Source of the DNA: Modestobacter marinus
GTDB lineage: Bacteria; Actinomycetota; Actinomycetes; Mycobacteriales; Geodermatophilaceae
DNA length: 64,000 nucleotides
Assembly: GCF_011758655.1 (NCBI RefSeq)
Contig: NZ_JAAMPA010000001.1
Coordinates: forward strand, 1,674,001-1,738,000
Direction: 5' to 3'
A program made the translations under genes and the position numbers. The notes below the pieces were generated by a model. That model saw nothing but the letters and a program-made list of their open reading frames with translations, had not been told where the DNA came from and searched no databases. Of this stretch, positions 1-64,000 are shown one piece after another (positions within the stretch are counted from its first letter, which is position 1; every line of letters starts with the position of its first letter).

Positions 1-1010
1 ACCACGCCGCCGCGCTCGGGCTCGACCTCGGCCGCTTCGCCGAGGAGCTGGGCAACGGCGTGTACGCCGGCCGGGTCCGCGCCGACGTCGCGGGTGCCGA
101 GGCCAGCGGGGTGGAGGGCACCCCGACGTTCTTCGTCAACGGCGTCGGGCACGACGGGCCGACCACCACGGAGGCGCTCGCCGCCGCGCTGGTCGCCTCC
201 GACCCGCGGGGGCCCGGGCACGGTGGGCTGCTGCCGGCGACGACGCTGGTCGCGCCGTCGCGGCCGTCGGTCATCTTCTCGCCGGCCGCCCAGCTGCCGG
301 CGATCAGCGTGCTGCCCGGGGAGCGGCTCGCCGAGAGCCCGGACGACGGCTCCTCCCCGCGCCTGTCCGACGCGCACATCGCCGTGCTGCGCCGGATCGG
401 TCGCCGGCTGAGCACCACCCGCGGTCAGGTGCTGCTGCGCTCGGGTCAGGCGGAGTTCGACTTCTTCGTGGTCCTCTCCGGCACCGTGGCGGTGATCGAG
501 GGACCGCTGGACGGCGGGACGGACGGCGGCAAGCGGGTCGTGGGCGCCCACGGACCGGGCCGGTTCCTGGGCGGGCTGAACATGCTGGCCGGGCAGCGGC
601 CGGTGCGGTCGCTGGTCGCCGCCGAGGACGGCGAGGTCTTGGTGCTCAGCCTGGAGCAGCTGCGCACCGCCTTCACCCGCGACCGCGGGCTGGCCGACGT
701 CATCACCCGCTCCTTCCTGCTCCGCCGGGCGATGCTCATCGGGCAGGCCAGCGGGCTGCGGGTGGTCGGCGACCGGCGCTGGCCGGCCAGCGCGGAGCTG
801 CGCGCTCAGCTGGCCGAGGACGGCGTGCCGCACACCTGGCTGGACCCGGCCGAGGACGCCGCGGCCGCCCGGCTGCTCGCCGAGATCGGCGCCGAGGAGG
901 CGACCGCCCCGGTCGTGCTCACCCCGGACGGCCGCGTGCTGGTGGAGCCGACCCGCGACGACCTGGCCCGCTTCGCCACCGCTCCCCGCGACCTGACCAC
1001 CACCACATGA
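1..1010 (+). CDS. DsbA-like / cyclic nucleotide-binding / glutaredoxin-like fusion (5' partial)
   Basis: The gene enters from outside the window; its frame is open from base 3. The first visible part (to about 195) resembles the end of a DsbA/thioredoxin-like domain, with GVEGTPTFFVNG. Bases about 375-720 encode a cyclic nucleotide-binding fold (LLRSGQAEFDFFVVLSG, then GRFLGGLNML). Bases about 750-960 encode a glutaredoxin-like segment starting VVGDRRWPASAEL. In the known family, a CNB plus this glutaredoxin-like segment normally precedes a thioredoxin reductase domain. Here the protein stops right after it, so a reductase domain is missing or was never part of this form. The upstream part could be NhaA fused to thioredoxin, or a stand-alone DsbA. 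A redox-sensing role is inferred. It overlaps the next gene by 4 bp (ATGA). Confidence 0.75.
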   Translation, partial: HAAALGLDLGRFAEELGNGVYAGRVRADVAGAEASGVEGTPTFFVNGVGHDGPTTTEALAAALVASDPRGPGHGGLLPATTLVAPSRPSVIFSPAAQLPAISVLPGERLAESPDDGSSPRLSDAHIAVLRRIGRRLSTTRGQVLLRSGQAEFDFFVVLSGTVAVIEGPLDGGTDGGKRVVGAHGPGRFLGGLNMLAGQRPVRSLVAAEDGEVLVLSLEQLRTAFTRDRGLADVITRSFLLRRAMLIGQASGLRVVGDRRWPASAELRAQLAEDGVPHTWLDPAEDAAAARLLAEIGAEEATAPVVLTPDGRVLVEPTRDDLARFATAPRDLTTTT

Positions 1011-2011
1011 GGTCGCTGGACGAGGAGCTGACCGACCTCGCCGACCACTACCGGTGGTTCGCCGAGGTCGAGGCCGCGCCGGTGTCCCCGCGGTACGCCG
1101 AGCTCGCCGCCGCGGTGGCCGAGGACGCCGAGGTGCTCGCCTTCCTCGGCACCCTGCCGACGCCCAAGCGGCAGGCCAACCTGCTGCTGGGGGCCTTGCA
1201 GTACCTGCACGGCGGCCCGCCGGCCGACGGCGCCCAGCTGCACGAGCGGGTCACCGGCGACGCCGACCGGCTGCGGGCGACGATGTTGGCCCGGGCGACC
1301 CAGACCAACGAGGCGGCCCGCTGCGCGGCGCTGCTGCCGGTGCTGGCCGGCCTGCCGGGACCGCTGGCACTGATCGAGGTGGGCGCGTCGGCCGGACTGT
1401 GCCTCTACCCGGACCGGTACGGCTACGAGTACTCCGACGGCGTCCGGGTGGGGCCGGCCTCGAGCCCCGTGCAGCTGCGGTGCACTGTCTCGGGTCGCGG
1501 CCCGGTGCCTGCGTCGGTGCCGCAGGTGGTGCGGCGGGCGGGCATCGACCTGAACCCGCTGGACCCGGCCGATCCGGACGACGTCGCCTGGCTGCAGGCG
1601 TTGATCTGGCCGGGCATGGACGAGCGGCGCGACCGGCTCGCCGCCGCCGCCGCGATCGCCGCCCGGGAGCCGGCCGAGATCCGGCGCGGCGACCTGGTCG
1701 AGGAGCTGCCCGGGTTGGCCGCCGCGATGCCGACCGAGGCCACCGTCGTCGTCTTCCACACCGCGGTGTTGGCCTACCTGCCGGCGACGGGGAAGGAGGC
1801 GTTCACCGAGCTGGTCGCCGGGCTGCCGGTGCGCTGGGTCTCCCAGGAGGGAGTGGGCGTGCTGCCCGCCGTCCGCGACCGGCTGCCCGAACCCCCGGAC
1901 CCGGCCGAGACCCGCTTCCTGCTGGCCCTGGACGGCGAGCCGTTGGCCTACACCGCCGCCCACGGCGGCCGCATCGACTGGCTCCCCGCCGCGGCCGCCC
2001 TCAGCCGTTGA
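1007..2011 (+). CDS. DUF2332 family protein
   Basis: A 334-residue protein matching the actinobacterial DUF2332 family over its whole length: an N-terminal region with the TPKRQANLLLGALQYL block and the glycine-rich EVGASAGLCLYPDRYGY block near residues 124-145. The latter resembles a nucleotide or SAM-binding loop, but no activity is established for the family. The start overlaps the preceding stop as ATGA, so it is probably translationally coupled to the redox/CNB gene. The stop lies inside the left arm of a long hairpin shared with the convergent gene. Function unknown. Confidence 0.85.
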   Translation: MRSLDEELTDLADHYRWFAEVEAAPVSPRYAELAAAVAEDAEVLAFLGTLPTPKRQANLLLGALQYLHGGPPADGAQLHERVTGDADRLRATMLARATQTNEAARCAALLPVLAGLPGPLALIEVGASAGLCLYPDRYGYEYSDGVRVGPASSPVQLRCTVSGRGPVPASVPQVVRRAGIDLNPLDPADPDDVAWLQALIWPGMDERRDRLAAAAAIAAREPAEIRRGDLVEELPGLAAAMPTEATVVVFHTAVLAYLPATGKEAFTELVAGLPVRWVSQEGVGVLPAVRDRLPEPPDPAETRFLLALDGEPLAYTAAHGGRIDWLPAAAALSR

Positions 2012-2070
2012 TCATCGTCATGTGGCGGCTCGACACGCCGGGCGGAGCCGCCGAACGCCGATGATCAACG
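2006..2070. terminator. Bipartite inverted repeat between convergent genes
   Basis: A perfect 12-bp inverted repeat, CGTTGATCATCG (2006-2017) and CGATGATCAACG (2059-2070), encloses a second perfect 7-bp pair, GGCGGCT (2024-2030) and AGCCGCC (2046-2052). The two stems are separated by a 6x6 internal loop. It sits exactly between two convergent genes and includes the stop codon of the left one, so a bidirectional terminator is likely. The relatively AT-rich outer stem is unlike the GC-only hairpins elsewhere here, and a dispersed REP-like element is the alternative. Confidence 0.6.
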
Positions 2071-2076
2071 CGGGCG

Positions 2077-3339
2077 TCAGGCCGACCAGGTGGTGTTGGG
2101 CGGGCGGCGGTAGTCGATGGTGTGCGGCACGAAGAAGGACAGGTCGTCGGTGATCAGGCCGTCGGACTCCCGGATCCCCAGGCCCGCGGCCTCGCCGTCG
2201 ACCACCCAGGCGCCGAGCACCGGGTGGTGCGGGCCGTCCGGGCCGGCGAAGTCCGGGAGTGCGCAGAGCTGCTGCACGACCCAGCCCTCCGCGCCGTACT
2301 TCCCGCCCTGCGAGGCCAGCGGCGCGCCGCCGGGGGCGAAGAGCTCGACGTTGTTGCCCTCCCGGCCGTAGATCGGCTTGCGGGCGTACCCGGTCCGCTC
2401 CAGCTCGGCGGCCCGCGGGTCGTCGGCGAAGTAGGCGGGCAGCAGGTGCTTGGAGATCACCGGGTCGTCGGCGTAGCGCTGCCAGAGCACCGGCAGCAGC
2501 CCCTTGTTCGACCACAGCATCTTCCAGATCGGCTCGATCCAGGTCGTGCCGTCGGGGGTCCACAGGTCGGCGATCACCGAGGGGCCGTAGGCGTCGTCGA
2601 GCAGCCACTCCCAGGGGTAGAGCTTGAAGACGACGTCGATCAGGTTGCCCTTGGGGTCGTAGAACCGGGCGTCGCCGGTGTCCAGGGCCAGCTCCTCGGT
2701 GGTGAGCACCACCGTCTCGTAGCCGGCCCGCTGGACGGTGTCGGCGAGGTAGGCCACCGTCATCCAGTCCTCACCGCTACGGTCGCCGTCGGTCCAGGCC
2801 AGGTGCACCCGGGGACGGCGGCCGTGCTCGGCCTCCCAGCGGGAAAGGTTGCGCCGCCAGGCGTCCACCAGCCGGTCGTCGAGCTGGTTCCACTGGTCCC
2901 GGCCCTGGCCGGTCTCCAGGTGCCAGGCCCACTGCACGACCGCGGCCTCGACCAGCGAGGTGGGGGTGTCGGCGTTGAACTCCAGCAGCCGGACGGCGCC
3001 CTCGCCGTCCCACCACAGGTCGAAGCGGCCGTAGACGCTGGGCGGCTCGGCGTCCCAGGTGGCCTTGATGACCTCCCGGGCGTCGCGCGGGATCCGCATC
3101 CGGTCCAGCAGCCGCTCGTCGGCCAGCGCGACGTCACCGGCCTCCACGCAGGCGGCGAAGAGCTGGTCGGTGACGTCGGCCAGGTGGTCGATCTGGGCGG
3201 CGGTGAAGTCGTAGAAGACGTCCTCGCGCCAGTACGAGCGGGTCTCACCGCCCGGGACGGTGGTCTTGTTGTAGACCAGCCCCTGGCTCTCGATCTCGGC
3301 CTCCCAGCCGCGCCGAGCCGTGCCGTAGAGCCGTCTCAC
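2077..3339 (-). CDS. Glutathionylspermidine synthase family protein (YgiC-like ATP-grasp)
   Basis: A 420-residue protein with the C-terminal ATP-grasp domain of the glutathionylspermidine synthase/YgiC family. Diagnostic blocks are LLEFNADTPTSL (118-129), MLWSNKGLLPVLW (274-286) and KPIYGREGNNV (321-331). The family ligates an amine to a peptide carboxylate using ATP; the amidase half of bifunctional GspS is absent, as in YgiC. I chose the GTG at 3339 because it overlaps the upstream stop as GTGA; the longer open frame has no family similarity before this point. Pairing with a YgiB/DUF1190-like lipoprotein is the same as in enterobacteria. The substrate is unknown. Confidence 0.85.
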   Translation of the reverse strand: MRRLYGTARRGWEAEIESQGLVYNKTTVPGGETRSYWREDVFYDFTAAQIDHLADVTDQLFAACVEAGDVALADERLLDRMRIPRDAREVIKATWDAEPPSVYGRFDLWWDGEGAVRLLEFNADTPTSLVEAAVVQWAWHLETGQGRDQWNQLDDRLVDAWRRNLSRWEAEHGRRPRVHLAWTDGDRSGEDWMTVAYLADTVQRAGYETVVLTTEELALDTGDARFYDPKGNLIDVVFKLYPWEWLLDDAYGPSVIADLWTPDGTTWIEPIWKMLWSNKGLLPVLWQRYADDPVISKHLLPAYFADDPRAAELERTGYARKPIYGREGNNVELFAPGGAPLASQGGKYGAEGWVVQQLCALPDFAGPDGPHHPVLGAWVVDGEAAGLGIRESDGLITDDLSFFVPHTIDYRRPPNTTWSA

Positions 3340-3767
3340 GAGCCGACGCTCCCGCTCCCGACCCGGCCTCCACCCGTGCCGATGCCGCCGGAGATCCGGG
3401 TGCCTGAGGTGACCCGGCCGCTGCCGGGCAGCCCGGCCCGGGACCGGGCCGTGGTGTCGGAGGGGTTCACCCGGGTCGCTGCGCCGGTGTACTGCTGCGG
3501 GATGGTCTGCCCGACCGAGTACCGGTTGCCGCCGAAGCCACCCAGCAGGAAGAAGAAGGGCACGCCGCCGACGAAGCCGCCGTTGCGCTCGGCCTCCTCG
3601 CACTGCTCCTCGTCGACGACCTGGTCCTGCTCGTCGACGCAGTAGACCCGCTCGGCCTCCTGCTCCTCACCTCCGACGGCGCAGCCGGACATGAAGCCCA
3701 TCGCCGCACCGGTCAGGCTGACCGTGCCGATCGCCGCCTTGACCCGGTTGCTCCTCGACGTGCTCAC
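3336..3767 (-). CDS. DUF1190/YgiB-like membrane-associated protein
   Basis: A 143-residue protein with a basic N-terminus, a short hydrophobic stretch and GFMSGCAVG near residues 24-32, which may be a lipobox (Cys29) or an uncleaved signal. An acidic Cys-containing segment (VYCVDEQDQ) and a glycine-rich block with VGGVPFFFLLGGFGG follow, then a Ser/Gly/Thr-rich tail. This layout matches the DUF1190/UPF0441 (YgiB) family. It is the first gene of a two-gene unit with the YgiC-like ATP-grasp gene, overlapping it by 4 bp. Function unknown. Confidence 0.7.
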   Translation of the reverse strand: MSTSRSNRVKAAIGTVSLTGAAMGFMSGCAVGGEEQEAERVYCVDEQDQVVDEEQCEEAERNGGFVGGVPFFFLLGGFGGNRYSVGQTIPQQYTGAATRVNPSDTTARSRAGLPGSGRVTSGTRISGGIGTGGGRVGSGSVGS

Positions 3768-3913
3768 CGTCCGCGCTCCTCACCTGGGCGTCCACCGTGT
3801 CCCCGGACCGCACATGCTGTCGGACCCGGCGCCCTCCGGTGCACCCGACCCCTCGCATCATCCCCGGGATCGGCCGTGGGGTGCCGCAGCAGCGCTGCGG
3901 GTAGGGGACGGCG

Positions 3914-4702
3914 ATGGACCTCGCTGCGCACCGGACCGGCTCCGGCGACCCCCTCGTCCTGGTGCACGGGCTGGGTGGTTCCTGGCGCTCCTGGGACCCG
4001 GTCCTCCCCGGCCTGGCCGCCGCCCGGGAGGTGGTGGCCGTGGACCTGCCGGGCTTCGCCGGCGACACCCCGCCCCTGGCGGACCCCGGCTTCGGCTCGC
4101 TGACCGACGCGGTGGCGGGCTGGCTGCGCGCCGAGGGGCTGGCCGACGCCCCGCTGGTCGGCAGCTCGCTGGGCGCCCGGATGGTCCTGGAGCTGTCCCG
4201 GCGGGGACTGGGCGGGGACGCCGTGGCTCTGGACCCGGGCGGGTTCTGGACCGACCGCGAGGCCACGGCCTTCCTGGCCAGCCTGCGCGCCTCGATGGCG
4301 CTGGTCCGCCGGATCCGGCCGGCGCTCCCCGCCCTGCTGGGCAGCCCGGCCGGCCGGACGGCGCTGCTGGCCCAGTTCTCCGCCCGCCCGTGGGCGCTGG
4401 ACGGCGAGGTGGTCACCCGTGAGCTCACCGGGTACGTGCGGTCGCGGTCCTTCGACGCCGTCCTCACCGACCTCGCCCGTGGACCCCGCCAGCAGGGCGC
4501 CCCGGCCGGGGCGCTGCCGGGCCGCCTGACCATCGGCTGGGGACGGCGGGACCGGGTCACGCTGGCCCGCCAGGCGGCGCGGGCGGTCGAGGCCTTCCCC
4601 GACGCGGAGCTGCACTGGTTCGACGGCTCGGGCCACTTCCCGATGTGGGACGCACCGGGCGAGACCGTCGACCTGGTGCTCGCCGCGACCGCGCGCCGAT
4701 GA
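3914..4702 (+). CDS. Alpha/beta fold hydrolase
   Basis: A 262-residue hydrolase with the oxyanion block LVLVHGLGGSWRSW (14-27), the nucleophile elbow GSSLG (Ser85) and a C-terminal GSGHFPMWD holding the catalytic His. A mid-to-late Asp in GRRDRVTL is a plausible acid residue. Length and order are typical of small esterases and C-C hydrolases. The ATG at 3914 follows a GGGGA ribosome-binding site. It is divergent from the YgiB-like gene across a 146-bp gap in which I see no clear promoter. The substrate cannot be inferred. Confidence 0.85.
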   Translation: MDLAAHRTGSGDPLVLVHGLGGSWRSWDPVLPGLAAAREVVAVDLPGFAGDTPPLADPGFGSLTDAVAGWLRAEGLADAPLVGSSLGARMVLELSRRGLGGDAVALDPGGFWTDREATAFLASLRASMALVRRIRPALPALLGSPAGRTALLAQFSARPWALDGEVVTRELTGYVRSRSFDAVLTDLARGPRQQGAPAGALPGRLTIGWGRRDRVTLARQAARAVEAFPDAELHWFDGSGHFPMWDAPGETVDLVLAATARR

Positions 4703-4770
4703 GTTCCCGGGCGCCGCGCCGTCCTTCCTGGTGACGGGCCGACGACGGCCCCCACACCGAGGAGCTCCCC

Positions 4771-5172
<402 letters not shown>

Positions 5173-5187
5173 GCCGCCCTGTCCAGT

Positions 5188-5235
5188 GGCGACCTGTGCA
5201 CGCCTCCCCGGCGGGTGAGGCGTGCACAGGTCGCC
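5188..5235. terminator. Bidirectional hairpin terminator
   Basis: A perfect 19-bp stem (GGCGACCTGTGCACGCCTC at 5188-5206 and its complement at 5217-5235) with a 10-nt loop lies between the convergent VOC gene and the DUF1348 gene. There is no U tract, as is usual for actinobacterial terminators. Confidence 0.85.
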
Positions 5236-5245
5236 GGTCGGTGGC

Positions 5246-5698
5246 TCAGTGCAGCGGGATCTCCGGCTCGTCCGGCGTGCGCGGGCCGGTGATCCGCCGC
5301 TCCGCCCCGGTGATCGGGACGTCGTTGATGCTGGCCTCCCGCCGCCGCATCAGCCCGTGGGCGTCGAACTCCCAGTTCTCGTTGCCGTAGCTGCGCCACC
5401 ACTGCCCGTCGGCGTCGTGCCACTCGTACTGGAACCGGACGGCGATCCGGTCGTCGGTGAACGCCCACAGCGACTTGCGCAGCACGTAGTCCTGCTCGCG
5501 CGCCCACTTCGCGGTGAGGAAGTCGACGATCTCGGCGCGGCCGGTGACGAAGGTGTCCCGGTTCCGCCACACCGAGTCCTCGGTGTAGGCCAGCGAGACC
5601 CGCTCGGGGTCGCGGCTGTTCCAGGCGTCCTCGGCGGCCTGCACCTTCGCGGCGGCGGTCTCGGCGGTGAACGGCGGCAGCGGTGGGCGATCGGTCAC
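5246..5698 (-). CDS. DUF1348 family, SnoaL/NTF2-like protein
   Basis: A 150-residue NTF2-fold protein. The signature [23 protein letters not shown] (from residue 25) and the Trp-rich [21 protein letters not shown] block are characteristic of DUF1348. Members form cone-shaped dimers with a hydrophobic pocket, but no reaction is assigned. The start is a GTG at 5698. It follows the DUF2237 gene on the same strand after a 27-bp gap, so the two are probably co-transcribed. Confidence 0.85.
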
Positions 5699-5725
5699 CG
5701 GCCCATCCTGGCCCAGCAGCGCAGG

Positions 5726-6124
5726 TCAGAGCGAGGAGAGGTCGTCCGGGACGTCGACGGCCTGGGAGCGCAGCGCCTCCAGCGGCACCACCTCCAGGGC
5801 CCGGGCGTTGGTCGCCGCCAGGACCACCCCGGCCGGCGCGCCTGCCTGCAGCGCCTGGTACCAGCGGACGGCGACCATGCACCAGCGGTCGCCGGGGCGC
5901 AGCCCGGGGAAGTCGTACTCCGGGCGCGGGGTGACCAGGTCGTTGCCCAGCTCGCGCTGCATCTCCAGGAACTCGGCGGAGACCACGGCGCAGACCGTGT
6001 GGCTGCCCAGGTCGGCCGGCCCGGTGCGGCACGAGCCGTCCCGGGTGAACCCGGTCATCGGGTCGGTGCTGCACGGCTCCAGCGGGCCGCCCAGCACGTT
6101 GCGGTCCTGGCCGGGGGCGCTCAT
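5726..6124 (-). CDS. DUF2237 family protein
   Basis: A 132-residue protein of the DUF2237 family, recognised by RNVLGGPLEPCSTDPMTGFTR at its N-terminus and by HTVCAVVSAEFLEMQRELGNDL plus FPGLRPGDRWCMVAVRWYQA in the middle. Conserved cysteines are visible, but the function is unknown. The ATG at 6124 is chosen because similarity begins there; the frame is open much further upstream. It starts a two-gene unit with the DUF1348 gene and is divergent from the NAD(P)H-binding protein. Confidence 0.8.
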   Translation of the reverse strand: MSAPGQDRNVLGGPLEPCSTDPMTGFTRDGSCRTGPADLGSHTVCAVVSAEFLEMQRELGNDLVTPRPEYDFPGLRPGDRWCMVAVRWYQALQAGAPAGVVLAATNARALEVVPLEALRSQAVDVPDDLSSL

Positions 6125-6215
6125 GGGCCGATCATCGCGCTCCCGGTGCCCGCGCGCCGGGTGGGTCGCGTGCTCTCCGGTCGCGCCCGACCGTCTGCAC
6201 GGGGAGGCTGGGGAC

Positions 6216-7142
6216 GTGCGAGTACTGGTCACCGGGGCGTCGGGGTTCGTCGGCAGCAGGCTGGCGCCTGCCCTGGAGGAGGCCGGGCACGAGGTCCGGG
6301 CGATGACCCGGCACCCGGACACGTACTCCGGCGCCGGCACCCCGGTGCAGGGGGACGTCGGCGACGAGGCGTCGCTGCGCGCCGCGCTGTCCGACTGCGA
6401 GGCGGCGTACTACCTGGTGCACTCGCTGGACTCGCCGGACTTCCAGGAGAAGGACGCCGCGGCCGCCCGCTCCTTCGCCCGGGCCGCGGCCGACGCCGGG
6501 CTCCGCCGCATCATCTACCTCGGCGGGCTCGGCAGCGACGACGACGACCTCTCCGCCCACCTGCGCAGCCGCCGGCAGGTCGAGCGGCTGCTGGGCGAGA
6601 CGGGCGTGCCGGTGACCACGCTGCGGGCCGGCATCGTGATCGGCCACGGCGGGGTCTCCTGGGAGATGACCCGCCAGCTCGTCGCCCACCTGCCGGCGAT
6701 GATCACCCCGCGCTGGGTGCACACCCGGACCCAGCCGATCGCCATCGCCGACGTCGTCCGGTACCTGGTCGGGGTGCTGGAGGCCCCCGAGGCCGAGGGG
6801 CGGGCGTTCGACGTCGGCGGCCGCGAGGTGCTGGAGTACCTGGAGATGCTCACCCGGGTCGCGGAGATCCAGGGCCGCCGGCTGCTGATCGTCCCGGTGC
6901 CGCTGCTGAGCCCGAAGCTCTCCTCCTACTGGCTCTCCCTGGTCACCGACGTCGACGTGCAGACCGGCCGGTCGCTGATCGACTCGATGACCAACGAGGT
7001 GGTGGTGAAGGACGACTCGATCCGCCGGGTGGTCCCGTTCGAGCCGATGTCCTACGACGAGGCGGTGCTGACCGCGCTGGGTGAACGGGCCCGGGCCCGG
7101 CGGGACGCCCGGTCGCAGGAGTCCGCGGGGCGGGAGGGATGA
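6216..7142 (+). CDS. NAD(P)H-binding atypical SDR (NmrA-like)
   Basis: A 308-residue Rossmann protein starting VRVLVTGASGFVGSRL, with the nucleotide loop TGASGFVG at residues 6-13. It continues AAYYLVHSL and RIIYLGGLGSDDDDLSAHL, typical of the NmrA-like extended SDR group that often keeps NAD(P)H binding but lacks a full YxxxK catalytic site. The GTG at 6216 is preceded by GGGGAGG. Its stop overlaps the next start (ATGA at 7139-7142), so it forms an operon with the CPBP protease. Confidence 0.85.
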   Translation: MRVLVTGASGFVGSRLAPALEEAGHEVRAMTRHPDTYSGAGTPVQGDVGDEASLRAALSDCEAAYYLVHSLDSPDFQEKDAAAARSFARAAADAGLRRIIYLGGLGSDDDDLSAHLRSRRQVERLLGETGVPVTTLRAGIVIGHGGVSWEMTRQLVAHLPAMITPRWVHTRTQPIAIADVVRYLVGVLEAPEAEGRAFDVGGREVLEYLEMLTRVAEIQGRRLLIVPVPLLSPKLSSYWLSLVTDVDVQTGRSLIDSMTNEVVVKDDSIRRVVPFEPMSYDEAVLTALGERARARRDARSQESAGREG

Positions 7143-7933
7143 CCCGGACCGAGCGGCGGCCGGGACAAGCCGTGCTGTCCGACGCCCGGCTGGCCCGGCT
7201 GCTGGCCCGGGCGCCGTCCTGGCTGGTGGACAAGGTGCCGCGCGACCACCGGGAGTCCGACGAGGCGTTCCGCCGCCGCCGCCGGGTGACCGCCGGGGTC
7301 TCGCTGGCCGGGGCCGGGCTGCTCGGGGTGTCGCTGTCGCAGAAGCCGAACTCGACGTCGTTCTACGCACTCACCCTCGGGGTGGCCGGCACCTGGGTGG
7401 CCGGCGGCCTCGCCTCGGGCCCGCTGCACCTGGGCTGGGTGCAGACCCCCAAGGCCACGCTGCGCCGCCCGTTCCTCACCCCGGTCGTGGGCGGGAGCGC
7501 CGCGTTCGCCATGTTCTACGGCGCCGCGCTGGTGGCCAAGCGCATCCCGCCGCTGGACGCCGCGATCACCCGGGTGCTGCGGTACGCCCAGCAGGGGTCG
7601 GCGCCGCTGGTGCTCACCACCACTCTGGCCAACGGCCTGGCCGAGGAGGTCTTCTTCCGCGGGGCGCTGTACGCGGCGGCCGGCGTCCACCACCCGGTGC
7701 TGAAGTCCTCCGTCGTCTACACGCTGGCCACCGTGGCCACCCGCAACCCGGCGCTGGTGCTGGCCTCGGTGCCGATGGGCCTGCTGTTCGCCTTCCAGCG
7801 CCGGGTCACCGGCGGCATCCAGGCGCCGATGCTCACCCACGCCACCTGGTCGGTGCTGATGCTGCGCTTCCTGCCGCCGCTGTTCGCCGACGAGCCCTCC
7901 GTCGACGACCCCCGCCCGGCCGAGGAGCTCTGA
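7139..7933 (+). CDS. CPBP family intramembrane glutamic endopeptidase
   Basis: A 264-residue membrane protein with a cytoplasmic N-terminus and about six hydrophobic segments. The CPBP/Abi signature EExxxR is present as AEEVFFRG (Glu169, Glu170, Arg174). Later conserved histidines appear in HHPVL and LTHATW. The family includes the type II CAAX prenyl protease Rce1 and bacterial self-immunity or maturation proteases. It is coupled to the upstream NAD(P)H-binding gene by a 4-bp overlap. The substrate is unknown. Confidence 0.85.
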   Translation: MTRTERRPGQAVLSDARLARLLARAPSWLVDKVPRDHRESDEAFRRRRRVTAGVSLAGAGLLGVSLSQKPNSTSFYALTLGVAGTWVAGGLASGPLHLGWVQTPKATLRRPFLTPVVGGSAAFAMFYGAALVAKRIPPLDAAITRVLRYAQQGSAPLVLTTTLANGLAEEVFFRGALYAAAGVHHPVLKSSVVYTLATVATRNPALVLASVPMGLLFAFQRRVTGGIQAPMLTHATWSVLMLRFLPPLFADEPSVDDPRPAEEL

Positions 7934-7939
7934 GCCCGG

Positions 7940-8974
7940 TCAGACCGGGCGGGCCAGCAGCTCCTTCAGCGCCCCGTCGATGAACTCGTTGTCCGGCGCG
8001 TGCTGGCCCAGCCCGGCGAAGTGCCCGTAGATCGTCGGGATGACCCGGACCTCGCCGTCCGGGATGAACTGCGACGCCCACTCCTCGTCCTCCGGCGGGA
8101 AGTAGAGGTCCGTCTTCGCCGGCATGGCCACCAGTGGGCAGCGGATCGAGCGCAGGGCCGCCTCGGTGTCGCCGTCGAAACCCGGGGTCTTCCCGACGTC
8201 GCCCTGCTCCCAGGTCCAGAGCATCCCCAGCAGGTCGTTGGGGTCGCGGTCGTCGAGCCAGAAGCCCTCCCAGAACCCGACGAGGAAGTCCTCGAGGGAG
8301 GAGAAGCCCAGGTCGCGGTACTCCCGCTGCCGGTAGAAGGCCTGGGAGAGGCCCCAGCCGGCGTAGATCCGGGCGAAGGCCCGCAGGCCGGCGGTGGGCA
8401 GCGCGTCCGGCCGGTAGCGGCCGCCGGCGAACGCCGGGTCGAGGGTGAGGGCGGCGCGCAGGCTCTTGAGGAAGACCTGGTTGTGCTCGCTGGTGACCGG
8501 CGACCCGACGATGGGGGCGGCGCGCTTCACCATCTCGGGGTGGCTGACCGCCCACTGGTAGGTCTGGCCGGCGCCCATGGAGGAGCCGAGGACCAGCTCC
8601 ACGGACTCGATGCCCCACTGCTGCGTGAGCAGCCGGTGTTGCACCTCGACCTGGTCGTAGAAGGTCACGTGCGGGAAGTTCGGCCCGTCGTAGGGCGGCG
8701 GGGTGTTGCTCGGTGACGTCGAGAGGCCGTTGTTGAGCTGGTTGGGCATCACGATGAAGTACTTCTCGGGGTCGCAGGCCAGGCCCGGCCCGACCGACCA
8801 CTCGTTGGCGTCGTGCCAGGCGCTGTACCAGGTGGGGTGGACGATCACGTTGGACCGGTCCGCGTTCAGCGTGCCGTACGTCTTGTAGGCGAGCTGGGCT
8901 CCGCGCAGGGTCGCGCCGCCCTGCAGGACGACGTCCCCCAGGTCGAACAGCTCGTGGTCGGTGGGCCGTGGCAT
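7940..8974 (-). CDS. Alpha/beta fold hydrolase related to homoserine O-acetyltransferase (MetX-like)
   Basis: A 344-residue alpha/beta hydrolase with the MetX-type layout: AYKTYGTLNADRSNVIVHPTWYS near the start, the nucleophile elbow GSSMG (Ser132), a helical lid (FLVGFWEGFWLDD), then MPAKTDLYFPPED with the acid Asp and IYGHFAG with the His. Several substrate-site residues of true homoserine acetyltransferases are not evident, and no other methionine gene is nearby. A MetX-like acyltransferase or hydrolase of unknown substrate is the safest call. It is 30 bp downstream of the MOSC gene on the same strand. Confidence 0.8.
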   Translation of the reverse strand: MPRPTDHELFDLGDVVLQGGATLRGAQLAYKTYGTLNADRSNVIVHPTWYSAWHDANEWSVGPGLACDPEKYFIVMPNQLNNGLSTSPSNTPPPYDGPNFPHVTFYDQVEVQHRLLTQQWGIESVELVLGSSMGAGQTYQWAVSHPEMVKRAAPIVGSPVTSEHNQVFLKSLRAALTLDPAFAGGRYRPDALPTAGLRAFARIYAGWGLSQAFYRQREYRDLGFSSLEDFLVGFWEGFWLDDRDPNDLLGMLWTWEQGDVGKTPGFDGDTEAALRSIRCPLVAMPAKTDLYFPPEDEEWASQFIPDGEVRVIPTIYGHFAGLGQHAPDNEFIDGALKELLARPV

Positions 8975-9004
8975 CGGTGCTCCTCGGGTCGGTGGACGGA
9001 CGGG

Positions 9005-9832
9005 TCAGGCGGGTTGGACGGCGGTCTCGTCGACGAGCTCGACCGGGTCGCCGAGGGCGATGTCCCCTGGCCGCTCCACGGTGGCGTACATGCCGAGGAC
9101 CACCGCCCCGTTGTCCGGCAGGTGCGCCACCGGCGTGCTCAGGTCGGTGGCGAGCTCGCCGCGGTAGCGCACGATCGCCTTCAACGTGCCGAAGTCGACG
9201 GCTCCGCTGTCCGGGTTCTCGTTGGTCACCACGCAGCGCGGCACCGGCCCGACCACCTGCACGGTGACCCCGCCGATCCGCACGCGTCGGCCGGCCCAGG
9301 TGTCCTCCTCGTGCACGCCGCAGCCGTCCACCTCCATGAGCATCCGGAACCTGCGGTGGTCCAGCCGTTCCCCGTCGGGGGTGACCCGGCGCAGGTGCTC
9401 GAGCGTCGCGGTGGAGATCAGCGTGACCGGGTGGACGTCGACCGCGTCGCCGGGCCGGTCGACCGCGACCAGGTGCACCTCCTGCCCGACGAAGTCGCTG
9501 AGCGCAGCCGACCACGGCCCCTCCACGAGGTGCCCGTCGACGCCGCGACCGTAGAAGTCCGTGCGCACCGCCTCGCCCAGCGTGGTGGTCGGGCCCACCA
9601 CCGGTGGCCGGTCGGGGACGTGCAGTCGGAGCTGCTCGTCGCGGGGGTCGAACTCGGCGGTCAGCTGCACGAGCGGGCCGTGGTGCTTGCCGTTGAACAG
9701 CCGCCGTCGGGCGTCGACCAGGTGGAAGCGCCGGTTCTCCGGCACCCCGTTGCCGGTGACCGTCACGGACTGCGGATGGTGCAGGGCGGTGCCCTTGACC
9801 GGGGTGGTCGAGAGTCGGGAGACGAGCGGCAT
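9005..9832 (-). CDS. MOSC domain-containing protein
   Basis: A 275-residue protein with an N-terminal MOSC beta-barrel (LSTTPVKGTALHHPQSVTVT, then RRFHLVDARRRLFNGKHH) and a C-terminal MOSC domain with the conserved cysteine in PRCVVTNENPDSG. MOSC proteins bind a molybdenum cofactor sulfur and include the mARC/YcbX reductases of N-hydroxylated compounds. It lies 78 bp downstream of FmdB1 and could be read from the amide operon or from its own promoter. The ATG at 9832 follows GGAGGG closely. Confidence 0.85.
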   Translation of the reverse strand: MPLVSRLSTTPVKGTALHHPQSVTVTGNGVPENRRFHLVDARRRLFNGKHHGPLVQLTAEFDPRDEQLRLHVPDRPPVVGPTTTLGEAVRTDFYGRGVDGHLVEGPWSAALSDFVGQEVHLVAVDRPGDAVDVHPVTLISTATLEHLRRVTPDGERLDHRRFRMLMEVDGCGVHEEDTWAGRRVRIGGVTVQVVGPVPRCVVTNENPDSGAVDFGTLKAIVRYRGELATDLSTPVAHLPDNGAVVLGMYATVERPGDIALGDPVELVDETAVQPA

Positions 9833-9910
9833 GGCCCTCCGTCCGGAGCGGTGCTGGTGCCGGTGCCGGTGCTGTGGACCGTAGCCGGGGTCGGGCGGTC
9901 GCGCCGCCGC

Positions 9911-10183
9911 TCAGTGCCGGTGGGGCCCGCGGCCGGGCAGGCGTCGTCCTGCGGGCGGACCGGTGACCGCCGGCTCCCCGCTGCGGGCCCGGTCGACCCG
10001 GGCCCGGTCCGCCCGGCCGGCGTCGCGCAGCGGGCCGGTGTCGAGACCTCCGACGCCCACCCGGTACCTGCGCTGTGCCGGTCGGTCGCAGGCCGGGCAC
10101 GGCGCCACCGCGGCGGCGTCGCGCATCTGCCGGTGCAGGTCGAACGGGCCACACCCAGGGCAGTGGAACTCGTACAGCGGCAT
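9911..10183 (-). CDS. fmdB: FmdB family zinc ribbon protein (first copy)
   Basis: A 90-residue protein beginning MPLYEFHCPGCG, the hallmark of FmdB-family zinc ribbons, with the two metal knuckles CPGC and CPAC. The remaining tail is Arg/Gly/Pro-rich. FmdB was defined as a regulatory or accessory protein of the Methylophilus formamidase operon, and here it directly follows an fmdA gene. I start at the ATG at 10183 because the eight codons above it are outside the conserved fold. An accessory or regulatory role in formamidase expression is inferred from family and position. Confidence 0.8.
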   Translation of the reverse strand: MPLYEFHCPGCGPFDLHRQMRDAAAVAPCPACDRPAQRRYRVGVGGLDTGPLRDAGRADRARVDRARSGEPAVTGPPAGRRLPGRGPHRH

Positions 10184-10241
10184 GCGTGCTCCGTTCTCGG
10201 GAGGCACGGGGCGGGCCGTGGCCCGCCCCGCACCGCGCGGC

Positions 10242-11504
10242 TCAGTCGGCCGTCAGGTCCCGGCCACCGCCGGCACCACCGGGCAGGATGTTCCGGTCGA
10301 AGATCGACAGCGGGATGCTGATCGAGACCGCGCTGTTCGGGATGTCCACCACGCCGCCGATCCGGCCGTCGATCGGCGCGGCCCCCAGGAACAGGTAGGC
10401 CTGCTCGAACGTCCAGTCCATCGCCGGCATCAGGAAGTTGATCGCGTTGAGGCAGGCCTGGCGGTAGGCGACGGTCGCGTTCATGTAGTAGTTGCGGCCG
10501 TCCTCGACGCTGATCCCCTCGAAGGTGAGGAACTCCGAGTAGTTCGGCCCGACCCGGCCGGGCTTGAAGAACGGCATCGACTGCTTGTAGCGGTCCATCC
10601 CGCCCTTGATCAGGTCGAAGTGGAGGTCGATGGAGCCGGGCATCTCGATCGCGCCGCAGAAGGTGATCTCGCCGTCCCCCTGGGCGAAGTGCAGGTCGCC
10701 GATGGAGAAGAGCCCACCGGGTACGAAGACCGGCATGTAGACCCGGGTGCCCACGCCGAGGTCCTTGATGTCGACGTTGCCGCCGTGCTCCCGCGGCGGG
10801 ATCGTGCGGCAGGCCTCGGCGGCCGCCCGGTCCAGGTCCGCGCCGCTGAGCGTGCCCAGCAGCGCGTCCTTGCGCAGCGGGGGGAGGGCCAGGGCGGGCA
10901 CCTGCGGCGTGCCGGGGACGTCGCCCTCGTGGGCCGGGATGTCGCCGGTGACCCGGTCCGGGTTCTGGTCGATCAGCGCCTGCTCCCGCCGGTTCCACTC
11001 CGCCAGCAGGTCCGGCGACGGGGCGCAGCCGAACAGCCCCGGGTGGGAGTTGCCGATGAACCGCACGCCGGGAACGTGCCGGCTGGTCGTCCAGATGCCG
11101 TCGAGGTCCCAGATCGCCTTGGACGCCCCGGGCGAGTGGTCGGTGAGGAACCCGCCGCCGTTCTCCTTGGCGAAGATCCCGGTGTAGCCCCACTCCTGCT
11201 CCTGGAAGGGGCCGATGTCCACGATGTCGACGACCAGCAGGTCGCCGGGCTCCGCGCCCTCGATCGCGAAGGGCCCGCTGAGCACGTGGCACGGGTCGAT
11301 GTTCATGTCGCGGATGTCGTCGGCGTCGTCGGTGTTGCGGACCTGGTCGTCGGTCCAGTCCTTGCACTCGATCCGGTACGTCCCGCCGGGGGCGACGGTG
11401 TTGGCCGGCGGGATGTCGGGGTGCCAGCGGTTGTGGCCGGGCACCGTCTGGTCGCGCATCGGCACGCTCAGGTCGCGATTGATCTCGAAGATGACGTCGG
11501 GCAC
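10242..11504 (-). CDS. fmdA: Acetamidase/formamidase FmdA (first copy)
   Basis: A 420-residue enzyme of the FmdA/AmdA family, which hydrolyses formamide or acetamide to the acid and ammonia. The sequence shows the family blocks HNRWHPDIP near residue 24, HVLSGPFAIEGAEPGDLLVVDI (about 73-94), GFLTDHSPGASKAIWD, HPGLFGCAPS and GDLHFAQGDGEITFCGAIE. Length is normal for the family. It lies 41 bp downstream of a second fmdA-like gene with the same blocks and just upstream of FmdB1. The difference in the SHPGLFGCAPS region relative to its neighbour suggests different amide preference. Confidence 0.92.
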   Translation of the reverse strand: MPDVIFEINRDLSVPMRDQTVPGHNRWHPDIPPANTVAPGGTYRIECKDWTDDQVRNTDDADDIRDMNIDPCHVLSGPFAIEGAEPGDLLVVDIVDIGPFQEQEWGYTGIFAKENGGGFLTDHSPGASKAIWDLDGIWTTSRHVPGVRFIGNSHPGLFGCAPSPDLLAEWNRREQALIDQNPDRVTGDIPAHEGDVPGTPQVPALALPPLRKDALLGTLSGADLDRAAAEACRTIPPREHGGNVDIKDLGVGTRVYMPVFVPGGLFSIGDLHFAQGDGEITFCGAIEMPGSIDLHFDLIKGGMDRYKQSMPFFKPGRVGPNYSEFLTFEGISVEDGRNYYMNATVAYRQACLNAINFLMPAMDWTFEQAYLFLGAAPIDGRIGGVVDIPNSAVSISIPLSIFDRNILPGGAGGGRDLTAD

Positions 11505-11545
11505 GGGAGCTCCTCAGGCCAGGCGGACGGGGTGGACGGACGTGC

Positions 11546-12799
11546 TCAGAAGCTCGACCGGGGGACGCCCGTGCCGGGGTCGATCCGCGTCGGCCCGGAC
11601 GCCGAGGGGGTGACGTCGACGTCGAAGATCGCGGTCGGGAGGTAGACCGTGGCGCAGGAGTTCGGGATGTCGACCACCCCGGACAGCCGCCCCTCGATCG
11701 GCGCGGCGCCGAGGATCATGTACGCCTGCTCGGGCGACCAGCCGAACTTCGTCAGGTAGTCGATCGCGTGCAGGCAGGCCCGCTGGTAGGACAGGTGCGA
11801 GTCCAGGTAGCGCTGCTCGTCGTCCAGCGTCACCGATGTCCCGGAGAAGGCCAGCCACCTCTCGTACCGGGGGTCGACGTTGCCCGGCATGAAGATGGCG
11901 TTCTCGCCCACCCCGTAGGTCTCCATGCCGCCCTTGATCAGGTCGACGTGCAGGTCGATGAAGCCGCCCATCTCGATGGCCCCGCAGAAGGTGATCTCGC
12001 CGTCCCCCTGGGAGAAGTGCAGGTCGCCCAGCGACAGCTTCGCCCCGGGCACGTAGACGGGGTAGAAGACCCGGCTGCCCTTGGTCAGGTTCTTGATGTC
12101 CTGGTTGCCGCCGTTCTCCCGGGGCGGCGCGGTGCGGGCGGCCTCACCGGCGACGCGGTCGTACTCCGCGCCGGTCAGCCCGGAGAGGATGGCGTCCTGG
12201 GGGAGGGGCGGCAGGGCCAGCGGTGGCACCCGGTCGGGGTCGGTGGCGATCAGCGCACCCTCGCGCCGGTTCCAGCGGGCCAGCAACTCCGCGGACGGCG
12301 CGGTGCCCATCAGGCCGGGGTGCACGATGCCGGTGAAGGACACGTGCGGGACGTGCCGGGAGGTCGCCGTCTGCCCGGCGAAGTCCCAGATCACCTTGTA
12401 GGCGTCCGGGAACTGGTCGGTCAGGAAGCCGCCGCCGTTCTGCCGGGCGAAGATGCCGGTGTAGCCCCAGCCCTGCCCGGCCAGCGGGCCGGAGTCCTCC
12501 TGCGGGATCGGCCCGACGTCGAGGATGTCCACGATCAGCAGGTCACCGGGCTCGGCGCCCTCCACGGCGAAGGGCCCGCTGAGCACGTGCACCGTGGACA
12601 GCGGCGCGTCCCGGACGTCGTCGGCGGAGTCGTCGTTGTGGATCGCCCCGTCGAACCACTCGCGGCAGTCGACCCGGAAGGTGTCCCCCGGGCGCACCGT
12701 CACCTGGGCCGGGATGTCGGGGTGCCAGCGGTTGTGGCCGATGTGCTGCTGGTCGGTGAACGGCTTGCTGGAGTCGAGGGGGAACAGGCGCTCGGGCAT
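11546..12799 (-). CDS. Acetamidase/formamidase family protein (second copy)
   Basis: A 417-residue paralogue of the adjacent FmdA, sharing HNRWHPDIPAQ, HVLSGPFAVEGAEPGDLLIVDI, NGGGFLTDQFPDAYKVIWD, HPGLMGTAPS and GDLHFSQGDGEITFCGAIE. The two copies clearly come from a tandem duplication but have diverged throughout. Compared with copy one it has an extra PIPQEDSGPLAGQG insert near residue 105 and lacks the segment after DPDRV. It sits between the AmiS/UreI channel and FmdA1, all on the minus strand. A distinct short-chain amide is the likely substrate. Confidence 0.9.
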   Translation of the reverse strand: MPERLFPLDSSKPFTDQQHIGHNRWHPDIPAQVTVRPGDTFRVDCREWFDGAIHNDDSADDVRDAPLSTVHVLSGPFAVEGAEPGDLLIVDILDVGPIPQEDSGPLAGQGWGYTGIFARQNGGGFLTDQFPDAYKVIWDFAGQTATSRHVPHVSFTGIVHPGLMGTAPSAELLARWNRREGALIATDPDRVPPLALPPLPQDAILSGLTGAEYDRVAGEAARTAPPRENGGNQDIKNLTKGSRVFYPVYVPGAKLSLGDLHFSQGDGEITFCGAIEMGGFIDLHVDLIKGGMETYGVGENAIFMPGNVDPRYERWLAFSGTSVTLDDEQRYLDSHLSYQRACLHAIDYLTKFGWSPEQAYMILGAAPIEGRLSGVVDIPNSCATVYLPTAIFDVDVTPSASGPTRIDPGTGVPRSSF

Positions 12800-12863
12800 G
12801 GTCTGGCTCCTGGGCTCGGGTCTGGCTGCGGATGCGGTCGGCCGACGACTCGGGGGCGGGGCC

Positions 12864-13523
12864 TCACCTCCGCCGGTGGGCCGGCGCGGGCTGTTCCGCG
12901 GGCTGCTCCTGCACGACGTTGCCGTGCATCTGGGTGCGCCGTTCCCGGAGAGCGGGGAACGCGGCCAGGGAGAGCAGCAGGAGGACGGCGAGCAGGACCG
13001 CCCACGTCGTCACGTTGTCCGCCCAGACGCCGGTCATCAGCAGGAACGCCGGGATGGCGCAGGTCAGGACCCCGGCGACGACGGCGACGAGCCCGGTGAA
13101 CCGGGTGAGCTCCTCCCGCTTGAGCCCCAGCACCAGGAAGAACAGCGCCCACAGCACCGCCCAGTACAGCCAGATGACCCCGAACGCCGGGTCGTCGAGC
13201 CGGCCGAAGTTCAGGCCCGCGTAGACCACGGCGCAGCCCGCCACGAACGCGGAGAACCAGCCGAGCCCGGTGCCGTCCAGACCGCGGGTCAGGTTCAGGC
13301 CCACGTACAGGTAGGTGAAGCCGAACAGGTAGAGCCCCGAGGCGCCGAGGACCACGTCCGGATCGCCGCCGGAGGTGACGATCAGGTAGGTCGGCGTGAA
13401 GACCTGCAGCCCGCCGACGAAGAAGTTCAGCGGCGCGGCCGCCCGGCCGTCCACCCGGCCCAGCAGCATCAGGCCGTTCACGATGAGGACCGCTCCGACG
13501 TACAGCAGACCGACACTGGCCAT
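12864..13523 (-). CDS. AmiS/UreI family amide/urea channel
   Basis: A 219-residue integral membrane protein with six evident hydrophobic segments (for example ASVGLLYVGAVLIVNGLMLL and VIWLYWAVLWALFFLVLG) and a hydrophilic C-terminal tail. The LNFFVGGLQVFTPTYL block is characteristic of AmiS/UreI, hexameric channels for urea or short amides. It lies in the formamidase operon, so it most likely admits formamide or acetamide. The start follows GGGAGGG. Length fits the family. Confidence 0.9.
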   Translation of the reverse strand: MASVGLLYVGAVLIVNGLMLLGRVDGRAAAPLNFFVGGLQVFTPTYLIVTSGGDPDVVLGASGLYLFGFTYLYVGLNLTRGLDGTGLGWFSAFVAGCAVVYAGLNFGRLDDPAFGVIWLYWAVLWALFFLVLGLKREELTRFTGLVAVVAGVLTCAIPAFLLMTGVWADNVTTWAVLLAVLLLLSLAAFPALRERRTQMHGNVVQEQPAEQPAPAHRRR

Positions 13524-13586
13524 CTCGATCCCTCCCTTCTGTGCAGTCGATCGGGGTCCCCGTCGGTTCCTGCGGAGGGCCCGGCC

Positions 13587-13910
13587 TCAGGGGCGGGGCA
13601 GCCGGCTCAGGGCCGGGTTGCTCAGCACGTCGGCCCGCCGAGTCGGACCCGGCCGCCGGGGCGGCGCGGAGACCACGTCGGGCTGGTCGCGGGTGCGCTC
13701 GGTCCGGTCGATCAGGGCACGGCGCACCGGGGACCCGAACGAGAGGCGCGGTGCGGTGAACACGCGCGTGGCGGCCGAGCCGCAGGCCGGGCACTCGACC
13801 GCGGCGGGAGCGGTGCCCATCGGGCGGTGGGCCTCGGTCGTGCCGTGGTCGGGGCAGCGGTACAGGTAGACGGCGATGTCGGACCTCCGGGTGCACCGGC
13901 GGAGGGGCAC
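13587..13910 (-). CDS. FmdB family zinc ribbon protein (second copy), start uncertain
   Basis: The conserved part reads AVYLYRCPDHG, then VECPACGSAATRVFTAP, an FmdB-type zinc ribbon in which the first knuckle is CPDH rather than CPxC. A basic tail follows. Similarity begins where an ATC codon (13877) occupies the position of the usual start, 6 nt after a perfect GGAGG. The nearest canonical in-frame start is a GTG at 13910, used here, which adds 11 residues. It is the first gene of the amide operon (FmdB2, AmiS, FmdA2, FmdA1, FmdB1) and is divergent from the MFS carrier across about 260 bp. Confidence 0.65.
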   Translation of the reverse strand: MPLRRCTRRSDIAVYLYRCPDHGTTEAHRPMGTAPAAVECPACGSAATRVFTAPRLSFGSPVRRALIDRTERTRDQPDVVSAPPRRPGPTRRADVLSNPALSRLPRP

Positions 13911-14172
13911 TCGGCCCTCCGGACCAGGGGGACCCTCGTCCCGCCCGGAGAAGGCGGTCAAGGCGGTGGCGCTCCGGGGCGGATCACCGTGTCGCCGTCC
14001 GGCGGCGTGGCGTGACGGAGCGGCTGGAGGTCGTCCGGCATGTCGGGACGACGGTCGAACAGCGGACCGGACTGTCCTCTGGCAGGGGCATGCCACCCTC
14101 GCTTGACGGGTCCTGACCACGCCGGGACGGTGGGCCGCGTCCACCGCTGCCGAGCCCCGGAGGGTCCCCAGG

Positions 14173-15330
14173 GTGGAGCGACCCGTCGTGTCCGGTGTGG
14201 TGGCGAACCTCGCCGCCGGGACGCTGTTCGGCTGGAGCCTGGTCGCCGAGCAGGCGACCGCGGATGTCGGCGCACCGGGCTCCGCGGGGCCCGCCGTCTT
14301 CGCGGTCGCGATCGCCGTGTTCACGGTCGCGCTGCTGGCCGCCGGTCGTGCGCTGCCCGTGGTGGGGCCCCGGCGGCTGCTCGGCGGTGCTGCCGGGCTG
14401 GCTGCCGCCGGGCTCGGCGGTGCGGCGGCAGGAGAGCACCCGGCGGCGCTGTGGGGTGGGATCGGTCTGCTGCTCGGCGCCGCGAGCGGGGCGGCCTACG
14501 GCGTCGCGGTCTCGCTCGCGGCCCGGTCGCCCGTGCACGCGCGCGGGACGGCGACCGGCCTGGTCGTCGCTGCCTACGCCGCGGGGCCGGTGCTGCTGGG
14601 GTTGGCAGCTCCCGCGGCCCTCTCCGCCGTGGGCTGGCGGACGTGCCTGGGCGCGCTGGCGCTGGCGGTCGGCGGTCTGCTGGCGGCAGCGGCCCTGCTC
14701 GCCCCCGCGGACCGGCCGGAGCGCCGGCAGGCGGGGGGTGGGCCGCTTCCGAGGCGCACCCTGTCGCTGCTCTGGGTGCTCTTCGCCGGTGGTGCGGCGC
14801 CCGGACTCGTGGTCTTCGCCATGGCCGCCCCGCTGGCCGCCGACCGCGGCCTGGGCCCGGGTGCGGCCGGTGCGGCCGTCTCGCTGCTGGCCGCCGGGAA
14901 CCTGGTCGGCCGGCTGGCGTCCGGCTGGTGGTCCGACCGGATCGGCCGGACGAAGGCCCTGGCGGTGGCGCTGGGCGTCGCCGTCGGCTCGGCAGGGGGC
15001 CTCGGTGGCCCGACGGCCCCCTGGCTCGTCCTCGGTGCGTTCACCGGCACGGGGCTCGCCTACGGCGCGATCTCCGCGCTGGTCCCCGCGGCCACGGCGG
15101 ACCGGGTCGGGGCGCACGCCTTCCCCAGGGCCTACGGCCGGGTCTTCACGGCCTGGGGTTGCGCGGGACTCGCGGCGCCGCTCGCCGGCGGGATTGCGAC
15201 CGGCGCCGGGGCGCAGCGACCCGTCCTCGCCGTGATCGCGGTCGGGTCGCTGGTCCCGGCGGCGGCAGCCCTGTGGCTGCTGGCCGGATCGGGCCGGACC
15301 TCCCCCGGTGTACCCGGAGGCGGCTCGTGA
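14173..15330 (+). CDS. MFS transporter, OFA (oxalate/formate antiporter)-like
   Basis: A 385-residue protein with about 12 hydrophobic segments and the MFS A-like motif GWWSDRIGRTKAL between the sixth and eighth helices. The small, alanine-rich helices and the FTGTGLAYGAISALVPAATADRVG region resemble the oxalate/formate antiporter branch. The GTG at 14173 has GGAGGG 8 nt upstream. It is divergent from the formamidase operon; formamide hydrolysis makes formate, so export or exchange of formate is a sensible inference. Substrate assignment is tentative. Confidence 0.75.
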   Translation: MERPVVSGVVANLAAGTLFGWSLVAEQATADVGAPGSAGPAVFAVAIAVFTVALLAAGRALPVVGPRRLLGGAAGLAAAGLGGAAAGEHPAALWGGIGLLLGAASGAAYGVAVSLAARSPVHARGTATGLVVAAYAAGPVLLGLAAPAALSAVGWRTCLGALALAVGGLLAAAALLAPADRPERRQAGGGPLPRRTLSLLWVLFAGGAAPGLVVFAMAAPLAADRGLGPGAAGAAVSLLAAGNLVGRLASGWWSDRIGRTKALAVALGVAVGSAGGLGGPTAPWLVLGAFTGTGLAYGAISALVPAATADRVGAHAFPRAYGRVFTAWGCAGLAAPLAGGIATGAGAQRPVLAVIAVGSLVPAAAALWLLAGSGRTSPGVPGGGS

Positions 15331-15504
15331 CGTCCGCTGCCCGGAGCTCCCCGACCCGACCACACCTCCGCGTCGCACGCCTCGGGCGGGACCGGTCCGT
15401 CACCGATCGGGGAGTGTTGCCTCCGTCACGTAGTGGGTGCATCGGCGTGCCTGTTACCCGACAGTAGGGGCGCACCGGACTCCCCGACCCAGGAGGCACC
15501 GACG

Positions 15505-16773
15505 ATGACGTCGACCGCCAGCCGCCCCGCCGAGACCGCCGAGACCTGGCTGCCCGAGCCGCCCGTCCTGCACTCCCCGTGGCACACCCCCGCTCGAGCC
15601 GCGCTGATGGAGCAGGCCCGCCGGTTCGCCATGGACGAGGTGCTGCCGGTCGCGAACGAGCTCGACCCGCAGAAGGGGGAGATCCCGCAGCACCTGCTGG
15701 AACGGCTCGGCGAGCTGGGGTGGTTCGGCATCACCGTCCCCGCGGTCGACGGCGGGCTGGGCCTCGGCGTCTTCGAGTACTGCATGGTCAGCGAGGAGCT
15801 GGCCCGGGCCTGGATGAGCGTGGCCAGCATCCTGGCCCGGTCCCAGGGCATGGGGACGGCGGTCGCCGACCCCGACCGCCACCGGGAGCTGCTGCGGCGC
15901 AGCGCCGGTGGGTCCTGGATCGGCGCGGTCGCCCTGTCCGAGCCCGAGGCCGGCTCGGACCTGGCCAACGTGCAGACCCGCGCCGTCCTCGACGGGGACG
16001 AGTGGGTGGTCACCGGGCACAAGCGCTGGTGCGGCAACGCCAAGGCCGCCGACTTCATCCAGGTGCTGGTCCGGGTGGCCGACCCGCAGCCGGGGGAGTC
16101 CCGCTCCCGGGGGCTGCGGAACCTGCTGCTGGTCAAGGAACGCGGCTCGTTCCCCCCGGGGCTGTCCGGCTACGCCATCGACAAGGTCGGCTACCACGGC
16201 TTCCTGACCTGGGACCTCACCTTCGACCAGGTCCGCATCCCGGCCACGGACCTGATCGTCGGCCCGGGTGAGGGTGGCGGGTCCGACAGCAGCGGCGACT
16301 CCGGCGCCGGCTTCCGCGAGGCCCAGGCGTTCCTGAACACCGCCCGGGTGCACACCGCCGCCCGCGCCGTCGGCCTGGCCCGAGCCGCGGTCGAGGACTG
16401 CGTGCGCTACCTGCAGGAGCGCGTCCAGTTCGGGCACCCGATCGGCGACTTCCAGGCGCTGCGCTTCGCGCTCGCCGACATGGCCGCCGAGGTGGAGCAG
16501 GCACGGGCGTTCTACCGCCAGGTGGCGCACCTGCTCGACGAGGGCGTGCCGTGCGAGAAGGAGGCCGCGATGGTGAAGCTGCAGGCCACCGAGATGGCGG
16601 TGCGGGTCACCAACCAGGCCATGCAGCTGCACGGCGGCAACGGCTACACCACCGAGCGCCAGGTCGAGCGGCACTGGCGGGACGCCCGGCTGACCACGAT
16701 CTTCGAGGGCACCAGCGAGATCCAGAAGCGGATCATCAGCAACCGGATGCTGCCGCGCAGCCCGCTGAGCTGA
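15505..16773 (+). CDS. Acyl-CoA dehydrogenase family protein
   Basis: A 422-residue flavoprotein with the standard three-domain order: an N-terminal helical domain, a middle beta domain (GAVALSEPEAGSDLANVQT, with the FAD and substrate loops) and a C-terminal helical bundle. The C-terminus shows MQLHGGNGYTTERQVERHWRD and IFEGTSEIQ, the latter with the usual catalytic Glu position of short/medium-chain enzymes. The ATG at 15505 follows AGGAGG by 8 nt. The 174-bp gap above includes the dyad CTGTTACCCGACAG (15451-15464), a possible TetR-type operator. The acyl substrate is unknown. Confidence 0.9.
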   Translation: MTSTASRPAETAETWLPEPPVLHSPWHTPARAALMEQARRFAMDEVLPVANELDPQKGEIPQHLLERLGELGWFGITVPAVDGGLGLGVFEYCMVSEELARAWMSVASILARSQGMGTAVADPDRHRELLRRSAGGSWIGAVALSEPEAGSDLANVQTRAVLDGDEWVVTGHKRWCGNAKAADFIQVLVRVADPQPGESRSRGLRNLLLVKERGSFPPGLSGYAIDKVGYHGFLTWDLTFDQVRIPATDLIVGPGEGGGSDSSGDSGAGFREAQAFLNTARVHTAARAVGLARAAVEDCVRYLQERVQFGHPIGDFQALRFALADMAAEVEQARAFYRQVAHLLDEGVPCEKEAAMVKLQATEMAVRVTNQAMQLHGGNGYTTERQVERHWRDARLTTIFEGTSEIQKRIISNRMLPRSPLS

Positions 16774-16887
16774 GGCGCGCCCTCGTCCCCGGTCCGTGAG
16801 TCGGTGGGGTCGGCCCCGTGTCGGGAGCGGCTCCACGGGGCAGTGTGCAGCCGAAGCGCCCCCGGAGCCGACCTGAGACCAGGCGAT

Positions 16888-16926
16888 GGACACCGGGCGG
16901 CCCAGGCGTGCCTCCGCCCGGTGTCC
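16888..16926 (+). terminator. Hairpin terminator after the acyl-CoA dehydrogenase gene
   Basis: A perfect 13-bp stem (GGACACCGGGCGG at 16888-16900 and its complement at 16914-16926) with a 13-nt loop lies about 115 bp after the acyl-CoA dehydrogenase stop and 74 bp before the next start. The rest of the 226-bp gap shows nothing else recognisable. Confidence 0.6.
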
Positions 16927-16999
16927 GGGGGGCGCCCTCCTCAGCCACGGGAGAACGCGTCACCGACCGGACGACCAGCGCCGGTGAAGGAGGACGGCA

Positions 17000-18268
17000 A
17001 TGGCCTCGGACGTCACGAACGAGCACCCGGCCGAACCGCCGGCCGGTCCCTCGCCGGACCGCCGGGCGGGGGCATCGACCGACCCCGGGGTCCCCCGAGG
17101 TGTCCGGACGGCGGGCATGTGGTGCGTCTGGACGCTGGCGATCGGCGCCGTCGTCTACTTCGCGGTGCAGCTGGCCGTCGTCCTGGGCACCGTGCTGCTC
17201 ACCTTCCTGGTCGGGCTGCTGCTCACCGCCCTGCTGCGGCCGGTGGCCTCCTGGCTGGACCGGACCGGACTCCCGCGCCTGGCGGCCACCTGGCTGGTGA
17301 TGGTGCTCTTCCTCGTCCTCCTGGGCGGGGTCCTCTACTTCCTGCAGCAACGGGTCGCCCGGGAGTGGACGAGCCTGCGCCCCACCCTGGTCACCGGGCT
17401 GGACCGGGTGCGCACCAGCCTCGTGGACACGCTCGGCCTGCCCCAGCAGCGGGTCGACTCGGTCATCGACGGGCTGATCGGCCAGCTGACGGGCGGGTTC
17501 GGGGGCGGCGCCGGCGGGCCGGGGATGGTGGTGACCGGTGCCACGACCGCGGTCACCGTCGCGGCCTCCCTGGTCCTCGCCCTGTTCACCGCCTTCTGGC
17601 TCGTCTACGACGGCGCCCGGATCTGGCGGCTGTGCCTCCGGATCGTGCCGGCCGACCGCCGGGCGGCCGCCGATGCCGCGGGGAACGGGGCCTGGCACAC
17701 CCTGGGTGGTTACCTGCGGGGCACCACGGTCGTCGCGCTGATCGACGCCATCGGCATCGGGGTGGCGCTGGTGGTCATCGGCGTGCCGCTGGCCTTCGCC
17801 CTGGCCGTGCTGACGTTCCTCGGCGCCTACATCCCGGTCGTCGGGGCGTTCGTGGCGGGGCTCGCCGCCGTCGTGGTGGCGTTCGCCTCCGGCGGGCTGA
17901 CCGACGCCCTGCTCGTGCTCGGTGCGGTGGTCGTGGTGCAGCAGATCGAAGGCAACCTCCTGCAGCCGCTGATCATGCGGCGGACCGTGTTCCTCCACCC
18001 GCTGGGGATCGTCTACGCCCTCACCGTCGGCGGGCTGCTGTGGGGGATCGGCGGGGCGGTGATCGCCGTGCCGCTGACCGCCGTCGTGTACGCGATCGCC
18101 GTGGCCCTGGCCGGGCGGCACGGCGACGAGGACCCCGACCCCCGACCGCGGGGACTCCGCCTCCGGGCCGGTGGTGCCACTCGTGCGGAGCTGTCGTCCC
18201 CCGATGGCCGGCCGGCCGGTGGACCTAGCCGCCGGGACGGGGCGGCGGAGACGTCCGGGGGCTCCTGA
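17000..18268 (+). CDS. AI-2E family transporter
   Basis: A 422-residue membrane protein of the AI-2E (PerM/TqsA) family. Pairs of hydrophobic helices near residues 35-110 are followed by a polar central region and a second group containing the family block GAYIPVVGAFVAGL and VVVVQQIEGNLLQPLIM, then the terminal LTVGGLLWGIGGAVIAVPL. Family members export small molecules or act in Na+/H+ exchange; no substrate can be predicted. The hydrophilic C-terminal tail overlaps the convergent sensor kinase gene by 44 bp. Confidence 0.88.
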   Translation: MASDVTNEHPAEPPAGPSPDRRAGASTDPGVPRGVRTAGMWCVWTLAIGAVVYFAVQLAVVLGTVLLTFLVGLLLTALLRPVASWLDRTGLPRLAATWLVMVLFLVLLGGVLYFLQQRVAREWTSLRPTLVTGLDRVRTSLVDTLGLPQQRVDSVIDGLIGQLTGGFGGGAGGPGMVVTGATTAVTVAASLVLALFTAFWLVYDGARIWRLCLRIVPADRRAAADAAGNGAWHTLGGYLRGTTVVALIDAIGIGVALVVIGVPLAFALAVLTFLGAYIPVVGAFVAGLAAVVVAFASGGLTDALLVLGAVVVVQQIEGNLLQPLIMRRTVFLHPLGIVYALTVGGLLWGIGGAVIAVPLTAVVYAIAVALAGRHGDEDPDPRPRGLRLRAGGATRAELSSPDGRPAGGPSRRDGAAETSGGS

Positions 18269-20924
18269 TCGTCACCGTGGTCCCCTCCGGTCCGGGGACG
18301 GCGGTGACCTCGCCGACGGCGCCCATCAGCGTGGAGCCACGACCGCGGTCCATGCTCGGCACCCGCTCCCGCCACTGCCCGTGGTCCCGGACGGTGACCA
18401 CCACCTCCGTCGTCGTCACCTCGGCGGTGACGTCGACGAACGGCTCGGTCGGCTGCTGGGCGTGCTCCACGGCGTTGGTCGCCGCCTCGCACGCGGCGAG
18501 CAGCAGGTCGTAGGCCTGGTCGTCGTCCAGCCCGGCGGTGCTGAACAACCGGCGCAACGCCCGGCGCAGCGCGGGGACGGACTGGGCGACGGCGGGGAAG
18601 CGCCACCGCTCCCGGTGCACCGCCGGGGCGGTGGCCGGCCGCGGGGGCACCGGCGGGCGGCTGGCCGGGACCAGGACCCGGACCTCCGGTGCGGTCGCCG
18701 CCCGGGGGGCGACCGGCTCGGGGCGCCCCGGCGGGAGTTGCGCGGACCCGCCGGAGCCCCGCTGCAGGGCGACCCGCACCCGGGCGATCAGCTCGTCGGC
18801 CCGGAAGGGCTTGGCCAGGTAGTCGTCGACGCCGGCGGTGAACCCCTCGACGGCCGCCTCCTGCCCGGCCCGGGCGGTCAGCATGATCACCGGGATCGCG
18901 CGGGTGGCGGGGTCGGCGCGCAACCGGCGGAGCAGCTCGAAGCCGTCGACCCGCGGCATCATCACGTCGGTGAGGACGACGTCGGGCTGCTCCTCGGCGA
19001 CGGCCGCCAGCGCCTCCTCGCCGTCGGTGCACGTGCGCACCCGCCAGATCGGCGCGAGCAGCCGGGTCAGGTAGGTGCGCATGTCGGCGTTGTCGTCGAC
19101 GACCAGCACCGTGGCGGTGGCGCCGGCTGGGGCGGGCGGCAGTTCGTCGGGGGTGACGTCGGCGACCCACGAGGCGGCGGTGCCGTGCGCCGCGGACGAG
19201 GGGGCGACCGGGTCGGCCGGGGCGTCGGGGCTGCCGTAGGGGACCGCGACGGTGAAGGTGCTCCCGGCGCCCGGTTCGCTCGCCACCGTCACCGTGCCGC
19301 CGTGCAGGCCGGCCAGCTCGCGGACCAGGGCCAGGCCGATGCCGGTGCCCTCCCGGTGGCGGGCCAGGGAGCCCTGCACCCGGTGGAAGCGGTCGAACAC
19401 CCGCGGCAGTTCGTCGGCCGGGATGCCGATCCCGGTGTCGGTGACGGTGAGCACCACCTGGTCGGGCTCGCCGCGCAGGACGAGCTGGATCCCGCCGACG
19501 AAGGTGTACTTCACCGCGTTGGAGAGCAGGTTGAGCACCACCTTCTCCCACATCCGCGGGTCGACGTGGACCGGCCGGTCCAGCGGGGGGCAGTCGACCG
19601 ACAGCCGCAGGCCGGCCCGCTCGGTGGCGGCCCGGAGCACCCCGGCGAGCTCGGCGGTGAACGCGGCGAGGTCGGTCGGCACGCGCACGGCCCCGGCCCG
19701 GCCGGCCTCGATGCTGGCGACGTCCATCAGGTCGTCGACCAGGCGCTGCAGCCGCTGCCCGTTGCGCAGGGCCAGCTCCAGCTGGTCGCGGGCGCTGGGC
19801 GGCAGCGGGTCGGCGGGGTCGGCCAGGACGTCGCTGATCGGGCCGAGCAGCAGGGTCAGCGGGGTGCGCAGCTCGTGGCTCACGTCGGAGAAGAACGCCG
19901 TCTTCGCCCGGTCCAGCTCGGCCAGCGACTCGGCGCGGCGCCGCTCGGCCTCGAACGCCCGGGCGGTGCCCAGCCCGCTGGCGAACTGCCCGGCCACCAG
20001 GTCCAGGAAGGTGCGGTACTCGGCGTCCAGCGCACGGTTCGGGCTCACCCCGGCGACCAGCACGCCGATCCGCTCCTCACCGGCGCCACCGCCCAGCGGC
20101 AGGACGACGGCGTCCCGGACCGGGTCCTGCCAGAACCCGCCGACCAGCCCGAGCCCGGCGACCGGTCCGGGCAGCGCACCGGCGTCGGGGACGTGCGCCG
20201 GCAGCGATCCCGGTGGGCAGCCGACCGTCCCGGCCCGCCGGAGACCGCCGTCCCCGTCCAGGTAGACCGCGGCGAACGGCACGTCGAGCGGGTCGCTGCC
20301 CAGGGTCCGGCACAGGCCGGCCAGCACGGCCGCCTCGTCGCCCCGGTGCGCCTGCGTGCAGGAGAGGTCGTGCAGCAGCTGCTGGCGCCGCTCGCCGAGC
20401 ACCTCGGCGGTGACCTCGGTGCAGACCGCGTGCATCCCGGCGACCCGCCCGTCGTCGCCGAACGCGGGGGCGTGGGAGACGGTGAAGTACGTCTCCTCGC
20501 GGTAGCCGGCGCGCTCCAGCAGGAGGGGCAGCCGGGGCAGCCAGGAGGCCTCGCAGGTGGCCATCGCGTGCTCCACCGGGCCGGACAGGGCGGCCCAGCC
20601 CTCGGCCAGGGTGCGCCGGATGTCCTCACCGATCGCCGGGTGCTTGGCGCCGATGAACGGGGTGTAGGCGTCGTTGTAGAACTGCACGAACTCCGGGCCC
20701 CAGGTGAGCACCATCGGGAACCGGGACGCAAGCACCGTCCGGACGGCGTACCGCAGGCTCGCCGGCCACTCCTGGACCGGGCCCACCGACGTCGCCGCCC
20801 AGTCGTGGGCGGCCATCAGCCGGCCGGCCTCGCCGCCACCGGAGAAGAGGCCGTCGGCGTGGGTGCGGTCGGGTCCCGTCGACGGATCGGCCGCCACGCA
20901 CACCTCCAGCCAGGACACCAGCAC
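18225..20924 (-). CDS. Hybrid sensor histidine kinase with receiver and C-terminal RsbW-like ATPase domain
   Basis: An 899-residue soluble protein. It has a PAS-like sensor (about 35-175), a GAF-like domain (about 190-325), HisKA with SHELRTP (His350), HATPase_c with N469 and DTGIG (496-500), and a receiver domain (605-720; acidic pair D610/D611, phosphoacceptor D653, K705). A linker rich in Pro and Ala leads to a second ATPase domain (about 770-890) of the RsbW/anti-sigma type, with LLAACEAATNAVEHA. No membrane segment is seen. The terminal domain suggests output through an anti-sigma or partner-switching route. Its 3' end overlaps the AI-2E gene by 44 bp. Confidence 0.88.
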   Translation of the reverse strand: MLVSWLEVCVAADPSTGPDRTHADGLFSGGGEAGRLMAAHDWAATSVGPVQEWPASLRYAVRTVLASRFPMVLTWGPEFVQFYNDAYTPFIGAKHPAIGEDIRRTLAEGWAALSGPVEHAMATCEASWLPRLPLLLERAGYREETYFTVSHAPAFGDDGRVAGMHAVCTEVTAEVLGERRQQLLHDLSCTQAHRGDEAAVLAGLCRTLGSDPLDVPFAAVYLDGDGGLRRAGTVGCPPGSLPAHVPDAGALPGPVAGLGLVGGFWQDPVRDAVVLPLGGGAGEERIGVLVAGVSPNRALDAEYRTFLDLVAGQFASGLGTARAFEAERRRAESLAELDRAKTAFFSDVSHELRTPLTLLLGPISDVLADPADPLPPSARDQLELALRNGQRLQRLVDDLMDVASIEAGRAGAVRVPTDLAAFTAELAGVLRAATERAGLRLSVDCPPLDRPVHVDPRMWEKVVLNLLSNAVKYTFVGGIQLVLRGEPDQVVLTVTDTGIGIPADELPRVFDRFHRVQGSLARHREGTGIGLALVRELAGLHGGTVTVASEPGAGSTFTVAVPYGSPDAPADPVAPSSAAHGTAASWVADVTPDELPPAPAGATATVLVVDDNADMRTYLTRLLAPIWRVRTCTDGEEALAAVAEEQPDVVLTDVMMPRVDGFELLRRLRADPATRAIPVIMLTARAGQEAAVEGFTAGVDDYLAKPFRADELIARVRVALQRGSGGSAQLPPGRPEPVAPRAATAPEVRVLVPASRPPVPPRPATAPAVHRERWRFPAVAQSVPALRRALRRLFSTAGLDDDQAYDLLLAACEAATNAVEHAQQPTEPFVDVTAEVTTTEVVVTVRDHGQWRERVPSMDRGRGSTLMGAVGEVTAVPGPEGTTVTIRSPRTSPPPRPGG

Positions 20925-21117
20925 GCCTGCGGGACCGGGGAGCCCGGGCAGGGCGGGACCCGGAGGCGGTCGCCGATGACCCCACCCGCGACGTGCAACC
21001 TACCTGCGCAGGGCCGACCCCGCCCCGGAGGCCAGCTGTGCCCCCAGGCGCCCGGGCGGGTTGGATGGGGCGCAGACCCGCCGGGAGAGCCCTGGCGCCG
21101 ACCCCGAGGAGACACCC

Positions 21118-21495
21118 GTGGCAGAGCTGACCCGTCCCGACGTCGAGCCCCCCACCGGGCCCGCCCCGTCCGACCTGGTGATCGAGGACCTGGTGGTCGG
21201 CGACGGCGCCGAGGCCACCGCCGGCAGCCTGGTGAGCGCCCACTACGTCGGCGTCACCCACGACGGCGGCGAGCAGTTCGACGCCTCCTGGGACCGTGGC
21301 GACCCGCTGGAGTTCCGGATCGGCGTCGGCATGGTCATCCAGGGCTGGGACGAGGGCATCGTCGGCATGAAGGTCGGCGGTCGCCGCCGGCTGACCATCC
21401 CGCCGCACAAGGCCTACGGCGAGCGCGGCGCGGGCGGGGTCATCAAGCCCGGCGCCACCCTGGTCTTCGTCGTCGACCTCGTCGGCGTCCGCTGA
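21118..21495 (+). CDS. FKBP-type peptidyl-prolyl cis-trans isomerase
   Basis: A 125-residue FKBP domain protein. It carries the active-site elements of the fold: VSAHYVGVTHDGGEQFDASWDRGDPLEFRIG, GMVIQGWDEGIVGMKVGGRRRLTIPP and AYGERGAGGVIKPGATLVFVVDLVGV. No signal peptide is present, so it is probably cytoplasmic. The GTG at 21118 follows GAGGAG at a good distance; the longer open frame above lacks similarity. It is divergent from the hybrid kinase across a 193-bp gap. Confidence 0.93.
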   Translation: MAELTRPDVEPPTGPAPSDLVIEDLVVGDGAEATAGSLVSAHYVGVTHDGGEQFDASWDRGDPLEFRIGVGMVIQGWDEGIVGMKVGGRRRLTIPPHKAYGERGAGGVIKPGATLVFVVDLVGVR

Positions 21496-21499
21496 GGGA

Positions 21500-21558
21500 G
21501 GGCCCCGTTGCCCCCCACCGGGGCCGACCGGAACCGGGCGGTGGGGGCAGCGGGGTCC
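21500..21558. terminator. Bidirectional hairpin terminator
   Basis: Arms 21500-21520 and 21539-21558 pair over about 20 bp with two wobble pairs and one bulged C, around an 18-nt loop. It lies between the convergent FKBP and SDR genes. Confidence 0.7.
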
Positions 21559-21562
21559 CGGC

Positions 21563-22264
21563 TCAGCCCTGCGGGCTGTAGAACTCGCGGGGGTCGCGGG
21601 CGAGCGAGGCCTTGACGCCCCGGCTCCAGTCGTCGACCAGCACCTCCCAGTCCCCGACCTGCACGCCGTCCAGCGCCGTCCGGACGACGTCGGCGGGGGC
21701 GGTCATCGGGCCGGTGTAGCCGGCCATCATGTCGGTGTCGGCCGCCCCCAGCACCACCCCGGTCACCTGGGTGCCCTGCCCGGCGAGCTCGATCCGGACG
21801 CCGTTGGTGAGGCTCCACGCCGCCGCCTTCCCCGCGGCGTAGGCGTTCGCGCCGTCGGTGGAGAACCAGGACAGCGCGGACAGCACGTTGACGATCCCGC
21901 CGCCGCCGTTGCGGGCCAGCACGGGCGCGAACGCCCGGACGACGCCCAGCGTGCCGAAGAAGTGGGTGTCCATCTCCCGCCGGACGTCGGCCAGGTCGCC
22001 GGTGACCAGGTTCGCGCGGGTGGTGATGCCGGCGTTGTTCACCAGCAGGCTCACGTCGCCGGCGGCCGCGGCGGCCGCCGCGACCGACTCCGGGTCGGTG
22101 ACGTCGAGGCGCAGCACCTCGACGCCGGGGACGTCGACCAGCTCGGGCCGGCGGGAGGTGGCGTAGACCTTCGCGGCGCCGCGCTCGACGAGCTGCTCGG
22201 CGAACTGGCGGCCGAGACCGCGGTTCGCGCCGGTGACGAGGGCGACCGATCCGGTGATGTCCAT
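21563..22264 (-). CDS. SDR family oxidoreductase
   Basis: A 233-residue classical short-chain dehydrogenase: cofactor loop TGANRGLG (residues 11-18), NNAG (LLVNNAGITT) and the catalytic Tyr-Lys pair in NAYAAGKAA, where the spacing is YxxxK. The Asn/Ser partners lie upstream as NVLSALSW. The ATG at 22264 has AAGGAG upstream. It is divergent from a MerR regulator with a shared promoter region, a common arrangement in which MerR controls the SDR. The substrate is unknown. Confidence 0.9.
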   Translation of the reverse strand: MDITGSVALVTGANRGLGRQFAEQLVERGAAKVYATSRRPELVDVPGVEVLRLDVTDPESVAAAAAAAGDVSLLVNNAGITTRANLVTGDLADVRREMDTHFFGTLGVVRAFAPVLARNGGGGIVNVLSALSWFSTDGANAYAAGKAAAWSLTNGVRIELAGQGTQVTGVVLGAADTDMMAGYTGPMTAPADVVRTALDGVQVGDWEVLVDDWSRGVKASLARDPREFYSPQG

Positions 22265-22300
22265 GGGTGTGCTCCTTGCGTTCGGGATGTGCCGTCGGGG

Positions 22301-22332
22301 ACGCTAGGACCTCACGCTGACGTCAGGGTCAA
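22301..22332 (-). promoter_or_regulatory. MerR-type promoter/operator between SDR and merR-like gene
   Basis: Reading the minus strand, TTGACC (22327-22332) and TAGCGT (22301-22306) are separated by 20 bp, longer than the usual 17 and typical of MerR-controlled promoters. The spacer contains the perfect palindrome CTGACGTCAG (22317-22326). The flanking words CTCAC (22311) and GTGAG (22335) add an outer dyad. I infer the operator of the adjacent MerR protein. Confidence 0.6.
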
Positions 22333-22361
22333 CTGTGAGCCCGGACACCCGAGGAGGTCCC

Positions 22362-22727
22362 GTGCTGCGCATCGGTGAGGTCGCCGCCCGCGCCGGCGTG
22401 AGCGTGCGGGCGCTGCGCTACTACGAGGAGCAGGGGCTCCTGGAGGCCGAGCGCACCCCCAGTGGGCAGCGCCGGTACGCCGAGAGCGCGGTGGGGCGGG
22501 TGCGCTTCATCCAGCAGCTCTACGCCGCCGGGCTGGGCAGCCGGGACGTCCTCGAGGTGCTCCCGTGCGTGCACACCGGCGTGGCCACCCCCGCGATGCT
22601 GGCCCGGCTGGTCGAGCAGCGGGACGCCATCGACCGGCAGATCGCCGAGCTCGGCACGGCCCGTGCCCGGCTGGACGAGGTCATCCGCATCGGCCGGGAG
22701 CACGTGCCGGCGGTCGCCGCGTCCTGA
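22362..22727 (+). CDS. MerR family transcriptional regulator
   Basis: A 121-residue MerR protein. Residues 1-70 form the winged helix (LRIGEVAARAGVSVRALRYYEEQGLL), then the QRRY wing and a dimerisation helix with LVEQRDAIDRQIAEL. No metal-binding cysteine cluster is visible; the single Cys in VLPCVHTG is not the CueR/MerR pattern. The GTG at 22362 follows GAGGAGG; an upstream GTG at 22335 lacks a ribosome site. It is divergent from the SDR gene and probably controls it. Confidence 0.9.
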   Translation: MLRIGEVAARAGVSVRALRYYEEQGLLEAERTPSGQRRYAESAVGRVRFIQQLYAAGLGSRDVLEVLPCVHTGVATPAMLARLVEQRDAIDRQIAELGTARARLDEVIRIGREHVPAVAAS

Positions 22728-22767
22728 CCTGGCGATGAGTTCTCCTGGTCCCGAGGGTCTTCCCGGC

Positions 22768-23061
22768 ATGACCACCGCAGCGCACGTCCCCCAGCCGCTC
22801 GACGCCGCCTTCAGCTGTGTGATCGAGACCGACGGCGCCTTCCCCACCTACCTGGAGCTCCCCGGCTCGGCCGAGGTGCTGGGCACCCGGCGCGCGGTGA
22901 AGGTCGCCGGCACGCTGGACGGTCACCCGTTCGCCGCCACCCTGATGCCCTCGGGGCGGGGGCCGCACTGGCTGCCGCTGAGGAAGGCGCTGTGCGCCCG
23001 GATCGGCAAGAGCGAGGCCGGGGCGCCGGTGCTGGTGCACCTGGAGCAGCGCGCCGGCTGA
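22768..23061 (+). CDS. DUF1905 family protein
   Basis: A 97-residue protein with the DUF1905 small beta-barrel pattern: FSCVIETDGAFPTYLELPGS, VKVAGTLDGHPFAATLMPSGRGPHWLPLRKAL and APVLVHLEQR. Family function is unknown. I use the ATG at 22768; an in-frame ATG at 22735 is possible but would place the start 7 nt after the MerR stop. It probably follows merR in one transcript and ends 4 nt before a strong hairpin. Confidence 0.75.
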   Translation: MTTAAHVPQPLDAAFSCVIETDGAFPTYLELPGSAEVLGTRRAVKVAGTLDGHPFAATLMPSGRGPHWLPLRKALCARIGKSEAGAPVLVHLEQRAG

Positions 23062-23065
23062 CGCG

Positions 23066-23101
23066 CCGGCGCCGGGTGTCTCCCACGACACCCGGCGCCG
23101 G
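23066..23101 (+). terminator. Hairpin terminator
   Basis: A perfect 15-bp stem (CCGGCGCCGGGTGTC at 23066-23080, complement at 23087-23101) with a 6-nt loop lies immediately after the DUF1905 stop and is followed by TGGTTGT. Confidence 0.85.
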
Positions 23102-23138
23102 TGGTTGTCGATCAGCGGCCCGGGGAAACGGTCGGTGC

Positions 23139-24143
23139 ATGACGCAACCGACCCCGGCCACCGAGCACGCCCTGGTCCAGGAGGCCCAGGGCGGCGACTC
23201 CGGTGGGGAGTCGACCGGCACCGTCGTCCTGGCCGGGGCGGTCAACCTGGCCATCGCCGCCGCGAAGCTGGCCGGCGGCCTGGTCAGCCACTCCTCGGCG
23301 ATGCTGTCCGAGGCGGCGCACTCGCTGGCCGACACGGTGACCGAGGTGCTGCTGTTCGTCGCGCTCAAGCGCGGCCATCGGGCCGCCGACGCCCGGCACC
23401 CGTTCGGCTACGGCCGGGAGACCTACTTCTGGGCCTTCCTCGCCTCGCTGTGCACCTTCGCCGTCGGCGCCGGCTTCTCGGTCTACCAGGGCATCGAGAC
23501 GATCCGGGAGGGCGAGGAGCAGGGCTCCCCGACCATCTCCTACATCGTGCTGGCGGTGTCGTTCGTGCTGGAGGGCAGCTCGCTGCTCAAGGCCGTGCGC
23601 CAGGTGCGCGGCGAGGCGCGGTCGCGCGGGGTCAGCCCCCGTCGGTACCTGCGGCGCACCACGGACACCACGCTCAAGGCGGTCACCTTCGAGGACAGCG
23701 CCGCGCTGATCGGCCTGGTGCTCGCCGCGCTGGGCCTCTTCCTGGAGCACGTGACCGGCAACCCGCTGTGGGACGGCATCTCGGCGATCCTGATCGGCGT
23801 CCTGCTCATCGCGGTCGCCTGGTCGCTCGCCCGTGCCAACGTCTCGCTGCTGATCGGCCAGTCCGTGCCGGACTCGGTCCGGGAGCAGCTGCGCGCGGAG
23901 ATCGCCGGCCTCGAGCAGGTCGATGCGGTCCCGTTCCTGCTCACCTCGGTGATCGGCCCCGGCCAGCTGATCGTCTCGGCGAAGGTCGACTTCGCCGACA
24001 CCGCCACCGTCGCCGACATCGAGGCGGCTTCCGACGAGGCCGAGCGGCGGCTGGTGGCCCGGCACGGCGGCGTCCGGTACGTCTTCCTCGACCCGACGCC
24101 CGGCGACGGCCAGGCCCGCGCGGCGGCTCCTCCGGCCGGGTGA
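23139..24143 (+). CDS. Cation diffusion facilitator family transporter
   Basis: A 334-residue CDF protein with about six membrane helices. The metal site of helix 2 reads SEAAHSLADT (HxxxD). Helix 5 has FEDSAALIGLV, replacing the second HxxxD with an E-D pair, as in one CDF subgroup. The cytoplasmic C-terminal domain (residues 240-320) has the usual alpha-beta fold. The family exports Zn, Fe, Mn or Co in exchange for protons; the metal cannot be fixed here. The ATG at 23139 follows a GGGGAAA-like ribosome site. Confidence 0.88.
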   Translation: MTQPTPATEHALVQEAQGGDSGGESTGTVVLAGAVNLAIAAAKLAGGLVSHSSAMLSEAAHSLADTVTEVLLFVALKRGHRAADARHPFGYGRETYFWAFLASLCTFAVGAGFSVYQGIETIREGEEQGSPTISYIVLAVSFVLEGSSLLKAVRQVRGEARSRGVSPRRYLRRTTDTTLKAVTFEDSAALIGLVLAALGLFLEHVTGNPLWDGISAILIGVLLIAVAWSLARANVSLLIGQSVPDSVREQLRAEIAGLEQVDAVPFLLTSVIGPGQLIVSAKVDFADTATVADIEAASDEAERRLVARHGGVRYVFLDPTPGDGQARAAAPPAG

Positions 24144-24184
24144 CCCGACGGAATGCCCGGTGCGACCCGCCGGTTGGGCCGGGC

Positions 24185-24877
24185 ATGCAGGTCGAGGTGT
24201 GGTCCGACGTCGTGTGCCCGTGGTGCTACATCGGCAAGCGGAAGCTGGAGACGGCGCTCTCCCGCTTCGCGCACGCCGACCAGGTCGAGGTGGTCTGGCG
24301 TTCCTTCCAGCTCGACCCGAGCGTCCCGGAGGGCCACACCGAGCCCACCCTCCCCGCGCTGGCCGCCAAGTACGGCCGCAGCGTGGAGGAGATGGCCCAG
24401 ATGCAGCAGCGGGTCGAGGAGGTCGCCGCCGGTGAGGGCCTGGAGTACCACCTGGCCGACGGGGTCAGCGGCAACACCCTGCTCGCCCACCAGCTGATCC
24501 ACCTGGCCGGCGAGCACGGGCTGCGCAGCGAGATGAAGGAGCGGCTGCTGCACGCGTACTTCACCGAACAGCGCTCGGTGTTCGACGTCGACGCGCTGGT
24601 TCCCCTCGCCGTCGAGGTGGGGCTGGACGAGGCGGAGGTGCGGGCCGCGCTCGCCGACCGCCGCTTCCTGCCCGCCGTCCGGGAGGAGGCCCAGACCGCC
24701 CAGGCCCTGGGTGCGACCGGCGTGCCGTTCTTCGTCGTCGACCGCGCCTACGGGGCCGCCGGGGCACAGCCGGCCGAGGTGTTGCTGCAGCTGCTCGAGC
24801 GGGCCTGGGCCGACAGTCACCCGCTGGTGACCGTCCCGGCGGCCGAGGGCTGCGCGGACGGCAGCTGCTCGGTCTGA
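24185..24877 (+). CDS. DsbA family oxidoreductase (FrnE-like)
   Basis: A 230-residue cytoplasmic DsbA-fold protein with VWSDVVCPWCYIGKRKLE; the active site is CPWC (Cys11, Cys14). The cis-Pro loop is TGVPFFVVD near residue 180. Absence of a signal peptide and the helical insert place it in the FrnE/2-hydroxychromene-isomerase-like branch, implicated in disulfide chemistry and oxidative stress. The C-terminal EGCADGSCSV adds two more cysteines that could form a redox or metal site. It lies 41 bp after the CDF gene on the same strand. Confidence 0.88.
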   Translation: MQVEVWSDVVCPWCYIGKRKLETALSRFAHADQVEVVWRSFQLDPSVPEGHTEPTLPALAAKYGRSVEEMAQMQQRVEEVAAGEGLEYHLADGVSGNTLLAHQLIHLAGEHGLRSEMKERLLHAYFTEQRSVFDVDALVPLAVEVGLDEAEVRAALADRRFLPAVREEAQTAQALGATGVPFFVVDRAYGAAGAQPAEVLLQLLERAWADSHPLVTVPAAEGCADGSCSV

Positions 24878-24882
24878 GGAAG

Positions 24883-24914
24883 GCCCCGTCCCCCTCGCGA
24901 CCTCGGGACGGGGC
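24883..24914. terminator. Bidirectional hairpin terminator
   Basis: A 10-bp GC stem (GCCCCGTCCC at 24883-24892, complement at 24905-24914) with a 12-nt loop lies between the convergent DsbA-like and nitronate monooxygenase genes. Confidence 0.7.
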
Positions 24915-24932
24915 GGGGAACGGCTCCGCCGT

Positions 24933-25895
24933 TCACCCGAGCAGACGGGGGGCCCTCTCCAGGGCCCTGCGGGCGTCGGCGGCCAGCCGGCGGACGACGT
25001 CGGTCGCCGACTCCTCGGTGGTGACCAGCCCGACCGACTCCCCGGCGTAGACCGGTGCGGCGGCGAGGTCGCCCTCGTCGCGGGCCCGGCGGACCCATTC
25101 GGCCGCCCGGGTGTCGCCGCGCAGCTCGGCCTCGCGACCGTGCCAGGTCTCGGTGAACTCGTTGACCAGCGCCCGCCCGGGCCAGCGCGCCGGCCAGGGG
25201 AGGCCCTGGGCGATGTCGAAGGCGCTGGTCAGCACGGTGGCGTCCCCGCCGGCCGCCCGGACCCGCTCCCGGGCCGCGGGGGTGTTGGCGGCCTCGGTGC
25301 AGGACAGGAACGGCGTGCCGATCCAGGCCCCGGCCGCCCCCGCGACCAGGACGGCGGCCAGCCCGGCCCCGGTGGCCACCCCACCCGCGGCCAGCACCGG
25401 CCGGTCGGTCGCGGCCAGCACCTCCTGCAGCAGCGGCAGGGTCGCCCGCTGCCCGGTGTGCCCGCCCGCCTCGGTGCCCTGGGCGACGATCACGTCGGCC
25501 CCGGCGTCGAGGGCACGGTCCAGGTCGGCGCGTGAGTTCACCGCGGTGGCCACCGCGATCCCCGCGTCGTGCAGCGGGCCCACGAACGGCGCCGGGTCGC
25601 CGAAGGACACCGACACGAGCGCCGGCTCGGTGGCGATCGCCGCGGCCAGCAGCTCCGGACGCCGCTCCAGGGCCCAGGCCATCAGTCCGACGCCGAAGGA
25701 GACGTCGGCCGCCACGGGCAGCCGGGCCTGCTCGGTGAGCCACTCCACCGGGGTGTCGGACCCGACGCCGATCATGCCCAGCCCGCCGCCGAGGGAGACG
25801 GCCCGGGCGAGCGCACCGCCGGCCACCCCGGCCATCGGCGCGCCGAAGACCGGGACGTCGAGGTCGAACCAGCGGGTCAGCGGGGTCTTGATCAC
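24933..25895 (-). CDS. Nitronate monooxygenase family flavoprotein
   Basis: A 320-residue FMN TIM-barrel protein of the NPD/nitronate monooxygenase family. The start is VFGAPMAGVAGGALARAVSLGGGLGMIGVG. Near residue 140 it has AQGTEAGGHTG with the conserved His, then PVLAAGGVATGAGLAAVLVAGAAGAWIGTPF for FMN phosphate binding. The family oxidises alkyl nitronates; some members are NAD(P)H:quinone reductases, so activity is uncertain. The start is GTG at 25895. It follows the FBP gene on the same strand after 43 bp. Confidence 0.88.
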   Translation of the reverse strand: MIKTPLTRWFDLDVPVFGAPMAGVAGGALARAVSLGGGLGMIGVGSDTPVEWLTEQARLPVAADVSFGVGLMAWALERRPELLAAAIATEPALVSVSFGDPAPFVGPLHDAGIAVATAVNSRADLDRALDAGADVIVAQGTEAGGHTGQRATLPLLQEVLAATDRPVLAAGGVATGAGLAAVLVAGAAGAWIGTPFLSCTEAANTPAARERVRAAGGDATVLTSAFDIAQGLPWPARWPGRALVNEFTETWHGREAELRGDTRAAEWVRRARDEGDLAAAPVYAGESVGLVTTEESATDVVRRLAADARRALERAPRLLG

Positions 25896-25938
25896 CAGCC
25901 CATCGTCGTCCTCCGGCCCGGGGCGCGCAGCAGGGCGG

Positions 25939-26439
25939 TCAGCGGCGGGTGACGTCGGCGCTGAAGGCCCGGAGGCGCTTCCGGAGGCCCACCAGCTGTT
26001 CCTCGACGACCAGCTCCTGGAGCTCCTCGTCCAGGTGCTGGGCCGACGGCAGGACGGCGGTCACCCGGCTCGCACAGCTCAGGTCGGCGCAGATGTAGGT
26101 GCCCACCGTGTTGCCGTTGCGCCCGGCCTCCCCGACCCGCCGCGCGGTGAACAGGGAGACGTCGGCGGCCGACTGCACGGTGTGGCACAGCAGGCACATC
26201 GCCGAGCGGCGGCTGGACATCTTCGTGTCCGCGGCGCGCAGGGCGATGCCGAGCGGCTCGCCGTCCTGCTCGTGCACCAGGTAGCCGCGCAGCTCCGCCT
26301 TCGCGTCCCGCCAGCCGAGCACGTCCAGCGCCGCCCAGTCCAGGTCGGCGAGGTCGCGGGGCGGGGTGAGGGCGGCGGCCTCGCTGCGGGAGCAGTTGAC
26401 CATCGAGCGGCGGATCGCCGCCTCGGTCAGGGCGTGCAC
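25939..26439 (-). CDS. FBP domain-containing protein (EF-G-binding-type treble-clef zinc finger)
   Basis: A 166-residue protein with an N-terminal helical region and a C-terminal treble-clef zinc finger formed by CLLCHTVQ (about residues 82-89) and YICADLSCASRV (about 116-127). This matches the actinobacterial FBP domain, related to FusB-type proteins that bind elongation factor G and relieve fusidic acid inhibition. Whether this copy does so is unknown. The GTG at 26439 has GGAGG 6 nt upstream. Confidence 0.85.
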   Translation of the reverse strand: MHALTEAAIRRSMVNCSRSEAAALTPPRDLADLDWAALDVLGWRDAKAELRGYLVHEQDGEPLGIALRAADTKMSSRRSAMCLLCHTVQSAADVSLFTARRVGEAGRNGNTVGTYICADLSCASRVTAVLPSAQHLDEELQELVVEEQLVGLRKRLRAFSADVTRR

Positions 26440-26550
26440 GGGGGACCTCCAGGAGCGTCGGGACGGGACGGCGGCAGAGGTTACGTACCGCGCCCGTCCC
26501 GTCGCACCCGGATTTCCCGGCCGCCGACCCCCGGTGGCGGCCGGCGCGGG

Positions 26551-26793
26551 TCAGCTGGTGGCCGGCCCGCCGTGCTCGGTGCCGGACAGCGTGCGCAGCA
26601 GCTCGTGGGCGCGCCGGGCGCGCTGGGAGTCCTGCTCCATCACCTCGCGGAAGAACGAGGCGACGTCGTCCAGGTTGGCGTTCTCGGCATCCCGGACGTA
26701 CTGGCCGTAGTCGTGCCCGGCCTTGAGGGAGTGGTACTGGACGGAGATCAGGTCGAACGTGACGTCGGCGAAGCCGGTCTCACCGGTGGCCAT
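26551..26793 (-). CDS. Small conserved helical protein, ferritin-like pattern
   Basis: An 80-residue, highly charged, mostly helical protein. The core ISVQYHSLKAGHDYGQYVRD followed by VASFFREVMEQDSQRARRAHELL has the spacing of His, Tyr and Glu seen in small ferritin-like helical-hairpin proteins of actinobacteria. No metal site can be proven. The ATG at 26793 follows GAGGAGG. It is transcribed in the same direction as the FBP gene, 111 bp upstream of it. Confidence 0.75.
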   Translation of the reverse strand: MATGETGFADVTFDLISVQYHSLKAGHDYGQYVRDAENANLDDVASFFREVMEQDSQRARRAHELLRTLSGTEHGGPATS

Positions 26794-26898
26794 GGGTCCT
26801 CCTCGGAGTGCACATGGGGCCGTTGCTGAGCCTCGGGTCTGACGTCCTCGCGCTACCCCGCCCGGCGGCCGATGACACCCGTACCGGACCGTTCCGTC

Positions 26899-27135
26899 TC
26901 AGGTCTGGTCGTTGGTCGGCGCCTCGCCCACCGCACCGGCGAAGCCGCCCGTGACGTCGCCGCCGCCGGCCTCGTCGGCCTCCGTGCGGGAGGTGGCGAG
27001 CTCGTCCTCGCCGGTCGCGACCTCGTCGTCCTCCGTGGACGCGAGGTCCTCGCCCTCGCCGAGGGCGCCGGGGTCGGCCTGCAGGGTGCGCGGGTCGTTG
27101 AGCGGGTCGGGGACGTCGGGATCGGTGACGGTCAT
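26899..27135 (-). CDS. Hypothetical acidic protein
   Basis: A 78-residue protein rich in Asp, Glu, Gly, Ala and Thr, beginning MTVTDPDVPDPLNDPRTLQA. It lacks a predicted hydrophobic core and is probably disordered. I do not recognise a family. It is divergent from the ArsR regulator with the palindromic operator between them, and the ATG is well positioned there. The alternative is non-coding sequence: together with the flanks, 26794-27215 would then be a gap holding only the palindrome. Confidence 0.45.
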   Translation of the reverse strand: MTVTDPDVPDPLNDPRTLQADPGALGEGEDLASTEDDEVATGEDELATSRTEADEAGGGDVTGGFAGAVGEAPTNDQT

Positions 27136-27173
27136 GGTCGGACCGTGCCCCGGTCGTGCGCCGTCCGAACGTG

Positions 27174-27191
27174 CGTAACTGGACAGTTACG
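27174..27191. promoter_or_regulatory. Palindromic operator CGTAACTG-GA-CAGTTACG
   Basis: A perfect 8+8-bp inverted repeat with a 2-bp centre lies 24 bp upstream of the ArsR start. It is AT-richer than its surroundings and is followed by GTAAG and TGTTACAC, which repeat half-site-like words. ArsR-family autoregulators bind such dyads, so this is the likely operator of the neighbouring gene. Confidence 0.7.
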
Positions 27192-27215
27192 TAAGCCCCC
27201 TGTTACACATCTCGT

Positions 27216-27545
27216 GTGGAGGCGCTCGCAGCCCTGGCCGACCCGACCCGGCGGCAGATCGTCGCCCTGCTCGCCGACGGCGAGCGGGGCGCGGGTGAGC
27301 TGGCCGGGCAGTTCCCGGTCAGCCGTCCGGCGATCAGCCGGCACCTGCGGGTGCTCCGCGAGGCCGGTCTGGTGCGGGTGCGGGCGGAGGGGCAGCGCCG
27401 GGTCTACGCGCTGGACCCGCGGCCGCTGTCGGAACTCGACGCCTGGCTGGCTCCCTACCGGCGGCTGTGGGCGCAGCGGCTGGACGCGCTGGACACCGAG
27501 ATCGCCCGCGGACGGCGGGCCCGAACGCAGGAGGACGGTCGATGA
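27216..27545 (+). CDS. ArsR family transcriptional regulator
   Basis: A 109-residue winged-helix protein: LADPTRRQIVALLADGERGAGELAGQF, then SRPAISRHLRVLREAGLVRVRAEGQRRVYAL. It lacks the ArsR metal-binding cysteines. The C-terminal LDAWLAPYRRLWAQRLDALD helix is typical of the subgroup paired with SRPBCC/AHSA1 genes. The start is GTG at 27216. Its stop overlaps the next start (ATGA), so the two genes are coupled. It probably represses its own operon via the palindrome at 27174-27191. Confidence 0.92.
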   Translation: MEALAALADPTRRQIVALLADGERGAGELAGQFPVSRPAISRHLRVLREAGLVRVRAEGQRRVYALDPRPLSELDAWLAPYRRLWAQRLDALDTEIARGRRARTQEDGR

Positions 27546-28048
27546 CGACACCGGACGAGCGGCTGGGGCAGGTCACCGAGCTGCCGGAGGGGGTGCGGCT
27601 GCAGTTCCGCCGCAGCTGGCCCGACCCGATCGACGACGTCTGGGCGGCGCTCACCGAGCCCGACCGGATGGTCCGCTGGATCGGCACCTACGCGGGCGAG
27701 CGGCGGCCCGGCGGCGCCGGCACCTTCACCATGACCCACGAGGAGACGCCGGTCGGTGAGCCGATGCGGATCGTGGAGTGCGCGGCGCCGCGCCGGCTGG
27801 TGGTCGACTGGCAGACCGAGGAGGGCTGGCGGGTCGAGCTGGACCTGACCGCCGAGGACGGGCAGACGGTCCTGCTGTTCACCCAGCTCTTCGCCCCGGG
27901 CACCCAGGTCACCGACTACGTGCTCGGCTGGCACTGGTACCTGGACAAGCTCGACGCCGAGGTGGGCGGCCGCCCGGCACCCGGGGACTGGGACGACTTC
28001 CTCGCCACCACCGGCCGCGCCTACGGCCGCACGCCGAGCGGGGGGTGA
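27542..28048 (+). CDS. SRPBCC/AHSA1 domain protein
   Basis: A 168-residue START-like protein with the AHSA1 layout: LQFRRSWPDPIDDVWAALTEPDRMVRWIGTY at the start, a sheet-forming centre, and GWHWYLDKLDAEVGG near residue 135. These proteins bind hydrophobic ligands and are commonly co-transcribed with ArsR-type regulators. No catalytic function is known. The ATG overlaps the ArsR stop by 4 bp. A strong terminator follows. Confidence 0.9.
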   Translation: MTTPDERLGQVTELPEGVRLQFRRSWPDPIDDVWAALTEPDRMVRWIGTYAGERRPGGAGTFTMTHEETPVGEPMRIVECAAPRRLVVDWQTEEGWRVELDLTAEDGQTVLLFTQLFAPGTQVTDYVLGWHWYLDKLDAEVGGRPAPGDWDDFLATTGRAYGRTPSGG

Positions 28049-28057
28049 GCCGGTCCG

Positions 28058-28096
28058 CCTGGGGTGGAGCCGCGTCAGGCGCGGCTCCACCCCGGG
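28058..28096. terminator. Bidirectional hairpin terminator
   Basis: A 14-bp perfect stem (GGGGTGGAGCCGCG at 28061-28074, complement at 28080-28093) with a 5-nt loop extends to 17 bp with one wobble pair. It lies between the convergent SRPBCC and OYE-family genes. Confidence 0.85.
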
Positions 28097-28105
28097 TCGG
28101 GCGGC

Positions 28106-29275
28106 TCAGGCCTGCGAGCGGGGCTGCTCGACCCGGACCGGGTCGGGGCCGGTCCACGGGCCCAGGCGGCCCAGCAGGCGGTCGCGGGAGGCCAGCCGCG
28201 GGCCGGCCTGCACCGGGTAGGCGTCGTAGGAGCTGGTCAGCGCCCGGGCGGCGTGCAGGGCGAAGTTCGGGTCGTCCTGCGCCTCGCGGGCGACGGCGAC
28301 CAGGTCGGCCTGGCCCGCGGCGACGACGGCCTCGGCCTGCTGCGGGTCGACGAGCAGGCCCACGGCCATGGTGGGGATGCCGACCTGCTCCTTGATGGCC
28401 GCGGCGAAGGGCACCTGGTAGCCGTAGCCGATCGGGTGCTCCCAGCCCGGCCCGATGCCCCCGCCGGAGACGTCGATCGCGTCGACCCCGAGCGCCTCCA
28501 GCTCCCGGCAGAAGGCGATCGTGTCGGCCAGCGTCGTGCCCTGGCGGGTCGCGTCGACGGCGGAGACCCGCACCATCAGCGGCAGGTCGGCCGGCCAGAC
28601 GGCGCGCACGGCCTCGACCACCTCGAGCGGGAACCGCATCCGGTCCTCCAGCGACCCGCCGTAGGCGTCGGTGCGGGTGTTGGTCAGCGGGGAGAGGAAC
28701 TGGTTGAGCAGGTAGCCGTGCGCGGCGTGCACCTCGGCGACCTGGAATCCCGCGGTCAGCGCCCGGCGGGCGGCGGCGACGAACGCGTCGCGCACGCCGG
28801 GGAGCTCCTCCAGCGCCAGGGCGCGGGGGGCCGGCCAGCCCTCGCCCATCGGCACGCCGCTCGGGGAGACCGGGGTCCACGGGACGTCGCCGGGCCGGGC
28901 GTTCTCCGCGGTCACCGGTCCGTCGCCGTCCCACGGGCGCAGCGTGCTGCCCTTGCCGCCCGCGTGCGCCAGCTGGATCGCCGCCACGCTGCCGTGCTCC
29001 CGCAGGAAGGAGGCCACCCGGGCGAGGCCGGGGACCTGTGCGTCCTCCCACAGGCCGACGTCGCCGGGGCTGATCCGGCCGTCGGCCGTCACGCCGGTCG
29101 CCTCGACCATCACCAGGCCGAAGCCGCCGAGGGCGAACCGGCCCAGGTGCACCAGGTGGTAGTCGCCGACCACCCCGTCGGAGACGCAGTACTGGCACAT
29201 CGGCGCCACGGCGAGGCGGTTGGGGAGGGTGACCCCGCGCAGGGTCAGGGGCTGCAGGAGCTGAGGCGTGCGCAC
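28106..29275 (-). CDS. NADH:flavin oxidoreductase/NADH oxidase (YqjM-type old yellow enzyme)
   Basis: A 389-residue FMN TIM barrel. YqjM-class features are APMCQYC near the N-terminus (regulatory Cys), DYHLVHLGRFALGG, IQLAHAGGKGS, VHAAHGYLLNQFLSPLTNTRTDAYGGSLEDR with the NH donor histidines, and GWEHPIGYGYQVPFA. These enzymes reduce alpha,beta-unsaturated carbonyls with NAD(P)H. I start at the GTG at 29275, where similarity begins; an ATG at 29308 would add 11 residues and neither has a strong ribosome site. It is divergent from pckG. Confidence 0.9.
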   Translation of the reverse strand: MRTPQLLQPLTLRGVTLPNRLAVAPMCQYCVSDGVVGDYHLVHLGRFALGGFGLVMVEATGVTADGRISPGDVGLWEDAQVPGLARVASFLREHGSVAAIQLAHAGGKGSTLRPWDGDGPVTAENARPGDVPWTPVSPSGVPMGEGWPAPRALALEELPGVRDAFVAAARRALTAGFQVAEVHAAHGYLLNQFLSPLTNTRTDAYGGSLEDRMRFPLEVVEAVRAVWPADLPLMVRVSAVDATRQGTTLADTIAFCRELEALGVDAIDVSGGGIGPGWEHPIGYGYQVPFAAAIKEQVGIPTMAVGLLVDPQQAEAVVAAGQADLVAVAREAQDDPNFALHAARALTSSYDAYPVQAGPRLASRDRLLGRLGPWTGPDPVRVEQPRSQA

Positions 29276-29337
29276 CCCGCGGACAACCCTGGATCGACCG
29301 GATGGCATCCCGTGGGGACCTACGTCACACTTCCGGT

Positions 29338-29352
29338 AGACGTTCTAGACGT
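29338..29352. repeat. Direct repeat AGACGT-TCT-AGACGT upstream of pckG
   Basis: The 6-bp word AGACGT occurs twice with a 3-bp spacer, 120-135 bp upstream of the pckG start and within the divergent promoter region shared with the OYE-family gene. It could be a regulator site. The rest of the region shows no clear -35/-10 pair. Confidence 0.35.
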
Positions 29353-29472
29353 ACGCACTCCAGGCGGTAGCCTGGCCCGATCCCCCCGGCCCCAGCGTCG
29401 CGGCCGGGGGGTCGACACAGCGCCAGCGCCGGTGCGACACCCGAGCCGGCGGCACCCGAAGGAGGAGACGCC

Positions 29473-31287
29473 GTGACTTCCGTGGCCACCCCAGGTCTCG
29501 AGAACGCCCCCACCACGCACGCCCGACTCCTCGCCTGGGTGCAGGAGATGGCGGAGCTGACCATGCCGGACCAGGTGGTCTGGGTCGACGGCACCGAGGA
29601 GGAGTGGGAGCGGCTCACCACCCGGCTCGTGGACGCCGGCACTTTCACCCGGCTGGCCGCCAAGCCCAACTCCTTCCACTGCGCCTCCGACCCCAGTGAC
29701 GTCGCCCGGGTCGAGGACCGCACGTTCATCTGCTCGGTCGACGAGGCCGACGCCGGCCCGACCAACAACTGGATGGACCCGGCCGAGATGAAGGCCGTCA
29801 TGACCGAGCTGTACCGGGGGTGCATGCGCGGCCGGACGATGTACGTCATCCCGTTCTGCATGGGCCCGGTCGAGGCCGAGGACCCGATGTTCGGCGTGGA
29901 GCTCACCGACTCCGAGTACGTCGTGGTCTCGATGCGCGTCATGGCCCGGATCGGCAGCCGCATCCTGGAGGCGATGGGCACCGACCGGCCGTTCGTGCCG
30001 GCGATGCACTCCCTCGGCGCTCCGCTCGAGCCCGGCCAGACCGACGTCCCCTGGCCGTGCAGCGACACCAAGTACATCGTGCACTTCCCCGAGGAGCGGG
30101 CCATCTGGTCCTACGGCTCCGGGTACGGCGGCAACGCGCTGCTGGGCAAGAAGTGCTACTCCCTGCGCATCGCCTCGGTCATGGCCCGCGACGAGGGCTG
30201 GCTCGCCGAGCACATGCTGATCCTCAAGCTCACCAGCCCCCAGCAGAAGACGTACTACGTCGCCGCCGCCTTCCCCTCCGCCTGCGGCAAGACGAACCTG
30301 GCGATGCTCGAGCCGACCATCCCCGGCTGGAAGGTCGAGACCCTCGGCGACGACATCGCCTGGATGCGCTTCGGCGAGGACGGCCGGCTCTACGCCCTCA
30401 ACCCCGAGTACGGCCTCTTCGGCGTCGCGCCGGGCACCGGCTGGGACACCAACCCCAACGCGATGCGCACCATCGACCAGGGCAACTCGGTGTTCACCAA
30501 CGTCGCGCTCACCGACGACGGCGACGTCTGGTGGGAGGGCATGACCGACGACGCCCCCGCCCACCTGACCGACTGGAAGGGCCGCGACTGGACGCCGGAG
30601 AGCGAGGAGCCCTCCAGCCACCCGAACAGCCGCTTCTGCACCCCGATCACCCAGTGCCCGATCCTGGCGCCGGAGTACGAGGACCCGCAGGGCGTGCCGA
30701 TCTCGGCGATCCTCTTCGGCGGCCGGCGCAAGACCACGATCCCGCTGGTCAGCGAGGCGCGGGACTGGAACCACGGCGTCTTCATGGGCGCCACGCTCTC
30801 CTCGGAGACCACCGCCGCGGCCACCGGTGCCGTCGGCGTCGTCCGCCGCGACCCCTTCGCCATGCTGCCGTTCATCGGCTACAACGCCGGGGACTACTTC
30901 CAGCACTGGGTCGACACCGGCAAGGCCCACGACGCCAGCAAGCTGCCGCGGATCTTCTACGTGAACTGGTTCCGCCGGGACGCCGACGGCGGCTTCCTGT
31001 GGCCGGGCTTCGGGGAGAACAGCCGGGTGCTCAAGTGGGTCGTCGAGCGCCTCGAGGGCACCGCCGCCGCCGAGGAGACCCCGGTCGGGCACGTGCCGAC
31101 GCCGGACTCCCTCGACGTCTCGGGCCTGGGCATGACCCGCGAGCAGGTCGAGCAGGCGCTGCGGGTGGACAAGGACGAGTGGCAGGCCGAGGTCCCGCAG
31201 ATCACCGAGTGGTTCGAGAAGTTCGGCGAGAAGCTGCCCAGCACGATGTGGGACGAGCTGGAGATCCTCAAGAGCCGTCTCGCGTAG
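29473..31287 (+). CDS. pckG: Phosphoenolpyruvate carboxykinase (GTP)
   Basis: A 604-residue GTP-dependent PEP carboxykinase converting oxaloacetate and GTP to PEP, CO2 and GDP. Recognisable are the substrate region [13 protein letters not shown] (120-132), [14 protein letters not shown] (216-229), the P-loop [12 protein letters not shown] (267-278), [10 protein letters not shown], and the guanine-binding FYVNWFRRD. Length is normal. The GTG at 29473 is preceded by GAAGGAGG. It is a stand-alone gene linking the TCA cycle to gluconeogenesis, important when growing on acids such as those probably handled by the island downstream. Confidence 0.97.
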
Positions 31288-31336
31288 CCGGACGCCCCTC
31301 CCAGGGGCTCCGCCGCCCCGCCGGGGGCCATGGACC

Positions 31337-31414
31337 GGGTCGGCCGCCGCGGAGGCCGACCCATGGGACGAGGTCCCGCTCCCCGACAGCGTCGTCGGGG
31401 GGCGGGACCTCGTC
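31337..31414 (+). terminator. Tandem hairpins after pckG
   Basis: A first 9-bp stem (GGGTCGGCC at 31337-31345, complement at 31354-31362) is followed by a very long one: 31367-31386 pairs with 31395-31414 over 20 bp (one U-G wobble) around an 8-nt loop. This accounts for most of the recognisable structure in the 288-bp gap between pckG and the next gene. Confidence 0.85.
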
Positions 31415-31575
31415 GCGTCCGTCCCACCTCGCGCCCGTCCCCGCACCCGCCCGGCCGGGCGGCGGTGCGCGGCCGGCTCGTGGCGCCGACGAGGTCGGCT
31501 CGTGCGGCGACGCTCCGCGCCCGTGCCGCGGGCGGCCACGCCCTCGGGTTAGCGTGGCGGGGGCGTGCCCACCCC

Positions 31576-32811
31576 GTGACGGAGGCCAGTCCGCTCGTGC
31601 CCAACCCCTATCTGCACGTGCTGCGGACGCCGCATGCCCTGCCGATGGTGCTGGCCGCGTTCATCGGCCGGCTGCCGCTGTCGATGATCGGGCTGGGCAG
31701 CGTGCTGCTCATCCAGTCCGAGACCGGCTCCTACGGCCTGGGCGGTGCGGTGGCCGCCGTCGGGGCGATCGCCACCGCGATCGCCGGCCCGGTGATCGGC
31801 CGGCTGGCCGACACCCACGCCCAGCGCCGGGTGCTGCTGGGTGTGCTGGCGGTCTTCGTCGTCTCGGGGCTGGCGTTCCTCTGGTCGGTGCGCGGCGGCT
31901 GGCCGCTGTGGACGGTGTTCCTGTCCGCCGCCGCCGCCGGGGCGAGCATCCCGCCGGTCTCCTCGATGATCCGGGTGCGCTGGACCCACCTGCTCCGTGG
32001 CACCCCGCGGCTGCCGACCGCCCTGGCGATGGAGTCGGTGGTCGACGAGTTCGTGTTCATCGTCGGCCCCGTGCTGGTCACCTTCCTGTCCACCACCGGG
32101 CACACCACCTCCGGCGTCGTCACCGCGTTCACGCTGGCCGCGGTCGGCAGCCTGATGTTCGCCGCGCAGGGGCACACCGAGCCGCCCCCGGCCGCGCACG
32201 GGCACCGGCGCGGGGCGTCGGCCATCCGGGTGCGGGGGCTGCGGGTCCTGTTCGTGGTGGGGGCCGCGGTCGGCGCCATCCTCGGTGCGCTGGAGATCGG
32301 CCTGGTCGCCTTCGCCGACGAGGTCGGTCAGCGGCCGCTGTCCGGCCTGCTCATCGCCGGCCTCGCCGCCGGCTCGATGTTCGCCGGCATCGGCTGGGGT
32401 GTCGTGCACTGGAAGGTGCGGCTGCGGCACCGGCTGGTCGCCGCCCTCGCCGTCCTCACCGTGCTCACCCTGCCGCTGGTGCTGGTCACCAGCTACTGGC
32501 TGATGCTGCCGCTCGTGGTGGTCGCCGGCATCGCCGTCTCGCCGTCGCTGATCAGCGCCTTCACCCTGGCCGAGGTGCTGGTGCCCCGCTCCGCCGTCAC
32601 CGAGGCGTTCACCTGGATCGGCACCGCCCTCGCCCTCGGGGTGGCGGTCGGCGCGTCGGTGGCGGGGAAGATCGTGGACACCGCCGGCGCCAACGCCAGC
32701 TTCCTGGTCGCCACGGTCGCCGCCGGGCTGGCCGCGGTGGTGGTCGGCCTGGGGCAGCGGACCCTGCACGTGCCGGCCGAGCACGCCGCCTCCCCCGCGC
32801 TGGCGCACTGA
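31576..32811 (+). CDS. MFS transporter
   Basis: A 411-residue major facilitator protein with 12 hydrophobic segments and the loop 2-3 motif GRLADTHAQRRVLLG. The first helices (LPMVLAAFIGRLPLSMIGLGSVLLIQ) match sugar-efflux/unknown-substrate carriers common in actinobacteria. Start choice is uncertain: the GTG at 31576 is used, and a GTG at 31597 has a GGAGG 11 nt upstream. No neighbour suggests a substrate. Confidence 0.82.
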   Translation: MTEASPLVPNPYLHVLRTPHALPMVLAAFIGRLPLSMIGLGSVLLIQSETGSYGLGGAVAAVGAIATAIAGPVIGRLADTHAQRRVLLGVLAVFVVSGLAFLWSVRGGWPLWTVFLSAAAAGASIPPVSSMIRVRWTHLLRGTPRLPTALAMESVVDEFVFIVGPVLVTFLSTTGHTTSGVVTAFTLAAVGSLMFAAQGHTEPPPAAHGHRRGASAIRVRGLRVLFVVGAAVGAILGALEIGLVAFADEVGQRPLSGLLIAGLAAGSMFAGIGWGVVHWKVRLRHRLVAALAVLTVLTLPLVLVTSYWLMLPLVVVAGIAVSPSLISAFTLAEVLVPRSAVTEAFTWIGTALALGVAVGASVAGKIVDTAGANASFLVATVAAGLAAVVVGLGQRTLHVPAEHAASPALAH

Positions 32812-32866
32812 GGCACGCCCGCGCCGGAGCCCGGCCGGACGAGCCCGGTGCTGCGATGCTCGGCGG

Positions 32867-33532
32867 ATGACCGCACCCCGCCCCGCCGCCGGTGGCGGGC
32901 GCGTGCTCGGCGTCGCCCCGGAGCGGCTGGGCCGCTGGCTGGACGGCGTCGCCCAGCGGCACGGCGCGTTCACCGACGTCGGGACCGACGACGCGGGCGT
33001 GCTCACGGTGACCTGCCAGGACACCACCACCGTGCGGCTCACCGCCCCCTACGGCTGGACGCCCGGTCCGGCACCGCTGACCGCCTTCACCGCTGCCGCC
33101 AAGGCACCGCGGCGCACCGCCGTCCTGCTGGTCCGGCGCGGCCGCTGGGCGGTCGGGGTGTTCGAGGGCGCCGAGCTCGTCGTCTCCAAGGTCGACGCGC
33201 GCCAGGTGCAGGGCCGGACCGCGGCCGGCGGGTGGTCGCAGCAGCGCTTCGCCCGGCGGCGCGGGCACCAGACCGACGCCGTCGTCAGCCATGCCGCGGA
33301 CACCGCGGCCCGGGTGCTGCTGCCGCACGCCGGCACCCTGCACGCGCTGGCCCCGGGCGGGGACAAGGGGCTGGCCGCGGAGGTGCTCAGCGACCCGCGG
33401 CTCCGCCCGCTGGCCGACCTCCCGCGGCTGCCGGCGCTGGAGGTCGGCGAGCCGACGAAGGTGGTGCTGCTGGCCACCCCGGCCCAGTTCCGGGCCGTGC
33501 GGGTGCACATCGTGGAGCCGGCCGACCGGTGA
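32867..33532 (+). CDS. acVLRF1 family peptidyl-tRNA hydrolase
   Basis: A 221-residue protein matching the actinobacterial VLRF1 branch of the Vms1/ANKZF1 release-factor-like family, which cleaves peptidyl-tRNA on stalled ribosome subunits. The diagnostic loop is GRTAAGGWSQQRFARRRGHQ (residues 116-135), containing the GxSxQR motif with the catalytic glutamine. Absence of zinc-finger or ankyrin parts is normal for the bacterial form. It is a separate unit, 55 bp after the MFS gene, and ends the ordinary chromosomal part of the window. Confidence 0.85.
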   Translation: MTAPRPAAGGGRVLGVAPERLGRWLDGVAQRHGAFTDVGTDDAGVLTVTCQDTTTVRLTAPYGWTPGPAPLTAFTAAAKAPRRTAVLLVRRGRWAVGVFEGAELVVSKVDARQVQGRTAAGGWSQQRFARRRGHQTDAVVSHAADTAARVLLPHAGTLHALAPGGDKGLAAEVLSDPRLRPLADLPRLPALEVGEPTKVVLLATPAQFRAVRVHIVEPADR

Positions 33533-33616
33533 TCCCGGCCCGCCGGCGGAGGGCCTGAGGAGCCATCCCTCGAGCACGGTCGGCCGATGGTCACGATCCG
33601 GTAACGCATGGCCGAA

Positions 33617-33627
33617 TGGTTGGACCT
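33617..33627 (+). promoter_or_regulatory. Putative GntR-type site TGGTTGGACCT upstream of tctA
   Basis: This 11-mer matches the FadR-family core TGGTnnnACCA at all fixed positions but the last and lies 78 bp upstream of the TctA start. Similar words occur before other units of the island. The surrounding 172-bp gap has no convincing -35/-10 pair. Confidence 0.4.
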
Positions 33628-33704
33628 TTGCGTCGCTGCGATGATTCGCTCTGGTCCGGGCTGTGGCCCAGGCCACGTCTCGCCGTCGTGCATCGGAGGA
33701 ACGC

Positions 33705-35216
33705 ATGCTGTCCGACCTCGTGAGCGGACTGGTCCAGGTCGTCCAGCCCGTGCCGCTCATGCTGATGCTGCTGGGCGTCGCGATCGGGTTCGTCGTCGGC
33801 ATCCTGCCCGGTCTCGGCGGTGCGGTGACCCTGGCGCTGATGCTGCCGTTCACTTTCGACATGCAGCCGGTGGAGGCATTCGCCTTCCTCCTCGGCATGT
33901 GGGTGGTCACCTCCACCACCGGCGACATCACCTCGGTGTTGTTCGGCATCCCCGGTGAGGCCACCTCGGCCGCGACGGTCCTCGACGGTCACCCGATGAC
34001 CAAGCGCGGAGAGGGGGGCCGTGCGCTCGGGGCGGTGCTGTCCAGCTCGGTCCTGGGCGCCGTGTTCGGAGCCGTCGTGCTGGCGCTGTCGATCCCGGTC
34101 ATCCGGCCGGTGGTCCTGGCCTTCGCCCCACCCGAGTTCTTCGCCCTCACCATGCTGGGCCTGACCTTCGTGATCGCACTGTCGGGCAAGCACCTGCTCA
34201 AGGGGTTCATCATGGCCGGCTTGGGCCTCCTCGTGGCCCTGGTCGGGCTCGACCCGCAGGAGGGCATCCCGCGGTACACCTTCGAGCAGCTGTACCTGTG
34301 GGACGGCATCGGCATCGTGCCGCTCGTGGTCGGTCTGTTCGGCGGCGCGGAGGTCCTGCAGCTGATGCTGAGCAAGCGCAGCATCGCCGGCAACGTGACC
34401 GCCGCCGAGGCGAACACCTCGCTGTCCGGGGTGGCGCAGGGCATCCGGGACACGTTCAAGCACTGGCCGCTGGTCCTGCGGTCCAGCGCGATCGGCACCG
34501 GGGTCGGCATCGTGCCCGGCCTCGGTGGCTCGGTGGCCCAGTTCATGGCCTACGGCGCGGCACAGCAGAGCTCCAAGACGCCGGAGCTGTTCGGCAAGGG
34601 CGCGGTCGAGGGAGTCATCGCCTCCGGCGCGGTCAACAACGCCAAGGACAGCGGGTCGCTGATCCCCACCATCGGCTTCGGGATCCCGGGCGGCGCCGGC
34701 AGCGCGGTGCTGCTCAGCGCGTTCCTCATCGTCGGGCTCAACCCCGGTGAGGAGATGCTGACCACCGAGCTCGACGTCACCTTCTCGATGATCTGGGTGA
34801 CGGTGCTGGCCAACTTCATCGCCGTCGCGGCGGCGTTCGCCTTCCTCAAGCCGCTGACCAGGCTCACCTTCATCTCCGGGCCCCTCCTGGTCCCGTTCCT
34901 GCTGCTCCTGCTCGGGCTCGGTGCGTACACCGCGAGCAACAGCTTCGCCGACGTCCTGGTGATGATCGTGGCCGCCGCGGTCGGCGTCCTCTGCATCCGC
35001 TACGACTGGCCGCGAGTGCCGTTCCTGCTCGCGGTGGTCCTCGGTTCCCTCGCCGAGCGGTACCTCTTCCTGTCGTACTCGCTGTTCGACTGGACGTGGC
35101 TGACCCGTCCCATCGTCCTGGTCATCGGCGCGGTCATCCTGGTCACGGTGGTGGTCCCGCCGGTGCGTCGCCGGCGCGCCCGGGCCGCTGCCCCGCAGGA
35201 CCGGGTGTCGGCATGA
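33705..35216 (+). CDS. Tripartite tricarboxylate transporter permease, TctA-type large subunit
   Basis: A 503-residue membrane protein with about 11-12 helices. The two duplicated TctA signatures are visible: GILPGLGGAVTLALMLPFTF (about 33-52) and GIVPGLGGSVAQFMAYGAA (about 267-285), along with SVLFGIPGEATSAATVLDG. TTT systems import carboxylic acids such as citrate, tartrate or aromatic dicarboxylates using an ion gradient and a periplasmic binding protein. The ATG at 33705 has GGAGGA upstream. The stop overlaps the TctB start (ATGA). It begins the importer unit of the island, with two cupin genes downstream. Confidence 0.93.
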   Translation: MLSDLVSGLVQVVQPVPLMLMLLGVAIGFVVGILPGLGGAVTLALMLPFTFDMQPVEAFAFLLGMWVVTSTTGDITSVLFGIPGEATSAATVLDGHPMTKRGEGGRALGAVLSSSVLGAVFGAVVLALSIPVIRPVVLAFAPPEFFALTMLGLTFVIALSGKHLLKGFIMAGLGLLVALVGLDPQEGIPRYTFEQLYLWDGIGIVPLVVGLFGGAEVLQLMLSKRSIAGNVTAAEANTSLSGVAQGIRDTFKHWPLVLRSSAIGTGVGIVPGLGGSVAQFMAYGAAQQSSKTPELFGKGAVEGVIASGAVNNAKDSGSLIPTIGFGIPGGAGSAVLLSAFLIVGLNPGEEMLTTELDVTFSMIWVTVLANFIAVAAAFAFLKPLTRLTFISGPLLVPFLLLLLGLGAYTASNSFADVLVMIVAAAVGVLCIRYDWPRVPFLLAVVLGSLAERYLFLSYSLFDWTWLTRPIVLVIGAVILVTVVVPPVRRRRARAAAPQDRVSA

Positions 35217-35839
35217 CCGCGCACGAGGACCGGGGCGGCCCCGACGTGACGAGCTCCGAGGCGACGGTGGCGGGGACGAGGGCCCCGACCACCGAGCCCG
35301 GGGACGGCGGGCTGCCGATCGCCGACGTGGTGATCACCGTGGTGCTGCTGGCGGTGTTCGGCTGGGCGTTCCTCGACGCCGCCGACTGGTCCTTCCGCGC
35401 GGCGCTGTTCCCGCGGATCGTCACCGGCGCCGGCGTCGTCTTCTGCGTCGTCAAGCTGGTGCAGGACCTCCTCGTGCTCCGTCGCGGTCGCGCGTCCGCA
35501 GCCGGCCCGCCGGTCCCGGCCCACGAGTCCGTACCGGCTGGTGGCACGCACGAGGACGAGGAGGCCATCGAGGCGGACGACGTGGAGTACGTCTTCGCGA
35601 CGGCCGGCGCCCGGAGCTGGTCGCTGGCCCTGGCCTGGGTCGTCACCTTCTTCCTCCTGCTCTACGTCGCCGGCCTGTTCGTGACCGCGCCGGTGTTCTC
35701 CCTGCTGTACCTGCGATCCGCCGGTCAGCGGAGCTGGAAGGTGAGCATCGGCTACGCCGTCGTCGTCGGCGTGCTGCTCTACCTGTCCTTCGAGGTGGCG
35801 CTCGGCATCGCCACCCCACCCGGTCTCTTCCTGGACTGA
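35213..35839 (+). CDS. Tripartite tricarboxylate transporter, TctB-type small subunit
   Basis: A 208-residue protein with four hydrophobic segments: IADVVITVVLLAVFGWAFLDA, FPRIVTGAGVVFCVVKLVQDL, a pair around LALAWVVTFFLLLYVAGLFV, and IGYAVVVGVLLYLSFEVAL. An acidic cytoplasmic loop (about 105-125) lies between pairs. This is the DUF1468/TctB layout. It overlaps TctA by 4 bp and sits 55 bp before the binding protein gene. Confidence 0.88.
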   Translation: MTAHEDRGGPDVTSSEATVAGTRAPTTEPGDGGLPIADVVITVVLLAVFGWAFLDAADWSFRAALFPRIVTGAGVVFCVVKLVQDLLVLRRGRASAAGPPVPAHESVPAGGTHEDEEAIEADDVEYVFATAGARSWSLALAWVVTFFLLLYVAGLFVTAPVFSLLYLRSAGQRSWKVSIGYAVVVGVLLYLSFEVALGIATPPGLFLD

Positions 35840-35894
35840 CCCTCGCCACCTGCGTCCCTGTCATCGCCGTCGTCGTCGATCGAAAGAGAGCGCC

Positions 35895-36947
35895 ATGAGC
35901 AACGCACGTCCCTTCCGCCGCGGTCTGCGGTCCGCCGTCGCCCTCGGGCTGGGGATCGGACTGGTGGCCGGTTGTTCCTCGGACGGCTCCGGCTCCGAGG
36001 CCACGGCCGACGGCGGTGGCAGCTGTTCGTCGCTGGAGGGGGAGGACATCACCCTGGTCGTCCCCTATGAGCCCGGCGGCGGTTACGACTCCTACGCCCG
36101 GCTGGTCGCCCCCTACCTGGAAGAGGAGATCGGCGCGACCATCGCGGTGCAGAACAGCCCCGGTGCGGGGGGCCTGCTGGCGCTGAACAACCTGCTCGCC
36201 GCGGACACCGACGGCACGCAGATCGCAATCATGAACGGGGTCGGTGCGGGCGGGTCGTCGATCGCCGGAGCGCAGGGCGCCACCTTCGCGCTGGGCGACT
36301 TCACCTACATCGGCCGGGTCGCCAGCGACCCGTCGTTGATCGTCACGAGTGCCACCGGTCCCTACCAGGGCTTCGAGGACGTGCAGGCCGCCAGCGGCTT
36401 CCGCTGGGGCTCCACCGGCCCCGGTGCCGAGGACTACGTCAACACCTCGCTGCTGTCCGCCGTGTTCGACATCGACGCCGAGGTGATCACCGGCTTCCCC
36501 GGCTCGGGGGAGACGGAGCTCGCGGTGCTGCAGGGCAACGTCGACGGCATGTCCGGGAACCTGACCAGCCGGCGCTCGGCGGTCGAGGACGGGTCGCAGA
36601 CCCCGGTGCTGGTCATGGGTGACGAGGCGCCGGACTGGCTGCCGGGGGACGTGCCGCTGGTCACCGAGTTGGAGATGACCGACGAGCAGGCCTCGATCGT
36701 CGACGCGCACCTGGCACTGATCGAGGTGGGGCGTCCGCTGGTCGGCCCACCGGACATGGACGAGGAGGCGACCACCTGCCTGCGCGACTCGATGGCTGCG
36801 GTGATGGAGGACCCGGAGCTGATCGCGGAGTCGGAGGAGCAGGAGCGGGAGCTCAACTTCCTCCCCGGCGCTGACTACGCCCAGCTCGTCCAGCGGATCG
36901 ACGACGCCCCGGCGGAGTACCAGGAGCTGCTCACCAGCATGTACTGA
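35895..36947 (+). CDS. Tripartite tricarboxylate transporter substrate-binding lipoprotein (TctC-type)
   Basis: A 350-residue exported lipoprotein: a basic start, hydrophobic core and lipobox LVAGC (Cys27), then an acidic Ser/Gly linker. The mature domain shows the Bug/TctC pattern ITLVVPYEPGGGYDSYARLVAPYLEEEIGATI with the conserved PGGGYD ligand loop, then NSPGAGGLLALNNL. The ligand is expected to be a carboxylate, possibly an aromatic or hydroxy-acid; the exact one cannot be inferred. It is the third gene of the TTT operon. Confidence 0.92.
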   Translation: MSNARPFRRGLRSAVALGLGIGLVAGCSSDGSGSEATADGGGSCSSLEGEDITLVVPYEPGGGYDSYARLVAPYLEEEIGATIAVQNSPGAGGLLALNNLLAADTDGTQIAIMNGVGAGGSSIAGAQGATFALGDFTYIGRVASDPSLIVTSATGPYQGFEDVQAASGFRWGSTGPGAEDYVNTSLLSAVFDIDAEVITGFPGSGETELAVLQGNVDGMSGNLTSRRSAVEDGSQTPVLVMGDEAPDWLPGDVPLVTELEMTDEQASIVDAHLALIEVGRPLVGPPDMDEEATTCLRDSMAAVMEDPELIAESEEQERELNFLPGADYAQLVQRIDDAPAEYQELLTSMY

Positions 36948-36997
36948 GCCGCGCCCGCAGTGGCCCGGCACCGACCCGGGGACGAACAGCCCGAGCG

Positions 36998-37015
36998 GGC
37001 CGCCCTCCGGCGGCC
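36998..37015 (+). other. Intercistronic stem-loop between tctC-like and cupin genes
   Basis: A 7-bp perfect stem (GGCCGCC / GGCGGCC) with a 4-nt loop lies 50 bp after the binding-protein stop and 18 bp before the cupin start. It may stabilise the upstream message or attenuate the downstream one. Confidence 0.4.
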
Positions 37016-37033
37016 GGAGAGGAAGGGAACGGC

Positions 37034-37690
37034 ATGGAGGAAGCAACGGGCGGACGACGCCCGGACGAGGACCTCGACGCGGACGTCGAGCACGCGGGGC
37101 ACCCGGTGGAGGAGCCGGCCGAGGACGCCGGGCTGGCACACCTCTACCACTCGAACAAGAACCGGACGTTCGTCCGGGCGATCCAGGGTGACTACGGGCT
37201 GAACAAGGAGCTCGAGCGGCTCCGCTCGATGCCACGCGTGCAGAAGGCGAGCGAGATCAAGTTCGTCGACGGACCGCAGGCGTACAGCCGACACTACGTG
37301 GAACCCAAGGACGGCATCACCCAGACCTTCCACCTGCACCTCGAGGAGTACGGGCCGGGCGGGAAGTCGCAGAAGCACGGACACGTGAACGAGGCGGCGT
37401 TCTACATCCTGGACGGCGTCGGCTACGAGGTGCACGACGGCATCCGCTACGACTGGGAGGCCGGCGACGTCGCCATCGTGCACAACAACTGCGTCCACCA
37501 GCATTTCAACGGCGACCCCGACCGCCCGGCTCGCGCACTGGTCATCAAGACCAAGCCGATGTACCTGTTCATGAACATGCTCTTCCAGAAGCAGGTCGAA
37601 CCCCGGCAGACCGAGCCTGCGCCCGGCGGCGTCGGTTACGTGGTCCGCGAAGAGGAAGACGACTTCAACCACCCGGCGGAGGGGTACTGA
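37034..37690 (+). CDS. Cupin domain protein, first half of a split bicupin
   Basis: A 218-residue cupin. Residues 1-35 are acidic and probably disordered. The cupin core carries motif 1 as KHGHVNEAAFYILDG (His115, His117, Glu120) and motif 2 ending NNCVHQHFN (His155, His157), so a metal site is intact. The sequence closely parallels domain 1 of the fused bicupin at 56377-57432. It is followed after 1 bp by the second cupin gene. An Fe(II)- or other metal-dependent dioxygenase, or a ligand-binding role, is inferred; the substrate is unknown. Confidence 0.85.
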   Translation: MEEATGGRRPDEDLDADVEHAGHPVEEPAEDAGLAHLYHSNKNRTFVRAIQGDYGLNKELERLRSMPRVQKASEIKFVDGPQAYSRHYVEPKDGITQTFHLHLEEYGPGGKSQKHGHVNEAAFYILDGVGYEVHDGIRYDWEAGDVAIVHNNCVHQHFNGDPDRPARALVIKTKPMYLFMNMLFQKQVEPRQTEPAPGGVGYVVREEEDDFNHPAEGY

Positions 37691-37691
37691 C

Positions 37692-38291
37692 ATGGCCTGG
37701 TCCGAGTCGAAGGCCTGGGTAGCGGGTGCCGACAACGCCCCGCTCTACGCCAACCTGCTGCAGGAGGCCACCGAGGCGCCCGAGCGCAACGCCGGCCGGC
37801 GCAAGGTCCTCAAGCCCACGGACATGCCGTGGGAGATGTCCCGGCAAGGTCTGCTCAAGCACCTGCTCAACGAGGACCTCGACACCCGCATGGAGACCGT
37901 CGACGCCTACATGCAGATCATCCCGGCGGGCAGCCGCTCCGGGAAGCACCGGCACCTGGCCGAGGAGTGTCTCTACGTCCTCGAGGGCCGGGGCTACGAC
38001 CTGCACCAGGACTGCGACGTGGAGATCACCGACACCTACTTCTGGAAGCCCCAGGAGGAGGTCAAGCGCTTCGAGTGGGAGGCCGGCGACGTCATCTACG
38101 TGCCGCCGAACACCATCCACCAGCACTTCAACGCAGATCCCGACCGGCCAGTGCGGCTGATCTCGGCGATCAACCGGATCTACAAGCAGTGCGGGCTCAA
38201 CGACCTCGAGCAACTCGAGGACGCCCCCGAGTACGACCCGTCGGTGGTCCTCGACGGGGACAGGATCCGCGAGTACCTGCGCGCTCGCTGA
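37692..38291 (+). CDS. Cupin domain protein, second half of a split bicupin
   Basis: A 199-residue cupin. Motif 1 is SGKHRHLAEECLYVLEG (His86, His88, Glu92) and motif 2 is YVPPNTIHQHFN (His143, His145), again an intact metal site. It corresponds to domain 2 of the fused bicupin at 56377-57432, where these ligands are lost. The ATG lies one base after the upstream stop, so the two products are made in close proportion and probably form a heteromer. It ends the TctABC-cupin operon at a strong terminator. Confidence 0.87.
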   Translation: MAWSESKAWVAGADNAPLYANLLQEATEAPERNAGRRKVLKPTDMPWEMSRQGLLKHLLNEDLDTRMETVDAYMQIIPAGSRSGKHRHLAEECLYVLEGRGYDLHQDCDVEITDTYFWKPQEEVKRFEWEAGDVIYVPPNTIHQHFNADPDRPVRLISAINRIYKQCGLNDLEQLEDAPEYDPSVVLDGDRIREYLRAR

Positions 38292-38313
38292 CATCTGGCC
38301 CGCACGTCCACGG

Positions 38314-38356
38314 TGACCGGCGCCGACCGCCCCTGGGGGGCCGTCGGCGCCGGTCA
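38314..38356. terminator. Bidirectional hairpin terminator
   Basis: A perfect 14-bp stem (TGACCGGCGCCGAC at 38314-38327, complement at 38343-38356) with a 15-nt loop lies between the convergent cupin and FAD monooxygenase genes. Confidence 0.85.
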
Positions 38357-38367
38357 TCCGGGTGGCG

Positions 38368-39948
38368 TCAACCCCGGCCGGTCACCCGGCTCAGCACCCG
38401 GCCGACGTCGGCGGGCACCGTGTCGCCGGTCCAGACGACGAACTGGTCAGGACGCACGAGCACCAGTCGGGACCCGTAGGCCTCCCGGCCCCCGTCGAAG
38501 GTGTCCTGGACGACCGTCAGCGGCACCCCGGCCTCCGCGGCGGCCTCGCTGAAGGCAGCCACCGCGTCGTCGCCGGCGTCGAGGGCGAGCAGGGTGAAGT
38601 CCGGGCCCAGCGCGTCGAACACGGTGCCCCCGGCTGAGGACGGCTGCGGCGCGAGGTGGTGCCCGGGTCGCGCCTGGAACGAGTGGGTCCCGAGTCCGCT
38701 GTTCACGCCCCCGGGCGGGCCGAGGACCACGGAGGAGCCCTCGTAGTTCGGCTCGAAGTGGCGCAGCCGCTTCCCGAAGCCCGCCGCGACCTCGGCGAAC
38801 GCCCGCTCGAACTCCTCGCGGTCGGTTTCGGGGCTGTACTCCTCCAGCACTGCCCGGTCCTCGCGGATCCAGCCGCCGATGATCTCCTCGCCGACGTCCC
38901 GGAAGACCGCCTGGCGCTCCGGGCTGTAGGAGTCCAGCAGGGCCGGGCCGCCCCAGCCATCGAGCACGGCGGCCAGCTTCCAGCCGAGGTTGACCGCGTC
39001 CTCCAGTCCGTTGTTCAAGCCGAAGCCGCCGTACGGCGGGTGGGTGTGCGCGGCGTCGCCGGCGATGAACGCGCGTCCCCGCCGGTACTCGTCGGCCACC
39101 TGGACGCGCAGGTCCCAGAACCCGACGTGGTCGATGGTGCTCTCGAACGGGAAGCCCGCCGCCTGGTGCAGGAACGCGGCGAAGTCGAAGTTCTCGGTCG
39201 TCGTGCCCGGCGGCACCGGGCCGTGGAAGAAGAACTCCTCACCCACGTCGACCCGGCCGAAGAACATCCAGTAGCCCTTCAGGTCCGGGTGCATCACCCG
39301 GTAGGTCGACCGCGCCGGGAAGCGCTCCAGAGCCTGGTGGAACTCCTTCGACCGGAAGACCACCAGCGCGACGAGCTCGTCGAAGTCGGTCCCGCTGCGT
39401 GGGATGTCGGCCTGCTCCCGGACGATCGAACGGCCGCCGTCGCAGCCCACCACGTAGTCGCCCACCAGCTCCAGCTCCGCGCCGTCCCTGGTCGCGACCA
39501 CCCGGACGCCGTCCGCGTGCTGGTGCACCTCGGTCGCCTGCCACCCCAGGTGGACGTCGACGTCCGGGAGTTCGGCCAGCCGGCGGCGCAGCACCTCCTC
39601 GGTGCGGTACTGCGGCAGCCGCTCGTTCGCCTGCGCATAGAACGGGGCGACCAGTTCACGGGCCGCGGCGGCGTGCCAGAAGTCGCTGCGCAGGTCCCGG
39701 TAGACGGTGACCTGGCCGATCGGGTGGCCCGGCGGCATCGCCCGCGCGGCGCGCAGCTGGTCGGCGAGGCCCCAGCGGGCGAAGTGCTCGACCGAACGCT
39801 GACTCAGGCCCTGGCCCTTGGGGATGCTGGACAGCTCGGTCCGCCGCTCGATGACGGCGCACGAGATCCCGCGTAGTCCGAGGGCGAGGGCGAGGGCGAC
39901 GCCGACGGGCCCTCCGCCCACGATGACGACCTGGCGGCGTGGGGGCAT
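38368..39948 (-). CDS. FAD-dependent aromatic-ring monooxygenase (MhpA/PCP monooxygenase-like)
   Basis: A 526-residue class A flavin monooxygenase. The FAD loop VIVGGGPVGVALALALG lies at the start, the DG motif is GCDGGRSIVRE, and the GD motif is AFIAGDAAHTHPPYGGFGLNNGLEDAVNLGWKL. The C-terminal thioredoxin-like lobe is present. Relatives hydroxylate phenolic acids such as 3-(3-hydroxyphenyl)propionate or chlorinated phenols. I chose the ATG at 39948 because GAGG lies 6 nt upstream; an ATG at 39954 overlaps that ribosome site. Its promoter region contains two copies of the island motif. Confidence 0.9.
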   Translation of the reverse strand: MPPRRQVVIVGGGPVGVALALALGLRGISCAVIERRTELSSIPKGQGLSQRSVEHFARWGLADQLRAARAMPPGHPIGQVTVYRDLRSDFWHAAAARELVAPFYAQANERLPQYRTEEVLRRRLAELPDVDVHLGWQATEVHQHADGVRVVATRDGAELELVGDYVVGCDGGRSIVREQADIPRSGTDFDELVALVVFRSKEFHQALERFPARSTYRVMHPDLKGYWMFFGRVDVGEEFFFHGPVPPGTTTENFDFAAFLHQAAGFPFESTIDHVGFWDLRVQVADEYRRGRAFIAGDAAHTHPPYGGFGLNNGLEDAVNLGWKLAAVLDGWGGPALLDSYSPERQAVFRDVGEEIIGGWIREDRAVLEEYSPETDREEFERAFAEVAAGFGKRLRHFEPNYEGSSVVLGPPGGVNSGLGTHSFQARPGHHLAPQPSSAGGTVFDALGPDFTLLALDAGDDAVAAFSEAAAEAGVPLTVVQDTFDGGREAYGSRLVLVRPDQFVVWTGDTVPADVGRVLSRVTGRG

Positions 39949-39991
39949 GACCATCCTCTGGATCGCGGGGTCGGGACGACGTGCGGATCAA

Positions 39992-40059
39992 TGGTATGGC
40001 CAAAGCTCCGGTGCGCCGAGCGCTGCCACCGTATCGGTGGAGGATCGACGGCCTTACCA
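39992..40059. promoter_or_regulatory. Paired island motifs between divergent FAD monooxygenase and dehydrogenase genes
   Basis: TGGTATGGCCA (39992-40002, plus strand) and TGGTAAGGCCG (40049-40059, minus strand) share TGGTAnGGCC and face each other across 46 bp. The first overlaps TACCAT (39991-39996, minus strand), a possible -10 for the monooxygenase gene, so binding there could repress it. Confidence 0.45.
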
Positions 40060-40101
40060 TTTGCCCGTGATGGGCACCTGGACGCCTTGCGGGGCAGTGA
40101 C

Positions 40102-41034
40102 GTGACCGAGCCGGCGACGCAGCTGGTGGGGGTGGTGTCGCCCGGCGAGATGGGCGCCGCGCTCGGCGCTGCGCTGGCCCGTGGGGGGGCGCAGGTGCTG
40201 GTCACCACGGCCGGGCGCAGCCCGCGGACCGCCGGTCTGGCCGCCGCCGCCGGGCTGGAGCTGGTCGCCGATCTCGACGAGGTCGTGCGGCGCGCACCGG
40301 TGCTGCTGTCGGTCGTCCCTCCCCAGCACGCCCGCGCGGTCGCCGATGACCTGGTCGGGCGGGCCGGCCGGCTCGGCGTCCGGCCACTACTGGCCGACCT
40401 CAACGCCGTCTCACCGGCCGAGGTCGCGGACATCGCCGCCCGCGCTGTGGCTGCTGGGATCGACGTCGTCGATGGCGCGGTCTCCGGCGCACCGCCGGTG
40501 TCCGGTCGCCCCGACGCCCGGGTGCTGCTCTCCGGCCCGGCCGCGGCAAGGGTCGCCGCCCTGCCCTGGACCAGCGTCGTGGTCCAGGTGGTCGGGACGG
40601 CGGTGGGCGCGGCGTCCGCGGCCAAGATGTGCACCGGCGCGGTGCGCAAGGGGGTCACCGCACTGGTGATCAACTCCCTGCTCACCGCCGCCGAGAACGG
40701 CGTGCTCGACGAGGTCGAGGCAGAGTTGCGTCGCGTGCTGCGCCGCGATCCGCTGGCCGAGGCCGGGCTGGCTGCCAGCAAGGCGTGGCGGTTCGTGCCC
40801 GAGATGGAAGCGGTTGCCGAGACCCAGCGTGCCGCTGGTCTCGATCCGGCGACCTACCGGGCCATCGCCGACATCTACCGGCGGACCGCGCGGGGCTCGC
40901 TGGCCGAGCGGCGCCCCGAGGGCGTCGACCGCGACGCCCTCGACGACCCCGGCGGGCGATCGGCGCGTGCGGCGGCGGTGGTCGCCGGGCTGCGGGCGCG
41001 GCCTCGCGGCGACGAGGGAGAGGGGCCCCGATGA
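40102..41034 (+). CDS. NAD(P)-dependent oxidoreductase, 6PGDH-like with DUF1932 C-terminal domain
   Basis: A 310-residue protein with an N-terminal Rossmann domain (VGVVSPGEMGAALGAALARGG) and a C-terminal helical DUF1932 domain. The position of the catalytic lysine is in SAAKMCTGAVRKG. Family members resemble beta-hydroxyacid dehydrogenases. The GTG at 40102 gives the conserved N-terminus. It overlaps the next dehydrogenase gene by 4 bp (ATGA). Oxidation of a hydroxyacid intermediate of the island pathway is inferred. Confidence 0.82.
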   Translation: MTEPATQLVGVVSPGEMGAALGAALARGGAQVLVTTAGRSPRTAGLAAAAGLELVADLDEVVRRAPVLLSVVPPQHARAVADDLVGRAGRLGVRPLLADLNAVSPAEVADIAARAVAAGIDVVDGAVSGAPPVSGRPDARVLLSGPAAARVAALPWTSVVVQVVGTAVGAASAAKMCTGAVRKGVTALVINSLLTAAENGVLDEVEAELRRVLRRDPLAEAGLAASKAWRFVPEMEAVAETQRAAGLDPATYRAIADIYRRTARGSLAERRPEGVDRDALDDPGGRSARAAAVVAGLRARPRGDEGEGPR

Positions 41035-41897
41035 CCGGTTGCCGCAGGGTGGGCGTGATCGGCCTGGGCCGGATGGGGGCGCCGATCGCCGGGCACCTCG
41101 CCGCCGCCGGGCACGAGGTCCTCGGCCTGGACCCCGATCCGGTCGCCGGGGCGGACCTGCCGGTCACGGTCCGCCGGGTCACCGAGGACCGCGAGCTGGC
41201 CGGGTGCGAGGTCGTCCTGGTGGTGGCCGGCGGCACGGCGGTCGCCCGGATCCTGCTGGTCGACGGGCAGTTGCGCCCCTCCTTGCGGGACCGGGACGTG
41301 CTGGTCTGCTCCACCGTCGACCCGGAGGAGATGCGCCGCCTGCACGAGGCCGCGGTCCGGGACGGCGGCCGGCTGCTGGATGCGCCGCTGTGCCGCGGCG
41401 ATCACGGAGCCCGGCGAGGCGACCTGCTGGCGCTGGTCGGGGGAGAGCCGGCGGTGCTGGCGCGCTGCGCGGACGTGCTCTCGGCGTTCTGTTCCGATGT
41501 CGTGCACGTGGGCGGCCCTGGCGCGGGTCAGGTGGCCAAGTTGGTCAACAACATGCTGCTGTGGTCGACCATCGCCTCGGTGGTGGAGGGGCTGCGCCTG
41601 GCCGAGGCCCTGGGTGTCCAGCGTGGGCCGCTGGTCGAGGGGCTGTGCAGGAGCAGCGCCGACTCCTGGGTGCTGCGCACCTGGGAGCGGCCCCGCGAAC
41701 TGCCGTGGGCCGACGAGGACATGCGCCTGGTCCTGGACGCCGCGTCACGGGCCGGCGCCGATGCGCCGGTCTCCGACGTCGTCCAGCGGGTCATCGGCGC
41801 CGTCCGGAGCTCGGGGGTGCTGGGCGAGGGTGGCTTAGGGTCAGCGGGCTGGGCGCTGCCGGCGCACCCTGTCGGCGAAGAGGCGCCGGGGGGTTGA
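41031..41897 (+). CDS. 3-hydroxyisobutyrate dehydrogenase-like NAD(P)-binding protein
   Basis: A 288-residue beta-hydroxyacid dehydrogenase: RVGVIGLGRMGAPIAGHLAAAGHEV at the start, LDAPLCRGDHGARRGDLLALVGG in the substrate loop and the catalytic lysine in GQVAKLVNNMLLWS. Substrate loop residues differ from true 3-hydroxyisobutyrate dehydrogenases (PVSGG is replaced by PLCRG). It is coupled to the DUF1932 gene, and its last 57 bp overlap the 3' end of the convergent MFS gene. Confidence 0.85.
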   Translation: MTGCRRVGVIGLGRMGAPIAGHLAAAGHEVLGLDPDPVAGADLPVTVRRVTEDRELAGCEVVLVVAGGTAVARILLVDGQLRPSLRDRDVLVCSTVDPEEMRRLHEAAVRDGGRLLDAPLCRGDHGARRGDLLALVGGEPAVLARCADVLSAFCSDVVHVGGPGAGQVAKLVNNMLLWSTIASVVEGLRLAEALGVQRGPLVEGLCRSSADSWVLRTWERPRELPWADEDMRLVLDAASRAGADAPVSDVVQRVIGAVRSSGVLGEGGLGSAGWALPAHPVGEEAPGG

Positions 41898-43241
41898 GGC
41901 CAGAGGGGCTCGAGGATCAGGGCGGGCGTCCGTCGCCGGCAGCTCGGGTGCCGGGTCGGGTGCTGCTGTCGCGGTGCTGGGCTGAGCGGCGCCGGACCCC
42001 GTGCTGCGCCGCAGCTGCCGGGCGGCAGCCACGGCTGCGAGCAGCGCCGAGCCGCCGGCGACGAGAAAACCGACAGCGGACCCGGCAGTCGCGCAGATCC
42101 AGCCGAGCAGTGGCGCCCCGATGGGGGTCGTGCCCAGGAACAGCAGCCCGTGCAGGGCCATCACCCGACCCTGCATCTCCGGGGTGCTGTGCACCTGCAG
42201 GAGCGACCGGGCCACGGTGTTGAACAGGATGTTCGCGACGCCCACCGCTGCCAGGACGGCCAGTGCGACGGGCAGCTGCCCGGCCAGCGCCATGGCCAGG
42301 TTGACCACGCCGAAGAGGACGGTCCACAGCAGGAGCCGGCGCCCGGTCACCTGCTCGCTCGAGGCCGCCCCCAGGGCGCCCAGCACCGCGCCCAGGCCCA
42401 GTGCTGCGGTCAGGTACCCGTAGGTCGCAGCATCCCCGTCGAGCACCTCGGTGGCGGTGACCGGCAGGATCACCCGGAAGTTCTGGCCGAACACGCCGAC
42501 CACCGCGACCAGGAAGAGGCAGGCGCGCAGCTCCCGGTGGTGCCAGGCGTACCGCAGTCCCTCTCGGGCCTGACCCCGTCCGCGGGCCAGTCGTGCGGTG
42601 CGGTGCAGGGCTGAGCGGTCGATCCGGGCCAACCCGATCAGCACGGCGAGGAACGAGACGGCGTTGACGGCGAACGCCGTCCCCGCGCCGGCGGTGGAGA
42701 TGACCAGCCCGGCCACGGCCGGACCGATCAGCCGGCCGGTGTTGTGGATGGTCGAGTTCAGCGCCTGGGCGTTGACGTAGTCGGGCACGGGCACCAGATC
42801 GGTGACGAACGCCTGGCGGGCCGGGGAGTCGATGACCGTCACCAGGCCCAGCAGGGTGGCCATGACGTAGACCAGCCCGAGGGTCGTGGCGCCGGTGAGC
42901 GTGGTGACGGCCAGCGCCGCTGCGAGGACGGCGCTGGCGACCTGGGTGCCGATGATGAGCTTCCAGCGGTCGAACCGGTCGACCAGGACGCCACCCCACA
43001 CGCCGAACAGCAGGGTGGGCAGGAACTGCAGGGCGGTGGCCGTCCCGATGGCGACCGGGCTGCCGGTCAGCTCCAGGACCAGCCAGTCCTGCGCGACCCG
43101 TTGCATCCAGGTGCCGATGACGCTCACCGCATGTCCGCTGATGAACCGGCGGTAGTTCGGGTGCCGCAGCGAGCGGCCGGTACGGGCGAGGAGGGTCTGG
43201 CGGCCCACGCGGCTGCGAGAGGAGGTCACCCGAAGACCCAT
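41841..43241 (-). CDS. MFS transporter, EntS/MFS_3-like
   Basis: A 466-residue carrier with about 12 helices. The start, HPNYRRFISGHAVSVIGTWMQRVAQDWLVLELTGS, and VDRFDRWKLIIGTQVASAVLAAALA are typical of the MFS_3 (enterobactin exporter-like) group. The C-terminal 60 residues are a hydrophilic Pro/Ala-rich tail whose coding sequence overlaps the convergent dehydrogenase by 57 bp. It is divergent from the third dehydrogenase gene across 70 bp. Efflux of an island metabolite is possible but unproven. Confidence 0.85.
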   Translation of the reverse strand: MGLRVTSSRSRVGRQTLLARTGRSLRHPNYRRFISGHAVSVIGTWMQRVAQDWLVLELTGSPVAIGTATALQFLPTLLFGVWGGVLVDRFDRWKLIIGTQVASAVLAAALAVTTLTGATTLGLVYVMATLLGLVTVIDSPARQAFVTDLVPVPDYVNAQALNSTIHNTGRLIGPAVAGLVISTAGAGTAFAVNAVSFLAVLIGLARIDRSALHRTARLARGRGQAREGLRYAWHHRELRACLFLVAVVGVFGQNFRVILPVTATEVLDGDAATYGYLTAALGLGAVLGALGAASSEQVTGRRLLLWTVLFGVVNLAMALAGQLPVALAVLAAVGVANILFNTVARSLLQVHSTPEMQGRVMALHGLLFLGTTPIGAPLLGWICATAGSAVGFLVAGGSALLAAVAAARQLRRSTGSGAAQPSTATAAPDPAPELPATDARPDPRAPLASTPRRLFADRVRRQRPAR

Positions 43242-43245
43242 AGGA

Positions 43246-43275
43246 CTGACAGTAGACCAATGACCGGCCTACTCT
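43246..43275 (+). promoter_or_regulatory. Promoter with inverted repeat for the third dehydrogenase gene
   Basis: CTGACA (43246-43251) and TACTCT (43270-43275) are 18 bp apart. The spacer holds an imperfect dyad GTAGACC...GGCCTAC (43252-43272). The minus strand reads GGTCTACTG, a word also found beside the bicupin promoter near 57600, which suggests shared regulation. Confidence 0.5.
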
Positions 43276-43311
43276 GTGCGCCACACCACACCCGACGCAC
43301 TGGAGGCCTCC

Positions 43312-44190
43312 GTGACCCAGTCCACCCGCCCGACTCGAAGCTCCCGTGGCGATCTCCCACCCGGCGTGGGCGTCGTCGGGCTCGGCGCCATGGGGGGCCC
43401 GATCGCCCGCCACCTGGCCGGCGCCCGGGTGCCCACGGTGGTCGTCGACCTCGACCCGGCGGCCGTCGCGGCCGCTGTCGCGGTGGGCGCCACGGCCGTC
43501 CACGAGGCGGCCGCTGTCGCGGAGGCGGCCGGGACGGTCATCGTGGTGGTGGCCACCGACGACCAGTTGCGCGAGGTGCTCACCGGTCGGCGCGGCGTCT
43601 ACAGCGCCGCTCGGCCGGGCAGCGTGGTCCTGCTGTCCAGCTCGGCACTGCCGGAGACCTGTCGTGAGCTCGCTGCCGCGGCCCCGCCGGGCGTGAGCGT
43701 GCTCGACGCAGCCCTGACCGGCGGGGTGCGCGCCGCCGAGGCGGGGGAGCTCACCCTGCTGGTCGGTGGGGACGCCGAAGCGCTGGACGCCGTCCGACCG
43801 GTGCTGACCCCTTGGACCTCCGCCGTCCACCTACTGGGCGACGTGGGTGCCGGGCAGGTCGGCAAGACGGTGAACAACCTCGTGCACTGGGCGCAGATCT
43901 CCGCTCTCGGTCAGGCACTCGAACTCGGCCGACGGCTGGGCGGCGACGTCCCCCGGCTCCGGGCGGCGTTGCAGGACAGCCCGACCGACAGCCGGACGCT
44001 GCGCGAGATGCACGAGATGCGCTTCACCTGGTTCGAGAAGGACATCGCCAACGCCGAGCGGATGGCCGCCGGCACCGGGGTGGAGCTCACCATGACGCAG
44101 ACCGCGCTGGCCTTCATGCGCACCTTCGACATCGCTGCCGCCCGCCGTCTCCTCGATGGCGACGACCCGGGCCTTTACAGCCGAGTGTGA
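43312..44190 (+). CDS. NAD(P)-dependent beta-hydroxyacid dehydrogenase (HIBADH-like)
   Basis: A 292-residue dehydrogenase with GVGVVGLGAMGGPIARHLAG at the start, a substrate loop DAALTGGVRAAEAGELTLLVGG that keeps the TGG element of the family, and the catalytic lysine in GQVGKTVNNLVHW. It is a third paralogue of this superfamily within 4 kb. The GTG at 43312 has TGGAGG upstream; an earlier GTG at 43276 would overlap the predicted -10. It leads toward the ABC operon, 184 bp downstream. Confidence 0.87.
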   Translation: MTQSTRPTRSSRGDLPPGVGVVGLGAMGGPIARHLAGARVPTVVVDLDPAAVAAAVAVGATAVHEAAAVAEAAGTVIVVVATDDQLREVLTGRRGVYSAARPGSVVLLSSSALPETCRELAAAAPPGVSVLDAALTGGVRAAEAGELTLLVGGDAEALDAVRPVLTPWTSAVHLLGDVGAGQVGKTVNNLVHWAQISALGQALELGRRLGGDVPRLRAALQDSPTDSRTLREMHEMRFTWFEKDIANAERMAAGTGVELTMTQTALAFMRTFDIAAARRLLDGDDPGLYSRV

Positions 44191-44212
44191 GGCGCGTTAC
44201 CTTCCTCGCGAA

Positions 44213-44223
44213 TGGTCTGGCCG
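44213..44223 (+). promoter_or_regulatory. Putative island motif TGGTCTGGCCG upstream of the ABC operon
   Basis: This matches the TGGTnnGGCCR form seen twice at 39992-40059. It lies 152 bp upstream of the binding protein start. The 184-bp gap shows no other confident element. Confidence 0.4.
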
Positions 44224-44374
44224 TTAGCCCAACGAGCGACCGGAGCGTTGGGCAGCCATCGCAACGGCGCCAGCACGGAGTGCTCGACGGGGTCCGCCCG
44301 CGCGAGCCGGCAGCAACGAACTCCCCGGAGGCTGGCCCCAGCCTCGGGCCCCTGTGAGTCTGTCTGGAGAGAAG

Positions 44375-45493
44375 ATGTCTCGACGATCGACGTGGATCGG
44401 ACTGGGGACCGCGTCCCTGCTGCTGATGTCGGCGTGTGGTGGTTCCCCGACGTCAGGAGGCGGAGGTGGAGGTTCCACCGAGGCGACCGACGCCGAGGGC
44501 GTGTACGCCGAGATCGGTGAGCTCACCGGCTCCGAGCGACGGGACCGCCTGGTCGAGCTCGCCGCGGAGGAGGGCAACGCCCTCTCCATCTACACCTCGC
44601 TGAACGCCGACATCGCCGACATCGTCGTGCCGGAGTTCGAGGAGGAGTTCGGCATCGACGTCGATCTCTACCGCGCCGACTCGGAGACCATCTTGCAGCG
44701 CATCCTGCAGGAGAGCTCCGCGCAGTTCGCGGGCGCCGATGTCGTCGAGACCAACGCCACCGAGCTCGCGGTCATCGCCAACGAGGGCCTCACCGGCGAC
44801 TACCAGGGCGAGCAGCGCGACAAGGTCAACGAGGACTTCCAGTACGAGGGGTGGACCCCCACCCGGTTCAACATCTTCGCCCCGGCGTGGAACACCAACG
44901 CGGTGGCCGGGGATCTCGTCCCGACCACCTGGGAGGACCTCGCCGACCCGAAGTACGACGGCATCCTCTCGCTGGAGGTCGGTGACTACGACTGGTACAT
45001 GACCCTCTACGGGTACTTCCAGGACCAGGGCATGTCCGACGCGGACATCGATGCGATGTTCGCCGCGATGGTGGACGGCGCCAAGATCGCCAAGGGCCAC
45101 TCAGGTCAGGTGGAGCTGCTCTCGGCCGGCGAGTTCGGCGTCGTCGCTGCCTCCTACACCTACCTCACCGAGAAGGCCCGGGCCACGGGCGCCCCGGTGG
45201 ACGACCAGCCCTTCGTCGAGCCGGTCGTGGCCCGGGCCAACGGCGGTGGCGTCATGCGGGCCAGCGAGCACCCGGCCACCGCCATGCTCTTCATGGACTG
45301 GTACCTCGAGGACGGCCAGCAGGTGCTCCTGGACAACGGCCTCACCCCGTCGGTGATGCCGGACGGCTCCGACCCGCTGGCCGGGCTGGAGGTCCAGCCG
45401 GTGGACGTCCAGCAGCTCCTCGACGAGGGCGCCGAGTGGTCGGACCGCTACGCCGAGGTCGTCCGCGGCGGCGAGCAGCTCCCGGAGAACTGA
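44375..45493 (+). CDS. ABC transporter substrate-binding lipoprotein (Fe3+/phosphonate-type, AfuA-like)
   Basis: A 372-residue lipoprotein: signal with lipobox LLMSAC (Cys21), a Gly/Ser/Thr linker, then a class II periplasmic binding fold (NALSIYTSLNADIADIVVPEFEEEFGIDVDLYRADSETILQRILQE). The family includes ferric-iron (FbpA/AfuA) and 2-aminoethylphosphonate binders. The iron-site tyrosine pair of FbpA is not clearly present, so an organic ligand is plausible. The ATG at 44375 has GGAGAGA upstream. A hairpin follows, which probably raises its expression relative to the permease. Confidence 0.9.
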   Translation: MSRRSTWIGLGTASLLLMSACGGSPTSGGGGGGSTEATDAEGVYAEIGELTGSERRDRLVELAAEEGNALSIYTSLNADIADIVVPEFEEEFGIDVDLYRADSETILQRILQESSAQFAGADVVETNATELAVIANEGLTGDYQGEQRDKVNEDFQYEGWTPTRFNIFAPAWNTNAVAGDLVPTTWEDLADPKYDGILSLEVGDYDWYMTLYGYFQDQGMSDADIDAMFAAMVDGAKIAKGHSGQVELLSAGEFGVVAASYTYLTEKARATGAPVDDQPFVEPVVARANGGGVMRASEHPATAMLFMDWYLEDGQQVLLDNGLTPSVMPDGSDPLAGLEVQPVDVQQLLDEGAEWSDRYAEVVRGGEQLPEN

Positions 45494-45504
45494 TCGCAGG
45501 GGGC

Positions 45505-45536
45505 CGGCCCGGTGCGCTCGCCAGTGCACCGGGCCG
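45505..45536 (+). other. Intercistronic hairpin after the ABC binding-protein gene
   Basis: An 11-bp stem (CGGCCCGGTGC at 45505-45515, complement at 45526-45536) with a 10-nt loop lies 12 bp past the binding-protein stop and 72 bp before the permease. Such hairpins commonly stabilise binding-protein mRNA or partially terminate. Confidence 0.6.
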
Positions 45537-45608
45537 ACCCCGGACCGCAACGGTGCCGTCCGCGCGCACCAGTCCACGGATCGACCAGCCGAGTTCGAGG
45601 AGCCGAGA

Positions 45609-47381
45609 ATGGCGACGACCGTAGTTCCCCCGGTGGAGACCGGGCCTGTGGGGGCGAGCCCCCCTGGCGCAGGACCCGCTGGCGACAGCCGATCACGCGT
45701 CGAGCGGGCACGCGAGGTGATCATGCGCCCCCGCACCCTGGTCGCCATCGCGGTGACGGTCGTCGTCGGATACCTCGCCCTGGTGCCCATGGGCTATCTG
45801 CTGTGGACGACCTTCACCGACGCGGAGGGTTTCAGCCTCGGCGGCTTCAGCCGCGCGTACGGCAGTGATCGCATCGGTTCGCTGGTCGGGAACTCCCTGT
45901 GGTTCGCCTTCGGTTCCGCCCTGCTCTCCCTGGCGGTCGGCACGGCGCTGGCCTACTTCAACGTGCGCACCGACGTGCCGTTCAAGGCGCTGTTCTTCGC
46001 CGCGTCGATCATCCCGCTCATCATCCCCGGGATCCTCTACACCATCGCCTGGATCTTCCTGGCCAGCCCGTCCATCGGGCTGCTGAACAGCCTGCTCGAG
46101 CCGATCTTCGGTGAGGGCACGATCAACGTCTTCACCATCTGGGGGATGATCTGGGTCGAGGGCCTGCACCTCTCCCCCATCGCCTTCCTCTTCATGGTGG
46201 CTGCATTCCGGTCGACGGACCCCTCCCTCGAGGAATCGTCACTGATGAGCGGGGCCACCCGCGTGCAGACCTTCCGGCGGGTGACGTTGCCGTTGGTCCG
46301 CCCCGCACTCCTGTCGGCGGCGCTGATCATGCTCGTCCGGAGCCTGGAGAGCTTCGAGGTACCGGCTCTGCTCGGCCTGCAGAACGGAATCTACGTCTTC
46401 ACCAGTCGCATCTACGAGGTGCTGCGCACCTTCCCCACCGACTTCGCCGCGGCCGGGGCGCTCGCCGTCGGACTGCTCGCGATCGCCGCGCTCGGCATCT
46501 GGCTGTCCAACCGGTTCAGCCGTGGCCACGGCGGCGGCACGATCACCGGCAAGGGCTTCCGGCCCCGCCCGATCGACCTGGGTCGCTGGAAGCCGGTCGT
46601 CGGGCTGGGCATCCTGCTCTACTTCTTCGTCACCGTGCTGGCTCCCCTGCTGGTGCTGCTGTACACGGCGCTGCTGCCGTACTACCGGCCGCCGTCGATC
46701 GAGGCGTTCCAGTCGATGAGCTTCGACAACTTCGTCGCCGTGTTCAACCTGCCCACGGTGCCGACGGCGCTGCGCAACTCGCTCCTGCTGGGCGCCGGCT
46801 CGGCGACGATCGTGATGGCGCTGATGGCGATCGCCGCGTGGGTGGTCGTACGGTCGGGCATCCCGGGTCGCCGGGTCCTGGACCACATCGCGTTCTCGCC
46901 GCTGGTGATCCCCGGCCTGGTGCTCGGTGTGGCCATCGCCTTCGTGTACCTGCGCAGCCCGCTGCCCATCTACGGCACGTTGTTCATCCTGCTGATCGCC
47001 TACTGCACCCGGTACCTGCCCTATGGCATGCGGTACGCGGTGAGCGGGATGCAGACCATCGGCGCGGAGCTCGAGGAGTCCGCCCTGGTCAGCGGAGCCG
47101 GTTGGTGGGCCACCTTCCGCCGGGTGCTGCTGCCGCTCATCGCCCCGGCGCTGCTGGCCGGCTGGGTCTACATCTTCGTCGTCTCCTTCCGGGAGCTGTC
47201 CTCCTCGATCCTGCTGTACACGCCGGGCAACGAGGTGTTGTCGATCTCGATCTGGGAGCTCTACGCGAACGCCCGCTTCGGAGAACTGTCCGCACTCGGG
47301 GTGCTGATGGTGCTCATCCTCGCCGTCCTGGTGGGAGTCGCCTACAAGATCGGCGCCAGTGTCGGCCTGAAGTCCGACTGA
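45609..47381 (+). CDS. ABC transporter permease, fused two-domain (FbpB-like)
   Basis: A 590-residue permease made of two homologous six-helix halves, as in the ferric-iron/phosphonate class. Each half has the EAA-type loop contacting the ATPase: EESSLMSGATRVQTFRRVTLPLVRPAL in half one and EESALVSGAGWWATFRRVLLPLIAPAL in half two. The N-terminal 40 residues are polar. It follows the binding protein and is 51 bp before the ATPase. Confidence 0.94.
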   Translation: MATTVVPPVETGPVGASPPGAGPAGDSRSRVERAREVIMRPRTLVAIAVTVVVGYLALVPMGYLLWTTFTDAEGFSLGGFSRAYGSDRIGSLVGNSLWFAFGSALLSLAVGTALAYFNVRTDVPFKALFFAASIIPLIIPGILYTIAWIFLASPSIGLLNSLLEPIFGEGTINVFTIWGMIWVEGLHLSPIAFLFMVAAFRSTDPSLEESSLMSGATRVQTFRRVTLPLVRPALLSAALIMLVRSLESFEVPALLGLQNGIYVFTSRIYEVLRTFPTDFAAAGALAVGLLAIAALGIWLSNRFSRGHGGGTITGKGFRPRPIDLGRWKPVVGLGILLYFFVTVLAPLLVLLYTALLPYYRPPSIEAFQSMSFDNFVAVFNLPTVPTALRNSLLLGAGSATIVMALMAIAAWVVVRSGIPGRRVLDHIAFSPLVIPGLVLGVAIAFVYLRSPLPIYGTLFILLIAYCTRYLPYGMRYAVSGMQTIGAELEESALVSGAGWWATFRRVLLPLIAPALLAGWVYIFVVSFRELSSSILLYTPGNEVLSISIWELYANARFGELSALGVLMVLILAVLVGVAYKIGASVGLKSD

Positions 47382-47432
47382 CCCACCCCTCGACCGACCG
47401 ATCTCCAGAACCAGCGACCGGAGGCTGCGGCC

Positions 47433-48614
47433 ATGACCATGTTGACGATCACCAACCTCGTGAAGAGCTTCGGCAGCGAGGCCGGCAAGCGCGCGAAGGC
47501 GCGCAGCGGCAGCAGCAAGAAGGGCACCGACGCGGGCCAGGATGCGGGGCCGGCGCGGGTATTCGCCGTCAACGACATCAGCCTGGAGGTCGGCGAGGGC
47601 GAGATGTTCACCCTCCTCGGCCCGTCCGGCTGCGGGAAGACCACCACACTGCGGGCCGTGGCCGGCCTCGAGCGTCCGGACTCCGGGCGGATCGTGGTCG
47701 GGGACCGTCCGCTCTTCGAAGGGGGCAGCACCCGCCACCTCAACGTGCCGGCCAACCAGCGCGGGCTGGGCATGGTCTTCCAGTCCTACGCCATCTGGCC
47801 GCACATGACCGTCTTCGACAACGTCGCGTTCCCCCTGCAGGTGCGCAAGCGGGCCACCCGGCCCGGCAAGCGGGAGATCCAGGAGCGCGTGGCCAAGGTC
47901 CTGGAGACCATGGAGCTCGGCCATCTCGCCGACCGGCAGGCCACCAAGCTCTCCGGTGGCCAGCAGCAGCGCCTGGCACTGGCCCGAGCGGTCGTGATCG
48001 AGCCGCCGCTGATGCTGCTCGACGAGCCGCTGTCCAACCTCGACGCGAAGCTCCGCGAGTCGCTGCGCTACGAGCTCAAGCGTCTCCAGCGGGACCTGGG
48101 GATCACCTCCATCTACGTGACCCACGACCAGATCGAGGCCCTCGCGCTCTCCACCACCATCGCGGTGATGAAGGAGGGCAACGTGCTGCAGACCGGGCGC
48201 CCGCGCCAGGTCTACGAGACCCCCAACTCCAAGTTCGTCGCCGAGTTCATCGGGACGTCGAACTTCCTGCGCGGCACGGTCGCCGGCCGCGAGGGGGGAA
48301 ACGTCGACGTGGACACCGAGGCGGGGCGGGTGCGCCTCGAGTCGTCGGTCAACATCCCGGTCGGCGAGGAGGTCATCGCCGCGGTCCGGCCCGAGTGCCT
48401 GGAGATCAGCACCACCCGCTGGGGCAACCGGCCCAACGAGTGGGCGGGCACGGTGACCAACCGGGCGTTCCTCGGTGACGCGGTCGACCACATCGTCCGG
48501 GTCGGCCAGGGCAGCCTCCGGGTCCGGGGCAACCCCGCGACCTCCATCGAGCCGGGGACGGAGGTGTACCTGGCCACCGACCCGAGCAAGGTCACACTCG
48601 TGCCGGTCGGCTGA
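47433..48614 (+). CDS. ABC transporter ATP-binding protein (CysA/FbpC class)
   Basis: A 393-residue ATPase with Walker A GPSGCGKT (63-70), signature LSGGQQQR (173-180), Walker B LMLLDEP (193-199), the switch His in VTHDQ and a C-terminal TOBE domain (about 275-390). Residues 16-41 form an unusual polar, Lys/Arg/Gly/Ser-rich insert between the first beta strand and RVFAVNDISLEV, absent from typical members. It is the third gene of the importer operon, 8 bp before an MFS gene. Confidence 0.94.
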   Translation: MTMLTITNLVKSFGSEAGKRAKARSGSSKKGTDAGQDAGPARVFAVNDISLEVGEGEMFTLLGPSGCGKTTTLRAVAGLERPDSGRIVVGDRPLFEGGSTRHLNVPANQRGLGMVFQSYAIWPHMTVFDNVAFPLQVRKRATRPGKREIQERVAKVLETMELGHLADRQATKLSGGQQQRLALARAVVIEPPLMLLDEPLSNLDAKLRESLRYELKRLQRDLGITSIYVTHDQIEALALSTTIAVMKEGNVLQTGRPRQVYETPNSKFVAEFIGTSNFLRGTVAGREGGNVDVDTEAGRVRLESSVNIPVGEEVIAAVRPECLEISTTRWGNRPNEWAGTVTNRAFLGDAVDHIVRVGQGSLRVRGNPATSIEPGTEVYLATDPSKVTLVPVG

Positions 48615-48621
48615 CCCGGAG

Positions 48622-49953
48622 ATGCCCTGGGGGAGGTTGCTGCGCAACCGGGACTTCATGCTGTTCTGGTCCGGGGTGATCCTGTCCCAGATCGGCGCCC
48701 GGGCCACGGTCGCCGCGAGTCTGTGGCAGGTGTACGAGCTCACCGGGTCGATCGCGATGACCGGCCTGGTGGGCGGCGCCCAGGCTGTGGCCTTGGTCAC
48801 GCTGAGCCCGATCGGCGGTGTGCTGGCCGACCGGTGGGATCGGCGCCGGTTGTTGCAGACGACCCAGGCGCTGGCCATGTTCGGTGCCCTGGGCATGGCG
48901 GCGGTGACCCTCTCCGGCAACGTGCAGGCGTGGCACGTGCTCGCCGGCGTGCTGGTCACGACGGCTGCGGCGACGTTCGATCAGCCGTGCCGGCAAGCGC
49001 TGGTGCCGGCGCTCGTCCCGCGCGAGGTGCTGCCTGCGGCGATCGCCCTGCTCAACCCCTCCCGGGAAGTGGCGGTGCTGACCGGTCCGGCGCTGGGGGG
49101 CCTGTTGATCGCTGTCGACGGGCCGGGCCTGGTGTACCTGCTCGACGGGTTCACCTACGCGGCGCTGATCGGGGTGCTCGCCGCCGTCCGGGTGCCGCCG
49201 CTGGTCCGCAACGCCGACGGCCCCCGGCCCTCGGTGGGGGCGGACATGGCCGAGGGCATCCGCTACGTGCGCCGGCGGCCGTTGATCTGGTCGCTGTGCG
49301 GGCTGGACCTGGTGCTGACCGTCTTCGGCGCCTACCGGGTGCTGCTGCCGGCGTTCTCGGACCGGCTGGACATCGGCCCCGCCGGTTACGGGCTGCTGTC
49401 CGCGGCCCCGTCGCTGGGCGCCCTGCTCGCGACCTACAGCATCGTGCGCCTGGTGACCCGCTCCCGCCGGCTGGGCCGGGTGCTGCTGGTGTCGACCGTG
49501 ACCTACGGGCTGGTCGCCATCGGCTTCGCCCAGGTCTCGGTGGTCGCCGCGGTCCTGCTGCTCGCCCTGCTGCTGGGTGCCTTCGACGCCACCGCGACCA
49601 CGATCCGGCACGCCGCGGTCCAGCTGGAGACCCCCGACGAGCTGCGCGGCCGGGTCCAGTCGCTCTACCAGATCACCTCCCGCGGTGGGCCCGCACTGGG
49701 TGACGTCGTGATCGGTGCGGCGGCCGGCCTGCTCGGCCCGGTGACCGCCCTGACCGCCGGCGCGGCCATCCCGGTGCTGGTCGGTGCCGCGTTGCTCACC
49801 CGGACCAACGTGGTCCGCGAGTACGCCGGGATCGCCGTCGAGAACGAGGCCGCGCCGGTCGACGAGGCCGGGACGGGGCAGCCCACCACCGACGCCACCG
49901 GCGCGGTCCCGGAGTCCGTGCCGCCCAGCCGGCCGCCCGGCAGCACGTCCTGA
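48622..49953 (+). CDS. MFS transporter, EntS/MFS_3-like (second copy)
   Basis: A 443-residue carrier with about 12 helices. It starts LLRNRDFMLFWSGVILSQIGARATVAASLWQVYELTGS, with GGVLADRWDRRRLLQ in loop 2-3. It resembles the MFS gene at 41841-43241 and belongs to the same class. Its location inside the ABC operon, between the ATPase and the ornithine cyclodeaminase-like gene, suggests co-regulated efflux or uptake. The terminal 45 residues are a disordered hydrophilic tail. Confidence 0.87.
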   Translation: MPWGRLLRNRDFMLFWSGVILSQIGARATVAASLWQVYELTGSIAMTGLVGGAQAVALVTLSPIGGVLADRWDRRRLLQTTQALAMFGALGMAAVTLSGNVQAWHVLAGVLVTTAAATFDQPCRQALVPALVPREVLPAAIALLNPSREVAVLTGPALGGLLIAVDGPGLVYLLDGFTYAALIGVLAAVRVPPLVRNADGPRPSVGADMAEGIRYVRRRPLIWSLCGLDLVLTVFGAYRVLLPAFSDRLDIGPAGYGLLSAAPSLGALLATYSIVRLVTRSRRLGRVLLVSTVTYGLVAIGFAQVSVVAAVLLLALLLGAFDATATTIRHAAVQLETPDELRGRVQSLYQITSRGGPALGDVVIGAAAGLLGPVTALTAGAAIPVLVGAALLTRTNVVREYAGIAVENEAAPVDEAGTGQPTTDATGAVPESVPPSRPPGSTS

Positions 49954-49962
49954 GGGGGAACC

Positions 49963-51093
49963 GTGCTCATCATCGACAACGCGCAGGTCGCGCAGCTGCT
50001 CACCATGCAGGAGTGCATCGACGCCCAGGAGGCGGCCTTCGCGCGACTGCCGCACGGCGGTGCCGTACACCGGCCCCGCGTCGACCTCTACGCGCCCGGC
50101 CCCGCGGACGGGTACTTCCGCTGGGGGTCGATGGAGGGAGCCAACGACGGGGTCTTCGCCATCCGGATGAAGTCCGACGTCGTCTCGTGGCCCCGGGACG
50201 AGCACGGCAACTGGACCGAGGAGAAGTACGCCGTCCGCCCGGGCACCTACTGCGGGCTGGTGATGCTCGTCTCCACCCGCACCGCCGAGCCCCTCGCCTT
50301 CCTCAACGACGGGGTGCTGCAGCACATGCGGGTCGCGGGTGGGGCCGCCATCGGTGCCAAGTACCTGTCCCGGGAGGACTCCGAGGTCGTCGGGATGCTC
50401 GGCTCCGGCGGGATGGCCCGCGCCTACCTCGAGGCCTTCTGCCTCGTCCGGCCGATCCGGCGCTGCAGGGTCTACAGCCCGACCCGGCGCAACCGGGAGC
50501 AGTACGCGACGGAGATGGCCGAGCGGCTGGGGATCGAGGTCGTCGCGGTCGACTCACCGCAGGAGGCCGTCGCCGGCTGCGACGTCCTGTCCTCCTGCAC
50601 CGACGCCATGCAGCCGGTCTACCAGGCCGACTGGATCGAGCCGGGTGTCCACGTCACCAACCTGGGCCGGCGGGAGATGCCCGACGTCGGTGACCGGTTC
50701 GACGTCGTCGTCCGCCAGGGCACGGCCGGCCTGCCGATGCGGCAGACCGAGCGGTACCAGGTCGAGCGCGGGATGTCCCCGGGCGCCTTCATCGGCGGCT
50801 CGGCGGCGGAGATGGCGCGCATCCCGGCGACCAACCGCAATCCCGGTTTCGGCGGGGACTCCCCAGAGTTCACCGACCGGGGCCGCGGTGGCGGGGCGCC
50901 GGACATCGCCGCGGTCATGGCGGGGGAGGTGCCCGGGCGGACCAGCGCCGACCAGGTCACCTTCTACCGCAACGTGGGCAACCAGGGTCTCCAGTTCTCC
51001 GCCGTCGGCCAGGTCGTGTACCGGAAGGCGCTGGAGGCCGGTGTCGGGCACGAGATCCCGACCGAGTGGTTCCTCCAGGACATCCGGGACTGA
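49963..51093 (+). CDS. Ornithine cyclodeaminase/mu-crystallin family protein
   Basis: A 376-residue NAD(P)-dependent protein with the OCD/mu-crystallin fold: LTMQECIDAQEAAFARLPHG, then FNDGVLQHMRVAGGAAIGAKYLSRED containing the Arg/Gly region, and the Rossmann loop VVGMLGSGGMARAYLEAF. Family reactions include ornithine cyclisation, ketimine reduction and alanine or opine-type dehydrogenation. It is about 40 residues longer than usual, with an insert near 58-90 (WGSMEGAND and following). Last gene of the ABC operon; a ketimine or imino-acid reductase role is inferred. Confidence 0.87.
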   Translation: MLIIDNAQVAQLLTMQECIDAQEAAFARLPHGGAVHRPRVDLYAPGPADGYFRWGSMEGANDGVFAIRMKSDVVSWPRDEHGNWTEEKYAVRPGTYCGLVMLVSTRTAEPLAFLNDGVLQHMRVAGGAAIGAKYLSREDSEVVGMLGSGGMARAYLEAFCLVRPIRRCRVYSPTRRNREQYATEMAERLGIEVVAVDSPQEAVAGCDVLSSCTDAMQPVYQADWIEPGVHVTNLGRREMPDVGDRFDVVVRQGTAGLPMRQTERYQVERGMSPGAFIGGSAAEMARIPATNRNPGFGGDSPEFTDRGRGGGAPDIAAVMAGEVPGRTSADQVTFYRNVGNQGLQFSAVGQVVYRKALEAGVGHEIPTEWFLQDIRD

Positions 51094-51097
51094 ACGG

Positions 51098-51130
51098 CGA
51101 GGGGCCCCGGGCGACGCCCGGGGCCCCTCG
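51098..51130. terminator. Bidirectional hairpin terminator
   Basis: A perfect 15-bp stem (CGAGGGGCCCCGGGC at 51098-51112, complement at 51116-51130) with a 3-nt loop lies between the convergent OCD-family and ThDP genes. Confidence 0.9.
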
Positions 51131-51146
51131 TCTCAGCGCGTCAGGA

Positions 51147-52952
51147 TCACTTCGGCTGGCAGACCACGTCCACCAGCGCGGGGCCACCGGTCGCCATCAC
51201 GTGCGCCGCTGCCCGGCGGACCGCGTCGGCCACCTGGGCCGGGTCGGTGACCGGGCCCTCGGCCCACCAGCCGAAGCCCTTCGCGATCGCGGCGAAGTCC
51301 GGCTCGGGAGTGGCGATGGCCATCCCGATGTGCGCCCGGTCGACCGGGGTCCCGCGCTGCTCGGCCAGTCTCTCCTGGTGCTCCCAGTCGTTGTAGTAGG
51401 CGCGGTTGTTGAACATGACCGTGAGCATCGGCAGCTGGTAACGACTGGCCACCCAGAGCGCGCCGACGTCGAACATCAGGTCGCCGTCGGGCTGCAGGTC
51501 GACCACCAGCCGCCCGGTGCCCTTGTGCGCCAGGGCGACGCCGAGGGAGATGCCGATCTGCGTGGCGGTGCCCAGCTGCTTGCCGGGATGCCGGTGCGGG
51601 ACGTCGAAGTCCCACAGCCGCAGTGCCCAGTCCGCCGCCGTCCCGGCCGTGAGCACCCAGTCGTGCTCCTGCACGACCTCCCACACCGCGGCGGCGAGCT
51701 GGGCGGTGGACACCGGGGTCTCGCCTGCCTTGGCGGCCGCCTCCTGCGCCCAGCCGCTGGAGGTGCGTTCGTGCAGGTCGGTCAGCGAGGCCTTCCAGGT
51801 CTCCCGCTCCGCGGCCCGCTCCAGGTCGTCACCGGCCAGGATGGCGCGGCACTCGGCCAGCAGCAGCGGCAGCGCCACCGCGGTGTCCGCGGCCACCGTG
51901 TGGTCGGCCGGGATGATCTGCGCGTAGTCCTCGCTCCAGGACGAGATCCCCATGTCGGCGAAGCCGAGCGACAGCACCCGGCACCCCGGCGCCAGCCGGG
52001 AGACGTTGCGCCGGGCCAGCCGGTCGGTGCGGTGGGTGGGCTTGACCATGTCCTTCACGTCGACGAACAGCACGCAGTCGGCGTCGTCGACGGCGTTGGT
52101 GTCGCTGACGCACAGCGGGTGCCGGTTGGGGAAGTTCAGCCGCCAGTGGGTGTCCAGGGCACCGATGCCCACCAGCTCGGCCAGCTCCACGAGGGTGCCG
52201 AAGGACTCCGGGTCCCGGCCGGGGTAGGCCAGCACCATCACGGGGCGGCGGGCGGCGCACAGCTCCTCGGCCAGCGCGCGCAGGGTCACGGGGTCCGGCG
52301 CCACGGGGGAGGGCGCGGCGGCCAGCGCGGCGACGTGGTCGACCGGCACCGGCTCGGTGAGCTGGTCCTCCTGCAGGCCGGCGTCCAGCGCCACGTAGGT
52401 CGGCCCCTGCGGCCCGGTGGTGGCCACCCGGTAGGCCCGGGCGAGCACCTCGGGCACCGAGGAGATCGACCGCGGCTCGTGGTCCCACTTGGTGAACTCC
52501 CGAACCGCCTGCCCCTGGACGTTGGCCGAGTGGATCCAGTCGATGTAGGGCCGCCGGCGGCTCTGGTCGGCCGGGCCGGACCCACCCAGGACCAGCACGG
52601 GTGCCCGGTCGATGTAGGCGTAGTAGACGCCCATGGTGCCCTGCAGGAGCCCGACCAGATCGTGCAGGATCACGCCCATCGGCTTGCCGCTGGCCTTGGC
52701 GTAGCCGTGCGCCAGCGCGACCGCGATCTTCTCGTGCGGGCACTCGATCATCTGCATCTCGTCGCCGGCGTAGTTGACCAGCGAGTCGTGCAGCCCGCGG
52801 AACGAGGAGCCGGGGTTCAGCGCGATGTAGGGCAGGTCGAGCTGCCGGAGGGCGTCGACCATGACGTCGGATCCCCAGACCGGCTGGTCGTAGGGGGCGT
52901 GGTTGACCGCCGGCTCCAGGGCGGGGGCGGGGGGCTCGGACGTGGTCGTCAT
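51147..52952 (-). CDS. Thiamine pyrophosphate-dependent enzyme (first of two paralogues)
   Basis: A 601-residue ThDP enzyme of the acetolactate synthase/benzoylformate decarboxylase superfamily. The N-terminal PYR domain has the activating Glu in CPHEKIAVALAHGYAK (Glu74). The C-terminal PP domain has the ThDP/Mg motif from PDGD (487-490) to NNR (514-516). The block ALNPGSSFRGLHDSLVNY is shared with the second paralogue and looks characteristic of this pair. It lies 37 bp downstream of the aldehyde dehydrogenase. Decarboxylation of a 2-oxoacid to an aldehyde is the leading inference; carboligation is the alternative. Confidence 0.88.
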   Translation of the reverse strand: MTTTSEPPAPALEPAVNHAPYDQPVWGSDVMVDALRQLDLPYIALNPGSSFRGLHDSLVNYAGDEMQMIECPHEKIAVALAHGYAKASGKPMGVILHDLVGLLQGTMGVYYAYIDRAPVLVLGGSGPADQSRRRPYIDWIHSANVQGQAVREFTKWDHEPRSISSVPEVLARAYRVATTGPQGPTYVALDAGLQEDQLTEPVPVDHVAALAAAPSPVAPDPVTLRALAEELCAARRPVMVLAYPGRDPESFGTLVELAELVGIGALDTHWRLNFPNRHPLCVSDTNAVDDADCVLFVDVKDMVKPTHRTDRLARRNVSRLAPGCRVLSLGFADMGISSWSEDYAQIIPADHTVAADTAVALPLLLAECRAILAGDDLERAAERETWKASLTDLHERTSSGWAQEAAAKAGETPVSTAQLAAAVWEVVQEHDWVLTAGTAADWALRLWDFDVPHRHPGKQLGTATQIGISLGVALAHKGTGRLVVDLQPDGDLMFDVGALWVASRYQLPMLTVMFNNRAYYNDWEHQERLAEQRGTPVDRAHIGMAIATPEPDFAAIAKGFGWWAEGPVTDPAQVADAVRRAAAHVMATGGPALVDVVCQPK

Positions 52953-52989
52953 CGATCACCTCGGTCGTGGGATGGGGATGGTGCGGGGC

Positions 52990-54498
52990 TCACGGTGTGG
53001 CCCAGTCCGGGTCCTCGGCCGGCAGCGTGACGGTGACCGTCTTCTCCCGGGTGTAGGAGAGCAGCTCCTCAGGGCCGTTCTCCTTGCCGAAGCCGCTGTG
53101 CTTCCAGCCGCCGAACGGCGAACCGGGCGGCCGCCGGCCGGTGCCGTTCACGTAGACGTAGCCGGCCTGCAGCTGGTCGGCCAGCCGGTGCGCGACCCGC
53201 AGGTCGCGGGTGAAGACGTTGGCGGTCAGGCCCAGCTCGGTGTCGTTGGCCCGGCGGACGACGTCGTCCAGGTCGGACCAGCCCAGCACGGACATCACCG
53301 GGCCGAACACCTCGTCACGGGCGATCGGCATCTCGTCGGTGACGTCGGTGAACACCGTCGGCTCGATGAAGTACCCGCGGCCCGTGCCACCCGGACGGGA
53401 GCCCCCGGTCGCCAGCGTCGCCCCGGACGCCTGCGCCCGGGTGATGTGCCCGGACACCCGCTGCAGGTGCGCCTCGAAGGCCAGCGGGCCCACGTCGTTG
53501 GCCTCGTCCAGCGGGTCGCCCACCCGGATCTCGCGCACCCGGTCGACCAGGGCGTCGGTGAACTCGGCGCGGATGCTCTCGTGGACGTAGATGCGGGAGG
53601 TCGAGCCGCAGGACTGCCCGTTGCTGCGGGCGACGTTCATGCTGGCCACCGCGCTGCGGGCGGCTTGCCGGACGTCGACGTCCGGGCAGATGACGAGCGG
53701 GTTCTTGCCGCCGAGCTCCAGGGTGACGTGACCGAAGTGCTGCGCCGCGGCCACCATGATCCGGCGACCGGTGGCGACCGATCCGGTGAAGGCGACGCGC
53801 GGCGCGCCCGGGTGGGAGACCAGCGCCTGGCCGAGCTCGGCGCCGGTGCCGGTGACGACGTTGAGCACGCCGGGGGGCAGCACCGCCTCGGCGACCTCGG
53901 CCAGCGCGACGGCCGACAACGAGGTCTGCTCACCGGGCTTGACGATCACCGCGTTGCCGGCGGCCAGTGCGGCGGCGGCCTTGCCGCAGGCGAACTTGAA
54001 CGGGTGGTTGAACGGCACGATCCGCACGACGACGCCGTAGGGCTCGCGCTTCGTGAAGGACACCGTGTCCGGGCCGGTGGGCGTGCTGACGCCGTGGGTC
54101 TGCCCGGCCAGCCCGGCGTAGTAGTGCAGCTCGCGCACAGCGGACTCGATGTCGCCCCGCATGCCGGCGATCGGGTTGCCGCTGTCGAGCACGTCCAGCA
54201 CCGCCAGCGGCTCGGCGACCTCGCCCACCGCGTCCGCCAGGTCGCGCAGCAGCGCAGCCCGCCTGGTCCAGCCCAGGGCGCGCCAGGCGCCGGACGCCTC
54301 CTGTGCAGCGGCCACCGCCGCATCGGCGTCCGCCGCGGCACCGGCGGGGACCGTCCCCAGCAGTTCCTCGGTGGTGGGGTCGATGCAGTCCAGCCGTGCA
54401 CCCGAGGCGGCCTCGCGCCACTGCCCGCCGATGTGCATGCGGGCGGCGACGGGCGGGCGGCCGCGTCCGACCCGTCCCAGTACCCGTCCGTCGCTCAT
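52990..54498 (-). CDS. Aldehyde dehydrogenase family protein
   Basis: A 502-residue ALDH with cofactor segment FTGSVATGRR (from 237), active-site Glu261 in LELGGKNP and nucleophile Cys297 in SNGQSCGSTSRIYV. Further blocks are IVPFNHPFKFACGKAAAALAAGNAVIVKP and DEVFGPVMSVLGW. It oxidises an aldehyde to the acid with NAD(P)+. It sits between the two ThDP genes and overlaps ThDP2 by 4 bp, which fits a decarboxylase/dehydrogenase sequence such as the benzoylformate-to-benzoate steps of mandelate breakdown. The aldehyde is unknown. Confidence 0.94.
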   Translation of the reverse strand: MSDGRVLGRVGRGRPPVAARMHIGGQWREAASGARLDCIDPTTEELLGTVPAGAAADADAAVAAAQEASGAWRALGWTRRAALLRDLADAVGEVAEPLAVLDVLDSGNPIAGMRGDIESAVRELHYYAGLAGQTHGVSTPTGPDTVSFTKREPYGVVVRIVPFNHPFKFACGKAAAALAAGNAVIVKPGEQTSLSAVALAEVAEAVLPPGVLNVVTGTGAELGQALVSHPGAPRVAFTGSVATGRRIMVAAAQHFGHVTLELGGKNPLVICPDVDVRQAARSAVASMNVARSNGQSCGSTSRIYVHESIRAEFTDALVDRVREIRVGDPLDEANDVGPLAFEAHLQRVSGHITRAQASGATLATGGSRPGGTGRGYFIEPTVFTDVTDEMPIARDEVFGPVMSVLGWSDLDDVVRRANDTELGLTANVFTRDLRVAHRLADQLQAGYVYVNGTGRRPPGSPFGGWKHSGFGKENGPEELLSYTREKTVTVTLPAEDPDWATP

Positions 54499-56261
54499 GC
54501 CGGTTCCGTCCTGACGTGGACGACGGCCACCCGGCCGTCCTGGGCAGCGGCGAGCGCAGCGGCGAACGCGCCGGCGAGCTCTCCGGGATCGGTGACGGTG
54601 CCGGCTGTCCAGCACCCGTAGGAGGCCGCGAGTGCGTCGATGTCGACGGCCGGGTCGGCGATCCGCATCCCGATCCAGCTGTTGGCCGGCTCGCGGCCGC
54701 GGTCCCGGGCGACGGCGGCCTGGTGCGGTTCGTCGTTGTAGAAGGACCCGTTGTCGTTGACGACCAGGAGTGCCGGGATGCGGTGGTGGACCGCCGTCCA
54801 CAGCGCACCGGCGGCCATCAGCAGGTCGCCGTCGCCGATGATGCCCACGCCGAGCAGGCCGCGGTCCCGGGCGGCGAGCGCTCCGCCGACGAAGGCGCCG
54901 GGGCCGTAGCCCACACCCCCGCCGCCGGAGTGGCCGAGGTAGCTGCCCGCGCCGGCGAGGTCCCAGACGCCCTCGGGCCAGCTGCGGCTGTTCCGCAGGC
55001 AGAGCAGGTGCGGCACGTCGCGGACGGTGTCCCACAGTTCGCTGACCAGCCGCGCGGGCTTGATGGGCGTGGCCGCCCACCCCTCCTGCCGGGCTTCGGC
55101 CGCGGCGGCGCGCTGCTGGGCGACCCGGGCGGCGACGCGTTCGCGGCGGGCCTCCGCCCCCGGCACCGGTCCCCGGTCGCGGAGCGCGTGGAGCAGCTGA
55201 CGGGCGCCGGTGAGCGGGTCGGCGAGGAGCTGGGCGGCCCGGGGGAGCGGCGTCTCGAAGACGTTGCTCCACGACCTCAGCCCCAGGTGGCCGGTCGAGA
55301 CGTCGACGACCCGTGGGAACTCGCCGGCTCCCGAGGCGCGGGAGCGGCCACGGCGGCGGAGCAGACCGGGGACGTCGGGGACGCCGATGGCCAGGACGAC
55401 GTCGGCCTCGGTGAGCCAGTCGCGGTCACCGGTGCCGTTGAGCGGGTGCGCGCTCGGGAAGGAGACCGCGTGCCGGTCGTCGTGGTACCCGGCCCCGAGC
55501 CGCTCTACGAGCTCCACGAGCACCGCGGTGGCCGCCGGGTCCCAGCTCATGTTCCCGGCGGCGACGGCGGGTCGCTGTGCGGCGAGCAGCACGTCCAGAG
55601 CACGCGCGATGCTCGCCTCGTCCGCGGCCGGAGGCGGCGCCGGGGCGTGGAGGGCGAGGTCGGGGATCGGGACCGGTGCGTCGAGCGGGGCCTCCTGGAC
55701 ACCGGCGTCCAGGGAGACGTAGGCGGGTCCGCGGGGCGCGCTGGCGGCGCGCTGGTGGGCGCGCAGGGTGTCGCTGACGAACGCAGCGGCGGTGGCCGGT
55801 TCGGCGTCCCAGCTCACGAAGTCGCGGACAAGCTGTGCCTGCGTGGTGGCGGAGTGGGTCCAGTCGACCGGCCGGCGCTGGGCGGGGTCGACCGGACCGC
55901 TGCCGCCCAGCACCAGCACCGGCACCCGGTCGCAGAAGGCGTCGTAGACAGCCATCGAGGCGTGCATGAGGCCGACGAGGTCGTGCACCGCGGCGACGCC
56001 CACCTGGCCGGAACCCTTGGCGTACCCGTGGGCGAGCGAGACGGCGATCTCCTCGTGCAGGCACAGCAGCAGTTGGGGAGCGCGGTTGCCGCCGTGGTTG
56101 ACCAGCGAGTCGTGCAGGCCGCGGAAGGACGAGCCGGGGTTCAGCGGGACGTACCGGGTGCCCAGCGCGCGGAGCAGGTCGACCACCAGGTCGCTGCCGT
56201 AGGCGGCGGGCCCGGGGGAGGTCCCGATCGGCAGTTCCACGTCGTCGGTGTGCTGCTCCAT
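54495..56261 (-). CDS. Thiamine pyrophosphate-dependent enzyme (second paralogue)
   Basis: A 588-residue paralogue of the protein at 51147-52952. Shared features are LNPGSSFRGLHDSLVNHGG, LHEEIAVSLAHGYAKGSG (catalytic Glu70), LGGSGPVDPAQRRPVDWTHSA and the PP-domain motif from DGD (477-479) to NDN (502-504). The central domain has diverged strongly and has a longer, more basic segment near 365-395. It is first in the ThDP2-ALDH-ThDP1 group and is separated from the upstream bicupin by a hairpin. The two paralogues may act on different 2-oxoacids or form a heteromer. Confidence 0.87.
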   Translation of the reverse strand: MEQHTDDVELPIGTSPGPAAYGSDLVVDLLRALGTRYVPLNPGSSFRGLHDSLVNHGGNRAPQLLLCLHEEIAVSLAHGYAKGSGQVGVAAVHDLVGLMHASMAVYDAFCDRVPVLVLGGSGPVDPAQRRPVDWTHSATTQAQLVRDFVSWDAEPATAAAFVSDTLRAHQRAASAPRGPAYVSLDAGVQEAPLDAPVPIPDLALHAPAPPPAADEASIARALDVLLAAQRPAVAAGNMSWDPAATAVLVELVERLGAGYHDDRHAVSFPSAHPLNGTGDRDWLTEADVVLAIGVPDVPGLLRRRGRSRASGAGEFPRVVDVSTGHLGLRSWSNVFETPLPRAAQLLADPLTGARQLLHALRDRGPVPGAEARRERVAARVAQQRAAAAEARQEGWAATPIKPARLVSELWDTVRDVPHLLCLRNSRSWPEGVWDLAGAGSYLGHSGGGGVGYGPGAFVGGALAARDRGLLGVGIIGDGDLLMAAGALWTAVHHRIPALLVVNDNGSFYNDEPHQAAVARDRGREPANSWIGMRIADPAVDIDALAASYGCWTAGTVTDPGELAGAFAAALAAAQDGRVAVVHVRTEPA

Positions 56262-56330
56262 GGGGCCCCCTGGGGGTCTGCGCTCGATGGTGAGCGCGCG
56301 GTGGGTGCCGGGCGGGGACGCGCGGCGCCG

Positions 56331-56360
56331 CGGGCGGGCGGCCCAGGGGCCGCCCGCCCG
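56331..56360 (-). terminator. Hairpin between bicupin and ThDP genes
   Basis: A 14-bp GC stem (CGGGCGGGCGGCCC at 56331-56344, complement at 56347-56360) with a nominal 2-nt loop lies just downstream of the bicupin stop. It may terminate or partly attenuate transcription into the ThDP operon. Confidence 0.65.
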
Positions 56361-56376
56361 TCCTTCGGTCGGGCGG

Positions 56377-57432
56377 TCAGTCCTCGGTGGCCAGCGCCAG
56401 GTCGTCGGCGGTGGCCGTGCTGGGCAGCGACGTCGTCGGCGCGGACGCCGGCTCCAGCACCTTCACCGTGTCGTAACCGAGGTGCTTGAACAGCCGGTTC
56501 TGGAAGCTCAGCAGCTTCAGTGGGGTGCCGTCGGAGGCGAAGTGCTGCGCGACGGTGTTCTGCGGCACGTAGAGGGTGTCGCCCTGCTTGAAGTCGAAGC
56601 GCTGGGGCTCCTTGGCGATGTGCGCGTAGTAGCGCTCGGCGATCTCGGCCTGCACCTCCCAGTGCAGCGAGTAGCCCTCGCCCTCCTTGACGTAGAGAAT
56701 CTCGTCGGCCATCTTCCAGTGCCGCCCGGTGTGCCCACCAGGGTCGAGGGCGAACTCGAACGCGTCGACGCTGAACAGCCGGGCGTGCTCGGTCCGCGGG
56801 CTGGTCATGACCCGGACCCGACCGAGGTCGGTGTCCTCCCAGACGGTCGACGCCGGGCTGACCACCTTGGTGCGGTCCAGCACCCCGGGGGTCCAGATCG
56901 CCGACCAGTCCTCCCGCGGGCCGAACTCCTCCTCGCGGGTGATCGGGCCACCGCGGCCCTGCTGCAGCAGGCCGAGGAACATCCAGGTGCACTTGGCCTT
57001 GATGACGAGGCAGACGGCCTTCTCGTCGTAGGGGTTGAAGTGCTGGTGCACCGAGTCGGTGTGGACGAAGACGAAGTCGTCCTTCTTCCAGTCGTAGCGC
57101 AGGTCGTCGTGGATCTCGTAGCCGGCGCCCTCGAGGATGTAGAAGGCGGCCTCGTTCTGATGCCCGTGGCCCTTGTTCTGCCCGTGCCCGTCGATCTCGA
57201 TGAAGTGCACCTGCAGGGTCTGGGTCAGGAACTCCTCGTCCCCGGGGCCGACCCGCCAGGAGACCCGGGACTGCTTGGTGGCCGCACCGGAGTGACCGAC
57301 CGCCTCGCCGTGGTCGACGACGACCGTCTTGTCCCGCACCCGGGGGTGGGAGAGCTGCAGCTGGCGGACCGCCTCCAGTTCGTACTTGTCGAACTCCAGT
57401 CCGCGCACGAACACGCGCCCGTCTTCACCCAT
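56377..57432 (-). CDS. Fused bicupin protein
   Basis: A 351-residue protein with two cupin domains. Domain 1 has an intact metal site: KGHGHQNEAAFYILEG (His89, His91, Glu94) and HTDSVHQHFN (His129, His131). Domain 2 is degenerate: motif 1 reads TGRHWKMADEILYV (His238, but Lys240 where the second His should be) and motif 2 reads NTVAQHF (Ala295 replaces the ligand). The two domains match, in order, the separate cupins at 37034 and 37692. The ATG at 57432 follows AGGAGG. A ring-cleaving dioxygenase role is possible but unproven. Its promoter contains a near-perfect GntR-type site. Confidence 0.85.
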   Translation of the reverse strand: MGEDGRVFVRGLEFDKYELEAVRQLQLSHPRVRDKTVVVDHGEAVGHSGAATKQSRVSWRVGPGDEEFLTQTLQVHFIEIDGHGQNKGHGHQNEAAFYILEGAGYEIHDDLRYDWKKDDFVFVHTDSVHQHFNPYDEKAVCLVIKAKCTWMFLGLLQQGRGGPITREEEFGPREDWSAIWTPGVLDRTKVVSPASTVWEDTDLGRVRVMTSPRTEHARLFSVDAFEFALDPGGHTGRHWKMADEILYVKEGEGYSLHWEVQAEIAERYYAHIAKEPQRFDFKQGDTLYVPQNTVAQHFASDGTPLKLLSFQNRLFKHLGYDTVKVLEPASAPTTSLPSTATADDLALATED

Positions 57433-57595
57433 CGGGTCCTCCTGTCGTCTGCGGCGTCCGCCGTGGGGTGGCCACGTCCGCCCGGCGGGCGGCGTGGGTG
57501 ACGTTCCGGTCGGCCGTGGAACGGCGTCGTCCCGCAGCGGGGACGACTGTCCGCGCGGCCGGGGGGATGTGACCGGGGTCATCTCCGCCACGTAC

Positions 57596-57624
57596 GGTCT
57601 ACTGGTCCTACCAATGGCTGTCAA
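57596..57624 (-). promoter_or_regulatory. Promoter and GntR-type operator for the fused bicupin gene
   Basis: On the minus strand, TTGACA (57619-57624) and TAGACC (57596-57601) are 17 bp apart. Between them is TGGTAGGACCA (57603-57613), an exact TGGTnnnACCA site. On the plus strand this reads GGTCCTACCAAT, identical over 12 bp to the site at the cupin promoter near 58450. Confidence 0.65.
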
Positions 57625-58082
57625 GGTCGATCGGTGGGCAGGCCGGGGAGCCAGCGCGGCACCCGCGTGGCGTAGTCGCGGTATGGCTCGCCGAAGAGCG
57701 AGACCAGACGGGCGTGGTCGGCCCGTGCCCGGGCGTCGAACCAGGGCACCAGGACGGCGGTGACCGCCACTGCGAGCGGCGACCGGGTCAGTGCCGTCAG
57801 CCCGGCCAGGAACACCAGGTGCCCGAGGTACATCGGGTTGCGGCTGACCGCGTACGGGCCGCTCGTGACCAGCCGCTGAGGCCGCCCCTGGGACAGCCCG
57901 GGCGGGCCGCCGGCGCGGGTGATCCGGTATCGGCCGGCCAGCCGGTACTGCGCGAAGCCCCAGGCGAGCGCGGGCAGCCACCGGAGCCGGACCCGGCGTC
58001 GCGACACCACCTGCTCGGCGAGGACCAGGGCCGGCGCCACGACGAAGGTGCGGAAGGGGGTGCTGGACAGCGAGGGACGCAC
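57621..58082 (-). CDS. Isoprenylcysteine carboxyl methyltransferase/PEMT family membrane protein
   Basis: A 153-residue integral membrane protein. After PFRTFVVAPALVLAEQVV it carries LVTSGPYAVSRNPMYLGHLVFLAGL, the family motif for SAM binding, and ends with LVSLFGEPYRDYATRVPRWLPG. These enzymes methylate lipids or prenyl-cysteine; bacterial substrates are mostly unknown. I moved the start to the GTG at 58082, which has GGAGG 5 nt upstream, instead of a TTG at 58130. Its stop overlaps the -35 of the downstream bicupin. Confidence 0.82.
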   Translation of the reverse strand: MRPSLSSTPFRTFVVAPALVLAEQVVSRRRVRLRWLPALAWGFAQYRLAGRYRITRAGGPPGLSQGRPQRLVTSGPYAVSRNPMYLGHLVFLAGLTALTRSPLAVAVTAVLVPWFDARARADHARLVSLFGEPYRDYATRVPRWLPGLPTDRP

Positions 58083-58183
58083 GGCGACCTCCAGGGGATG
58101 GGCGGGCCGCCCGCTGCGGGCGGCCGGCAACGTCGTGATGATGGGGCCCTCACGTCCCCGGCCGCCCGGTCGAGGACCTGCTC

Positions 58184-58375
58184 ATGGAGGTGCTCGTGCT
58201 GGAACCGCGATCCGGACAGCCCGTCGAGGACACCGCGCCGGGGTCCGACGAGTCGTCACCCGAGCCGGCGCCGACCGACGTCCCACCCGTCCCCGGCCCT
58301 CCCCCCGGGGTCCCCGACGAGGACTGGCCCGACGGCAGTCCGCCGGTGAACCCCGGGGTGATGGACCCCGGCTGA
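58184..58375 (+). CDS. Hypothetical Pro-rich acidic small protein
   Basis: A 63-residue frame rich in Pro, Asp, Glu and Gly, starting MEVLVLEPRSGQPVEDT and ending in PPVNPGVMDPG. GAGGAC lies at a suitable distance upstream. I recognise no family, and the opposite strand is also open, so it may be non-coding. If not real, 58083-58519 is a gene-free stretch whose only clear content is the promoter at 58418-58453. Confidence 0.35.
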   Translation: MEVLVLEPRSGQPVEDTAPGSDESSPEPAPTDVPPVPGPPPGVPDEDWPDGSPPVNPGVMDPG

Positions 58376-58417
58376 GCTGGGCCCACGGGCGGCAGGCGGT
58401 CGGTGCCAGCGGGGTGT

Positions 58418-58453
58418 TTGACAGGTCACATCAGTGGTCATACGGTCCTACCA
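58418..58453 (+). promoter_or_regulatory. Strong promoter with overlapping GntR-type operator for cupin/eutA-like genes
   Basis: TTGACA (58418-58423) and TACGGT (58441-58446) are exactly 17 bp apart. CGGTCCTACCA (58443-58453) overlaps the -10 and the start region, and shares GGTCCTACCAAT with the bicupin promoter. A half site TGGTC lies in the spacer (58435). Repressor binding here would block initiation. Confidence 0.7.
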
Positions 58454-58519
58454 ATCGCCGCGCTGCTGCGCCGCCGGCCCGTCGAGGGTCGCTCAGCCCA
58501 TTCGAACCAGGGAGGCCTC

Positions 58520-59641
58520 ATGGCCAAGGACGCGATCGTCAACGAGAACCTCGCAGCGAAGTTCGCCACGGAGAAGGACTCGCCGTACACCCGGTGGGTC
58601 GCCGACGAGGGCCTGGACATCATCGCCGCGCACTACGTGCCCGATCTGAAGACCGTGGAGCTCAAGGACTGGACCCGCCGGGGTGGCCGGGGGGTCTTCA
58701 TCAATCATGAGGCCAGCCGCACCTCGAACGACTGCTACGTGGCCGAGATCCCGGCCGGCGGCGCGCTCGCCCCGCAGCGACAGCTGTTCGAGGAGATGAT
58801 CCTCATCCTCTCCGGCCACGGCTCCACCAAGGTGTGGAACGACGCCGGCGCCGAGGTCACGTTCGAGTGGGGGCCGGGTGCGCTGTTCGCCATCCCGCTG
58901 AACGCCTCGCACCAGCACTTCAACGGCTCGGGTTCCGAGGTCGCACGGTTCGTCTCCTCGACGAACGCCCCCGGCATCGTCAACCTCTACGACGACATCG
59001 ACTTCGTCTTCAGCACCGCCCACGACTTCCCCAAGCGGTTCGACGGTGAGCCGGACTACTTCGCGCCCAAGGGCGAGCAGAAGGGGCTGCTGCTGGACAC
59101 CAACTTCGTGGCCGACTCCATCAACCTGCCGTTGATCGAGGCCAAGGAGCGCGGCGCCGGCGGCGGGCACATCCGGTTCAACATGGCCAAGGGCTCCATG
59201 AACAGCCACATCTCGCAGTTCCCCACCGCCACGTACAAGAAGGGGCACCGGCACGGTCCGGGTGCGCACGTGATCATCCTGTCGGGCGAGGGCTACAGCC
59301 TGATGTGGCCCGAGGGCGAGGAGCCCCGGCGCTACGAGTGGCAGGCAGGGAGCATGATCGTCCCGCCGAACATGTGGTACCACCAGCACTTCAACACCGG
59401 CACCGAGCCGGCCCGCTACCTCGCCTTCAAGCACGAGGTGGTGTCCATCCGCAACGCGCAGGGCGTGCCCAAGGCCTGGATCAGTCAGCGGATCGGCGGC
59501 GACCAGATCGACTACGCCGACGAGTCGGCCTACGTGCGCGAGACCTTCACCGAGGCCCTGGCCAAGCACGGCCTGGAGCCGCAGATGGTGGCCGCGTACG
59601 AGCAGGAGAAGGAGACCCTGCCACCCCAGCCGGTCGCCTGA
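58520..59641 (+). CDS. Bicupin domain protein with a degenerate N-terminal metal site
   Basis: A 373-residue protein with two cupin domains. Domain 1 has ALAPQRQLFEEMILILSG, where Gln86 and Gln88 stand in place of the HxH pair, though NASHQHFN (His131, His133) is kept. Domain 2 has an intact motif YKKGHRHGPGAHVIILSG (His243, His245, His250) and PPNMWYHQHFN (His288, His290). It differs from the other cupins in length and pattern; similar proteins are sometimes labelled ethanolamine ammonia-lyase activating, a name I cannot verify. The ATG at 58520 follows GGAGG. It is followed by the EutA-like gene. Confidence 0.82.
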   Translation: MAKDAIVNENLAAKFATEKDSPYTRWVADEGLDIIAAHYVPDLKTVELKDWTRRGGRGVFINHEASRTSNDCYVAEIPAGGALAPQRQLFEEMILILSGHGSTKVWNDAGAEVTFEWGPGALFAIPLNASHQHFNGSGSEVARFVSSTNAPGIVNLYDDIDFVFSTAHDFPKRFDGEPDYFAPKGEQKGLLLDTNFVADSINLPLIEAKERGAGGGHIRFNMAKGSMNSHISQFPTATYKKGHRHGPGAHVIILSGEGYSLMWPEGEEPRRYEWQAGSMIVPPNMWYHQHFNTGTEPARYLAFKHEVVSIRNAQGVPKAWISQRIGGDQIDYADESAYVRETFTEALAKHGLEPQMVAAYEQEKETLPPQPVA

Positions 59642-59664
59642 CCCCGCCTTCCTGTCCCATTCCG

Positions 59665-59700
59665 GACGTGCGGTCCGCCCCTCGTGGCGGGCCGCACGTC
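59665..59700 (+). other. Intercistronic hairpin between cupin and EutA-like genes
   Basis: A 15-bp stem with one G-U pair (59665-59679 and 59686-59700) and a 6-nt loop lies 24 bp after the cupin stop and 20 bp before the EutA-like start. It could reduce expression of the second gene relative to the first, as expected for a chaperone-type partner. Confidence 0.65.
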
Positions 59701-59720
59701 GTCGTCTCGAGGAGTTCTGG

Positions 59721-61334
59721 GTGACCTACGACGACGAGCACTCCCACCACCACGGCCACCAGGAGGGTGACCTGGCCCACGGCCGGGACCACGCCGCTCC
59801 GCAGATCGTGTACTCGCCCCACGTGCCCGACCACGACCACGACCACGACGACGCCGAGATGCCGCTCCAGGACAACCCGATCTGGCAGCAGGACAACGTC
59901 TCCCTGTCCAGCGTCGGCATGGACATCGGCTCCTCCGGCACGCAGGTGGTGTTCTCCCGGCTGCACCTGCGCCGGATCGGTGAGGACCTGACCAGCCGTT
60001 ACATCGTGGTGCGTCGAGAGACGCTCTACCGCTCGCCGGTGAGCCTGACGCCCTACGCCAGCGCTGAGCTCATCGACGCCGAGGCGCTCGGCTCGATCAT
60101 CGACCGCGCCTACGGCGAGGCCCGGATCGGGCCCGAGGACGTCGACACCGGCGTCGTCATCCTCACCGGCGAGGCGCTGCGCCGTCGCAACGCCGAGGCG
60201 ATCGCCGGCGTGCTCGCCGAACGGGGCGGGGAACTGGTGACCGCCACCGCCGGGCACAACATGGAGGCCATGCTGGCGGCCTACGGCTCGGGCGCGGCCA
60301 AGGCGTCCTACGACAGCGGCCGCCGGATCCTCAACGTCGACATCGGCGGTGGCACCACCAAGTTCGCCTTGCTCGACGGAGGTCGAGTCGTCGCGACCGC
60401 GGCGGTGCACGTCGGCGGCCGGCTGCAGGTCGTCGACGGCAGTGGCACCATCGTCCGGCTGGACCCGGCCGGTCGCCGGCACGCCCGGCGTGCCGGGTAC
60501 GACTGGGCCCTGGGGGACACCGCACGGGACGCCGAGCTGGCCCAGGTGGCCGAGAGGATGGCCGACGCACTGGTCGCCGCGGTCAGCGCCGACCCGCCGC
60601 CAGAGGTGGCCGAGCTGTTCCTCACCCCCGCTCTCGGTGACCTCGGTGCGATCGACGGCGTGATGTTCTCCGGTGGGGTGGGCGAGTACGTCTACGACCG
60701 GGAGACGGTCTCCTTCGGCGACCTGGGTCGGCCGCTCGGCCGGGCCGTCCGACGCCGGGTCGACTCGGGTGCGCTGCCCTACCCACTCCTGGAGGCCGGT
60801 GAGTGCATCCGGGCCACGGCGTTGGGTGCCTCGGAGTACAGCGTCCAGCTCAGCGGCAACACCGGTTGGATCTCCGACCCCGACGCGCTGCTCCCCCGCC
60901 GCAACCTGCAGGTGGTGCGGCCGCGCTACGAGCTCGGCGAGTCGGTCCAGCCCGACGAGATCGCCGCGGCGATCCGCGCACACCTCGTCGCCCTCGACGC
61001 CGATCAACTGCTCCATGACATGGCCCTGGCCATGTCATGGAGCGGTCTGCCCAGCTACGCCCGGCTGTCCGCCTTCGCCCGCGGCCTGCGGGACGGGCTG
61101 GCGGAGCGGATCGACGCCGGTCGGCCGGTGTACGTGGTGCTCGACGGCGACGTGGCCATGACCCTCGGCCGGTTGCTGCGCGATGAGCTCGGCGTGCCGG
61201 GGGAGGTGCTCGTGGTGGACGGGCTGAACCTGCGCGACTTCGACTACATCGACCTGGGTCGGCTCCGCCACCCGTCGAACACCGTGCCGGTGACCATCAA
61301 GTCCCTGGTGTTCAGCGAGGACCCGCACCGCTGA
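59721..61334 (+). CDS. EutA-like reactivating factor (ASKHA ATPase fold) with His-rich N-terminus
   Basis: A 537-residue protein of the EutA family, whose known member releases inactive cobalamin from ethanolamine ammonia-lyase. Phosphate loops of the actin/Hsp70-like fold are GMDIGSSGTQVVFSR (66-80) and NVDIGGGTTKFALLDGG (205-221). Residues 1-45 hold 11 histidines plus many Asp, including DHDHDHDD, a probable metal-binding extension. No EutB/EutC genes are visible. It lies 79 bp after a bicupin gene and ends 12 bp from the convergent GntR gene. It may serve another enzyme, perhaps the cupin. Confidence 0.85.
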   Translation: MTYDDEHSHHHGHQEGDLAHGRDHAAPQIVYSPHVPDHDHDHDDAEMPLQDNPIWQQDNVSLSSVGMDIGSSGTQVVFSRLHLRRIGEDLTSRYIVVRRETLYRSPVSLTPYASAELIDAEALGSIIDRAYGEARIGPEDVDTGVVILTGEALRRRNAEAIAGVLAERGGELVTATAGHNMEAMLAAYGSGAAKASYDSGRRILNVDIGGGTTKFALLDGGRVVATAAVHVGGRLQVVDGSGTIVRLDPAGRRHARRAGYDWALGDTARDAELAQVAERMADALVAAVSADPPPEVAELFLTPALGDLGAIDGVMFSGGVGEYVYDRETVSFGDLGRPLGRAVRRRVDSGALPYPLLEAGECIRATALGASEYSVQLSGNTGWISDPDALLPRRNLQVVRPRYELGESVQPDEIAAAIRAHLVALDADQLLHDMALAMSWSGLPSYARLSAFARGLRDGLAERIDAGRPVYVVLDGDVAMTLGRLLRDELGVPGEVLVVDGLNLRDFDYIDLGRLRHPSNTVPVTIKSLVFSEDPHR

Positions 61335-61346
61335 GGGCGGTGCAGG

Positions 61347-62120
61347 TCAGACGCCGGCGGCGTGGTCCGCGTCCTCGACGCGCTGCGCGGTACGGGTCAG
61401 GTGCGTGCGCATCAGCTCGGTGGCCTCGGCGATGTCCCGCTTGGTGATCGCGTCGACCAGCGCCCGGTGCTCCTCCACGCCGTGTTGCCCGTGGGTCGGG
61501 GAGGTCTCCCGTGCCCGCTCCAGGGAACGCAGCAGCGGGTCGTGCAGCGACTCCACGAACATGGACACGGCCCGGTTGTGCCCGGCCCTGGCGTACCGGG
61601 TGTGCCACTCGGCGGAGAGCTCGAGCGGGTACTCGCCGGCGGTGATGGCCGCATCGCTCTGGTCGCAGATCTCGTACAGCGCGGCGATGTCCTCGTCGGT
61701 GGCCCGCTCGCACACCAGCGGGACGATGCCCAGTTCGAAGAGCATCCGTGCCTCGGTCACCTCGACGGCGGTGATGGAGGCCAGGGAGATCAGGTCCACG
61801 ATGCCCTCGCCGACCAGTCGACTGCTGGGGGCTGTGACGAAGGCCCCGCCGCGCGCGCCGACCCGGATCTCGACGAGTCCGTTGGCCTCCAGGACGCGCA
61901 GCGCCTCACGGACGGTCACCCGGCTGACCCCGAAGCGTTCGCACAGCTCGCGCTCGGACGGCAGTCGGTCGCCGGCGACCAGCCGGCCCTGGCGGATGAG
62001 CAACCGGACCTGGTCGACGATCACCTCGGAGATGCGGCCGATGCTCACGCGACTCAGCAGGTCTCCGGTGCCTGTCCCCGCAGCTGCGCCGGTGGCGTCT
62101 GGTGTCGCGGGCATCGTCAC
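61347..62120 (-). CDS. GntR family regulator, FadR/FCD subfamily
   Basis: A 257-residue regulator. The winged helix spans about 30-97 with the GntR signature DRLPSERELCERFGVSRVTVREALRVLE. The C-terminal FCD domain (about 110-245) has the helical pattern with EWHTRYARAGHNR and HGVEEHRALVDAI, whose His residues commonly bind a metal and a carboxylate effector. The start is GTG at 62120. Its family recognises TGGTnnnACCA-like dyads, which recur upstream of island genes, so it is the best candidate for the local repressor. Effector inferred: a pathway carboxylate. Confidence 0.9.
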   Translation of the reverse strand: MTMPATPDATGAAAGTGTGDLLSRVSIGRISEVIVDQVRLLIRQGRLVAGDRLPSERELCERFGVSRVTVREALRVLEANGLVEIRVGARGGAFVTAPSSRLVGEGIVDLISLASITAVEVTEARMLFELGIVPLVCERATDEDIAALYEICDQSDAAITAGEYPLELSAEWHTRYARAGHNRAVSMFVESLHDPLLRSLERARETSPTHGQHGVEEHRALVDAITKRDIAEATELMRTHLTRTAQRVEDADHAAGV

Positions 62121-62170
62121 ACCGCCATCCTAGAGCCGCGGGATGTGCGGGGACGTCTTTCCGGACACTT

Positions 62171-62965
62171 TCATCCCGCAGGAGCACGGGAGCGGGTCGG
62201 CCCGGTCGGCGAGGTGGTGCGGGCGCCCCGCTGCCGGGCGACCTCGGCAGCGCCGGCGGCAGCCGCCACGGGGTCCAGGTACCGCCCGCCGCGCTGGACG
62301 GGGGAGAGGTCCTCGTCCAGCTCGTGGTGCAGCGGGCTGCCGATCGGGATGTCCAGGTCGAGGACCTCGTCGTCCGACAACCGGTCCAGGTGGGCGACCA
62401 GGGCACGCAGTGAGTTGCTGTGCCCGGTGACCAGCACGGTGCGGCCGGCGCGCAGGTCGGGGACGACCTCCTCGTCCCAGTGGGGCAGCAGCCGGGCCTG
62501 CACGTCGCGCAGGCTCTCGGCACGCGGGAGCAGGGTGGGCGGCACGTGGGCGTAGCGCGGGTCGCCCGCCGGGTCGCCCGGGCCGCCGGGCTCGACCGCC
62601 GGCGGCCGCCCCTCGTACGAGCGTCGCCAGTGACGGAGTCGCTCGCCGCCGTACCGGGCGCGCGCGACCTGGCGGTCCATGCCCTGCAGCACGCCGTAGT
62701 GGCGCTCGTTGAGCCGCCACGACCGGTGGACCGGGGCCTCCGGCCGGCCGGCGGCCGCCATCGCCAGGGTGCCGGTGTGCACGGCGCGGGCCAACAGGGA
62801 GGTGTGCAGGACGCCGGGGGGCAGGCCGGCCTCGGCGATCAGGCGGCCGGCGTGCCGGGCCTGATCCGCACCGTGGGCGGTCAGGCCCACGTCGACCCAT
62901 CCGGTGAACAGGTCGCGGTCGTTCCACTCGCTCTCGCCGTGGCGCAGCAGGAGCAGCGTCGGCAC
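62171..62965 (-). CDS. 2,3-bisphosphoglycerate-dependent phosphoglycerate mutase family protein
   Basis: A 264-residue histidine phosphatase-fold protein starting LLLLRHGESEWNDRDLFTGWVDVGL, with the phospho-accepting His in RHG, then LNERHYGVLQGMDR and a second histidine in VTGHSNSLRALVAHL. These match dPGM (GpmA). An insert-like region near 110-145 includes the RRSY block typical of GpmA. The C-terminus is extended with Arg/Ala/Pro. Whether it is the housekeeping enzyme is unknown. It lies next to the GntR gene, in the same direction, 50 bp upstream of it. Confidence 0.85.
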   Translation of the reverse strand: MPTLLLLRHGESEWNDRDLFTGWVDVGLTAHGADQARHAGRLIAEAGLPPGVLHTSLLARAVHTGTLAMAAAGRPEAPVHRSWRLNERHYGVLQGMDRQVARARYGGERLRHWRRSYEGRPPAVEPGGPGDPAGDPRYAHVPPTLLPRAESLRDVQARLLPHWDEEVVPDLRAGRTVLVTGHSNSLRALVAHLDRLSDDEVLDLDIPIGSPLHHELDEDLSPVQRGGRYLDPVAAAAGAAEVARQRGARTTSPTGPTRSRAPAG

Positions 62966-62995
62966 GCCGGGAGCCTAGCGGTCTGGGACGGCATG

Positions 62996-63014
62996 TGGTC
63001 AAATGGACTGACCA
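62996..63014. promoter_or_regulatory. Dyad TGGTC-N9-GACCA before the ferredoxin gene
   Basis: TGGTC (62996-63000) and GACCA (63010-63014) form a perfect inverted pair, and the inner word TGGACTGACCA (63004-63014) is one mismatch from TGGTnnnACCA. It lies 66 bp upstream of the ferredoxin start and 31 bp from the divergent mutase gene, whose possible -35 TTGACC (62997-63002, minus strand) it overlaps. Confidence 0.45.
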
Positions 63015-63079
63015 AACAGATGGCAGGCGTCACGCCCGCCGGTCGACAGCTGCATCGCCCAGGGAGAGGACCCGACGCC

Positions 63080-63403
63080 GTGCCGAAGGTGACCTACGTA
63101 GCGACCGCCGGCGACGAGCGGGCCGTCGATGCAACGGCCGGCGAGTCGGTCATGGTGGCAGCCGTGAAGAACGGCGTCCCGGGGATCATTGCAGAGTGCG
63201 GGGGCAATGCCTCTTGTGCCACCTGCCACGTCTGGGTGCGGGAGGAGTTCCTCGCCCTGGTCGGCGAGCCGGGTGACATCGAGGAGGACCTCCTCGACAT
63301 GGCCGTCTCCGAGCGCCGGGACGGCAGCCGGCTGTCCTGCCAGATCCCGGTCACCCCCGAGCTCGACGGTCTGACGGTGGACATCCCGCCCGTGCAGCCC
63401 TGA
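63080..63403 (+). CDS. 2Fe-2S ferredoxin (adrenodoxin/plant-hybrid type)
   Basis: A 107-residue ferredoxin. The cluster ligands are Cys40, Cys46, Cys49 (AECGGNASCATCHVWV, spacing C-x5-C-x2-C) and Cys87 (RLSCQIPV), the adrenodoxin/ThcC pattern. It transfers electrons one at a time to a monooxygenase or Rieske oxygenase. The GTG at 63080 follows GGGAGAGGA. It precedes the Rieske oxygenase gene by 97 bp, so it is probably its electron donor. A matching reductase is not visible in the window. Confidence 0.92.
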   Translation: MPKVTYVATAGDERAVDATAGESVMVAAVKNGVPGIIAECGGNASCATCHVWVREEFLALVGEPGDIEEDLLDMAVSERRDGSRLSCQIPVTPELDGLTVDIPPVQP

Positions 63404-63500
63404 CCCACGAGGCGGTTGACGCCTCAGCCCCAAGGCATGACCATCAGTCCATTCTCGGCAGCAGGGCCGGGGCCGGGACGCCGGAACGAGGGAGAACTCC

Positions 63501-64000
63501 GTGCTTCGCCAGGACATCAACGACATGCTGACGCAGACCGGGCCGGGGACGCCGATGGGCGAGCTCTACCGGCAGTACTGGATGCCGGCCTGCCTGGCCG
63601 AGGAGCTGCCGGAGGACGGTTGCCCGCCGATCCGCCTCAAGCTCCTGTCCGAGCGCCTCGTCGCGTTCCGGGACAGCTACGGCAACTACGGGCTGATCGA
63701 CGAGTTCTGCGCCCACCGTGGTGCCTCGCTGTGGTTCGGCCGCAATGAGGAGGGCGGGCTGCGCTGCCCCTACCACGGCTGGAAGTACGACACGACCGGC
63801 CAGTGCACCGATGTGCCCTCCGAGGCCGACAACAGCAGCTTCGCCGAGAACGTCAAGCTGACCGCGTACCCGCTGGTCAAGATCGGCGACGTGCTGTGGA
63901 CCTACATGGGCGACCCGGCCACGCAGCCCCCGCTGCCGGAGTGGGAGTTCGCCCTGGTCCCGGCTCAGCAGACCTACACCTCCAAGCGCTGGCAGCAGTG
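63501..64000 (+). CDS. Rieske aromatic ring-hydroxylating oxygenase, phthalate 4,5-dioxygenase type (3' partial)
   Basis: The gene begins at a GTG at 63501, after GGGAGA, and runs off the window with 166 complete codons open. The N-terminal Rieske domain has Cys70 and His72 in FCAHRGAS and Cys89 and His92 in RCPYHGWKYD. The start MLTQTGPGTPMGELYRQYWMP matches the phthalate 4,5-dioxygenase-like group, which hydroxylates or demethylates aromatic acids. The catalytic iron domain lies outside. It follows a 2Fe-2S ferredoxin gene and probably forms its operon. Confidence 0.93.
   Translation, partial: MLRQDINDMLTQTGPGTPMGELYRQYWMPACLAEELPEDGCPPIRLKLLSERLVAFRDSYGNYGLIDEFCAHRGASLWFGRNEEGGLRCPYHGWKYDTTGQCTDVPSEADNSSFAENVKLTAYPLVKIGDVLWTYMGDPATQPPLPEWEFALVPAQQTYTSKRWQQ

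Follow-up and report, generated by a model that had tools for sequence, protein, structure and literature searches.

EutA is known as the reactivating factor of ethanolamine ammonia-lyase (EutBC), a cobalamin enzyme, and its published role is the ATP-requiring removal of damaged cofactor (PMC5821096, in the part of the paper that was available). How cupins acquire the correct metal is a question that has been raised before (PMC4192464, likewise available in part). A described case is the nickel quercetinase QueD, a cupin dioxygenase that takes both nickel and cobalt. According to the available part of PMC4416304, its E76H variant keeps the fold with either metal and shows, in the nickel form, ~2% of the wild-type activity, and metal incorporation into QueD was ascribed to relative complex stability.

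The DNA analyzed here, referred to as the window, is a stretch of 64,000 nucleotides of Modestobacter marinus (C1:1674001-1738000), in which a gene for an EutA-like protein stands next to a gene for a bicupin (Table 1). The EutA branch that travels with this bicupin is separate and widespread, and the change of partner is the strongest conclusion of our analysis.

Table 1. Features of the EutA-like gene and its partner, in window positions, and the related loci that carry NicO (the labels phosphate-binding-like and adenosine-motif-like are presumed)
Feature	Position or loci	Strand	Remarks and basis
Partner bicupin gene	58520..59641	+	373 aa; Pfam, model, structure search
Bicupin C-terminal-domain motif H243-x-H245-x4-H250	59246..59269	+	alignment
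Bicupin H288-Q-H290, fourth metal-ligand-like His	59381..59389	+	H288 and H290 in 68/68 window-type bicupins
GAGGAG, ribosome-binding-like motif	59709..59714	+	6 nt ahead of GTG; sequence
EutA-family (ASKHA-like fold) ATPase gene	59721..61334	+	537 aa, GTG start; Pfam, predicted structure, sequence
His-rich N-terminus, residues 1-45	59721..59855	+	11 His; sequence; low-confidence, probably disordered in model
DHDHDHDD motif, residues 37-44	59829..59852	+	similar motifs in actinobacterial and proteobacterial members; alignment
Linker PLQDNPIWQQDN, directly after the His motif	59862..59897	+	similar in actinobacterial and proteobacterial members; alignment
DIGS, phosphate-binding-like	59922..59933	+	D68, G70, S71 invariant; alignment
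DIGGGTTK, phosphate-binding-like, residues 207-214	60339..60362	+	D207, G209-211, T212, K214 invariant; alignment
SGG, adenosine-motif-like, residues 317-319	60669..60677	+	G318, G319 invariant; alignment
NicO loci	L087, L098, L112, L114, L120, L122, L133, L141, L146, L150, L151		among the best 80 of at least 512 loci

The EutA-like protein and ethanolamine ammonia-lyase

The only Pfam domain matched in the 537-aa protein is EutA (PF06277), which spans residues 62-531 (369 bits, E 4.9e-110, profile positions 3-474 of 475). The cut-offs of the curated EutA equivalogs (598, 769, 952 and 799) were not reached, the scores being 290.9, 263.5, 212.4 and 201.7 bits. The CobW/HypB/UreG P-loop domain was absent in the Pfam scan, and none of the kinase families was matched in the Pfam and curated profile scans. 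Consensus scans for promoters and terminators gave no match between positions 58200 and 62300. The core of the AlphaFold2 model is mostly confident and the N-terminus low-confidence, with pLDDT values below 50 at residues 1-30, 32-44 and 531-537. Structures of the ASKHA type match the core, among them 3cer_A (Z 18.1, rmsd 3.7, 260 aligned) and FtsA 7q6d (Z 16.3, rmsd 4.2, 246 aligned). Given that the residues listed as invariant in Table 1 are unchanged in all 35 aligned EutA members, the protein likely uses ATP.

The fold search also retrieved activator-type structures (4ehu_B, Z 14.5, rmsd 4.1, 228 aligned; 9gai_D, Z 14.9, rmsd 4.2, 228 aligned). An electron-transfer ATPase of the type found with 2-hydroxyacyl-CoA dehydratase (activator) or benzoyl-CoA reductase was considered and rejected: the protein contains one cysteine, Cys362, which is found in 20 of the 35 aligned members, making an Fe-S bridge unlikely. 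Structures of the DdrA type, which we take to be dehydratase reactivases, were not among the 50 fold matches listed for the EutA model, and this is no argument against kinship.

The sequence-only reading had proposed a role on an enzyme other than ethanolamine ammonia-lyase, as EutB and EutC were not visible in the window, and had held that finding eutBC at another site in a genome without a second eutA would speak against it. The absence from the window stands, and the whole-genome search recovered precisely the latter situation: the only EutB match (C1:2995166-2996485) lies outside the window, 1.26 Mb from the EutA-like gene and beside EutC and an amino-acid permease, and the EutA-like gene is the only EutA-family match of the whole genome at an E cut-off of 0.001. 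This is nevertheless not decisive, because EutB was present in 18 of the 396 genomes of a phylum sample, 11 of which lacked a full-length EutA match, and because an ammonia-lyase that works without EutA has been published (PMC9426561, in the part available).

The same phylum sample contained 12 full-length EutA genes in 11 genomes. Six adjoin EutB, and the DNA fetched around them contains no bicupin (G366, G532, G345, G324, G419 and G237); the other six adjoin a bicupin and not EutB (G377, G208, G330, two in G271, and the window's genome, G000), and none adjoins both. Of the five genomes whose EutA stands beside a bicupin, four (G208, G271, G330 and G377) gave no EutB match. The identity of the window protein to the six EutB-linked EutAs of this sample is 31-37%. 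In a tree of 107 of the 120 sequences (at least 420 aa, LG+G4, quick mode), a branch with SH-aLRT support of 100 parts six EutB-linked rows, five from the phylum sample and one from Haladaptatus, from the 101 others. The window protein is not placed among the EutB-linked EutAs and sits in a clade of 77 rows with support 100; the tree warns of long branches meeting, so that the finer branching is unsure. Furthermore, the subfamily is not always found with eutBC, an outcome that would likewise have spoken against the proposal: a search of the fetched DNA of 96 loci recovered neither EutB nor EutC. The best reading is that the gene does not encode the reactivase of ethanolamine ammonia-lyase, and the presence of EutBC elsewhere leaves it unexplained.

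Pairing with a bicupin

The bicupin gene stops 79 nt ahead of the EutA-like gene on the same (+) strand, in agreement with the order given in the sequence-only reading. A scan of 84,980 species genomes yielded at least 512 relatives, of which the best 80 loci by similarity to the query, a non-random set, were compared; judged by record titles, Streptomyces, Planotetraspora, Mycobacterium, Paenibacillus and alpha-, beta- and gammaproteobacteria are among them. A bicupin of 65% identity or more (at least 60 aa) was present in 60 of these best 80 of at least 512 loci, lying within 300 nt of EutA in 35, within 3.5 kb in 48, and on the same strand in 55 of the 60. The unlinked loci were considered as exceptions to the pairing and rejected as such: for 17 of the 20 loci of the best-80 set that lack a local bicupin, the genome carries one elsewhere (9 of 11 plus 8 of 9; the set of 11 was searched together with L101, a locus that has a bicupin). 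The window-type bicupin was not found in three of these 80 genomes (G588, G589 and G598), all of which are MAGs by title; the locus of G598 (L098) is an entire 20-kb contig. The co-occurrence of subfamily and bicupin, a check that had been suggested along with the original proposal, is thus seen in 60 of the best 80 of at least 512 loci and in 17 more genomes.

A bicupin of 77% identity or more occurred in 4 of the 396 phylum-sample genomes, with a window-type EutA adjoining in each, and a second order sample of 200 genomes (around G603) had the bicupin and the window-type EutA (62-65%) in the same two genomes; the genomes on which the samples are centred, G000 and G603, were chosen as carriers of the pair, and without them the co-occurrence amounts to 3 plus 1 genomes. 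Other EutA types, with no window-type bicupin, were found in G807 (42%), G784 (32%) and G745 (33%) of the sample around G603. The order-level sample of 200 genomes contained 13 with an EutA match, two of them weak and partial. The remaining 11 genomes have 12 EutA places, and a bicupin adjoins 11 of these, even at ~40% EutA identity; the twelfth is cut by a contig end.

The order of the two genes is variable, either one being first, and in four loci (L024, L026, L062 and the second pair of L065) start and stop overlap by 4 nt, given the picked start codons. The other neighbours differ among loci and the pair is mostly kept. A plasmid search gave 25 EutA records, all below 60% identity. Three were inspected: a Haladaptatus record has the order EutB-EutC-EutA, and a bicupin lies 58 nt from EutA in Phyllobacterium and 23 nt in Sinorhizobium. 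No paper on the EutA-bicupin pairing was found in searches of one open-access library. Some of the literature on EutA and nickel uses EutA as an ectoine-utilisation name.

Many proteobacterial loci contain a second EutA, mostly 41-45% identical and in many cases starting like MSEE..GGRVFFSNVRRSLEEED, which often adjoins a second bicupin of ~30% identity. In L065, L092, L129 and L136 the close EutA stands with the close bicupin and the distant EutA with the distant bicupin. For 72 pairs within 1.3 kb the pairwise identities of EutA and bicupin are correlated (r = 0.727, against a maximum of 0.259 in 2000 permutations), to which shared descent contributes. On the basis of linkage, genome co-occurrence, paralogue-by-paralogue pairing and the separate clade, we are highly confident that the bicupin is the partner of this EutA branch.

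Within the bicupin, H243, H245 and H288 are present in all 68 window-type sequences and H250 in 67, which by alignment only predicts a metal site. Among 29 bicupins of greater divergence, 8 likewise have His at position 250 and 21 have V, I or A there. In VIA-align comparisons the predicted structure of the bicupin (pLDDT 89.6) aligns best to salicylate 1,2-dioxygenase 2phd (Z 21.0, rmsd 4.4, 269 aligned) and gentisate 1,2-dioxygenase 3bu7 (Z 20.4, rmsd 4.5, 280 aligned), followed closely by MncA and oxalate decarboxylase (2vqa_A, Z 19.7, rmsd 4.8, 255 aligned; 5vg3_A, Z 19.5, rmsd 4.8, 253 aligned). In the Foldseek ranking the Mn oxalate decarboxylase and MncA lead and 3bu7 is 33rd, and the sequence profile has 3bu7 first (E 1.2e-8, C-terminal cupin domain). 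As oxalate decarboxylase and MncA are near in Z and top in Foldseek, the reaction type of the bicupin is not settled by the fold. Gentisate and salicylate dioxygenases are iron enzymes; cupins as a whole use many metals. The window or related loci also encode a family of Rieske oxygenases whose C-terminal domain is LigXa-like, LigK (scoring above its cut-off), an amidohydrolase, UbiD, TPP enzymes, an aldehyde dehydrogenase and uptake systems. Judged by their family assignments, these genes point to aromatic catabolism.

Histidine-rich ends and nickel/cobalt genes

The 45-residue N-terminus with 11 histidines, remarked upon from the sequence at the outset, was recovered as described, and the remaining 492 residues hold 8; at the protein's own background the probability of at least 11 His in 45 residues is ~1e-10. 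Among the 45 in-frame residues that directly precede the core, an HxH motif is present in at least 81 of 89 window-type EutAs, in 6 of 22 other bicupin-type EutAs and in 0 of 6 EutB-linked ones, and a C-terminal tail with at least five His occurs in 47 of 88 window-type EutAs, mainly proteobacterial, and in 0 of 21 other bicupin-type EutAs; in both counts L021 and L074, as well as L062 and L123, are the same loci counted twice, and for the C-terminal tails two rows without an anchor were left out and the tail of L087 runs into a permease frame. Four of the eight HxH misses (L077, L084, L119 and L145) do show the motif in a separate reading based on start codons, and it is missing in L062/L123 and L095. 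A DHDHD-like motif followed by an ENPxWxxD-like linker is seen repeatedly, in actinobacteria as well as in proteobacteria. The C-terminal tail of L094 has 21 His in 57 aa; the window protein has a 6-aa tail without such enrichment, and its His-rich region is N-terminal only. The EutB-linked L068 has a 'tail' of 193 aa with 14 His, which was discarded because we attribute it to reading on through a different frame. His tails are absent from the second EutA paralogue, which is still paired with a bicupin, so that a His-rich metal store may be dispensable for the basic role.

Nickel/cobalt permeases of the NicO family (PF03824) are encoded in 11 of the best 80 of at least 512 loci, and the same best-80 set has NikR in 5 loci (L133, L136, L146, L150 and L151) and CobW-family GTPases in 6 (L106, L133, L146, L147, L150 and L151, the last being cut off by a contig end). 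Neighbour gene families were derived from ORF picking, with Pfam or NCBIfam names assigned to representatives. The queries for NicO, NikR and CobW were members already found at the loci, so that other importers could be missed. In a genome-wide search of 41 selected genomes, which included those of all 11 NicO-bearing loci, the NicO of the locus was the sole NicO match in 10 of the 11; at an estimated one NicO per several megabases, a NicO within 10 kb is expected by chance in well under 1% of loci. All 11 NicO loci are taken as betaproteobacterial, with at least two gene orders, and thus represent few independent events. NikR or CobW is also found in alpha- or gammaproteobacterial loci (L136, L147 and L106).

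Among the 14 bicupin-type genomes searched, 7 had NicO above the cut-off, G158 and G186 had matches below it, and no NicO match was present in the window's genome (G000), G120, G208, G271 and G377. These five would need another importer, and the lack of NicO in the window's genome makes the identity of the metal the weakest step of the argument. As judged from the annotated neighbours, the metal of the pair is likeliest nickel or cobalt: nickel is favored by NikR, and cobalt fits NicO and CobW about equally. Iron and manganese are possible further candidates.

Proposed role and comparison with known systems

Given the ATP-requiring cofactor exchange described for EutA (PMC5821096, in the part available), the His-rich ends and the metal-gene neighbours, we lean towards the view that the EutA-like protein would be an ATP-driven metal-loading or metal-repair factor for the bicupin; nickel in particular as the metal delivered is a less probable proposition. 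The protein would then be an ATPase dedicated to maturing or repairing the bicupin whose gene lies directly upstream. Its probably disordered His/Asp-rich N-terminus, aided in many proteobacterial orthologues by the His-rich C-terminal tail, would collect a divalent metal, with Ni2+ as the likeliest and Co2+ as a possible one. The ASKHA core would dock on the bicupin and use ATP to open it, and the metal would be inserted, or a lost, oxidised or wrong metal replaced. Basically, the cofactor exchange of EutA would be reused with a bare metal ion in place of cobalamin, and the metal-loaded bicupin, with its gentisate/salicylate-like fold and 4-His C-terminal domain, would act, presumably in ring cleavage, in the surrounding aromatic-catabolism cluster. 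The original suggestion of a metal-loading or reactivating chaperone for a different enzyme is thereby strongly upheld as regards the partner, the bicupin, and only indirectly as regards the metal, through the His-rich ends, the nickel/cobalt neighbours in some lineages and the 4-His motif. A wider scenario, in which a large EutA clade of Actinomycetota, Pseudomonadota and Bacillota left the B12 enzymes and became a nickel (or cobalt) insertase and repair ATPase for a family of bicupin dioxygenases, is more tentative and in our judgement falls somewhat short of even probability.

Rather than loading nickel, the ATPase might be a reactivase proper that rids the bicupin of a cofactor that has become inactive, be it oxidised iron or an inhibitor product that is bound, while the His-rich ends only buffer metal. 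Such a role would be in line with the published removal of damaged cofactor by EutA (PMC5821096, available in part), and it suits the His-poor second paralogue, which is likewise paired with a bicupin. It does not account, however, for two traits of the window-type clade, its His-rich ends and its metal-gene neighbours (NicO, NikR and CobW), and we regard it as unlikely. Substrates are activated by ASKHA subunits of the hydantoinase/acetone-carboxylase type, and an ATPase that phosphorylates or otherwise activates a substrate in complex with the bicupin would be in keeping with the ASKHA-like fold, the conserved ATP motifs and the tight pairing with a likely catabolic enzyme; considering that no kinase family was matched and that the His-rich ends and metal-gene neighbours again find no explanation, this is quite improbable.

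Equally doubtful is the idea that EutA and bicupin merely share a catabolic cluster, belonging to one pathway and not acting on each other. Both do have Rieske, TPP, transporter and decarboxylase genes around them, be it in the window or at related loci, but those neighbours vary where the pair is mostly kept, each paralogue has kept its own partner, and 17 genomes of the best 80 of at least 512 hold both outside one fetched locus. That the gene encodes an ordinary reactivase of the EutBC 1.26 Mb away, stranded next to a bicupin, derives its appeal from being the only EutA-family gene found in an EutBC-bearing genome. The clade set apart from the EutB-linked EutAs with support 100, the absence of EutB and EutC from the fetched DNA of 96 loci, the bicupin-side EutAs of G208, G271, G330 and G377 without an EutB match and the 11 of 18 EutB genomes of the phylum sample without a full-length EutA all argue against it, and we consider it very improbable indeed.

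In the public Phyllobacterium record a bicupin-linked member is called 'ethanolamine ammonia-lyase reactivating factor EutA' and the neighbouring bicupin 'hypothetical protein', a naming that sends readers to the wrong pathway. Should the pairing prove functional, a metal-only enzyme is served by a reactivase family that had been associated with cobalamin enzymes, and the question of metal acquisition by cupins becomes directly testable with two adjacent genes. We know of no precedent for a dedicated metal-delivery ATPase for a cupin. If the metal-loading or metal-repair reading with nickel is true, it would point to nickel-dependent aromatic catabolism hidden in the databases under the name EutA.

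With respect to known systems, the window bicupin and the nickel quercetinase have in common the spacing HxH-x4-(E or H) plus a later His, and the QueD E76H variant gives the HxH-x4-H plus H pattern of the window bicupin; the latter is of a different subfamily, and a delivery ATPase is not mentioned for QueD in the available part of PMC4416304. Salicylate and gentisate 1,2-dioxygenase (2phd and 3bu7) share the bicupin fold, but the window bicupin is 11-16% identical to them and has an additional His at position 250. Like HypB, UreE/UreG and SlyD (PMC4192464, in the part available), the EutA-like protein probably hydrolyses a nucleotide, is rich in His at its ends and is encoded together with a putative metalloenzyme, and nickel uptake, sensing or GTPase genes are near some of the EutA-bicupin loci. 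In contrast to HypB and UreG, it has an ASKHA-like fold and is not a P-loop GTPase, its target would be a cupin, and the metal delivery is putative. Finally, the EutA of ethanolamine ammonia-lyase (PMC5821096, in the part available) is of the same family, PF06277, and ATP-driven cofactor exchange on a partner is plausible in both; the window-type proteins are set apart from the EutA of EutBC by their bicupin partner, their His-rich ends and their separate clade.

eutBC without eutA

The source genome carries a short permease-eutB-eutC operon that lacks eutA (see table). Likewise, in the phylum sample of 396 genomes, a full-length EutA was not found in 11 of the 18 genomes bearing EutB.

Features of the window and of the source genome
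Feature	Location	Strand
Permease-eutB-eutC, short operon without eutA	L003 (own genome, C1:2985000-3004000), 8671-12352	
Second bicupin, distinct from the partner bicupin; His-rich cupin motifs	window, 56377-57567	-
Histidine-phosphatase-family (phosphoglycerate-mutase-like) gene	window, 62171-62965	-

The second EutA paralogue and single loci

Nine loci (L092, L098, L112, L114, L120, L124, L129, L136 and L147) carry a second EutA paralogue that has no His tails; it is adjoined there by a divergent bicupin of its own, often within the same cluster. In each of the genomes G829 and G831, window-type bicupin genes form a tandem pair, with 68-76% identity to the search query. At locus L087 (around 9902-13375), an ABC-permease-like sequence continues the frame of EutA, which has a His-rich tail, with no stop in between; this may be a fusion or an assembly error.

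Neighbours of the EutA-bicupin pair

The histidine-phosphatase-family gene, an RpiB-like isomerase and a PanB-like enzyme are repeatedly found close to the pair, in the window and at related actinobacterial loci. On a Phyllobacterium plasmid (L164, 7617-12149), the bicupin adjoining EutA bears the annotation 'hypothetical protein'; close to this EutA there is also a gene of the YjbE family, putatively for metal transport. At many proteobacterial EutA loci, relatives of the second window bicupin take the form of two adjoining single-cupin genes of around 200 amino acids.
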